A stretch of 32,653 nt of DNA from Chryseobacterium gleum (lineage in GTDB: Bacteria > Bacteroidota > Bacteroidia > Flavobacteriales_F > PHOS-HE28): contig CAMCAZ010000040.1 of NCBI GenBank assembly GCA_945872795.1, forward strand, positions 1 through 32,653, in the 5' to 3' direction. Positions 1 through 32,653 of this stretch are shown here, piece by piece. Positions within the stretch are counted from its first letter, which is position 1, and every line of letters begins with the position of its first letter. The translations under genes were made by a program, and so were the position numbers. A model generated the notes under the pieces. The model ran no database searches, was not told where the DNA came from, and saw only the letters and a program-made list of their open reading frames with translations.

Positions 1-174
1 GACCGTCGTCCGATCCTGGGCATCACCGCTGTGCACGAGGCGCTGTTCAATGGCCTGGGTTCACGCGGCGTGCTGCTGGCCCCATGGTGTTCGCAGCACC
101 TGGCCGATCACCTGTTCCGGGGCATGCCGCTGGACTCCGAGGTGGCGCACGACCGGGTGTTCGCTGGACGTTAG
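1..174 (+). CDS. FAD-dependent oxidoreductase, C-terminal end (partial)
   Basis: This is the last 57 codons of a gene that begins before the window, open in frame 1 and ending in TAG at 172-174. The residues NGLGSRGVLLAPW followed by LADHLF resemble the C-terminal FAD-contacting segment of DAO-family flavoproteins (glycine oxidase, DadA or MnmC-like), where a G-x-R-G loop closes over the cofactor. The substrate cannot be told from this tail. Its stop codon overlaps the stop of the convergent YecM-like gene by 3-4 nt. Confidence 0.6.
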   Translation, partial: DRRPILGITAVHEALFNGLGSRGVLLAPWCSQHLADHLFRGMPLDSEVAHDRVFAGR

Positions 175-677
175 CGCGGGCGGTTCTCCCCGGCGCTTCG
201 TTGTTCCTCTGCGATCACAACGTCCAGTGCCCGTTGATGGAACTTCACGCTGATGGTTCCCAAGGGCAGGCGTACATCGGCATTGATCGCCTTGTCCAGC
301 GCGCGGAGGTCCCAGTCCGGGTGAGGATGTTCTTGCGTGAACGCCAGCAAGGAACCGGGCACCACGAACTCGGCGTGCTCCCAGCCTTCGGGATAGGGGC
401 TGTCCGCCTTGGGTGCCGGCAGTTCCACCAAGGCGATGTGCCGCTGCCCCCGAACGATGGGGTGATGCAGTCGGTAGGTGGCGATGTGCCGCCCCCCGAT
501 GGTGCTTTCCGCGAGCAGGGTGCCCTGTTCCGCCAGCACCTGCTTCATCACGGCATAACGACCAAGATCCGCCACGCGATAGCACAGGTGGTCCAGCTGC
601 AGGTGATCCACGGGGATGCGGTGGCGGTCGAGCGCCTCAAAGAGCTGGTGGAGGAAGGGCTGTGGATCGGGCAGCAT
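171..677 (-). CDS. YecM-like VOC-fold protein
   Basis: This 168-residue protein resembles E. coli YecM (PF06185), a vicinal-oxygen-chelate-fold protein of unclear function with a probable metal site. Shared features include the DHLCYR segment near residue 29 (YecM has DHISLR), LLAES..GGR, the ...LVELPAP segment, GWEHAEFVVPG, and ISVKFH followed by V.AEE at the end. The open frame extends to 773. I chose the ATG at 677 because the homology begins just after it and a GATCTTCG -7-like box lies 8 nt upstream. The longer start would also run into the divergent lipoprotein gene at 766. The 3' end overlaps the oxidoreductase gene tail to tail. The family call is good; the function is unknown. Confidence 0.78.
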   Translation of the reverse strand: MLPDPQPFLHQLFEALDRHRIPVDHLQLDHLCYRVADLGRYAVMKQVLAEQGTLLAESTIGGRHIATYRLHHPIVRGQRHIALVELPAPKADSPYPEGWEHAEFVVPGSLLAFTQEHPHPDWDLRALDKAINADVRLPLGTISVKFHQRALDVVIAEEQRSAGENRPR

Positions 678-685
678 GGGCGTTG

Positions 686-693
686 CGAAGATC
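686..693 (-). promoter_or_regulatory. Putative -7 box of the YecM-like gene
   Basis: GATCTTCG, read on the minus strand, lies 8 nt upstream of the ATG at 677. It differs from the Bacteroidota -7 pattern TAnnTTTG at the first base and has C for T in the TTTG part, as do other boxes in this window. No clear -33 TTG was found. Confidence 0.35.
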
Positions 694-765
694 GCAGGAA
701 AGGGCGTGGCATGCCGTTGGATGCTGGGCCAGCCGCTGCACCTTTGTTCCCGGAATCCGCCCTTC

Positions 766-966
766 ATGTCCATTCATCGATCCGCCCTCGGGCTCCTGCT
801 CATCGCCGCTCTGCTCGCTGCCTGCGCCACCGACCGTACCTCAGTGAACACATCCCACCAGACCAGCGATCCCCGTTGGGGCCGCATCGACTCGCTCTCC
901 GACATCGGGCAGTACGCCACCGCGCTGGAGCTTTCCGACGAAGTGCGGGTGAAGGTGGAAGAGTGA
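766..966 (+). CDS. Small lipoprotein of unknown function
   Basis: A 66-residue protein starting MSIHRSALGLLLIAALLAAC: a short basic N-terminus, a hydrophobic core and a lipobox (LLAAC) with the lipidated Cys at residue 20. The mature part is about 46 residues, polar and acidic (SLSDIGQYATALELSDEVRVKVEE), with no family that I recognise. The ATG at 766 is chosen because it places the signal peptide exactly at the N-terminus; the frame stays open upstream without homology. A CACCTTTG box at 739-746 could drive it. The next lipoprotein gene starts 29 nt downstream. Confidence 0.6.
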   Translation: MSIHRSALGLLLIAALLAACATDRTSVNTSHQTSDPRWGRIDSLSDIGQYATALELSDEVRVKVEE

Positions 967-982
967 GGAACAGGGCAGCGGT

Positions 983-990
983 TACATTTG
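983..990 (+). promoter_or_regulatory. -7 box directly before lipoprotein start
   Basis: TACATTTG matches the Bacteroidota -7 consensus TAnnTTTG exactly and lies only 5 nt before the ATG at 996. Transcription from it should start at or next to the ATG, giving a leaderless or nearly leaderless mRNA. No convincing -33 TTG is visible upstream. Confidence 0.55.
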
Positions 991-995
991 GGACC

Positions 996-1520
996 ATGAA
1001 GCACCTTCTTTTGATCAGTTCCTTCGTGATGCTCGCCGCCTGTGGCGATGGCAAGAAGGAGGCGGCCGAACAGCAGATGGCGGCGGACAGCACCAGCATT
1101 GCAAGCTACACCGTGGACCTGGCGTCCTTCGATGTTCCGCTGCAGCTCGACCTCGGTGATCTGGCGACCCTGGGGGTGGACAGTGCCCAGGTGCGCTGGA
1201 ACGAGGAGTTCGGCTGGTTGGAGGTGCGTGCCGGTGAGGGCTTTGCCGTGACCATTGCTGAGGAGCCTGCCGATCTGGTGCGTTTGATGGCCGACCTGGA
1301 GCGCGACATGCTGCAAAAGCATACCGTGATCCGCGAGAGCCCCGAGCTGCTGGTCTACCGCTCGCAGTTCCCCGATGAGGACCTGGTGTTCGTGCACTTC
1401 TACCGCGTCATTCGGGTGAACGACCGCACCTTCGTGATGCAGGATGCCCCGGGCGGGCGTTTCAATGAGGCCGATGTGGCCCGGATGAGCGCCTCGGTGG
1501 CCGTACAACAGCCGGTTTGA
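996..1520 (+). CDS. Lipoprotein of unknown function
   Basis: A 174-residue lipoprotein: MKHLLLISSFVMLAAC gives a lipobox (MLAAC) with Cys at residue 16, followed by a charged linker (GDGKKEAAEQQ). The mature domain is soluble, of mixed alpha/beta character and acidic, with no family that I recognise. The start at 996 is fixed by the signal peptide and the adjacent -7 box; the frame is open far upstream but without homology. Its TGA overlaps the ATG of the DUF1684 gene (TGATG), so the two are very likely co-transcribed and translationally coupled. Confidence 0.72.
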   Translation: MKHLLLISSFVMLAACGDGKKEAAEQQMAADSTSIASYTVDLASFDVPLQLDLGDLATLGVDSAQVRWNEEFGWLEVRAGEGFAVTIAEEPADLVRLMADLERDMLQKHTVIRESPELLVYRSQFPDEDLVFVHFYRVIRVNDRTFVMQDAPGGRFNEADVARMSASVAVQQPV

Positions 1521-2125
1521 TGCGCTGGTCGGTCCTGTTGCTGTCCCTATTGGCGACCTTGACGGGCAGGTGCCAGACACCGGACGCCTTGTGGCTGGAC
1601 AGCCTGCAGTCCTACTGGGGCCGGATCAACACGGAGTACCGGGACACGGCCCATACACCGCTGCGTCCCGAGGACCGGGAACACTTCGTCGAGTTGGAGC
1701 GCTTCGCACCCGACGTGCGTTACCGGGTCACCGCGCGCTTCCGTGCCCGCAAGGGGAAGGCCTTCGGGATGAAGACCACCACCGATCGCCTGCCGCAGTA
1801 TGAAGTGGTGGGGGAACTGAGCTTCGCCGTGCTCGGGAGGAAGGAACGGCTCACCGTGTACCGCAACATCGAGCTGAGTAAACGCGCGGAGTACACCAAT
1901 TACCTCTTTGTGCCCTTCACGGACGCCACCAATGGGGAGAGCACGTACGGTGGTGGTCGCTACCTGGAACTCACCGGCCCGCTCGGCCATGAGGTGGAGT
2001 TGGACTTCAACCGGGCGTACAACCCGTATTGCGCTTACGGAGGGCGCTACAGCTGCCCCATCCCACCGGCCGAGAACCATCTGGAAGTGGCGGTGGAGGC
2101 CGGTGTGAAGGCCTTCTCCCATTGA
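1520..2125 (+). CDS. DUF1684 family secreted protein
   Basis: A 201-residue protein with an N-terminal signal segment (MRWSVLLLSLLATLTGRCQ) and the diagnostic C-terminal block of DUF1684 (PF07920): FVPFTDATNGESTYGGGRYL, then DFNRAYNPYCAY and CPIPPAENHLEV, ending AGVKAF. Proteins of this family are common in Bacteroidota and Actinobacteria; their function is unknown. The start is the ATG overlapping the stop of the upstream lipoprotein gene by one base; a TTG immediately before it in the same frame is less likely. The N-terminus may carry a lipid (Cys at residue 18), but the lipobox is poor. Confidence 0.85.
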   Translation: MRWSVLLLSLLATLTGRCQTPDALWLDSLQSYWGRINTEYRDTAHTPLRPEDREHFVELERFAPDVRYRVTARFRARKGKAFGMKTTTDRLPQYEVVGELSFAVLGRKERLTVYRNIELSKRAEYTNYLFVPFTDATNGESTYGGGRYLELTGPLGHEVELDFNRAYNPYCAYGGRYSCPIPPAENHLEVAVEAGVKAFSH

Positions 2126-2219
2126 GCTACTTGGCGTCCCCAAAGGGGTGCGGCTCAACCTGTTCGACCCACGCGCTTGCACACGCGCAATGTCGCTGGG
2201 AAAACCGCCTTGTGTGTCG

Positions 2220-2227
2220 TATCATTG
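2220..2227 (+). promoter_or_regulatory. Putative -7 box of the T9SS-type protein gene
   Basis: TATCATTG, one mismatch from TAnnTTTG, lies 25 nt before the ATG at 2253. The rest of the 127-nt gap (2126-2252) holds only short GC-rich inverted repeats, such as CCCCAAAGGGG, and no further gene. Confidence 0.35.
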
Positions 2228-2252
2228 CAGGCTATTGAGACACCATTACGCC

Positions 2253-3041
2253 ATGCGTCTGCTCCAAACCGTCCTCGTTGCCGTTCTGAGTCTGCCAGCT
2301 TTTGCCGGAACGATCGTGGTCGAAGGCCACTTTCAGGGCAAGAACCTCTTCATCCAGAACCCCTTCTCCGAAGCGGGTGTGGGCTTCTGCGTGTTCGAGG
2401 TCACGGTGAATGACCAGATCGCGACGGACGAGATCAACTCCAGCGCCTTCGAGGTGGACATGAACAACTTCGGCCTGAAGTTGGGCGATGCCGTAGTGGT
2501 GAAGATCAAGCACAAAGATGGCTGCACGCCCGTGGTGCTGAACCCCGAAGTGCTCAAGCCACGCAGCACCTTCGATATCGTGAAACAATCCATCGCCGCA
2601 GATGGAACCTTCACCTGGACCACCACGAATGAGACGGGCGAGCTGCCCTTTGTCGTGGAGCAGAAGCGTTGGAACAAGTGGGTGAAGGTGGGCGAGGTGA
2701 TGGGCAATGGCCGCCCCGGCGAGCACAGCTACAGCTTCAAGGTGACCCCGCACTACGGCGAGAACATCTACCGCTTGAAGCAGGTGGACCTCACGAAGAA
2801 GTCCCGCTACAGCGAATCCGTGAAGTATGTGGACCCCAGCGTGGCCATCGTCACCTGGAGCCCCGTGAAACCGAAGGACGTGATCACTTTCAGCGCCAAC
2901 ACGCTCTATGAGATCTACGACCAGTACGGCAACATCGTGAAGCGCGGTTACGGCAACAGCATCGATGTGAGCACCTTGAAAAAGGACATGTACTACCTGA
3001 ACTACGACAACAAGACGGGCGAGACCTTCATCAAGCGTTGA
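2253..3041 (+). CDS. Secreted protein with type IX secretion-like C-terminal tail
   Basis: This 262-residue protein starts with a clear Sec signal (MRLLQTVLVAVLSLPAFAGT) and has a beta-rich central region. Its last ~85 residues resemble a T9SS type A sorting domain: YRLKQVDLTKKSRYSESVKY, then YEIYDQYGNIVKRG, DVSTLKKDMYYLNY and a terminal ETFIKR. Such tails direct export through the Bacteroidota type IX secretion system and surface attachment or release. The passenger domain is not one I recognise. The frame is open upstream of 2253 (to 2148), but the signal peptide fixes the start. A strong terminator follows. Confidence 0.75.
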   Translation: MRLLQTVLVAVLSLPAFAGTIVVEGHFQGKNLFIQNPFSEAGVGFCVFEVTVNDQIATDEINSSAFEVDMNNFGLKLGDAVVVKIKHKDGCTPVVLNPEVLKPRSTFDIVKQSIAADGTFTWTTTNETGELPFVVEQKRWNKWVKVGEVMGNGRPGEHSYSFKVTPHYGENIYRLKQVDLTKKSRYSESVKYVDPSVAIVTWSPVKPKDVITFSANTLYEIYDQYGNIVKRGYGNSIDVSTLKKDMYYLNYDNKTGETFIKR

Positions 3042-3062
3042 TCGCACCGTCCCCGACTTTCG

Positions 3063-3090
3063 AAAGCCCTCCCTGGCGGAGGGCTTTTCG
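3063..3090 (+). terminator. Rho-independent terminator
   Basis: A 10-bp perfect stem (AAAGCCCTCC / GGAGGGCTTT) with a 5-nt loop (CTGGC) is followed by TCGTTT. It lies 21 nt after the T9SS-type gene and separates it from methylmalonyl-CoA epimerase. Confidence 0.85.
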
Positions 3091-3126
3091 TTTGGGGATG
3101 GCCCTGCCGATGCTGAACTTGCGCCC

Positions 3127-3537
3127 ATGGAACACCTGATCCGCATCGAGCACATCGGCATTGCCGTGAAGGACCTGAACACCGCCGAGGCGCTCTACAC
3201 CAGGCTACTGGGAGAGGGACCCTACAAGCGTGAAGCGGTGGAGAGCGAAGGGGTGATGACCTCCTTCTTCCGCACCGGTCCGAACAAGATCGAACTGCTG
3301 GAGAGCACGCGGCCGGATGGACCCATTGCGAAGGCCATCGAGAAGCGGGGCGAGGGCATCCACCACATCGCCTTCGAAGTGGCGGACATCCATGCGGAGA
3401 TGGAACGCTTGCGGGCCGAAGGCTTCATCCTGCTGAACGAGGAGCCCAAGCGCGGGGCGGACAACAAGCTGGTATGCTTCGTGCACCCCAAGAGCGCCGG
3501 CGGGGTGCTGGTGGAGCTGTGCCAGGAGATCGTCTGA
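3127..3537 (+). CDS. mce: Methylmalonyl-CoA epimerase
   Basis: This 136-residue vicinal-oxygen-chelate protein is of the usual family length. It interconverts (R)- and (S)-methylmalonyl-CoA between propionyl-CoA carboxylase and methylmalonyl-CoA mutase in the cytoplasm. Visible metal-ligand positions are His9 (IEHIGIAV), the His79-His80 pair (GIHHIAFEV) and Glu130 (GVLVELCQ). The paired beta-alpha-beta-beta-beta modules are intact. A weak -7-like sequence, TGAACTTG (3114-3121), lies 5 nt before the ATG. The TfoX-N gene follows after 3 nt, so the two probably form one transcript. No other propionate-pathway gene is in the window. Confidence 0.9.
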   Translation: MEHLIRIEHIGIAVKDLNTAEALYTRLLGEGPYKREAVESEGVMTSFFRTGPNKIELLESTRPDGPIAKAIEKRGEGIHHIAFEVADIHAEMERLRAEGFILLNEEPKRGADNKLVCFVHPKSAGGVLVELCQEIV

Positions 3538-3540
3538 GCC

Positions 3541-3876
3541 ATGGCCAGCAGCAAGAACACCATGGCGTTCATCCTGGAACATCTGGGTCATGCCGATCGC
3601 TTCACGGTGAGGTCCATGTTCGGGGAGTATGCCCTGTATGCGGATGGTAAAGTGGTGGGCCTGATCTGCGACGACCAGCTCTTTGTGAAGATCATGCCGG
3701 AGAGCGCTGCGTTGGAGGGCCGCACCGATCGTGCACCGGCCTATCCAGGTTCAAGGGATCATTTCCTGGTCTCTGAGGAGGTGATCACCGGTGACCGGGA
3801 TCTCCCTGGAATGCTGCTGAGCATGGCCAGCACTTTGCCCTTTCCCAAGGCGAAGCGACCGAGGAAGAAGGCCTGA
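3541..3876 (+). CDS. TfoX N-terminal domain protein
   Basis: This 111-residue protein consists of the TfoX N-terminal domain alone (PF04993): the FTVRSMFGEYALYADGKVVG block near residues 21-40, then DDQLFVKI and the aromatic/proline region APAYPGSRDHFLV. In gamma-proteobacteria TfoX/Sxy governs competence genes, but stand-alone N-domain proteins in Bacteroidota have no established role, so no competence function is claimed. The last residues are strongly basic (PKAKRPRKKA). It starts 3 nt after the mce stop and ends 6 nt before the convergent HAD gene. Confidence 0.85.
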   Translation: MASSKNTMAFILEHLGHADRFTVRSMFGEYALYADGKVVGLICDDQLFVKIMPESAALEGRTDRAPAYPGSRDHFLVSEEVITGDRDLPGMLLSMASTLPFPKAKRPRKKA

Positions 3877-3882
3877 TCGCTT

Positions 3883-4521
3883 CTAAGCCAGCAGCCCCAG
3901 GCGCTTCACCATCGCCACCACATCCTCCTTTTCCAACTCCAGATGCTCGGCGTGCAGCCCGGCGCTGCGCGCGCCCACCACATGCTGGATGCTGTCGTCG
4001 ATGAACAGTGTGCGCGCCGGATCGGCACCGTGGCGTTCCAGCACATGATGGAACGCTTCGGGGTGGGGCTTGCGCAACCCGATCTCACAGCTGTAGTAGG
4101 CGCCATGGAACAGGCCCTTGAAGTCGGTGATGCCGTTGTCGCGCGCCACGATGGCCTCGAAGGCCGGTACATGGATGGCGTTGGTGTTGCTGAGCAGGAG
4201 CACCTGGTAGTGGTCCCTCAGCCGTTCCACCAGCGCGATTCGTTCGGCCGATATGGTGCCGAGCATGGCGTTCCAGCAGGCATCGATCTCGCGGTCCGTG
4301 ATGTCGGGACGGAAGATCTGGCGGATCCGGTCACGGAACTGGGCCGGGCTGAGCTCGCCGGTCTCCAGGCCATCGAACAGGTGGTCCTGTTTGGCCTTGC
4401 TGTACAGCGCATCGAAATCCTCGAAGCCCAGGGCATGGAAGGCGCGGGCCGAAGCGTGGTAATCCACATCGATGAGCACGCCGCCGAGGTCGAGGAGGAG
4501 GGTGTCGTAGTGCTGTTCCAC
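3883..4521 (-). CDS. HAD-IA family hydrolase (YihX-like)
   Basis: A 212-residue haloacid-dehalogenase-superfamily phosphatase. Motif I is LLLDLGGVLIDVD with the nucleophile Asp11; the residue two positions on is Gly, as in YihX/epoxide-hydrolase-N-type members. Motif II is LLLSNTN, motif III the Lys in GLRKPHPEAF, and motif IV LFIDDS. The cap region lies between residues ~20 and 85. The frame is open upstream to 4659, inside the beta-lactamase-like gene; I chose the GTG at 4521 because it is the last start before motif I and has TACCTTCG 6 nt upstream. It follows the serine hydrolase gene by 20 nt on the same strand. The substrate is probably a small phosphate ester but cannot be told. Confidence 0.85.
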   Translation of the reverse strand: MEQHYDTLLLDLGGVLIDVDYHASARAFHALGFEDFDALYSKAKQDHLFDGLETGELSPAQFRDRIRQIFRPDITDREIDACWNAMLGTISAERIALVERLRDHYQVLLLSNTNAIHVPAFEAIVARDNGITDFKGLFHGAYYSCEIGLRKPHPEAFHHVLERHGADPARTLFIDDSIQHVVGARSAGLHAEHLELEKEDVVAMVKRLGLLA

Positions 4522-4527
4522 GGCGCG

Positions 4528-4535
4528 CGAAGGTA
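4528..4535 (-). promoter_or_regulatory. -7 box before the HAD hydrolase GTG
   Basis: TACCTTCG, minus strand, lies 6 nt before the GTG at 4521, inside the 20-nt gap after the serine hydrolase gene. It supports both the GTG start and an internal, near-leaderless transcript. Confidence 0.45.
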
Positions 4536-4541
4536 TCGCGC

Positions 4542-6014
4542 TCAGGGCAGTGTGAGGTGGTGGGTGGTGCCGCGGTGGTCGGTGATGCGCAGGTGTACCA
4601 GATGATGGGCACGCGGTGTCCAGGGCTTTCCGGGAAGCAGAGGACCCTGTTGCAGCCAACGGCCGAGGGCATCGAACACTTCGACGGATGCGGGCTGTTC
4701 AGGTGTCCATTCCACATGGCGTTCGCGCACAATGATGCGTGGGGGTGGACTGGTTTCGGAAAGGTCCGTGCTCAGGCAAAGGGGCAGGCTGTGCGTGGCA
4801 ATGGCGGCGAACACCTCCTCCTCCACCTGATAGAATGCGCTGTTGGTACCGAAGGTGTAGTTGTTGCCCGGTTCGTACCCATTGGTGATGAAGACCAGAC
4901 CATGACCCGTAACGGGGTCGAAGTACAGGTCGCTGAGCAGTCCATAGGCTTCGCCGGCATGGCCGACCATAAAGGTGTTGGGGAACACGAGATCACCACC
5001 GGGCTGAGCAGTGATGCGTTGGACCCCCAGACCCCACGAACGGAACAGTCCGAAATAGTTGTCGCCATTGCTGCCGTTCCAGGTCCAGGCATCGGCGGCC
5101 ATGGTGTTCCAGGTATCAGGTTGGAGCACGGTGGTTCCTTGCACGGTACCCTGCCCGTTGATGAACAGGAGCACCCGGGCCATTTCCAAGGCGCTGGCCC
5201 TGAGGCCGCCTTGGGGAGCGAAGTAGAGCCCATTGGTTCCGATGGTATAGGTAGAGAGATCGGGCGCCACGGGCATTACGCCACCCAGGTCATCGGCTTG
5301 TGGAACATTGTTCCGGTAGAGCAAGGCCAGGTCGGTCACATCATCAAGGTCCTGGATGTTGTAGGATCCATTGATGCCCATGGGCAGGAGCACCTGTTGG
5401 CGCATGAATTGGTCGAAGCGTTGCCCGCTCAGGCGTTCGATGAGCGTGCCGATGATGCCATAGTTGAGGTTGCTGTACATGAACCAGGTGCCGGGTGGTT
5501 CGGTGCGCCAGAGGTTGGGAGTGTACCAGGTGCCGCCATTGCTCGTGAGCTGTTGGATGTGTGGTGGCGGCGTGCCGGCATAGGTGGCTGAGAGGAACGT
5601 GTCGTACCCGGTGCCATCCTGCAGGCTGCTGCGGTGCGCCAGGAGCATGCGGTAGGTGATGGGGGTGTTCGGGTATGCCGGGTTCCGCAGGCTGAAGCCC
5701 AGTGCAACGCTCACGTCAGCGTCCAGTGCGAACGCGCCTTGTTCGTATAGTCGCATGAGGCCGATGGCGGTGACGAGCTTGCTGATGGAGGCCACCCTGT
5801 AGCGGGTGTCATCGTTCACCGGCAATGCAGCGGCCAGGTCGCGCTGGCCTGTATGGGCCACCTGGAGCACTTGGTCGGCACAGGTGGTGACCACGCTGAT
5901 ACCGATGCACCCGCGTTGGTCACCGATGGTCTCCAAGGCTTGTTGCAGGCCCTGTGCCATGGAAGGACAGGACAAGATCAGTGCAGCAAGCAGCAGGAAT
6001 ACTGAACGACGCAT
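4542..6014 (-). CDS. Secreted serine hydrolase, class C beta-lactamase fold
   Basis: A 490-residue protein with a signal peptide (MRRSVFLLLAALILSCPSMAQ) and a beta-lactamase/penicillin-binding-like domain (PF00144) over residues ~22-400. The catalytic SxxK is Ser76-Ile-Ser-Lys79, and the YxN motif is YSN in MYSNLNYGIIG. The HxG-like third motif may be VGHAGEAYG near residue 349. Members include esterases, D-aminopeptidases and carboxypeptidases; true beta-lactamase activity is not implied. The last ~65 residues (VEVFDALGRWLQQGPLLPG, then HLVHLRITDHRGTTHHLTLP) look like a T9SS type A sorting tail. That would make it a surface or released enzyme. The ATG at 6014 is supported by the signal peptide and a -7 box 4 nt upstream. 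Confidence 0.88.
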   Translation of the reverse strand: MRRSVFLLLAALILSCPSMAQGLQQALETIGDQRGCIGISVVTTCADQVLQVAHTGQRDLAAALPVNDDTRYRVASISKLVTAIGLMRLYEQGAFALDADVSVALGFSLRNPAYPNTPITYRMLLAHRSSLQDGTGYDTFLSATYAGTPPPHIQQLTSNGGTWYTPNLWRTEPPGTWFMYSNLNYGIIGTLIERLSGQRFDQFMRQQVLLPMGINGSYNIQDLDDVTDLALLYRNNVPQADDLGGVMPVAPDLSTYTIGTNGLYFAPQGGLRASALEMARVLLFINGQGTVQGTTVLQPDTWNTMAADAWTWNGSNGDNYFGLFRSWGLGVQRITAQPGGDLVFPNTFMVGHAGEAYGLLSDLYFDPVTGHGLVFITNGYEPGNNYTFGTNSAFYQVEEEVFAAIATHSLPLCLSTDLSETSPPPRIIVRERHVEWTPEQPASVEVFDALGRWLQQGPLLPGKPWTPRAHHLVHLRITDHRGTTHHLTLP

Positions 6015-6018
6015 GGAC

Positions 6019-6026
6019 CGAAGGTA
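6019..6026 (-). promoter_or_regulatory. -7 box before serine hydrolase start
   Basis: TACCTTCG, minus strand, lies 4 nt before the ATG at 6014, predicting a leaderless transcript. It sits back to back with the tRNA promoter box at 6037-6044. Confidence 0.5.
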
Positions 6027-6036
6027 TCCATACTGC

Positions 6037-6044
6037 TACATTCG
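6037..6044 (+). promoter_or_regulatory. Putative -7 box of the tRNA gene
   Basis: TACATTCG lies 30 nt before the mature tRNA 5' end, leaving a 5' leader of roughly 25 nt for RNase P to remove. It faces away from the serine hydrolase promoter 10 bp to the left. Confidence 0.45.
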
Positions 6045-6074
6045 CGCGTTGCTTGTAGTTCTTACATGAGCAAG

Positions 6075-6147
6075 GGGCCTATAGCTCAGCGGTCAGAGCA
6101 GGGGACTCATAATCCCTTGGTCGCAGGTTCAAATCCTGCTGGGCCCA
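6075..6147 (+). tRNA. tRNA with CAU anticodon, probably tRNA-Ile2
   Basis: The full cloverleaf can be drawn by eye. The acceptor GGGCCTA pairs with TGGGCCC (one G-T pair), followed by discriminator A. The D arm is GCTC/GAGC, the anticodon arm GGGGA-CTCATAA-TCCCT with anticodon CAT, and the T arm GCAGG-TTCAAAT-CCTGC. The 3' CCA is not encoded. It is not initiator tRNA: it lacks the three G-C pairs of an initiator anticodon stem and has a paired acceptor end. The GACTCATAATC core and the following CTTGGTCGC resemble E. coli tRNA-Ile2 (lysidine-modified CAU) more than elongator tRNA-Met; this identity is inferred. Confidence 0.93.
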
Positions 6148-6151
6148 CAGC

Positions 6152-6182
6152 GCCCGACGTAGCCTCGGCGAAGTCGGGCTTT
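6152..6182 (+). terminator. Terminator after the tRNA
   Basis: GCCCGAC (6152-6158) pairs with GTCGGGC (6173-6179) across a 14-nt loop and is followed by TTTCG. It begins 5 nt after the tRNA 3' end. Confidence 0.6.
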
Positions 6183-6183
6183 C

Positions 6184-6240
6184 GTCCGCCGAAGCTTCTG
6201 CGAAGGCGGATCTTTAGGCGGACTTCGGTGGCCGCAGCCC
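6184..6240. repeat. GC-rich palindromic intergenic sequence
   Basis: TCCGCC (6185-6190) and GGCGGA (6205-6210) form an inverted repeat around GAAGCTTCTGCGAA, followed by TTTAGGCGGACTTCGG, which partly repeats the same arms. It has the look of a dispersed REP-like element beside a tRNA gene. The rest of the gap to 6339 holds no gene that I can support. Confidence 0.4.
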
Positions 6241-6339
6241 ACCATGTTGGTGATCCTTGCAACGGAAAAGGCCTCGAGCTATGCCGAAGCTCGCCGAACG
6301 TGAACGAGAGCGGCCAAGTTCTCGAAGAGGAACGCCCCC

Positions 6340-8142
6340 TCAGTAGGGCCGCGCCGCGCTCACCCGCATGAACACATCGTCCACCAGGAGCCGGGCCTTC
6401 AGGTCCTTGTTCCAGAGGTAGAACTTCAGGGTCTCATCGGCCTCCAAGGGGGGCACCGGGATGCGGTATTCGATCTGCTGCCACCGATCGTCCTGCGCGC
6501 CGGGCAGCGGGTTGATGGGGAAGGGCTCGTAGTATGAGGGTGGGCGGTCCGGGCCCTGCACCGAGGTGATGCCCAGGCAATGCCGACTGTCACCGGCCTT
6601 CGCTTCGTAGCGTTGGTAGCCCACTTCCAGGAAGAGGGCACGGCCTGCAGGCAGCACCCCGGGCGGCACTTCGAAGGTGATCCCGAACTCGTTCTCTTCA
6701 TCGTACACGCAGACCCGTTCACCGGAGAAGGCACGCGGATGGGGCATCACCTTGCCGCCACCCCAGTAGGTGCAGGCGTTGTCCAGGTCGCAGCTTTCCT
6801 CGATGAAGACCTCCATGCCCTTGGGGTGGAAGGGGGCCTCCTGGTAGTTGCCCCCCAGCTGTCCGCGGTCCTCTTCGGCGCAGCGCCCGAAGGCCCACAC
6901 GTACTTGGCGCGGTCCATGCACTCGTGGTGCAGGATGTTCCGGTGGTATTGCCACAACTGGAAGAGGTGCAGGCCGATGCACAGGGTGATGAACACCCGG
7001 GCAGCGACCCACCAACGGCCACTGGCACGCTGCAGCAGCAGGGCCAAGGGAATGGCCAGCACCGGGTAGTGGTCCACGAAGACGCGGCTGCCGAACCCGC
7101 TGCCGTAGTACCAGATCCACCAACTGCTGATGACGTAGGTGTTGGCCGCCCAGTAGAGCAGGAGCCAGGCCGCCCGTTGTCGGTCCCAGCGCCACAGCAG
7201 TACGGTGCCCGCGGCGGAGAGCAACAGCACCGGTGTCCACAGGAAGAGCCCGCGCCGGAATCCGAAGAGGACCTTGACCACCTCGGGCCGGTCCCACATG
7301 AAGCCTTCGCCGCTGTATCCATAGGCCACCCACTGCCCGGTCTGCAGGTACCACATCAGGGGCTGGATGCCTGCGATCAGCGCACCGGCCAGCAGTGTCA
7401 TGATCATCACAGCACGCTCCTTCCACCAGCGCTGCAACACGGGTAGCGTGCCTTTGCCCGCCACCACGGGAAGGGCCAGGATCACCAAGGCGTTCACGGG
7501 TCGGATGAGGACGATGAGCCCCATCAGGGCACCAGCGGGGATGGCCCAACGGAGCGAGGCTCCCATGGCCATGCGATGCACCAGGAGCAACAGTGTGCTG
7601 ATCGTCCAGAAGCTGTATACATGCGACCAGCCGGGCTGGAAGGCGGCCAGCTGCAGCAGCGTGGACCCGAGACCGAAGGCCAGTACCAGCCAGGCCACCA
7701 CCGCATCGCGGATGCCCATGCCCAGTAACAGTGCCCGCAAGGCCAGCAGACCGAGCAGGAGGTACACCCAGCTGCCCACGAACAGCGCCTTCATCTCGTA
7801 TTCGCTGAGCCCATCGCGGGGCGCGTCGGGGTCCGTAAGTGCCAAGGCATGGCCGATGGCGAACCAGGGCGACATGGCCACTGCGGTGCCTGCGAAGTAC
7901 TTGTTCAGCGTGCCGGTGGGCGTGTGGCGCACGTACTCCCATTGGTAGGGCTCGTTGCCCAGGTCGTGGCGCAGGAACACGGCCTGCAGGTAGGCGTAAT
8001 AGCCCTTGGCATCGCTACGGATGGTCTCCTTCCAGCCATCGCCATCATCGCCCCGCCAGGGTCCGAGCACGCTGATCACCGCAGTGGTGATCACCACCAG
8101 CAGGATGGCGAGGTGGGAGTGGAAGGGACGTTGCAGGGCCAT
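6340..8142 (-). CDS. GT-C-like polytopic membrane protein
   Basis: A 600-residue protein with about ten hydrophobic segments over residues ~8-430, then a soluble beta-rich C-terminal domain of ~170 residues. The first loop carries RSDAKGYYAYLQAVFL, with an acidic residue right after TM1 as in GT-C glycosyltransferases (ArnT/PMT-like). TLNKYFAGTAVAMSPWFA follows. This suggests a lipid-linked-sugar-dependent glycosyltransferase or a relative. The acceptor is unknown, and no genuine family signature proves activity. The frame is open to 8205, but that start would be TTG; the ATG at 8142 opens directly into the first TM. It is divergent from galE, which may supply sugar precursors to such enzymes. 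Confidence 0.7.
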   Translation of the reverse strand: MALQRPFHSHLAILLVVITTAVISVLGPWRGDDGDGWKETIRSDAKGYYAYLQAVFLRHDLGNEPYQWEYVRHTPTGTLNKYFAGTAVAMSPWFAIGHALALTDPDAPRDGLSEYEMKALFVGSWVYLLLGLLALRALLLGMGIRDAVVAWLVLAFGLGSTLLQLAAFQPGWSHVYSFWTISTLLLLVHRMAMGASLRWAIPAGALMGLIVLIRPVNALVILALPVVAGKGTLPVLQRWWKERAVMIMTLLAGALIAGIQPLMWYLQTGQWVAYGYSGEGFMWDRPEVVKVLFGFRRGLFLWTPVLLLSAAGTVLLWRWDRQRAAWLLLYWAANTYVISSWWIWYYGSGFGSRVFVDHYPVLAIPLALLLQRASGRWWVAARVFITLCIGLHLFQLWQYHRNILHHECMDRAKYVWAFGRCAEEDRGQLGGNYQEAPFHPKGMEVFIEESCDLDNACTYWGGGKVMPHPRAFSGERVCVYDEENEFGITFEVPPGVLPAGRALFLEVGYQRYEAKAGDSRHCLGITSVQGPDRPPSYYEPFPINPLPGAQDDRWQQIEYRIPVPPLEADETLKFYLWNKDLKARLLVDDVFMRVSAARPY

Positions 8143-8216
8143 GTGCTCGATCGGGGTGTGAAGATGGGAAGTGCGACCGGTAATCGCGGCATCGGATGAA
8201 GGCAACGCTCAAGGGC

Positions 8217-8224
8217 TACTTTCG
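8217..8224 (+). promoter_or_regulatory. Putative -7 box of galE
   Basis: TACTTTCG lies 40 nt before the galE ATG, between the divergent membrane-protein gene and galE. The same octamer occurs at 13124-13131. Confidence 0.45.
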
Positions 8225-8264
8225 CAGCGCTCCAGGCAGCAGGTCGCCCGGGTCATCCCCGAAC

Positions 8265-9284
8265 ATGAAAAAGGTCATCGTCACCGGCGGCGCCGGGTTC
8301 ATCGGATCACATACCGTGGTGGAGCTCCTTGCGGCAGGCTATGAGCCCGTGATCGTGGACGACCTGCGGAACAGCGATGAACGGGTGCTGGCCGGCCTTG
8401 CCGCCATCACGGGCCGGAGCGTGCGCTTGCACCGCATCGACTGTAATGATGTCGCGGCCTTCGACCGGGTGTTCGCCGAGGAGGGAGGGGTGCATGGTGT
8501 CATTCATTTTGCAGCCTACAAGGCGGTGGGCGAGAGCGTGGCCGAACCGCTGAAGTACTACCACAACAACATCGGGTCGCTCACCGTGCTGCTGGGCCTG
8601 ATGCAGCAGCATGGGGTCCAGCAGCTGGTGTTCTCCTCCAGTTGCACCGTCTATGGCCAACCGGAACAGCTGCCCGTGACCGAGACCTCGCCGGACCGCA
8701 ACGCCAGTTCGCCATACGGTTACACCAAGGTGGTGTGCGAGCAGCTGCTGCGCGACCAGAGCCATGCCGACCCCACCTTGAAGGCGGTGCTCCTGCGCTA
8801 TTTCAACCCCATCGGTGCGCATCCCTCGGGTCTCATCGGCGAGCTGCCCATCGGCGTGCCCAACAACCTGGTGCCCTACGTCACCCAGACCGCTGCCGGC
8901 ATGCGCGAGCAGCTCACGGTGCACGGTACCGATTATCCCACGCGTGATGGCAGCTGTGTGCGTGACTACATCCACGTGGTGGACCTGGCGCGTGCGCACG
9001 TCATGGCGCTGGACTGGATGTCCGCCCAGGAAGCACCCGTGCACGAGGTGTTCAACCTGGGCACGGGCCAGGGCAACACGGTGCTGGAGGTGGTGAACGG
9101 TTTTATGGAGGCCACCGGCGTGAAGGTGCCTTACACCATCGGGCCAAGGCGCCCCGGCGATGTGGAGAGCGTGTACGCCGAGACCAGCAAAAGCCGGTCG
9201 GTGCTGGGATGGAGCTGCCAGCACGACCTGAAGGAGGCCCTGCGCGATGCCTGGAACTGGCAGCAGCGTATCGCCGCACGTTAG
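8265..9284 (+). CDS. galE: UDP-glucose 4-epimerase
   Basis: A 339-residue extended short-chain dehydrogenase that interconverts UDP-glucose and UDP-galactose with bound NAD, feeding cell-surface polysaccharide synthesis. Visible motifs: the NAD loop TGGAGFIGSH (residues 7-16), DLRNS after beta2, HFAAYKAVGESV, and the catalytic Ser region SSSCTVYG. The YxxxK pair is Tyr151/Lys155 (SPYGYTK), followed by LRYFNPIGAHPSG, DGSCVRDYIHVVDLA and GPRRPGDV near the end. Length is normal for GalE. The ATG at 8265 sits right before the Rossmann strand, although the frame is open further upstream. The gene ends 4 nt from the convergent PAP2-like gene. Confidence 0.95.
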   Translation: MKKVIVTGGAGFIGSHTVVELLAAGYEPVIVDDLRNSDERVLAGLAAITGRSVRLHRIDCNDVAAFDRVFAEEGGVHGVIHFAAYKAVGESVAEPLKYYHNNIGSLTVLLGLMQQHGVQQLVFSSSCTVYGQPEQLPVTETSPDRNASSPYGYTKVVCEQLLRDQSHADPTLKAVLLRYFNPIGAHPSGLIGELPIGVPNNLVPYVTQTAAGMREQLTVHGTDYPTRDGSCVRDYIHVVDLARAHVMALDWMSAQEAPVHEVFNLGTGQGNTVLEVVNGFMEATGVKVPYTIGPRRPGDVESVYAETSKSRSVLGWSCQHDLKEALRDAWNWQQRIAAR

Positions 9285-9288
9285 AAGC

Positions 9289-9909
9289 CTATCTTCCCCA
9301 GACCGCCAGGATCACGGTGGCGTGCACACAGGCGAAGCCCAGCAGCGCGCCGGCCAACACCTGACCCAGCGTGTGATCACTCCCGATCAGGCGCGCAGTG
9401 CCCAGCGCTCCGGCGGCCACGATGGCGAAGGACAATGTGACCAGCACCTCCGTGCCGTGCAGGTAGTACACCCCTCCCACGGCACCGATGAGGCCACCGA
9501 TGCCCACCATGTGCGCGCTGATCTTCCAGCGCAGGGTGATGAGGGCGGTGAGGAAGAGCGCCAGAAAGGCCCCGGCCATCATGGCGGGAACGGCCGGGTG
9601 CAGGGGTGTGCGCTGCAGCAGGTACCACGCCATGCCGTAGTAGATCAACGTGAGGCCGTAGGGGGCGATGCGTTCCTCCCGGCGCTCCATCTCCAGCGAA
9701 GCGATAACGCGCGCACGCAATAGCATCAGCATGCTGGTGATGGGGAATGCCGCCGTCATCACGGCCACCATGGCCAGTGCCACCCAGCGCTGCTCGGGCC
9801 TCAGGAAATACGTGATGTGCGGGTCCAGCTGGAAGAGCAGCCACACCGACAGGGTGGGCATGAACACCGGATGCAGGGCGATGGAGAGGAAGCGGGAGAA
9901 GGGGCGCAT
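9289..9909 (-). CDS. PAP2-like membrane protein
   Basis: A 206-residue protein with about six TM segments. Its layout follows the PAP2 phosphatase family: a basic/Pro loop RREERIAPYG (motif 1 position), ISAH (where PSGH is usual; the His is kept), and ARLIGSDHTLGQ, which fits the third motif R-x5-H-x3-D except that the last Asp is Gln. It may dephosphorylate a lipid phosphate such as undecaprenyl pyrophosphate, or may be a non-catalytic relative. The start is the ATG at 9909; an earlier TTG in frame falls in repeats. It lies downstream of rpoN on the same strand, separated by a 130-nt repeat-filled gap. Confidence 0.65.
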   Translation of the reverse strand: MRPFSRFLSIALHPVFMPTLSVWLLFQLDPHITYFLRPEQRWVALAMVAVMTAAFPITSMLMLLRARVIASLEMERREERIAPYGLTLIYYGMAWYLLQRTPLHPAVPAMMAGAFLALFLTALITLRWKISAHMVGIGGLIGAVGGVYYLHGTEVLVTLSFAIVAAGALGTARLIGSDHTLGQVLAGALLGFACVHATVILAVWGR

Positions 9910-9924
9910 GCGGAAATAAGCTTC

Positions 9925-10040
9925 GAGTCTCAAGCTTCAAGTCACAGGTCACAAGACTCAAGTCACAAGTCTCAAGACTCAAAGGAAACCGCTCTGAATG
10001 TTGAATGGTTGATGCTTGAACCTTGTGTCTTGAGGCTTGT
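9925..10040. repeat. Degenerate CAAGTCTCAAG / TTGAATG repeat tract
   Basis: The gap between the PAP2-like gene and rpoN consists of short imperfect repeats. 9925-9982 is built from AGTCTCAAG, CAAGTCACA and CACAAGACTC units. 9995-10020 has TTGAATG-type units (TGAATGTTGAATGGTTGATG), and 10021-10040 has the reverse-complement type (CTTGTGTCTTGAGGCTTG). The two ends are therefore partly complementary and could fold into a long imperfect hairpin just after the rpoN stop. No open frame of interest lies here. Confidence 0.7.
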
Positions 10041-11504
10041 TCAGAGCTCCTTACGTAAACGCGCCACGGGTACGTTCAATTGTTCGCGGTACTTGGCCAC
10101 GGTGCGGCGTGCGATGTTGTAGCCCTTCTCCTTGAGCATCGCGGTGAGCTCGTCGTCGGTGAGCGGTTTGCGTTTCTCCTCCGCCTCGATGGCGTCCTTC
10201 AGGATCTTCTTCACTTCACGTGTGCTCACTTCCTCGCCACTGTCCGTGCTCAGGCTTTCGCTGAAGAAGAACTTCAGCAGGAAGGTGCCGTAGTTGGTCT
10301 GCACGTACTTGCTGTTGGCCACCCGGCTGATGGTGCTGATGTCCAGCCCCACGCGTTCCGCGATGTCCTTCAGGATCATGGGCTTCAGCTTCGTTTCATC
10401 GCCGCTGAGGAAGAACTCGCGCTGGTGCTCCATGATGGCCTCCATGGTCACCAGCAGGGTATGCTGGCGTTGTTTGATGGCGTCGATGAACCACTTTGCG
10501 TTGTCCAGTTTCTGGCGGATGAACTGGAGCGCCTCCTTGGCGTCCTTGTCCTTCTTGTTCCGCGCATACTCCTGCATCATGTCGCGGTAGGTGCGGCTCA
10601 CGCGCAGTTCAGGTGCGTTACGGCTGTTCAGCGAAAGCTCCAGCTGCCCGTCGATGGCCATCACCGTGAAGTCGGGAATGATCTCCTGCGAGGGCTTGTC
10701 CGTGTCGCGCATGGTGTTGCCCGGTCGCGGGTTCATGCGCACGATGAGCTCGATGGCGCCCTTCAGCGCATCCTCATCGATCTCCAGACGGTCCAGGATG
10801 CGGTCGTAGTGCTTCTTGCTGAAGGCCTCGAAGTGCTTGTCCAGGATGGCCTCCGCGATACGCTGGTCCAGGCTGTGTGCGATGCGGCGCACCTGCAGCA
10901 GCAGGCATTCGCGCAGGTCACGGGCACCCACGCCGGCAGGGTCCAGGGATTGCAGTTCCCTCAGCGAGGTCTCCAGTTCCTCCCGGGTGCACTGCACGTT
11001 CTGCGTGAAGGCCAGGTCGTTCACGATGGCGTCGAGATCGCGGCGTAGGTACCCGTCCTCGTCCAGGTTGCCGATCAGGTTCTCAGCCAGCAGTTCGGTG
11101 CGCTCATCCACATCGCGCAAAGAGAGCTGTGCCTTCATGGAATCCTGGAAGGTGGTGCCACCGGCCAAGGGCATCTCACGCTCCTCCTCGTCGGGCCCGC
11201 TGTTATTCACGCTCAGCTTGTAGTCCGGCGTATCGTCGTCCTGGAAGTAATCGCTCAGGTCGAAATCATCGCGTTCGTTGTCCTCGTTGCCCTCCATCTC
11301 CGAGCTTTCGGCGATGGCCTGGTCCTCGGTGGGCATGTCCTCCTCGGTGTGGTCCTCACCCTCCTCGAGGGCGGGGTTCTCCTCGATCTCCTGCTTGATG
11401 CGTTGCTCCAGCTCCACGGTGGGCACCTGCAACAGCTTCATCAACTGGATCTGTTGCGGGGACAGCTTCTGCTGAAGCTTTTGGAAAAGGCCTTGTTTGA
11501 GCAT
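10041..11504 (-). CDS. rpoN: RNA polymerase sigma-54 factor
   Basis: A 487-residue sigma-54. Region I is Gln/Leu-rich (LFQKLQQKLSPQQIQLMKLL, residues ~6-25) and contacts activators. Region II (~50-125) is very acidic (EDNERDDFDLSDYFQDDDTPD). The core-binding domain follows, with SLDPAGVGARDLRECLLLQ, then the helix-turn-helix region VGLDISTISRVANSKYVQ. The RpoN box is ARRTVAKYREQLN, about 20 residues from the C-terminus. It directs core polymerase to -24/-12 promoters and needs AAA+ activators, none of which is in this window. The frame is open upstream to 11756 without homology; the ATG at 11504 matches the normal family N-terminus and has TATTTTTG 7 nt upstream. Confidence 0.97.
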   Translation of the reverse strand: MLKQGLFQKLQQKLSPQQIQLMKLLQVPTVELEQRIKQEIEENPALEEGEDHTEEDMPTEDQAIAESSEMEGNEDNERDDFDLSDYFQDDDTPDYKLSVNNSGPDEEEREMPLAGGTTFQDSMKAQLSLRDVDERTELLAENLIGNLDEDGYLRRDLDAIVNDLAFTQNVQCTREELETSLRELQSLDPAGVGARDLRECLLLQVRRIAHSLDQRIAEAILDKHFEAFSKKHYDRILDRLEIDEDALKGAIELIVRMNPRPGNTMRDTDKPSQEIIPDFTVMAIDGQLELSLNSRNAPELRVSRTYRDMMQEYARNKKDKDAKEALQFIRQKLDNAKWFIDAIKQRQHTLLVTMEAIMEHQREFFLSGDETKLKPMILKDIAERVGLDISTISRVANSKYVQTNYGTFLLKFFFSESLSTDSGEEVSTREVKKILKDAIEAEEKRKPLTDDELTAMLKEKGYNIARRTVAKYREQLNVPVARLRKEL

Positions 11505-11511
11505 GTCGGGG

Positions 11512-11519
11512 CAAAAATA
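11512..11519 (-). promoter_or_regulatory. -7 box before rpoN
   Basis: TATTTTTG, minus strand, is an exact TAnnTTTG match 7 nt before the rpoN ATG. The expected start site falls within a few bases of the ATG, so the message would have almost no leader. Confidence 0.6.
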
Positions 11520-11564
11520 CGGGGTGGGGTGGGCGCCGCACCATGATGGAGGAGATGCAATGGA

Positions 11565-11572
11565 GAACTTCG
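11565..11572 (+). promoter_or_regulatory. Putative -7 box of the AlkC-like gene
   Basis: GAACTTCG lies 4 nt before the ATG at 11577. It is one base off TAnnTTCG and identical to the octamer at 30098-30105, which sits 5 nt before another start codon. Confidence 0.4.
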
Positions 11573-11576
11573 TCCC

Positions 11577-12662
11577 ATGGCCGAGCCGCTGAAGGAAATG
11601 TTCAACCGGGTGTATTTCGACCGCCTGGCGAAGGAGTTGGAAGCGGTGCATCCGCCGCTTAAGCGTGCCGCATTCCTGAAGGCAGTGCAGCACGGCAACG
11701 AAGTGCGTGAGCTGAACGCCCGCATGCGCCACGCGGCGATCACTCTGCGCAGCCACCTGCCCATCGACTATCGCAAGGCCGTGCAGGTGCTGAAGGACCT
11801 TGCTCCGCGCATGCCCAAGGGTTACACTGCGCTGCTATACCCCGACTTCGTTGGGTTGCATGGCCTGGATGAACCGGCCTTCTCACTGGAAGCGCTCCGG
11901 TATTTCACCGGCTTCGGCTCCTCCGAGTTCGCGGTACGCGAGTTCTTTCGCCGCGATGTGCAGGGCACATTGAAGGTGATGCGTACCTGGGCCGAGGATG
12001 ATGACGAACATGTGCGGCGTCTTGCTTCGGAGGGGAGCCGTCCGCGCCTACCGTGGTCGTTCCGCCTGGAAGCCGTGCTGAATGACCCCAAACTGACCAC
12101 ACCGATACTCGAACGGTTGCGCGCTGACGAGTCGCTGTACGTGCGAAAGTCGGTGGCCAACCACCTCAACGATCACAGCAAGGACCATCCGGAGTACATG
12201 GTGGGGTTGCTCCGTGCCTGGGGGCTGCAGCACCCGCACACCGCGTGGATCGCGAAGCGCGCCGGCCGCACGCTGATCAAGGCCGGTTATCCCGCAGCGC
12301 TCGCCCTTTTCGCGTTCGACACGAAGGTGAAGGTGTGTGTGGACGATCTTGTGGTAAGCCCGAAACGGATCCAGCTCAGTGATCGGATCACATTGACCTT
12401 TACGGTGGTCTCCGAGGCAGCACGCAACCAACAGCTCGCGATCGACTACGCCATCCACTACCGCAAAGCGAACGGAGGCACTTTCAGGAAGGTCTTCAAG
12501 CTGAAGGAGGTGGAGCTTCCTGCGAAGGGCGCTTTATCGCTGAGCAAGCAGCAGCGCATCGTGGACTTCAGTACACGGAGGCATCACCCCGGCGTGCATG
12601 TGGTGGAGCTGCAGGTGAACGGGCGAGTGATGGCGCAGGCGGCGTTCGAGCTGGCGACTTGA
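11577..12662 (+). CDS. AlkC-like DNA alkylation repair protein
   Basis: A 361-residue protein. Residues ~1-245 are helical and match the HEAT-like-repeat DNA alkylation repair family (AlkC/AlkD): MAEPLKEMFNRVYFDRLAKE at the start, then FTGFGSSEFAVREFF, DDDEHVRRLASEGSRPRLPW and DESLYVRKSVANHLND. AlkC enzymes are DNA glycosylases for 3-methyladenine and related lesions. Residues ~250-361 are beta-rich (LQLSDRITLTFTVVSEA... HHPGVHVVELQVNGRVMA) and fit the Ig-like C-terminal domain known in AlkC proteins. Divergent from rpoN, with 72 nt between the start codons and its own box; convergent with the ArsC/Spx-family gene. The exact base substrate is not deducible. Confidence 0.85.
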   Translation: MAEPLKEMFNRVYFDRLAKELEAVHPPLKRAAFLKAVQHGNEVRELNARMRHAAITLRSHLPIDYRKAVQVLKDLAPRMPKGYTALLYPDFVGLHGLDEPAFSLEALRYFTGFGSSEFAVREFFRRDVQGTLKVMRTWAEDDDEHVRRLASEGSRPRLPWSFRLEAVLNDPKLTTPILERLRADESLYVRKSVANHLNDHSKDHPEYMVGLLRAWGLQHPHTAWIAKRAGRTLIKAGYPAALALFAFDTKVKVCVDDLVVSPKRIQLSDRITLTFTVVSEAARNQQLAIDYAIHYRKANGGTFRKVFKLKEVELPAKGALSLSKQQRIVDFSTRRHHPGVHVVELQVNGRVMAQAAFELAT

Positions 12663-12685
12663 AGGTGAAGTGGACGCTGCGAGGA

Positions 12686-13039
12686 TCACTTCGCCGCCGC
12701 CTCCATCATCGCCTTCACGGTCTTGGGCGCACTACCGATAAAGATCTGGTCACCGATGATGATCGTGGGCCGCTTCAGAAAGGTGTATTCCTCCAGGATG
12801 TACTTGCGGAAGTCCTTCTCGGTGAGGGTCATCTCGTTCAGACCCATGCTGCGGTACTTCATGGCGTTCTTGCTGAAGAGCGCCTCGTAGCTTCCCGCCA
12901 TCTTCTTCATCTCATCGAGCTGCGCAGCGGTGATGGGCTGCGTCTTGATCTCCTGCTGTTCGAAGCGTTTGATCTTGGGGATCTCGCCGAGGATGCGTTG
13001 GCAGGTGCCACAGTTGCCGAGGTGGTAGATCTTCATCAT
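12686..13039 (-). CDS. ArsC/Spx-family thioredoxin-fold protein
   Basis: A 117-residue protein with a thioredoxin-like fold of the arsenate reductase (ArsC/YffB/Spx) group (PF03960). The N-terminal CxxC is Cys10-Gly-Thr-Cys13 in IYHLGNCGTC. The C-terminal half has YTFLKRPTIIIGDQIFIGSAP, the position where ArsC and YffB keep the conserved R-P pair. The CxxC is Spx-like; classical ArsC has a single catalytic Cys. Actual arsenate reduction is unproven, and no ars genes are near. The start is the ATGATG at 13034-13039; a TTCCTTTG box lies 6 nt upstream and the frame upstream of it lacks homology. Confidence 0.8.
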   Translation of the reverse strand: MMKIYHLGNCGTCQRILGEIPKIKRFEQQEIKTQPITAAQLDEMKKMAGSYEALFSKNAMKYRSMGLNEMTLTEKDFRKYILEEYTFLKRPTIIIGDQIFIGSAPKTVKAMMEAAAK

Positions 13040-13045
13040 GCCGTA

Positions 13046-13053
13046 CAAAGGAA
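13046..13053 (-). promoter_or_regulatory. Putative -7 box of the ArsC/Spx-family gene
   Basis: TTCCTTTG, minus strand, lies 6 nt before the ATG at 13039. The same octamer occurs upstream of asnS at 16341-16348. Confidence 0.4.
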
Positions 13054-13123
13054 CGAGCGGCCGCAATTGTTCGCGCTAGGGTTTTGTATGCGGGTGGCCG
13101 GGTCGAGGACACCCATCCGGTGC

Positions 13124-13131
13124 TACTTTCG
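13124..13131 (+). promoter_or_regulatory. Putative -7 box of the four-TM protein gene
   Basis: TACTTTCG lies 17 nt before the ATG at 13149, which would leave a leader of about a dozen bases. It is identical to the galE box. Confidence 0.45.
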
Positions 13132-13148
13132 CCGACCACGCCATCACC

Positions 13149-13580
13149 ATGTACACAGGGCTCAAACACTTCCACTCCTACGTCGCTTACCTCGTTCTGC
13201 TGCTGTTGACGATCGCCGTCCTGCACGCGGTCCTCTCGTTGGTGGACAAGCGACCCTTCACCGCTACCAGCAAGAAGTTCACGCTGTTCGGTCTGGTGAG
13301 CGCGCACGTGCAGCTGCTCTTCGGCTTCTTTCTCTACTTCACGTCTCCGATAGGCTTCAGCAACCTTTCCGGTGAGACCATGGGCAACAGCCTGTCCCGG
13401 TTGTTCGCGTTGGAGCATCCCCTCACCATGGTGCTGGGCATCGTGCTGATCACCATTGGTTACTCCAAGGCCAAGCGCACGGCGGACGATCGCACCAAGT
13501 TCAAGCTGATCGCTTGGTGCTACGGCATCGGCTTGGTGCTGATCCTGTCGCGCATCCCGTGGATGGTGTGGCCCTCCTAG
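13149..13580 (+). CDS. Four-TM membrane protein, cytochrome b-like (unproven)
   Basis: A 143-residue protein with four predicted TM helices: ~10-33, ~48-66, ~90-108 and ~121-140. Histidines sit at or near the helix ends (KHFHSYVAY, LHAVLSL, SAHVQLLFG, EHPLTMVLG), a pattern compatible with a heme-binding helix bundle. I recall similar small proteins in Bacteroidota being annotated cytochrome b-like, but nothing here proves heme binding. Loops are basic on one side (KRPFTATSKK, SKAKRTADDRTK). It stands alone between the divergent ArsC/Spx-family gene and a 240-nt gap. Confidence 0.7.
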   Translation: MYTGLKHFHSYVAYLVLLLLTIAVLHAVLSLVDKRPFTATSKKFTLFGLVSAHVQLLFGFFLYFTSPIGFSNLSGETMGNSLSRLFALEHPLTMVLGIVLITIGYSKAKRTADDRTKFKLIAWCYGIGLVLILSRIPWMVWPS

Positions 13581-13793
13581 GAGCTCCACCGTGCCATGCC
13601 GATCCACGATGGTGCCGCCTTGGATGATCAAGGGGCACTCGTTCAGTAGGTATCGCCGCACCACCTTCCATCACCCCAGGGCATCGTCCTGCAGGTGGCG
13701 GATGATCCTGCGAAAGGCAGCTCAGCTGGGCGTTCTGTAGATGGGGGAGTGGTCAACTTCCCTTGACCGATTGCAGCACGGGCCATCGGACCG
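13581..13793. other. Intergenic stretch, possible gene remnant
   Basis: No intact gene is supported here. On the minus strand, one frame at ~13590-13700 reads AFRRIIRHLQDDALG, a stop, then VVRRYLLNECPLIIQGGTIVD. This is protein-like but matches no family that I can name with confidence. It may be a decayed gene end or chance in GC-rich DNA. Confidence 0.25.
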
Positions 13794-13801
13794 GAACTTT
13801 G
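13794..13801 (+). promoter_or_regulatory. Putative -7 box of the DsbA/SpxH-like gene
   Basis: GAACTTTG, one base from TAnnTTTG, lies 19 nt before the ATG at 13821. Confidence 0.4.
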
Positions 13802-13820
13802 TACCATTAGCTACCCGCAC

Positions 13821-14819
13821 ATGCCTCGCACACCGCTACCAGCGCTCATCGCTTTCTGCACCACGCTTGTGGCATGTGCGCAACCCGACGCCGTTGGAAC
13901 CAAGCGGACCGACCCGCTCTTGTGTGACACCGTGACCGGTGCGTGTACCGTACCGGGCCATGGTGCCGAAGGCCATGGGGATGCACACGCCGCTCTCCCG
14001 CATGCGGAGAAGCCCATCACCTTGCTCTACTTCACTGATCCCATCTGCAGCAGCTGTTGGGGCACCGAGCCACAGTTGCGCCGGTTGAAGATGGAGTACG
14101 GCGATGCCATCGATATCCAGTACCACATGGGTGGCTTGTTGCCCTCGTGGGAGGTGTACAACAGCGGCGGCATCAGCAAGCCCAGCGATGTGGCCGGGCA
14201 TTGGGATGAAGTGAGCCCGCACTACCGCATGCCCATCATCGGCGATGTGTGGTTGGAGGATCCGCTACCCAGCAGCTACCCACCGAGCATCGCCTTCAAA
14301 GCCGCCGAGCTGCAGGACCACACGAAGGCACTGGTCTTCCTGCGTCGGATGCGCGAGCAGGTGTTGGTGGAGAAGAAGAACATCACGAAGTGGCCGGTGA
14401 TCGCGGAAGCGGCCACCTTCGCGCAGCTGGATACTGCCCGTTTGCACACGGACTTCACCGGTGCCGCGAACGCATTGTTCCAAGCGGATCTCACCCTAGC
14501 GCGTTCGCTCGGTGTACGCGGCTTCCCCACGTTCATCTTCAGCAACGCGGCGGGCGAGCGCCAGGTGGTGTACGGCGCACGTCCCTATGCCCAATTCGAG
14601 GCGGCGGTGAAACAACTTCTGCCAAGCGCAACCCACAACACACGGCCGAGCGCGCTGCCGGAGCTTTTCGCGCTGCATCATTCATGGTGCGCAGAAGAAG
14701 TGGCGGTGATGTTGGGCCTCACGCACGAAGCCGCTTTGGCAATGCTGAGGGCGGCCGAAGGCAGGGGTGAGCTGAGCGGGGTACACACGCGGAACGGGAG
14801 CGTGTGGCGGCAGAAGTAG
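13821..14819 (+). CDS. DsbA/SpxH-family thioredoxin-fold lipoprotein
   Basis: A 332-residue protein. The N-terminus (LIAFCTTLVACAQ) gives a lipobox-like LVAC with Cys at residue 19, then a linker rich in Cys, His and Gly (LLCDTVTGACTVPGHGAEGHG). The thioredoxin-like domain (~66-275) has the redox motif Cys76-Ser-Ser-Cys79 in YFTDPICSSCWGTEPQLRRL, resembling the DsbA/FrnE and YjbH/SpxH branch (CW..EP). The cis-Pro loop is GVRGFPTFIF. A helical tail with a possible winged-helix look follows (EVAVMLGLTHEAALAMLRAAE). Likely a periplasmic thiol oxidoreductase; if the lipobox is real it cannot act as a cytoplasmic ClpXP adaptor. It ends 3 nt from the convergent asnS. Confidence 0.78.
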   Translation: MPRTPLPALIAFCTTLVACAQPDAVGTKRTDPLLCDTVTGACTVPGHGAEGHGDAHAALPHAEKPITLLYFTDPICSSCWGTEPQLRRLKMEYGDAIDIQYHMGGLLPSWEVYNSGGISKPSDVAGHWDEVSPHYRMPIIGDVWLEDPLPSSYPPSIAFKAAELQDHTKALVFLRRMREQVLVEKKNITKWPVIAEAATFAQLDTARLHTDFTGAANALFQADLTLARSLGVRGFPTFIFSNAAGERQVVYGARPYAQFEAAVKQLLPSATHNTRPSALPELFALHHSWCAEEVAVMLGLTHEAALAMLRAAEGRGELSGVHTRNGSVWRQK

Positions 14820-14822
14820 TAC

Positions 14823-16274
14823 TCAGAACTCCGCGCTCTTCGGTGTCCGCGGGAACGGGATCACATCACGGATGTTCCCCATGCCGGTCACGAACAGCAC
14901 GAAGCGCTCCAGGCCCATGCCGAAGCCGGCGTGCGGAACGGTACCGAAACGACGCGTATCCAAGTACCACCAGAGCTCGTCGGCGGGCACGTGCATCTCC
15001 TTCATGCGGGCCTCCAGCACATCCAGGCGTTCCTCCCGCTGGCTGCCACCGATGATCTCGCCGATGCCGGGGAAGAGCACGTCCATGGCGGCTACGGTAG
15101 TGCCTTTCTCGCTGTAGCCAAAGTCGCCGGGCGCGTTGGTGCGCATGTAGAAGGCCTTGATCTTGCCGGGATAGCCCGTGACGATCACCGGCTTCTTGAA
15201 GTGCTTCTCCACCAAGTAGCGCTCGTGCTCGCTCTGCAGGTCGATGCCCCATTCCACGGGGAACTGGAACTGGCCCTTCTGGAAGGGCTTGCTGCGTAGC
15301 AGGATGGTGATGGCATCATCATAGGTGATGCGTTCGAAGGGGTTCTCCAGCACGAAGTTCAGGCGATCGATCAGGCCCATCTCGGCGCGTTGCTCCTTGG
15401 GCTTGGTGGCCTCCTCCTCCTTCAAGCGCGCATCCAGGAATTGCAGGTCGTCCATGCTGTTGCGCAGCACGCGGGCGATGAGGTGCTTGCACAGGCCCTC
15501 GGCCAGGTCCATGTCGCCCTTCAGGTCCATGAAGGCGGCCTCAGGCTCGATCATCCAGAACTCGGCGAGGTGGCGCGCGGTGTTGCTGTTCTCTGCCCGG
15601 AAGGTGGGCCCGAACGTGTAGACCTTGCCCAGGGCCAGTGCAGCCAGTTCGGCCTGCAGCTGGCCGCTCACAGTGAGGCGGCTTTCGGCACCGAAGAAGT
15701 CCTCCTTGAAATCCACTTCGCCGGCCTCGTTCAGCGGTGGCGTCTTCGCGTCCAGGGTGCTCACGCGGAACATCTCTCCCGCGCCCTCCGCATCGCTGGC
15801 GGTGATGATGGGGCTGTGGAAGTAGTTGTAGCCGAGCGAATCGAAATACTCGTGGATGCCGAAGCTCACCTGGTGGCGGATGCGGAAGATGGCGCTGTAG
15901 GTGTTGGTGCGGAAGCGCAGGTGGGCGTTCTCGCGCAGGAACTCCAGGCTGTGCTTCTTGGGCTGGATGGGGTAGGCCTCCGCGTTGCTGTCGCCGATCA
16001 CTTCCACGGCCATCACCTGCAGCTCCACCCGCTGGCCGCTGCCCTTGCTCTCCACGATGGTGCCCGTGCATTTCACCGCCGCGCTGGTGGTGAAACGTGC
16101 GCGGGTGGCGGCATCCACTTGTTCCTGGTCGATGACGCACTGCAGGTTGCGGATGGTGCTGCCGTCGTTGAGGGCGATGAAACGGTCGTTGCGGAAGGTG
16201 CGCACCCAGCCGGCCACGGAGACGGTGGTGTTGGTGAGGGCGCTGTCGTCGAGGACTTGTTTGATGGAGGTCAT
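14823..16274 (-). CDS. asnS: Asparaginyl-tRNA synthetase
   Basis: A 483-residue class IIb aminoacyl-tRNA synthetase that charges tRNA-Asn. The N-terminal OB-fold anticodon-binding domain is at ~10-110 (VSVAGWVRTFRNDRFIALND). Class II motif 2 is FRAENSNTARHLAEFWMIEPE, and motif 3 is GFGMGLERFVLFVTG near the C-terminus. The AsnRS-type Ser/Asn-rich set after FRAE and the C-terminal FPRTP agree with AsnRS rather than AspRS. Length is normal. The ATG at 16274 matches the family N-terminus. A leader of about 60 nt contains a 4-unit 8-bp repeat just before the start codon, which is unlike other genes here. Confidence 0.97.
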   Translation of the reverse strand: MTSIKQVLDDSALTNTTVSVAGWVRTFRNDRFIALNDGSTIRNLQCVIDQEQVDAATRARFTTSAAVKCTGTIVESKGSGQRVELQVMAVEVIGDSNAEAYPIQPKKHSLEFLRENAHLRFRTNTYSAIFRIRHQVSFGIHEYFDSLGYNYFHSPIITASDAEGAGEMFRVSTLDAKTPPLNEAGEVDFKEDFFGAESRLTVSGQLQAELAALALGKVYTFGPTFRAENSNTARHLAEFWMIEPEAAFMDLKGDMDLAEGLCKHLIARVLRNSMDDLQFLDARLKEEEATKPKEQRAEMGLIDRLNFVLENPFERITYDDAITILLRSKPFQKGQFQFPVEWGIDLQSEHERYLVEKHFKKPVIVTGYPGKIKAFYMRTNAPGDFGYSEKGTTVAAMDVLFPGIGEIIGGSQREERLDVLEARMKEMHVPADELWWYLDTRRFGTVPHAGFGMGLERFVLFVTGMGNIRDVIPFPRTPKSAEF

Positions 16275-16277
16275 GGG

Positions 16278-16309
16278 ATCAGAGGATCAGACGGTCAGAG
16301 GATCAGACA
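16278..16309. repeat. Four-unit 8-bp tandem repeat upstream of asnS
   Basis: The units read GATCAGAG, GATCAGAC, GGTCAGAG, GATCAGAC on the plus strand, a 16-bp tandem duplication with one mismatch. It ends 3 nt from the asnS start codon and would form most of the asnS 5' leader. Confidence 0.85.
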
Positions 16310-16340
16310 ATGGAAATGCTGTCGCCGACCGAAGGGGTCG

Positions 16341-16348
16341 CAAAGGAA
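16341..16348 (-). promoter_or_regulatory. Putative -7 box of asnS
   Basis: TTCCTTTG, minus strand, one base from TAnnTTTG, lies 66 nt before the asnS ATG. The repeat tract falls inside the resulting leader. Confidence 0.35.
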
Positions 16349-16424
16349 CGAATGCGGAGACCATGCCGGAAGACCTGTTGCAGCATCGCCGAGAGGACGG
16401 CCGGCAAGGAAATGTGATAAACGG

Positions 16425-16455
16425 TGGAAACAAAATGATGGTCGGAATGTTTCCA
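16425..16455. promoter_or_regulatory. Candidate TetR operator (8-bp inverted repeat)
   Basis: TGGAAACA (16425-16432) and TGTTTCCA (16448-16455) are perfect reverse complements 15 bp apart. The right arm overlaps the expected -33 region of the TACCTTTG promoter at 16472. Position and symmetry fit an operator for the TetR-family regulator encoded just downstream. Confidence 0.55.
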
Positions 16456-16471
16456 TTGTGTTCAGTCGCCC

Positions 16472-16479
16472 TACCTTTG
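16472..16479 (+). promoter_or_regulatory. Promoter -7 box of the efflux operon
   Basis: TACCTTTG is an exact TAnnTTTG match. A TTT at 16450-16452 sits 19 bp upstream as a possible weak -33 element. The leader to the TetR ATG would be about 40 nt. Confidence 0.65.
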
Positions 16480-16525
16480 CGGCCCCGAACGCCCGAATAA
16501 AGCACGAACGGACCCAAGAACGACC

Positions 16526-17170
16526 ATGGAAGAGCGCGAACAGCAGATCATCGCCGAGGCAGGCAAGGTCTTCATGCGCCTGGGCATCCGCAGCGTGAAC
16601 ATGGACGATGTGGCCCAGCATCTGCGGATCAGCAAGAAGACGCTGTACCAGTACGTGAAGGACAAGAACGAGCTGGTGCAGCGCATCATCCGGCACATCA
16701 CGGACACGCACCGCGAATGCATCCTGGGCATCTGCAAGCAGGGCCACACTGCCATTGATGAGAGCTACGAGATCACGCGCTTCGTGGCCTCGCAGATCGG
16801 GCACATGCATCCCAGCATCCATTTCGACCTGGAGAAGTACCACCCCGAGGCCTGGGACCTGTTGCAGAGCACCTCGCGGGAGGACATCTACCGCTGCGTG
16901 AGCGAGAACATGGCCAAGGGCATCAAGGAAGGCGTGTACCGGGATGACCTGAACATCGACGTGATCGCCCGCATCTACATCTCGCGCTTCGATGTGGCCT
17001 TTGATGGGGAGCTCTTCCCCTCTGACAAGTACCGTTTCGAGGACGTGATCTGGGAGACCTTCCGCTACCACATCCGCGGCATTGCCAGCGACAAGGGCGT
17101 GAAGTACCTGATGAAGAAAGTTGAGAAGGAACGAAACACCGCACCGGCCGGCCCGGTGACCCGCAAATGA
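16526..17170 (+). CDS. TetR/AcrR family transcriptional regulator
   Basis: A 214-residue regulator. The N-terminal TetR DNA-binding domain spans ~5-50: IIAEAGKVFMRLGIRSVNMD, then VAQHLRISKKTLYQYVKDKN as the helix-turn-helix. The remaining helical domain (~55-205) would bind an unknown ligand and dimerise. It opens the efflux operon and overlaps tolC-like by 4 nt (ATGA), so it is co-transcribed with its presumed targets. An 8-bp inverted repeat in the promoter upstream suggests autoregulation. The C-terminus is basic (KKVEKERN...VTRK). The ATG at 16526 fits the family. Confidence 0.93.
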   Translation: MEEREQQIIAEAGKVFMRLGIRSVNMDDVAQHLRISKKTLYQYVKDKNELVQRIIRHITDTHRECILGICKQGHTAIDESYEITRFVASQIGHMHPSIHFDLEKYHPEAWDLLQSTSREDIYRCVSENMAKGIKEGVYRDDLNIDVIARIYISRFDVAFDGELFPSDKYRFEDVIWETFRYHIRGIASDKGVKYLMKKVEKERNTAPAGPVTRK

Positions 17171-18498
17171 GGACGCTATCCCTATTGATGACAGGACTAC
17201 TGCTGATGGGCCTGACGGTCCAGGCGCAGGGACCCGTGAGCCTGACACTGCAACAGGCGGTGGAACTGGCCGCGAAGCAGAGCTACCTGGTGCAGAGCAG
17301 CGAGCTGGAGGCCGAAAAGGCGCGCATGCGCATCAAGGAGGTCATCGCCATCGGTCTGCCCCAGGTCAATGCCTCGGCCGGGTTGATGAACTACATCGAC
17401 GTGCCCACGCAGGTGATCCCGAACTTCTTCGGCGAAGGTCCCGAGTTCATCCAGGCACAGTTCGGCCTGCCATGGAGCGCCAACGGTGGTGTGCAGTTGA
17501 ACCAGCTGATCTTCGATGGCAGCTACATCATCGGCCTGAAGGCAGCGAAGGAAGGTCGCATCATGGCGGATGAGGAGCTGGAGAAGAACGTGAAGGCGGC
17601 GCGCATCCAGGCAGCCAAGTCCTACTACGCGGTGCTGGCGGCCGATGAGGGCGCACGCCTGCTGAGCGAGACCGTGCCCGTGCTGGAGCGCAGCCTGCGC
17701 GAGAGCGAGGTGATGTTGGCGAACGGCTTTGCGGAAGGCACCGATGTGGACCGCCTGCGCATCGAGGTGGCGAACGTCCTGGACCAGCGGCTGGTCTTCC
17801 AGCGCCAGGCCGAACTGGCCCGCAACTTCCTGCGCTTCGTGCTGGGCCTGCCGATGGCCACGCCCATCACGCTCACGGACGAGCTGCAGACCCTGATCAA
17901 CGACCCGGCGGAGGTGGCCCTGGCGGAAGAGCCCTTCAACCGCGAGGCGCATATCGAGCAGCGCATCGCCAACACCTATGTGCGGGCCAGCACCCTGGAA
18001 CTGAGCAATGCCAAGGCGGCCTACCTGCCCAACCTGGGCGGTTACTTCAGCTACCAGCAACAGTGGAATGCCAACACCTTCGAACCCATCGACGGCCCCA
18101 TTCCCTGGTTCCCGGCCACACTGTGGGGCGTGCAGTTGAACGTGCCCATCTTCAGCAGCGGTATGCGCTCCAGCAAGGTTTCGCAACAACGACTGGCGCT
18201 GAAGCAGGCGGAGGTGAACCTGGCCCAGACCACTGAGCGCCTGGAGCTGGAACACGCCCAACGGCGCTTTGATGTGATCACCGCACAGGACCTGTACCGC
18301 AACGAGACCCAGCGACTGGAGCTCTCCCGCCGGGTCTTCGAACGCACCAGCGTGAAGTTCACCGAAGGCGTCTCCTCCAGCTTCGAGCTGACCCAGGAAC
18401 AGAACCAGTTCCTCAGCGCCCAGCAGAGCTACATCCAGCGTCTGGTTGACCTGGTGAACGCCCGCGCCGAACTGCGCAAAGCCCTTGACCGTTTCTGA
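17167..18498 (+). CDS. TolC-family outer-membrane efflux channel
   Basis: A 443-residue protein with a signal peptide (MRTLSLLMTGLLLMGLTVQAQ) and two outer-membrane efflux protein repeats (PF02321). The first starts LTLQQAVELAAKQSYLVQ and continues into long amphipathic helices (~30-215). The second starts near residue 235 and ends with VSSSFELTQEQNQFLSAQQSYIQRLVDLVNARAELRKAL, a typical TolC end. It forms the trimeric outer-membrane exit duct of a tripartite pump. The ATG overlaps the TetR stop (ATGA). The adaptor gene follows after 20 nt. Confidence 0.94.
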   Translation: MRTLSLLMTGLLLMGLTVQAQGPVSLTLQQAVELAAKQSYLVQSSELEAEKARMRIKEVIAIGLPQVNASAGLMNYIDVPTQVIPNFFGEGPEFIQAQFGLPWSANGGVQLNQLIFDGSYIIGLKAAKEGRIMADEELEKNVKAARIQAAKSYYAVLAADEGARLLSETVPVLERSLRESEVMLANGFAEGTDVDRLRIEVANVLDQRLVFQRQAELARNFLRFVLGLPMATPITLTDELQTLINDPAEVALAEEPFNREAHIEQRIANTYVRASTLELSNAKAAYLPNLGGYFSYQQQWNANTFEPIDGPIPWFPATLWGVQLNVPIFSSGMRSSKVSQQRLALKQAEVNLAQTTERLELEHAQRRFDVITAQDLYRNETQRLELSRRVFERTSVKFTEGVSSSFELTQEQNQFLSAQQSYIQRLVDLVNARAELRKALDRF

Positions 18499-18518
18499 AC
18501 GTCGCATACCGAACCGTA

Positions 18519-19664
18519 ATGAAGAACACCTTCCTTTTCCTGCTCGCCGCTGCAATGATCGCCGCCTGCGGAGTGACCGACACATCCGACCTGGGCAGGA
18601 AGCGCCAGGAGCTGGACAGCCTGAAAGCCGCCTACAAGGAGCTGGGCGAGAAGATCAAGGCGGCCGACCAGTGGATCGCCGACCATGATACCACGGTGAA
18701 GAAGAACCTTCCCGCAGTGACCACCTTGGTGTTGGCGCCCACGCGCTTTGAGCACTTTGTGCAGGCGCACGGCCATGTGAAGGCCGACAAGAGCGCGGAG
18801 CTCTACAGCATGGGCGGTCGTGTGCGCCGCGTCCTGGTGAAGGAGGGCGACCGCGTGCGGAAGGGTGATCTGCTCGTGGACCTGGACAACGACGCCATCG
18901 AAAAACAGGTGGCCCAGGCCGAGGCCGGCTACGACCTGGCGAACGAGGTCTTCCAGAGACAGGAGCGCTTGTGGAAGGAGCAGGTGGGCAGTGAGGTGCA
19001 ATACCTCCAGGCCAAGAGCAACAAGGAGCAGGCGGAGGCCGCCGTGGCCGCAATACGGGAGCAGTATCGCATGAGCCGTATCACCGCGCCCTTCGACGGT
19101 ACCGTGGATGAGATCATGGTGAGCGTGGGCGAGATGACCGCCCCGCAGTTCCCCGTGGCCCGGGTGGTGGACCTCACCGGGGCAAGCATGGAGGCCGATG
19201 TGCCCGAGAGCTACCTGCAACGCGTGAAAGTGGGTGATCCCGTATTGGTGGAGTTCCCCTCCCTCGGCGACTCCGTCAACGCCACCCTGGCCAACGTGAG
19301 CCGCTTCATCGATCCCGCGAACCGCACCTTCAAGGTGACCCTGCGCGTGCCGAACGGCGAGACCTACGTGCGCCCCAACCTGCTGAGCGTGGTGCACATC
19401 CGTGACATGGTGCAGGACAGTGCGATCGTGGTGCCCAGCCGCTGCATCCAGGAGGATGTGGAGGGCCGCAGCTATGTGTTCGCGCTCGACACCGACGCGG
19501 AGAAGCGCCCCATCACCCGCAAGGTGCTGGTGAAGCGTGTGATGGACTACAAGAGCAGCACCCTGCTTGCACCGGGGATGGGTCTCACCGGCACCGAGAC
19601 CCTGATCGATGAAGGCGCCAAGAGCGTGGGCGACAAGCAACAGGTGAAGGTGACGACCCTTTGA
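18519..19664 (+). CDS. RND efflux periplasmic adaptor (lipoprotein)
   Basis: A 381-residue membrane-fusion protein. A lipobox signal (FLLAAAMIAAC, Cys17) anchors it to a membrane. A short coiled coil lies at ~25-60 (RKRQELDSLKAAYKELGEKI). The lipoyl/barrel-sandwich half is at ~80-125 (VRRVLVKEGDRVRKGDLLVDLDND), followed by a short hairpin with QERLWKEQVGSEVQYLQAKS. The second lipoyl half is SRITAPFDGTVDEIMVSVGE, followed by beta-barrel and membrane-proximal domains. It bridges the RND pump and the TolC-like duct. The short helical hairpin is typical of RND rather than ABC adaptors. Confidence 0.93.
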   Translation: MKNTFLFLLAAAMIAACGVTDTSDLGRKRQELDSLKAAYKELGEKIKAADQWIADHDTTVKKNLPAVTTLVLAPTRFEHFVQAHGHVKADKSAELYSMGGRVRRVLVKEGDRVRKGDLLVDLDNDAIEKQVAQAEAGYDLANEVFQRQERLWKEQVGSEVQYLQAKSNKEQAEAAVAAIREQYRMSRITAPFDGTVDEIMVSVGEMTAPQFPVARVVDLTGASMEADVPESYLQRVKVGDPVLVEFPSLGDSVNATLANVSRFIDPANRTFKVTLRVPNGETYVRPNLLSVVHIRDMVQDSAIVVPSRCIQEDVEGRSYVFALDTDAEKRPITRKVLVKRVMDYKSSTLLAPGMGLTGTETLIDEGAKSVGDKQQVKVTTL

Positions 19665-19699
19665 TCAAACCGGAACCGGCGACCGACCGCACATGTACC

Positions 19700-19718
19700 G
19701 TCGACCCCCTGGGTCGAC
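19700..19718. repeat. GTCGACCC palindrome
   Basis: GTCGACCC and GGGTCGAC are separated by 3 nt (CCT), in the 95-nt gap between adaptor and pump genes. A near copy lies at 31292-31311, also upstream of a transporter permease gene. It could be a dispersed REP-like element or a hairpin that tunes expression within the operon. Confidence 0.6.
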
Positions 19719-19759
19719 CCATGCCGGATCGGAAACCGGACCCCGACAACAGCTAGGCA

Positions 19760-22700
19760 ATGGACCACAGCAACATCGAGAACGAAGCCTACGGTGAAGG
19801 GCAGGGCAGGCAGTTCGCCATCACCAGCTGGGCGGTGAAGAACCGGACCACCGTGATGGTGATCAGCATCCTGATCGCCGTATTCGGGATGTACTCCTAT
19901 TCGGCCATGCCGAAGGAGAGCTTCCCCGAGGTGGTGACCCCGGAGATCTACGTGGCCGTGCCATACAACAGCAGCTCGGTGGTCGACATCGAGAAGCTGA
20001 TCACGAAGCCTTTGGAGAAGGAGATCAACACCATCACTGGTGTCGACGAGATCAACAGCACCAGCGTTCCGAACTTCAGCACCATCCAGGTGAAGTTCAA
20101 CTATAACGTAACGCCCACCGAGGCGCTGCGCAAGGTGAAGGACGCTGTGGACAAGGCGAAGAGCGACGCCAACTTCCCCAAGGACCTGCCCGCTGAACCG
20201 AGCATCTTCGAGATGAACTTCTCCGAGATGATCCCGGTGATGAACATCAACCTGAGCGGGGACTACAGCATCGACCAGCTGCACCACTACGGCAAGATCC
20301 TGGAGGACCGCATCGAGAGCCTGCCGGAGATCAACAAGGTGGACATCCGCGGGGTGCCCGAGAAGGAGGTGAAGGTGAGCATCGACCTCAACAAGATGGA
20401 GGCCCTGCAGCTCAACTTCGGTGATGTGGCCATGGCACTGCAGATGGAGAACCTCACCATGAGCGGGGGCGAGGTGCTCACCGACGGCATGCGTCGTGCC
20501 GTGCGTGTGGTGGGTGAGTTCGCCGATATGGAGATGATCCGCGATATCGTGGTGAAGAACGAGTTCCAGAAGGAGGTGCGCCTGCGCGACATCGCCAGCG
20601 TGGAGTTCGATTACAAGGAGGCGGACAGCTATGCCCGCGAATACGGCAACCCGGTGGTGATGCTCGACGTGATCAAGCGTGCCGGCGAGAACCTCATCAT
20701 TGCCAGCGACAAGATCAACGCCATCTTGAAGGAGACCCGCGGCACCGTGATCCCCGAGGATGTCACCATCACCATCACCGGCGACCAGAGCGAGGACACC
20801 CGCGTGCAGGTGGACGAGCTCTTCAACCACATCATCTTCGGGGTGATCCTGGTCGTGGGCACGTTGCTCTTCTTCCTCGGTCTGCGCAACGCCCTCTTCG
20901 TGGGTCTGGCCATCCCGATGTCCATGTTCATCTCTTTCATCGTGCTCAACGCGTTCGGGGTGACCTTGAACATCATGGTGCTCTTCTCACTGATCCTGGC
21001 GCTCGGTCGCCTGGTGGACGATGGCATCGTGATCGTGGAGAACATTTATCGCCACATGAGCAACGGAGAGCCCGCCATGAGCGCGACCCGCAAGGCCGTG
21101 GGCGAGGTCACTCTGCCTATCGTGGCCGCCACCACGGCGACGGTGATGGTCTTCGTGCCGCTGCTGTTCTGGCCCGGCATGATGGGGCAGTTCATGAAAT
21201 GGATGCCCATCACCTTCATGGTGGCCCTGAGTGCATCGCTCTTCGTGGCCCTGGTGGTGAACCCCGCCCTCAGCACGCAGTTCATGAAGGTGGAGCGCGA
21301 GAACCCGAACGCGAAGAAGGTGTATCGCCTCGTCGGCATCTTCATGGTGGTCGGAACCCTGTTCGCTGTGCTGGGTGTATCCTTCCAACAGCCCTTGATC
21401 ACTGGGCTGGGAACGTTCAGTATCCTCGCCGGAATACTGGGAATACTCAACCTGAAGGTGGCCGTCCCCGGCACGCGCTGGTTCCAGGACGTGTTCCTGC
21501 CGCGTCTTGAGACGCGCTATGAAGGCTTCCTGCGCTACGCGCTGGACAAGCACCACCCACGCACCTTCCTTTTCGGCACCTTCGGGTTGCTGGTGCTGGC
21601 CATCGTGCTGCTGATCGTGGTGCCCCCGAAGGTGGAGTTCTTCCCCGTGAACGAACCGAAGTACGTGAACGTGTTCATCGAGGCGCCCATCGGTACTGAC
21701 ATCGACAAGACGGACAAGATCACGCGTCGACTGGAAGAACAGGTGAAGACGATCGTCAACGTGCCACCCTACATCGAGGTGGTCGAGGCGAAGCAGCCCG
21801 ATGGCACGGTGAAGCGCGATACGGTGAACTGGCTGGTCAACTCCATGATCACCCAGGTGGGCAACGGCACCAGTGATCCCGCTCAGGGCGTGAGCTTGGC
21901 GAACACTCCGAACAAGGCGCGCATCCAGCTCAACTTTGTGAAGTTCGCCGAGCGCCGCGGGCTGAAGACGAACGACGTGCTGCTGAAGTTGCAGAGCGAG
22001 CTGCAGGGCTACCCCGGTGTGATCGTGAGCGTGGACAAGGACGCTGCAGGTCCGCCCAGCGGGAAGCCGATCAACATCGAGCTCACCGGTGAGGAGATCG
22101 GTCCACTGCTGGCCGAGGCGGATTCCTTGAAGTCCTTCCTGGATAGCAAGAACGTGCCAGGTGTGGAGGCCTTGCGCATCGACATCGACCGGGCGAAACC
22201 CGAGATGCCCATCATCATCGACCGTGCCAAGGCCCGACTTCTGAACGTGAGCACCTACGCCGTGGCCGACGCCATCCGCACAGCGCTCTTCGGCAAGGAG
22301 GTGAGCACCTTCCGCATCGAGGGCGACGACGATGATTACAAGATCATGGTGCGTCTGCAGGACGACCAGCGTTACGACGTGGGCACCATCATGAACATGA
22401 ACATCACCTTCCGCGACATGCTCAACGGGCAGATCCGGCAGGTGCCCATCAGCGCCGTGGCGAAGGAGGAACTGAGCAGTACCTTCAGCGCCATCAAGCG
22501 CACCGACCTGAAGCGTGTGGTGACCGTGAGCAGCAACGTGATCGCCGGCTACAACGCCAACGAGGTGATCGCCGAGATGAAGGAGGCGCTCACGGGTTAC
22601 GAAAAGGACGAGCGTTTCGGCATGGCCTTCACGGGGCAGCAGGAGGACCAGATGAAGGAGATGGCCTTCCTGGGCAAGGCCTTCCTGATCGCCATCTTCA

Positions 22701-23341
22701 TCGTGTTCCTGATCATCGTGTGGCAGTTCAACAGCATCAGCTGGCCGCTCGTGATCCTCAGCACCGTGCTCTTCAGCACCATCGGCGTGTTCCTCGGCCT
22801 CATCGTGTTCCGAATGGACTTCATCATCCTCATGAGCATGCTGGGCATCATCTCGCTGATCGGCGTGGTGGTCAACAACGCCATCGTGCTCATGGACTTC
22901 GCGAAGCTGCTGTTCGAGCGGCAGAAGGAGAAGCGCGGCCTGCCCGAAACGGCGGAGCTGCCCATCGATGTGACGCGCGAAGCCTTGATCATCGCCGGCA
23001 AGACCCGCCTGCGTCCGGTGCTGCTGACGGCGGTGACCGCGGTGCTGGGCCTGCTGCCGTTGGCCGTGGGCTTCAACCTCAATTTCGGCACGCTGCTCAC
23101 CGAGCTCAACCCCCACATCCATATCGGTGGCGACAACGTGATCTTCTGGGGACCGCTCTCGTGGGCTGTGATCTACGGGCTCACCTTCGCCACCTTCCTT
23201 ACCCTGATCATGGTGCCCGTGATGCTCCTGATCATCGCGAAGATCAAGCACCGCCGGCAGTGGAAGGCTGAATTGCGCGTTCGCAACAGCGCCATGGACC
23301 CTGCCGTTGCGACGAACACTTTCCGCCCAGGGACGGTCTAG
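19760..23341 (+). CDS. RND efflux transporter permease
   Basis: A 1193-residue inner-membrane pump of the RND superfamily (PF00873), using proton flow to export a substrate not deducible here. TM1 is at ~34-54. The porter domain starts with VVTPEIYVAVPYNSSSVVDI, and TM4 carries the proton-relay pair Asp-Asp in LGRLVDDGIVIVENIYRHM. The second half repeats the fold; TM10 is in MSMLGIISLIGVVVNNAIVL. It is longer than typical ~1040-residue HAE pumps. About 60 extra residues with two additional hydrophobic segments (~517-565) lie between TM6 and TM7, and LNPHIHIGGDNVIFWGPLSW is a further insertion near the end. The operon ends at the terminator at 23361. Confidence 0.95.
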   Translation: MDHSNIENEAYGEGQGRQFAITSWAVKNRTTVMVISILIAVFGMYSYSAMPKESFPEVVTPEIYVAVPYNSSSVVDIEKLITKPLEKEINTITGVDEINSTSVPNFSTIQVKFNYNVTPTEALRKVKDAVDKAKSDANFPKDLPAEPSIFEMNFSEMIPVMNINLSGDYSIDQLHHYGKILEDRIESLPEINKVDIRGVPEKEVKVSIDLNKMEALQLNFGDVAMALQMENLTMSGGEVLTDGMRRAVRVVGEFADMEMIRDIVVKNEFQKEVRLRDIASVEFDYKEADSYAREYGNPVVMLDVIKRAGENLIIASDKINAILKETRGTVIPEDVTITITGDQSEDTRVQVDELFNHIIFGVILVVGTLLFFLGLRNALFVGLAIPMSMFISFIVLNAFGVTLNIMVLFSLILALGRLVDDGIVIVENIYRHMSNGEPAMSATRKAVGEVTLPIVAATTATVMVFVPLLFWPGMMGQFMKWMPITFMVALSASLFVALVVNPALSTQFMKVERENPNAKKVYRLVGIFMVVGTLFAVLGVSFQQPLITGLGTFSILAGILGILNLKVAVPGTRWFQDVFLPRLETRYEGFLRYALDKHHPRTFLFGTFGLLVLAIVLLIVVPPKVEFFPVNEPKYVNVFIEAPIGTDIDKTDKITRRLEEQVKTIVNVPPYIEVVEAKQPDGTVKRDTVNWLVNSMITQVGNGTSDPAQGVSLANTPNKARIQLNFVKFAERRGLKTNDVLLKLQSELQGYPGVIVSVDKDAAGPPSGKPINIELTGEEIGPLLAEADSLKSFLDSKNVPGVEALRIDIDRAKPEMPIIIDRAKARLLNVSTYAVADAIRTALFGKEVSTFRIEGDDDDYKIMVRLQDDQRYDVGTIMNMNITFRDMLNGQIRQVPISAVAKEELSSTFSAIKRTDLKRVVTVSSNVIAGYNANEVIAEMKEALTGYEKDERFGMAFTGQQEDQMKEMAFLGKAFLIAIFIVFLIIVWQFNSISWPLVILSTVLFSTIGVFLGLIVFRMDFIILMSMLGIISLIGVVVNNAIVLMDFAKLLFERQKEKRGLPETAELPIDVTREALIIAGKTRLRPVLLTAVTAVLGLLPLAVGFNLNFGTLLTELNPHIHIGGDNVIFWGPLSWAVIYGLTFATFLTLIMVPVMLLIIAKIKHRRQWKAELRVRNSAMDPAVATNTFRPGTV

Positions 23342-23360
23342 GTGTGGAAGTTCCTCTTGG

Positions 23361-23392
23361 AACGGCCCCGGACCTCCGGGGCCGTTCGTTCT
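23361..23392 (+). terminator. Rho-independent terminator of the efflux operon
   Basis: An 11-bp perfect stem (AACGGCCCCGG / CCGGGGCCGTT) with a 4-nt loop (ACCT) is followed by CGTTCT. It lies 19 nt after the RND gene stop. Confidence 0.85.
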
Positions 23393-23464
23393 CCACCGGG
23401 CTTGTGAACAGCCTTGCTGTGGATCCTTGCTGGACCACGGCCCGTGGTGCACGGTGTTCACCGG

Positions 23465-23472
23465 TAAGTTCG
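23465..23472 (+). promoter_or_regulatory. -7 box before the TonB-dependent receptor gene
   Basis: TAAGTTCG lies 4 nt before the ATG at 23477, with the same geometry as the serine hydrolase box at 6019-6026. With the terminator upstream, it makes the receptor a separate, probably leaderless transcript. Confidence 0.5.
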
Positions 23473-23476
23473 CATC

Positions 23477-25822
23477 ATGGCATCGATGGTCCGTACCCTG
23501 TTGATCGTGCTGTGGACCTCCATCGGTGTACCCCTGGTGGTCCTCGCACAGACCACCTCCACCTTGAGCGGTCGCGTCACGGATGCCACCACCTCCGCGC
23601 CGCTGGCGGGGGCCACCATCCAGCTGTTCCTGGGTGACAGCAGCACCATCGGCGGCACCACGGATGCCAGCGGAGCCTTCCGCCTCACCGATGTGCCCAC
23701 GGGGATCCACAGTGTGCGTGCCAGTTTCGTGGGTTATGCCGCGGCCGAGATCGCCGAGGTGTGGGTGCGGCGCGGAAAGGAGGAGGTGGTGAGCATCGCG
23801 CTGCAACGCTCGGTGAGCGAGATCGCAGAGGTGGAGGTGAGGGCCAGTGCACCGCAGCGCATGAACACCCTGAGCGCGCACACCCTCACCGTGGAACAGA
23901 GCCTGCGTTACCCGGCCACCTTCTTCGATCCCGCACGGCTGGCCATGAGCTTCGCCGGAGTGGCCTCCACCAACGACCAGGCCAACCACTTCAGCGTGCG
24001 GGGCAATGGACCGGTGAGCAACGCCTGGTTGCTGGAAGGGGCCGAGATCGTGAACCCCAACCACCTGACCAACGCGGGCACGGCCAGCGACTACCCCACG
24101 CTGAGCGGTGGCGGGACCACCATCCTGAGCGCGCAGATGCTGGGCACCTCCCGCCTGCTGATGGGTGGCCTCACCGCACCCTATGGCAATGCGCTCGGCG
24201 GACTCATGGACCTCCAACTGAGGCCGGGTATCACCACGCGCCAGGCCTTCACAATGCAGGCGGGCCTCATCGGCATCGACCTCAGTGCGGAGGGACCTTT
24301 CCGCAAGGGCGGCAAAGCCTCGTACCTCATCAACTATCGCTACTCCACGCTCGGCCTGCTCAGTGCCATGGGCGTGGCCCTCGGCGATGAGGACATCACC
24401 TTCCAGGACCTTTCCTTCAACGTCTCACTGCCCATTGGCGACAAGGCCCTGCTCACCCTCTTCGGCATGGGCGGCAACAGCAGCAACCGCTTCGATGCCA
24501 AGGACAGCACCGAGTGGGAGTTCGACAAGGACAGCCAGAACATCGACTACACGGCGAAGGTGGGAGCTGCCGGTGGAACGTTGCGCCTGGCTTTGGGGAA
24601 AAACGCCGTGTGGCGCACCACGGCCGTGATCTCGGAGAACGATCAGGAACGCAGCGCTTCGGGACCTTCAGGCATCGCAGGGGTCGACGACGTCACCCGT
24701 GCGGCGGGCCTGACCGAACGCAAGTTGTCCCTGGTCTCTTTTGTGCGTGGCTCCAGCGGCGCACGGATCACCTATCAGGTCGGTGGCAGTGCCATGGAAC
24801 GGACCGTGGGGAAGGATGTCCTCGTCGAGGACAACATAGTGGCCTGGCTGATCAGGCCCTACGCACAAATGGGCTACGCACTGAGCGATCGCCTGCGCGC
24901 GGAAGTGGGACTGGCCTATTCCACCTACACCGCCAACGGGTCCAGCATCGTGGAACCAAGGGCCAGTCTTCAGTGGGAGGCCCGTGCCGGGCGCACGTTC
25001 ACCCTCTTTGCCGGTCAACGCGGCCAGCTGCCGAACGTGCAGTTGTTCCCCACGCAGCCCATCATCGGCCTCTGGAACAACAACGATATCGGGCTTACGC
25101 GTTCGTTGGATCTGAGCTTGTCCTACGAGCATGTCGTGCGGCCCCACCTCATCTTCCGCTCGGAGGTTTACCACCAGCAACTGGAGGATGTTCCGGAAGG
25201 GGATGTACGTAAGTACCGCCCCCCGTTCAACGATGATGGAAGCATGGTGAATGCTTGGGACCAACCGCTGTTCCTGCAGCTTGCGAATACGGGGACCGCC
25301 TCCAACACAGGGCTTGAAGTGTCGCTCCACCGCACCTTCCGGAACGACCTGTTCTATGAGGTGAACGCCACACTGTTGGATACGCGTTACCGTTCCATGG
25401 CAGGTCAGGAACTGGCTACCCGTTGGAACACCAGCGGCATGGGCAACGTGGTCATCGGGCGGGAGTTCGCCAAGGAGCGGGAGGGTTCGAAGCGCACCTG
25501 GGGTGTGAACGGCCGCGCGAACGTGACCGGTGGGCAGCGCACCACGCCGATCGATACGCTGTTCTCCGCAAGCACCGGAACAACGGTGTACGATGTGCAA
25601 CGTCCGCTGTCGGAGACCCTCGCCACTTACTACCGCATCGACCTCCGCATCTATCGGAAGATGGAACGCAAGGGGCACACGGGCATGTGGTCGCTGGACC
25701 TGCTGAACGTGACCAATGCGCAGAACGAAGCCTACCGCTACTATGACCAGCGCAAGGGCGAGATCGTCACCAAGTACCAGCTTGGCCTGATCCCCAACCT
25801 CAGCTACCGCATCGAATTCTGA
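23477..25822 (+). CDS. TonB-dependent receptor with carboxypeptidase-regulatory domain
   Basis: A 781-residue outer-membrane receptor. A signal peptide ends near LVVLAQ (residue 25). A CarboxypepD_reg-like domain follows at ~28-110 (LSGRVTDATTSAPLAGATIQ, then GGTTDASGAFRLTDVPTG). The plug is at ~125-250 (FSVRGNGPVSNAWLLEGAEI, PYGNALGGLMDLQLRPG), and the beta-barrel occupies the rest, ending with an aromatic residue (LSYRIEF) as expected. It is likely to import a TonB-powered ligand, which is unknown; no SusD partner or ligand-specific enzyme lies next to it. The barrel is on the short side. An alternative ATG lies 9 nt downstream. TMEM220 follows after 5 nt. Confidence 0.92.
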   Translation: MASMVRTLLIVLWTSIGVPLVVLAQTTSTLSGRVTDATTSAPLAGATIQLFLGDSSTIGGTTDASGAFRLTDVPTGIHSVRASFVGYAAAEIAEVWVRRGKEEVVSIALQRSVSEIAEVEVRASAPQRMNTLSAHTLTVEQSLRYPATFFDPARLAMSFAGVASTNDQANHFSVRGNGPVSNAWLLEGAEIVNPNHLTNAGTASDYPTLSGGGTTILSAQMLGTSRLLMGGLTAPYGNALGGLMDLQLRPGITTRQAFTMQAGLIGIDLSAEGPFRKGGKASYLINYRYSTLGLLSAMGVALGDEDITFQDLSFNVSLPIGDKALLTLFGMGGNSSNRFDAKDSTEWEFDKDSQNIDYTAKVGAAGGTLRLALGKNAVWRTTAVISENDQERSASGPSGIAGVDDVTRAAGLTERKLSLVSFVRGSSGARITYQVGGSAMERTVGKDVLVEDNIVAWLIRPYAQMGYALSDRLRAEVGLAYSTYTANGSSIVEPRASLQWEARAGRTFTLFAGQRGQLPNVQLFPTQPIIGLWNNNDIGLTRSLDLSLSYEHVVRPHLIFRSEVYHQQLEDVPEGDVRKYRPPFNDDGSMVNAWDQPLFLQLANTGTASNTGLEVSLHRTFRNDLFYEVNATLLDTRYRSMAGQELATRWNTSGMGNVVIGREFAKEREGSKRTWGVNGRANVTGGQRTTPIDTLFSASTGTTVYDVQRPLSETLATYYRIDLRIYRKMERKGHTGMWSLDLLNVTNAQNEAYRYYDQRKGEIVTKYQLGLIPNLSYRIEF

Positions 25823-25827
25823 TCACC

Positions 25828-26199
25828 ATGAAGAAGTTCATCAACCTCCTCTTCGCACTGGTCTTCGCACTCTTCGCGTACTGGAACCTCAACGATCCCG
25901 ATGCGCTCATCTGGGTGCTGTCCTACGGTGCCACGGCCCTGCTCTTCGCCATGGCCGCCTTCGGTCGTGCGGACCGGCGCATCAGTGGGGCTCTGGCCAT
26001 TGCCCTCGCGGTGTGGATGTTGACGATGGTCCCCGGCATGGTGGATTGGTTCAACAGTGGCATGCCCTCGATCACGGCGGAGATGCAGGCCACGGCGCCG
26101 CACATCGAAGTGGTGCGCGAGTTCCTCGGGCTGCTCATCACCGTGCTGGCCCTGGTGCGGCTCACCTTCTCCACGGCGCGTGAGGCGCGGATGGGATAG
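25828..26199 (+). CDS. TMEM220-family membrane protein
   Basis: A 123-residue protein with four hydrophobic segments. The diagnostic N-terminal pattern of the TMEM220 family (PF15071) is present: FAYWNLNDPDALIWVLSYGA, with NDPDAL.W near residues 22-30. The function of the family is unknown in bacteria and eukaryotes. It starts 5 nt after the receptor gene and probably shares its transcript. Confidence 0.85.
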   Translation: MKKFINLLFALVFALFAYWNLNDPDALIWVLSYGATALLFAMAAFGRADRRISGALAIALAVWMLTMVPGMVDWFNSGMPSITAEMQATAPHIEVVREFLGLLITVLALVRLTFSTAREARMG

Positions 26200-26298
26200 G
26201 GTGGTCCGCTGATCGCGCTGTGCATGGATCGGTGAAGAAGGTCCATCTGCGGATGTGCGCCACGGCTATCTTGCTGCCTCCATTCCACGCTCTGCATC

Positions 26299-27747
26299 GT
26301 GCGCACCCTGCTGCTCCGCATCCTCGGCCCCGCCCTCGGCGCGCTGGTCTACGTGCTGCTCCGGCACCTCGGTCCGCAGCCTGCGCTCATGGCCGGCATC
26401 GTGGCGTGGATGGCCGTGTGGTGGATCAGCGAGGCCGTGCCCTTGGCCGTGACCTCCCTGCTGCCCATGGTGCTGTTCCCGGTCTTCGGCATCGATACGG
26501 TGGGGGGCACCACGGCCAACTACGGCAAGGAGATCATCTACCTCTTCCTCGGTGGTTTCCTGCTGGCCCTGGCCATTGAGCGCAGCGGCCTGCACAAGCG
26601 TATGGCCCTGCACATCGTGGCGCGTGTGGGCGGCACCGGACCACGCCTCGTCGGGGGCATGCTCATCGCCTGCGCCTTGCTCAGCATGTGGATGAACAGC
26701 ACCAGTTGCGTGCTGGTGATGCTGCCCATCGCGCTGAGCCTGCTGGATGATGATGAGGCACCCGCGGCACAGCAACAGCTCACCGTGCCGCTGCTGCTGG
26801 CCGTGGCCTACGGCGCCACCATCGGGGGCATGGCCACACCCGTGGGGACCCCGCCGAACCTCGTGTTCATGGAAGTGTGGAAGACCAACTGGCCCGACCG
26901 ACCACCCATCGGCTTCGGTCAATGGATGGCCTTCGGTGTGCCCTTCATGCTCATCTTCCTCGCCATCGCTTGGCTGCTGCTCACCCGGCTGGTGTTCCGC
27001 GTTCCGCAGGAGCGACTGGTGGAGCCGGCCCGGGTGCGCGAACGCATCGCAGCGCTCGGTGGCACCACCCGGGACGAACGCCTGGCCGGATTGGTCTTCG
27101 CCCTCACCGCGCTGCTGTGGATCACTGGTGATGGCATCCGCTTCACGGAAACGATGGCGCTTTCCGGTTGGCGTGAATGGACCGGACTCGCTGCCGTGAG
27201 CGATGGGGCCGTCGCCATCGCCTCCGCCATCGCGCTCTTCCTCATACCGTCCACGGCACGGGAAGGGCCACGGTCCGCACGCCGTGCATTGATGACCTGG
27301 GACTTCGCGGAGAAGCATGTGCCCTGGGGCGTGCTGCTGCTCTTCGGCGGCGGTTTCGCGATCGCCAGCGGCATGGAGCGTTCGGGTCTGGCGAACAGCA
27401 TGGTCGCCGCCCTTTCGGGCCATGGCGATGCACATCCCGCGGCTCTTGTGGCGGCCGTGGGCAGCCTGGTGTGCCTGATGAGCGAGCTGGGCAGCAACAC
27501 CGCCACGGCCAGCCTCACGCTGCCCATCCTGGCGGAGAGCGCCAGCGTCTGGGGCATGGACCCCTTGTGGTTGCTCATTCCCGCCACGCTGGCCGCCACC
27601 CTGGGCTTCGCGCTGCCCGTGGCGAGCCCCATGCAGGTCATCGTCTTCGGCACCGGTCGCATCCCGGTGCGCCAGATGGTGCGTGCCGGGATCTGGATGG
27701 ACGTGATCGGCGTGCTGTTGCTGGTGCTGTTCTTCGGCCTGGGCTGA
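26299..27747 (+). CDS. SLC13/DASS-family sodium-coupled anion transporter
   Basis: A 482-residue protein with about 11-12 TM segments. Family landmarks: WWISEAVPLAVTSLLPMVLF near the N-terminus, the first substrate/Na loop MWMNSTSCVLVMLPIALSLL, GGMATPVGTPPNLVF in the middle and the second SNT loop SELGSNTATASLTLPIL. It likely imports di- or tricarboxylates (or sulfate) with Na+. The first loop reads NST where SNT is usual. The start is GTG at 26299; a TATCTTGC sequence at 26267 may be its promoter. A frameshifted partial copy of this gene's middle lies ~900 bp downstream (28120-28318). Confidence 0.92.
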   Translation: MRTLLLRILGPALGALVYVLLRHLGPQPALMAGIVAWMAVWWISEAVPLAVTSLLPMVLFPVFGIDTVGGTTANYGKEIIYLFLGGFLLALAIERSGLHKRMALHIVARVGGTGPRLVGGMLIACALLSMWMNSTSCVLVMLPIALSLLDDDEAPAAQQQLTVPLLLAVAYGATIGGMATPVGTPPNLVFMEVWKTNWPDRPPIGFGQWMAFGVPFMLIFLAIAWLLLTRLVFRVPQERLVEPARVRERIAALGGTTRDERLAGLVFALTALLWITGDGIRFTETMALSGWREWTGLAAVSDGAVAIASAIALFLIPSTAREGPRSARRALMTWDFAEKHVPWGVLLLFGGGFAIASGMERSGLANSMVAALSGHGDAHPAALVAAVGSLVCLMSELGSNTATASLTLPILAESASVWGMDPLWLLIPATLAATLGFALPVASPMQVIVFGTGRIPVRQMVRAGIWMDVIGVLLLVLFFGLG

Positions 27748-27748
27748 T

Positions 27749-27768
27749 CGCGCCGCGTGGTGCGTTTT
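27749..27768 (+). terminator. Candidate terminator after the SLC13 gene
   Basis: CGCGCC and GGTGCG form a 6-bp stem (one G-T) with loop GCGT, followed by TTTT, beginning 2 nt after the stop codon. It overlaps the start of the MscS-like remnant. Confidence 0.4.
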
Positions 27769-28094
27769 GCGTGGACAGCATGTCCTGCCTGCAACCGGTG
27801 CCGGATGTGCTGCTGGACAAAGGTGTGGATGTCTTCTAACAGGACTATGGCGACAGCAGCATCGACCTGGAGATGCGCTTCTGGATCACCTCCAAGAGCA
27901 ACCGCCATTTCCGCGATGTGCGGAGCAATGCGATCATGGCCATCAAGGCGACATTCGACAAGGAGGGCATCACCATTCCCTTCCCCATCCGCACACTGGA
28001 CTTCGGTGCCAATGGAGGTACGCGCTTGGATGAAGCATGGCCCGCCGATCGCCGGTCCGCAGACAGTGCGAAGGATCAAGGCGGCCCGAAGTAA
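27759..28094 (+). pseudogene. MscS-type channel C-terminal remnant
   Basis: One frame reads FCVDSMSCLQPVPDVLLDKG, then VDVF, a TAA stop at 27837-27839, and QDYGDSSIDLEMRFWITSKS on the other side. It continues VRSNAIMAIKATFDKEGITI, PFPIRTLDFGANGG and a short divergent tail, ending TAA at 28092-28094. This is the cytoplasmic C-terminal domain of a MscS-family mechanosensitive channel (GDSS.DLE.RFWI and GI.IPFP are typical). The TM helices and the beta domain are missing, so the gene cannot make a channel. An ATG-led ORF from 27873 remains but is only the tail fragment. Confidence 0.75.
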
Positions 28095-28119
28095 TTGACC
28101 AAGGGCATAAGCACCCGGT

Positions 28120-28318
28120 TCGTCCACGCGTGAGAGCGGTCCGGACTTGCTGCGGTGAGCGATGGGCTCATGGCCATCGTTGCCGCCCTCGCACTTTTCC
28201 TCTTACCGTCCACGGAACGGAAGGGCCACGGTCCGCACGCCGTGCCATGCCTCGATGCTGCGCGCTGCATGAACTTCCCAACTCACTGGACCCAGTGGGG
28301 GGCGAGGTCCATGCTGCT
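28120..28318 (+). pseudogene. Fragment of a second SLC13 gene
   Basis: Nucleotides ~28137-28250 align base for base with 27178-27290 of the intact SLC13 gene, with scattered differences; for example CCGTCCACGGAACGG-AAGGG here against CCGTCCACGGCACGGGAAGG there. The peptide VSDGLMAIVAALALFLLPST matches VSDGAVAIASAIALFLIPST of the intact protein. A 1-base deletion then shifts the frame, after which PRSARRA is recovered. A weaker match (NFPTHWTQWG against DFAEKHVPWG) follows. No start, ends or full TM set remain. Confidence 0.75.
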
Positions 28319-28393
28319 GAAGATGATGCACCGCTCATGGCATTGCCTGCTCGGCGAAGGATAGGCCCGGTTTCATTGCGACAGGCAGTGACG

Positions 28394-29545
28394 TCAAAGG
28401 TGATATGGACAGCCACCCCCGATCCGCTGCATGTCATCAGGCGCTACCGGAGTTTGATAGAAGAAATTCGTTCCGCGCGAGACGGTGCTGTCGAATGTGC
28501 GGTGGAATTGTGGGCTGAGCGCGCCTGATGTGGGCGGCACCAGCCAGGCCCAATCGCCGGTCACAATGCGTCCGGCTCGTTGCTCGGACAGGCAGAAGCG
28601 CTCGAAAGCCGTTGAAATGGCATGGTGGTCGCTCAGTTGCACCCCGTCCCTGTCGAAGCTGTACAACACAGCACGGTTCAACTCCACCACGGCGCGATCC
28701 CGCCAGAGTGTTCGTTCTTTCGTGGTATCCCAACCAAAGCACTGGGCCACGGCCGGAAGGGCGTTGTAGCGTTCTGTGTCCGCCAGGTCACGCGAGCCGA
28801 TCTCGGTGACCATGTAGTGACCATTGAAAGGCGCAAAGGGGAAAACGATGCCACCAACAACGAGAGCCATATCCGAGAGCAGTGGCACTGGATACCATTG
28901 CAGCTCGAGCTTTTCGATCGCAGCATTTTCCGGGTGCGCCAGACGTACCATGGGCGAAAGGGCGGGATCCTTGGCCAACACATCGAATGGGGGCTGAACG
29001 ACTCCATCCAGGCACAGAAGCCAAGGCAGGGGTACAAAGGGACCTTGTTCAACGGGCCGCCATCCTGCGTCGAGGCATTGCTGGGTAATGGTGATGTTGG
29101 CGGGATCACCGGTCACCCCACCATCTGCGTTCCGGAATCCCGCGAACTGCACAAGCTGTCGGTTTTCCAGGCGCACGGAAGCGATACCGCTGGGTGGCCG
29201 CGGTGGGAAGATGGTGATCGCGTTCCTTATGGTACCGCCGTTGTAAGCGAATGTCATGTGCGTCCGCAGCGCATCGAATACCGCTGGTGCTGAAACACTC
29301 CGGCGCGCGTCAAACACATGCAGTGTTCGCCACAAATGCCGGGCAATGCATCGGTTGCTGTTATACCAGGCCAGCCGGGCACCATGGGTCAGTTCCTGTG
29401 GTGTAAGCGTGTAGGTGCCGCTCCGGTCCACTTCCGTTCCGATGGCCTCCAGACGTTGTTTCAGCGCAGTAGGTGCCATGCCCATGGATGTCAGCAGCTC
29501 GGCGGCAGCATCCACTAATGAGTGTGCTACGGGATGACCTTGCAT
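28394..29545 (-). CDS. nos: Stand-alone nitric oxide synthase oxygenase
   Basis: This 383-residue protein is the size of bacterial NOS oxygenases (about 360), which make NO and citrulline from L-arginine on a heme-thiolate. The heme ligand should be Cys66 in AWYNSNRCIARHLW (canonical AWRN..RCIGR..W). Further family blocks: LENRQLVQFAGFRNADGGVT, WYPVPLLSDMALVVGGIVF and APFNGHYMVTEIGSRDLAD, with the substrate Glu248. Then come ERYNALPAVAQ, DHHAISTAFERF, and the pterin-side GDWAWLVPPTSGALSPQFH (Trp332, Phe347). Departures from the usual signature are Arg to Tyr61, Gly to Ala68 and Trp to His243. No reductase domain is fused or adjacent. It follows the RidA-like gene by 42 nt on the same strand. 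Confidence 0.92.
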   Translation of the reverse strand: MQGHPVAHSLVDAAAELLTSMGMAPTALKQRLEAIGTEVDRSGTYTLTPQELTHGARLAWYNSNRCIARHLWRTLHVFDARRSVSAPAVFDALRTHMTFAYNGGTIRNAITIFPPRPPSGIASVRLENRQLVQFAGFRNADGGVTGDPANITITQQCLDAGWRPVEQGPFVPLPWLLCLDGVVQPPFDVLAKDPALSPMVRLAHPENAAIEKLELQWYPVPLLSDMALVVGGIVFPFAPFNGHYMVTEIGSRDLADTERYNALPAVAQCFGWDTTKERTLWRDRAVVELNRAVLYSFDRDGVQLSDHHAISTAFERFCLSEQRAGRIVTGDWAWLVPPTSGALSPQFHRTFDSTVSRGTNFFYQTPVAPDDMQRIGGGCPYHL

Positions 29546-29587
29546 GTTGGGGAAGGGTGGCTCAGATTAATTCCCGCGCATGTTCAT

Positions 29588-29998
29588 TCACACCGTTGCG
29601 ATCACCTTCAGCTCGATGGCGATCGGTGTGGGCAAGCAGTTGATCTCGAGCGTGGTGCGACACGGTGGGTCGTTCTCGAAGTACTCCTTCCACAGCCGGT
29701 TGTAGGTCGGGAAGTCGTCCTTCATGTTGGTGAGGTAGACCGTCACGTCCAGGATCTTCTCCCAGCTGCTGCCGCTGTCCTCCAGGATCCACTTCACGTT
29801 CTGGAACACGCTGCGCACCTGGGTCTCGATGTCGTAGCTCATGATTCGGCCCTCGGCATCCAGTTCCACGCCGGGGATCTTCTTCGTGCCCCGTTCGCGC
29901 GGCCCCACGCCGCTGAGGAACAAGAGCTCGCCCACGCGGCGGGCATGCGGGTAGTGGCCTACGGGCTCGGGGGCCTTGTTGCTGGAGATGCTGGACAT
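29588..29998 (-). CDS. RidA-family protein, 2-aminomuconate deaminase-like
   Basis: A 136-residue YjgF/YER057c/UK114-family protein, a trimeric cytoplasmic enamine/imine deaminase. The region GPRERGTKKIPGVELDAEGR plus VTVYLTNMKDDFPTYNRLW and TPIAIELKVIA resembles 2-aminomuconate deaminase of the kynurenine/aminophenol pathway more than generic RidA. The substrate-binding Arg lies in PCRTTLEINCLPTP. No other kynurenine-pathway gene is in the window, so the substrate stays open. The start is the ATG at 29998; the frame is open to 30217 but that part lacks homology and overlaps the divergent adaptor gene. It lies upstream of NOS, probably in one transcript. Confidence 0.88.
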   Translation of the reverse strand: MSSISSNKAPEPVGHYPHARRVGELLFLSGVGPRERGTKKIPGVELDAEGRIMSYDIETQVRSVFQNVKWILEDSGSSWEKILDVTVYLTNMKDDFPTYNRLWKEYFENDPPCRTTLEINCLPTPIAIELKVIATV

Positions 29999-30097
29999 GG
30001 CAGAGGTGGAGCGGCCTGCGCTCCGGCGGTGAAGATCCGGCTTTCCGCCGATCATCCCAAGCTGACGAACGCTGGTCAGCGCTGCGCACGGATCCAC

Positions 30098-30105
30098 GAA
30101 CTTCG
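30098..30105 (+). promoter_or_regulatory. Putative -7 box of the second efflux adaptor gene
   Basis: GAACTTCG lies 5 nt before the ATG at 30111 and is identical to the box 4 nt before the AlkC-like gene. Confidence 0.4.
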
Positions 30106-30110
30106 CCCCT

Positions 30111-31196
30111 ATGCTACTCCGTCTGTGCATTGCTCTATCCCTCGTTTCCCTGCTGGCGGCCTGTGGTGAAGAGCGCGAGACCATCACGCCCACGGTGGGG
30201 CCCATCACCGAGAGCATCTACGCCAGCGGCGTGGTGAAGGCCCAGGGCCAGTACACCGTCTATCCCACCGTGAGCGGCACCGTCACCGCCCTGCTGGTGC
30301 AGGAGGGCGATACCGTGAAGGCCGGCCAGGCCCTGCTGAGCATCGACGACCGCAGCAGCGCCCTTGGCACCCGCAATGCCGAGGCCCAGCTGCGCCTGCT
30401 GGAGCAGAACGCCCGCGACTCCGGACCCGTGCTGTCGCAGTTGCGCGAGGCCGTGCTGCAGGCCCGGGACAACTACCAGGTGGACAGCCTGAACTATGCG
30501 CGCCAGCAGGCCTTGTGGGCCCAGCAGATCGGCAGCCGCAACGAGCTGGACCAACGGGAGCTGGCCTACACCACCAGCAAGGCCGCCTACAACCGCGCCA
30601 TGGAGGCCCTGGTGGAGACCCGCCAGCGCCTGCGCACCGAGCTGGATGTGGCCCGCAACAATGCCGCCATCAGCGCGGCAGGCAATGATGACCGCACGCC
30701 CCGCTCCCTGATCGATGGCATCGTATACGACTTGCTGATCGAGCCCGGCGAGCTGGCCACCACCCAGAAGTCCCTGGCCATCATCGGCAGTGCCACCGAC
30801 CTCTACCTGGAGCTGGAGGTGGACGAGTACGACATCCGCCAGGTGAAGCCCGGCCTGAAGGCCTTCATCACCCTGGACAGCTACGCCGGACAGGCCTTCG
30901 CGGCGGAGATCACCCGCATCATCCCGCTCATGGACGAACGTTCGCGCACCTTCAAGGTGGAGGCGCGCTTCACCGACCGGCCGCCCACGCTTTTCCCCAA
31001 CCTCACCGCCGAGGCCAGCATCGTGCTGCGCACCAAGGAGAAGGCCCTCACCATCCCAGCCGGCTACCTGCTGGAGGGCGACCAGGTCCTCACCGGCCCC
31101 GAAGAGCGTACCCCCGTCACCCTCGGTGCCCGCGACCTGGAAAAAGTGGAAGTGCTCACCGGCATCGACGCCAACACCACCCTTTACAAGCCGTGA
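30111..31196 (+). CDS. Periplasmic adaptor of a MacAB-like ABC exporter (lipoprotein)
   Basis: A 361-residue membrane-fusion protein. A lipobox signal (LVSLLAAC, Cys19) is followed by the first lipoyl half at ~45-80 (VSGTVTALLVQEGDTVKAGQ). A long helical hairpin (~85-200) contains the repeated AEAQLRLLEQ and ALWAQQIGSRNELDQRELAY heptads. The second lipoyl half is DGIVYDLLIEPGELATTQKS, followed by beta-barrel and membrane-proximal domains. The FtsX/MacB-type permease next door suggests an ABC exporter adaptor of MacA type. The ATG at 30111 fits the signal peptide. Divergent from RidA, with about 110 nt between starts. Confidence 0.9.
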   Translation: MLLRLCIALSLVSLLAACGEERETITPTVGPITESIYASGVVKAQGQYTVYPTVSGTVTALLVQEGDTVKAGQALLSIDDRSSALGTRNAEAQLRLLEQNARDSGPVLSQLREAVLQARDNYQVDSLNYARQQALWAQQIGSRNELDQRELAYTTSKAAYNRAMEALVETRQRLRTELDVARNNAAISAAGNDDRTPRSLIDGIVYDLLIEPGELATTQKSLAIIGSATDLYLELEVDEYDIRQVKPGLKAFITLDSYAGQAFAAEITRIIPLMDERSRTFKVEARFTDRPPTLFPNLTAEASIVLRTKEKALTIPAGYLLEGDQVLTGPEERTPVTLGARDLEKVEVLTGIDANTTLYKP

Positions 31197-31205
31197 TCGG
31201 GTGGA

Positions 31206-31311
31206 TTGTTGAACGTTGAATGACCTATGTGCTGATCAACCTCCCGACCCCGCCAACCTCCATCTCCACCCAACCCCAACCATCCGCTTAGGTCGACCCG
31301 ATGGGATCGAC
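31206..31311. repeat. Intergenic repeats: TTGAATG-type unit and GTCGACCC near-palindrome
   Basis: GTTGAACGTTGAATG (~31207-31221) is of the same type as the TTGAATG repeats beside rpoN. GTCGACCC-GAT-GGGATCGAC (31292-31311) nearly repeats the palindrome at 19700-19718, with one extra A in the right arm. The 169-nt gap holds no gene; TACGGTTG at 31323-31330 is a weak -7 candidate for the permease gene. Confidence 0.5.
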
Positions 31312-31365
31312 GCTACATCGGCTACGGTTGGGAAATGACCATCAGATCCGCCCCATCCGCCCCCG

Positions 31366-32637
31366 ATGAAACTCCTCCTCTCCATCGCCCTCACCCTGCT
31401 CCGCGCCAAGCTGAAGCAGAGCATCGTGGCGGCTGTGGGGGTCATGTTCAGCATCACCATGTTCGTCACCCTGCTCGGGTTCATGAACGGACTGAACACC
31501 CTGCTCGATGGTCTGGTCCTGAACCGCACCCCGCACATCCGGCTCTACAACGAGCTGCAGGCCTCGCCGACACAGCCTATCCAGCATGCCTGGGCACAGC
31601 ACGCGGCGGCCGGTGCCGACACGGCGCACCACTTCATCCGCTCCGTGAAGCCCAAGGACGAACTGCCGCGCCTGCGCAATGCCGATGCCGTGATGCAGGC
31701 CCTGGAGAACGATCCGCGCGTCCTCAGTGTATCGCCCCGCCTGGTGGCCCAGGTCTTCTTCAACGTGGGCACCGTGGACCTCAACGGACAGGTCAACGGC
31801 ATCGATGTGATGGACGAGATCCGCTACTACCAGTTCGCCGACTACCTGGTGCAGGGCGACCCGCACGACCTGGCCACGGGCAACAACACCATCGTGCTGG
31901 GCAAGGGCCTGGCGGACATGATGGAGAGCGGCATCGGGGACATGGTGCAGGTCACCACCGCCACCGGCGAACGCACCATGCTGCGCGTCTCGGGCATCTT
32001 CCAGAGCGGCATCGCGGACTATGACAAGGTGCAGTGCTACGCCAACATCAAGACCGTGCAGAAGCTGCTCACACGCCCGGGCAGCTACTACACGGACATC
32101 AACGTGAAGCTGAAGGACCTGCTGCTGGCCCCAGCCATGGCGCGGGAGCTCAGCGCACGCTTCGGGGTGGATGCCGTGGACATCCAGACCGCCAACGCCC
32201 AGTTCGAGACCGGCAGCGACGTGCGCAACATCATCAGCTACGCCGTGGGTGTGGTGCTGCTCATCGTGGCCGGTTTCGGCATCTACAACATCCTGAACAT
32301 GATGATCTATGAGAAGCTCGATGCCATCGCCATCCTCAAGGCCACGGGCTTCAGCGGGCGGGATGTGCGCCGCATCTTCCTCCTGCTCAGCATGGTCATC
32401 GGCCTGGCGGGCGGCGTCTCCGGCCTGCTCTTCGGCTTCCTGATGCAGAACGTGGTGGATAGCATCCCCTTCATCACCGCCGCCCTGCCCACCATCACCA
32501 CCTTCCCGGTGGACTACAACCCCAAGTACTACATCATCGCCGTCACCTTCGCCCTGCTCACCACCTGGATCGCCGGGTGGTTCCCCGCCAGCAAGGCCAG
32601 CCAGGTGGATCCGGTGGAGATCATCCGTGGGAAATGA
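31366..32637 (+). CDS. MacB/FtsX-family ABC transporter permease
   Basis: A 423-residue protein. TM1 is at ~18-42 (IVAAVGVMFSITMFVTLLGF). A large periplasmic domain follows (~50-285; LNRTPHIRLYNELQA, then SVSPRLVAQVFF and GNNTIVLGKGLADMM). Three C-terminal TM segments form the FtsX domain (VVLLIVAGFGIYNILNMMIY, IFLLLSMVIGLAGGVSGLLF, YYIIAVTFALLTTWIAGWFP), ending SKASQVDPVEIIRGK as typical for the family. It lacks the ATPase, which should be a separate protein. With the upstream adaptor it would form an ABC-type mechanotransmission exporter; the substrate is unknown. Confidence 0.92.
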   Translation: MKLLLSIALTLLRAKLKQSIVAAVGVMFSITMFVTLLGFMNGLNTLLDGLVLNRTPHIRLYNELQASPTQPIQHAWAQHAAAGADTAHHFIRSVKPKDELPRLRNADAVMQALENDPRVLSVSPRLVAQVFFNVGTVDLNGQVNGIDVMDEIRYYQFADYLVQGDPHDLATGNNTIVLGKGLADMMESGIGDMVQVTTATGERTMLRVSGIFQSGIADYDKVQCYANIKTVQKLLTRPGSYYTDINVKLKDLLLAPAMARELSARFGVDAVDIQTANAQFETGSDVRNIISYAVGVVLLIVAGFGIYNILNMMIYEKLDAIAILKATGFSGRDVRRIFLLLSMVIGLAGGVSGLLFGFLMQNVVDSIPFITAALPTITTFPVDYNPKYYIIAVTFALLTTWIAGWFPASKASQVDPVEIIRGK

Positions 32638-32653
32638 GCAGCACCGGTCCCGG
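32634..32653 (+). CDS. Start of next gene (partial), possibly the ABC ATPase
   Basis: An ATG at 32634-32636 overlaps the permease stop as ATGA and opens MSSTGP before the window ends. The overlap and the missing ATPase of the exporter make an ATP-binding subunit the likely product, but no sequence motif is visible. Confidence 0.4.

Follow-up and report, generated by a model that had tools for sequence, protein, structure and literature searches.

Nitric oxide synthases (NOS) have some of the most strongly conserved active sites on record, and the bacterial enzymes that currently serve as models, from Bacillus and Staphylococcus, are closely related to each other. The DNA analysed here, a stretch of 32,653 nucleotides (the window), carries a gene that a first-pass annotation had described as a divergent stand-alone NOS, differing from the family at three nearly invariant positions (Tyr61, Ala68 and His243). 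The question raised by this locus is whether such a protein is a working NOS, an enzyme shifted to another substrate, or an acquired gene in decay. A natural NOS with alanine in place of the thiolate-loop glycine and a rewired substrate end would offer a direct test of the roles of those residues.

Materials and methods

Residue rarity was assessed against up to 138 other aligned NOS, of which 137 or 138 have a residue at a given position. The sequences derived from Bacillota, Bacteroidota, Verrucomicrobiota, Planctomycetota, Actinomycetota, Cyanobacteriota, Deinococcota, alphaproteobacteria and haloarchaea, together with rat nNOS. Equivalent nNOS positions were obtained by alignment to the rat protein, and their letters were confirmed on PDB chain 1k2r. 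The structural model was computed with AlphaFold2 from an input of 31 related sequences, and matches to PF02898 (NO_synthase) were read against the curated cut-off of 22.7 bits.

Identity and fold of the protein

The annotated open reading frame is present, lies on the minus strand, and runs without frameshift from an ATG start through 383 codons to a single stop (Table 1). PF02898 is the only Pfam match of its product, covering residues 17-366 (profile positions 16-359 of 362; 392.5 bits, E = 2e-117), and the protein thus consists of the oxygenase domain alone, as in the bacterial type I layout. All the significant matches listed by phmmer against the PDB were NOS, with bacterial NOS on top; NCBIfam and PADLOC gave no matches. 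The AlphaFold2 model (mean pLDDT 90.7) superposes on Bacillus subtilis NOS (4lwa) with a Z-score of 45 and 1.6 Å over 358 residues, and its structural matches include arginine- or pterin-bound entries.

Table 1. Features of the NOS locus, with coordinates on the window.
Feature	Coordinates	Strand	Basis
MscS-type channel remnant, C-terminal 84 codons; full length in congeners	27840..28094	+	Congener comparison
Duplicated 107-bp DASS transporter gene fragment (source 27179-27287), adjoining NOS	28138..28245	+	Sequence comparison
NOS oxygenase gene, 383 aa, stand-alone	28394..29545	-	ORF; PF02898 392.5 bits; AlphaFold2 model
C-terminal Cys-Pro tail GCPYHL, residues 378-383	28397..28414	-	CP[FY] tail in all clade members listed
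Asp253 (bacterial NOS Asn; nNOS Asp597, eNOS Asn368)	28787..28789	-	Asp in 2 of 138 others: rat nNOS, L168
Glu248, predicted guanidinium-binding Glu (nNOS Glu592)	28802..28804	-	Invariant in 138
His243 (usually Trp; nNOS Trp587)	28817..28819	-	His also in 7 clade members
Arg129, Gln130, Gln133 segment, predicted substrate alpha-carboxylate end (typical bacterial His/Gln/Arg; nNOS Ser477/Gln478/Arg481)	29147..29161	-	Alignment; PMC10343299
His70, CIGRH clade signature	29336..29338	-	His in 37 of 37 other members, 0 outside the clade
Ala68 (relatives Gly; nNOS Gly417), heme Cys +2	29342..29344	-	Unique among 137
Cys66, predicted heme thiolate ligand (nNOS Cys415)	29348..29350	-	Invariant in 137 relatives; rat nNOS mapping
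Tyr61 (relatives Arg/Lys; nNOS Arg410), adjoining heme-stacking Trp60	29363..29365	-	Unique among 137
RidA-family gene directly upstream of NOS, 42-bp gap	29588..29998	-	PF01042; conserved in congeners

All the motifs quoted in the first-pass annotation were found (AWYNSNRCIAR, GHYMVTEIG, DHH, DWAWLVPP and FH), and its residue numbers (Tyr61, Cys66, Ala68, His243, Glu248) are right. By alignment the protein keeps the hallmarks of the family, namely the heme Cys66, the stacking Trp60, the guanidinium-binding Glu248 and the pterin-site residues Arg252, Trp332, Trp334 and Phe347, as well as Tyr218, Pro221, Tyr244 and Arg259. Its membership of the NOS family is beyond doubt, and the description as a divergent stand-alone NOS holds. 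From its sequence, the protein is predicted to bind heme through a thiolate and to form NO and citrulline from L-arginine.

With the type I NOS of B. subtilis and Staphylococcus aureus the protein shares a single oxygenase domain lacking both zinc hook and reductase domain, and with the B. subtilis enzyme also the fold, 42% identity, and the heme, Glu and pterin residues. It differs from this type by Tyr61, Ala68, Arg129, Gln133, Phe134, Leu223, His243, Val246, Asp253 and a Cys-Pro tail. The mammalian nNOS (NOS1) oxygenase resembles it in the core, at 38% identity, and in the Asp253/Asp597 pair, but has a reductase domain, a zinc site, and Arg410, Gly417, Arg481 and Trp587. The window NOS is genuine and divergent, apparently gained horizontally, and belongs to a known enzyme family; it does not represent a new type of system.

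Phylogenetic position

The tree places the window NOS inside a clade of Flavobacteriales and Puniceicoccaceae sequences with support of 100/100. The Flavobacteriales members come mostly from metagenome-assembled genomes, many with genomes of 1.6-2.5 Mb; the closest proteins are those of this order (L014 from UBA1531, L019, L020, L022-25) and of Puniceicoccaceae (L015-18, L021), the nearest relatives found having 52-55% identity. Within the clade the window NOS forms an isolated long branch (1.14-1.36 changes per column) whose exact place is weakly resolved. All the features seen agree with a Bacteroidota host, the phylum named in the first-pass annotation.

Besides the His70 of the CIGRH signature, the clade is marked by a glycine preceding the DHH motif (Gly305, giving GDHH), replaced by Ser305 in the window NOS, and by a Cys-Pro tail at the C-terminus, joined through a linker whose length varies; in the window NOS model this tail is disordered (pLDDT <50, residues 375-383). 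Phe137 and Pro236 are also shared, as is, in many members, Leu223. The relatives keep Arg/Lys61, Gly68, Arg133, Gly246, Asn253 and Gly305. The earlier proposal of a distinct NOS clade is borne out as regards the clade itself, which is robust; the features that mark it, however, are His70, Gly305 and the tail, not the three residues first singled out.

No dedicated redox partner or operon common to the clade loci was found, and a missing neighbouring partner gene is usual for type I bacterial NOS (PMC9500659). The literature searched yielded no work on NOS clades in Flavobacteriales or Verrucomicrobiota. That so many genomes of Flavobacteriales and Puniceicoccaceae carry a CIGRH-clade NOS hints at NO synthesis being commoner among such bacteria than the Gram-positive picture would imply. 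Cys-Pro tails (CPFH, CPYH, CPFG, CPFS) also occur in many other NOS of Bacteroidota, Planctomycetota and Exiguobacterium; they resemble the heme regulatory (Cys-Pro) motif, and no report of such a tail was found in the literature searched.

Genomic context and probable acquisition

The NOS gene is single-copy in its genome and absent from the 44 other genomes sampled from the order, which belong to a single genus. In congeners the gene order is DASS transporter, MscS channel, RidA and HlyD-type adaptor. At L127 and L128 the site is empty, with 71 and 409 bp between the conserved MscS and RidA segments, whereas in the window their spacing is ~1.58 kb, the gap being filled by NOS. GC3 of the gene is 0.64, against 0.77-0.92 in the intact neighbouring genes (RidA, 0.92), and relatives in the clade have values between 0.35 and 0.71. 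Since the gene is absent in congeners, the site is empty there and GC3 is low for the host, horizontal gain looks likely, and the gene appears to have been acquired recently from a lower-GC source. The MscS remnant and the duplicated DASS piece mark local rearrangement.

RidA, which is kept in congeners, has long occupied this site, and nothing about its family suggests a tie to NOS; it may be co-transcribed with the NOS gene. No reductase gene adjoins NOS, whose neighbours are RidA and the MscS remnant. Among plasmids, phages and viral contigs only distant NOS were met (at most 47-48% identity), and no mobile carrier was found. Rfam matched only a tRNA-Met in the window, away from NOS, and promoter and terminator scans gave results at chance level.

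A rearranged site, with a truncated channel gene and a duplicated transporter fragment, is also what might surround an acquired NOS under relaxed constraint or in decay, its activity lost and its odd residues the product of drift, and both the weak codon-position GC contrast of the gene and the alteration of two otherwise invariant positions would fit such a history. Random decay is nevertheless disfavoured, because the window NOS departs from only two of the 60 columns with 95% conservation (the average is 0.9), no stop interrupts the 383 codons, and the catalytic and pterin residues are all retained along with the clade marks His70 and the Cys-Pro tail. The end branch is long, yet path lengths within the clade reach similar values, and a lower-GC donor accounts for the GC3. 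We regard decay as distinctly unlikely.

Substitutions around the heme thiolate

The claim that the three substituted positions are nearly invariant stands for two of them. Of 137 NOS, 136 have Arg or Lys at position 61, the lone Leu belonging to a degraded fragment (L174), and all 137 have Gly at position 68, although the relatives taken from the contig search are the best 80 of at least 563, and rarer Tyr61 or Ala68 may occur elsewhere. Ala68 departs from the RCxGR consensus, whose Gly, two residues past the heme Cys, is near-invariant without being a formal family criterion. Position 243 is far more permissive (Trp 110, Tyr 11, Phe 9, His 7 and Ile 1 among 138), and His243 is unremarkable because it is common to a sister subclade of seven sequences (L023-25, L157, L159, L162, L164). 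The three substitutions are accordingly not common to one clade: Tyr61 and Ala68 are private to the window NOS, and the alignment of 138 NOS rules out the trio as a clade-defining set.

A single sequencing error is an unlikely source of Tyr61, since its codon, TAT, is at least two base changes from every Arg codon. Over residues 61-70 the pLDDT is 85, compared with 92 for the equivalent loop of L014, a faint hint from the models that the proximal loop may be strained or less ordinary. A broken NOS fragment from the same class, L174 and L175 (G974), has by contrast lost many conserved residues.

These substitutions, together with those in the pocket described below, could also be neutral, the protein being an ordinary NOS; this would be a sub-case of the explanation favoured here, without retuning. 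The tolerance of W/Y/F/H at position 243 and of G/E/S/L/V at position 246 among relatives speaks for such leniency, as do the engineered B. subtilis H128S and I218V, eNOS N368D and nNOS D597N proteins, which according to structure entries fold and bind ligands. Neutrality is harder to reconcile with the constancy of Arg/Lys61 and Gly68 across the other NOS, one degraded fragment aside. We consider full neutrality possible but somewhat doubtful.

Substitutions at the substrate end

A second cluster of substitutions, missing from the first-pass annotation, lies at the substrate alpha-carboxylate end and comprises His129Arg, Arg133Gln, Tyr134Phe and Asn253Asp; Val246 was likewise unlisted. Asn253 is found in 136 of 138 other NOS and Arg133 in 127 of 138, and the clade mates lack Asn253Asp, Arg133Gln and His129Arg. 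In nNOS, the residue equivalent to Arg129 (Ser477) immediately precedes Gln478, the counterpart of Gln130, and Gln133 corresponds to Arg481; a docking study treats all three as substrate-site residues, and the bond to the substrate alpha-carboxylate comes from Asp597, or in eNOS from Asn368 (PMC10343299). According to a review, bacterial NOS have Asn at the substrate-contacting site, His128 in place of Ser, and Ile218, the NO-release gate, in place of Val (PMC9500659). The window NOS departs from this typical set in having Asp253, Arg129 and, at the gate, Leu223, which is present in 27 of 37 clade members. As a sequence argument for an altered substrate end, the Arg129/Gln133/Phe134/Asp253 cluster seems better than the three residues noted at first.

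Loss of Arg133 and Trp243 with gain of Arg129 and Asp253 could have reshaped the amino-acid end while Glu248 still grips the guanidinium, so that a NOS-fold enzyme would have shifted to another guanidino substrate, for instance one whose alpha-carboxylate is modified or missing. In its favour are the four co-located changes, none of them in clade mates, and L168 (1480-2562), a NOS from the same class but unrelated to this one, in which Ser133, Phe134 and Asp253 arose independently, partly converging on the window NOS; changes at 133, 134 and 253 may go together, two cases being thin evidence. The pocket end also diversifies within the phylum, Gln130 and Arg133 being replaced by Thr and Met in L007, L009 and L184-187. 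Against a shift, Gln130, Tyr218, Tyr244 and Glu248 are retained, no gene cluster at the locus hints at another substrate, and Asp at the position of Asp253 is normal in nNOS, where it works with L-Arg and makes the same arginine contact as eNOS Asn368 (PMC10343299). A substrate shift is, in our judgement, unlikely. Rather improbable, too, is the bolder proposal that this is the first sampled lineage in which the thiolate surroundings (Tyr61, Ala68) and the alpha-end (Arg129, Gln133, Phe134, Asp253) have both changed, and that the guanidino compound it oxidises is not free L-arginine, or the product it releases is not NO.

Proposed activity

The best explanation, which we hold to be fairly likely, is a divergent but working type I bacterial NOS, horizontally gained and kept intact, with its heme-thiolate surroundings and substrate pocket retuned. 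Against it stand the otherwise invariant Gly68 beside the thiolate, the near-invariance of Arg133 and, weakly, the lower pLDDT of the proximal loop. The gene would have been gained between the MscS-type channel gene and the RidA gene. Its product would bind heme via Cys66 and a pterin, either tetrahydrofolate or tetrahydrobiopterin, at the conserved Arg252/Trp332/Trp334/Phe347 site, Glu248 would hold the guanidino substrate above the heme, and electrons would be supplied by general cellular flavoproteins, allowing L-arginine to be converted via N-hydroxyarginine to citrulline and NO. Tyr61 and Ala68 probably alter packing and hydrogen bonding near the heme thiolate, and hence heme potential and NO-release kinetics, while Arg129, Gln133 and Asp253 would rearrange the contacts to the substrate alpha-carboxylate.

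Other NOS lineages

A separate lineage from the same phylum (L007, L009, L184-L187, L195) carries Thr130, Met133 and Asp247, the equivalents of nNOS Gln478, Arg481 and Thr591 all being replaced, and DHH is altered in some members; judged by these residues, a changed substrate is more plausible here than for the window NOS. In L006, L172 and L173, NOS lies within reading frames of 1540-1553 aa that have a globin-like N-terminal part and resemble the type II NOS of Synechococcus and Spirosoma.
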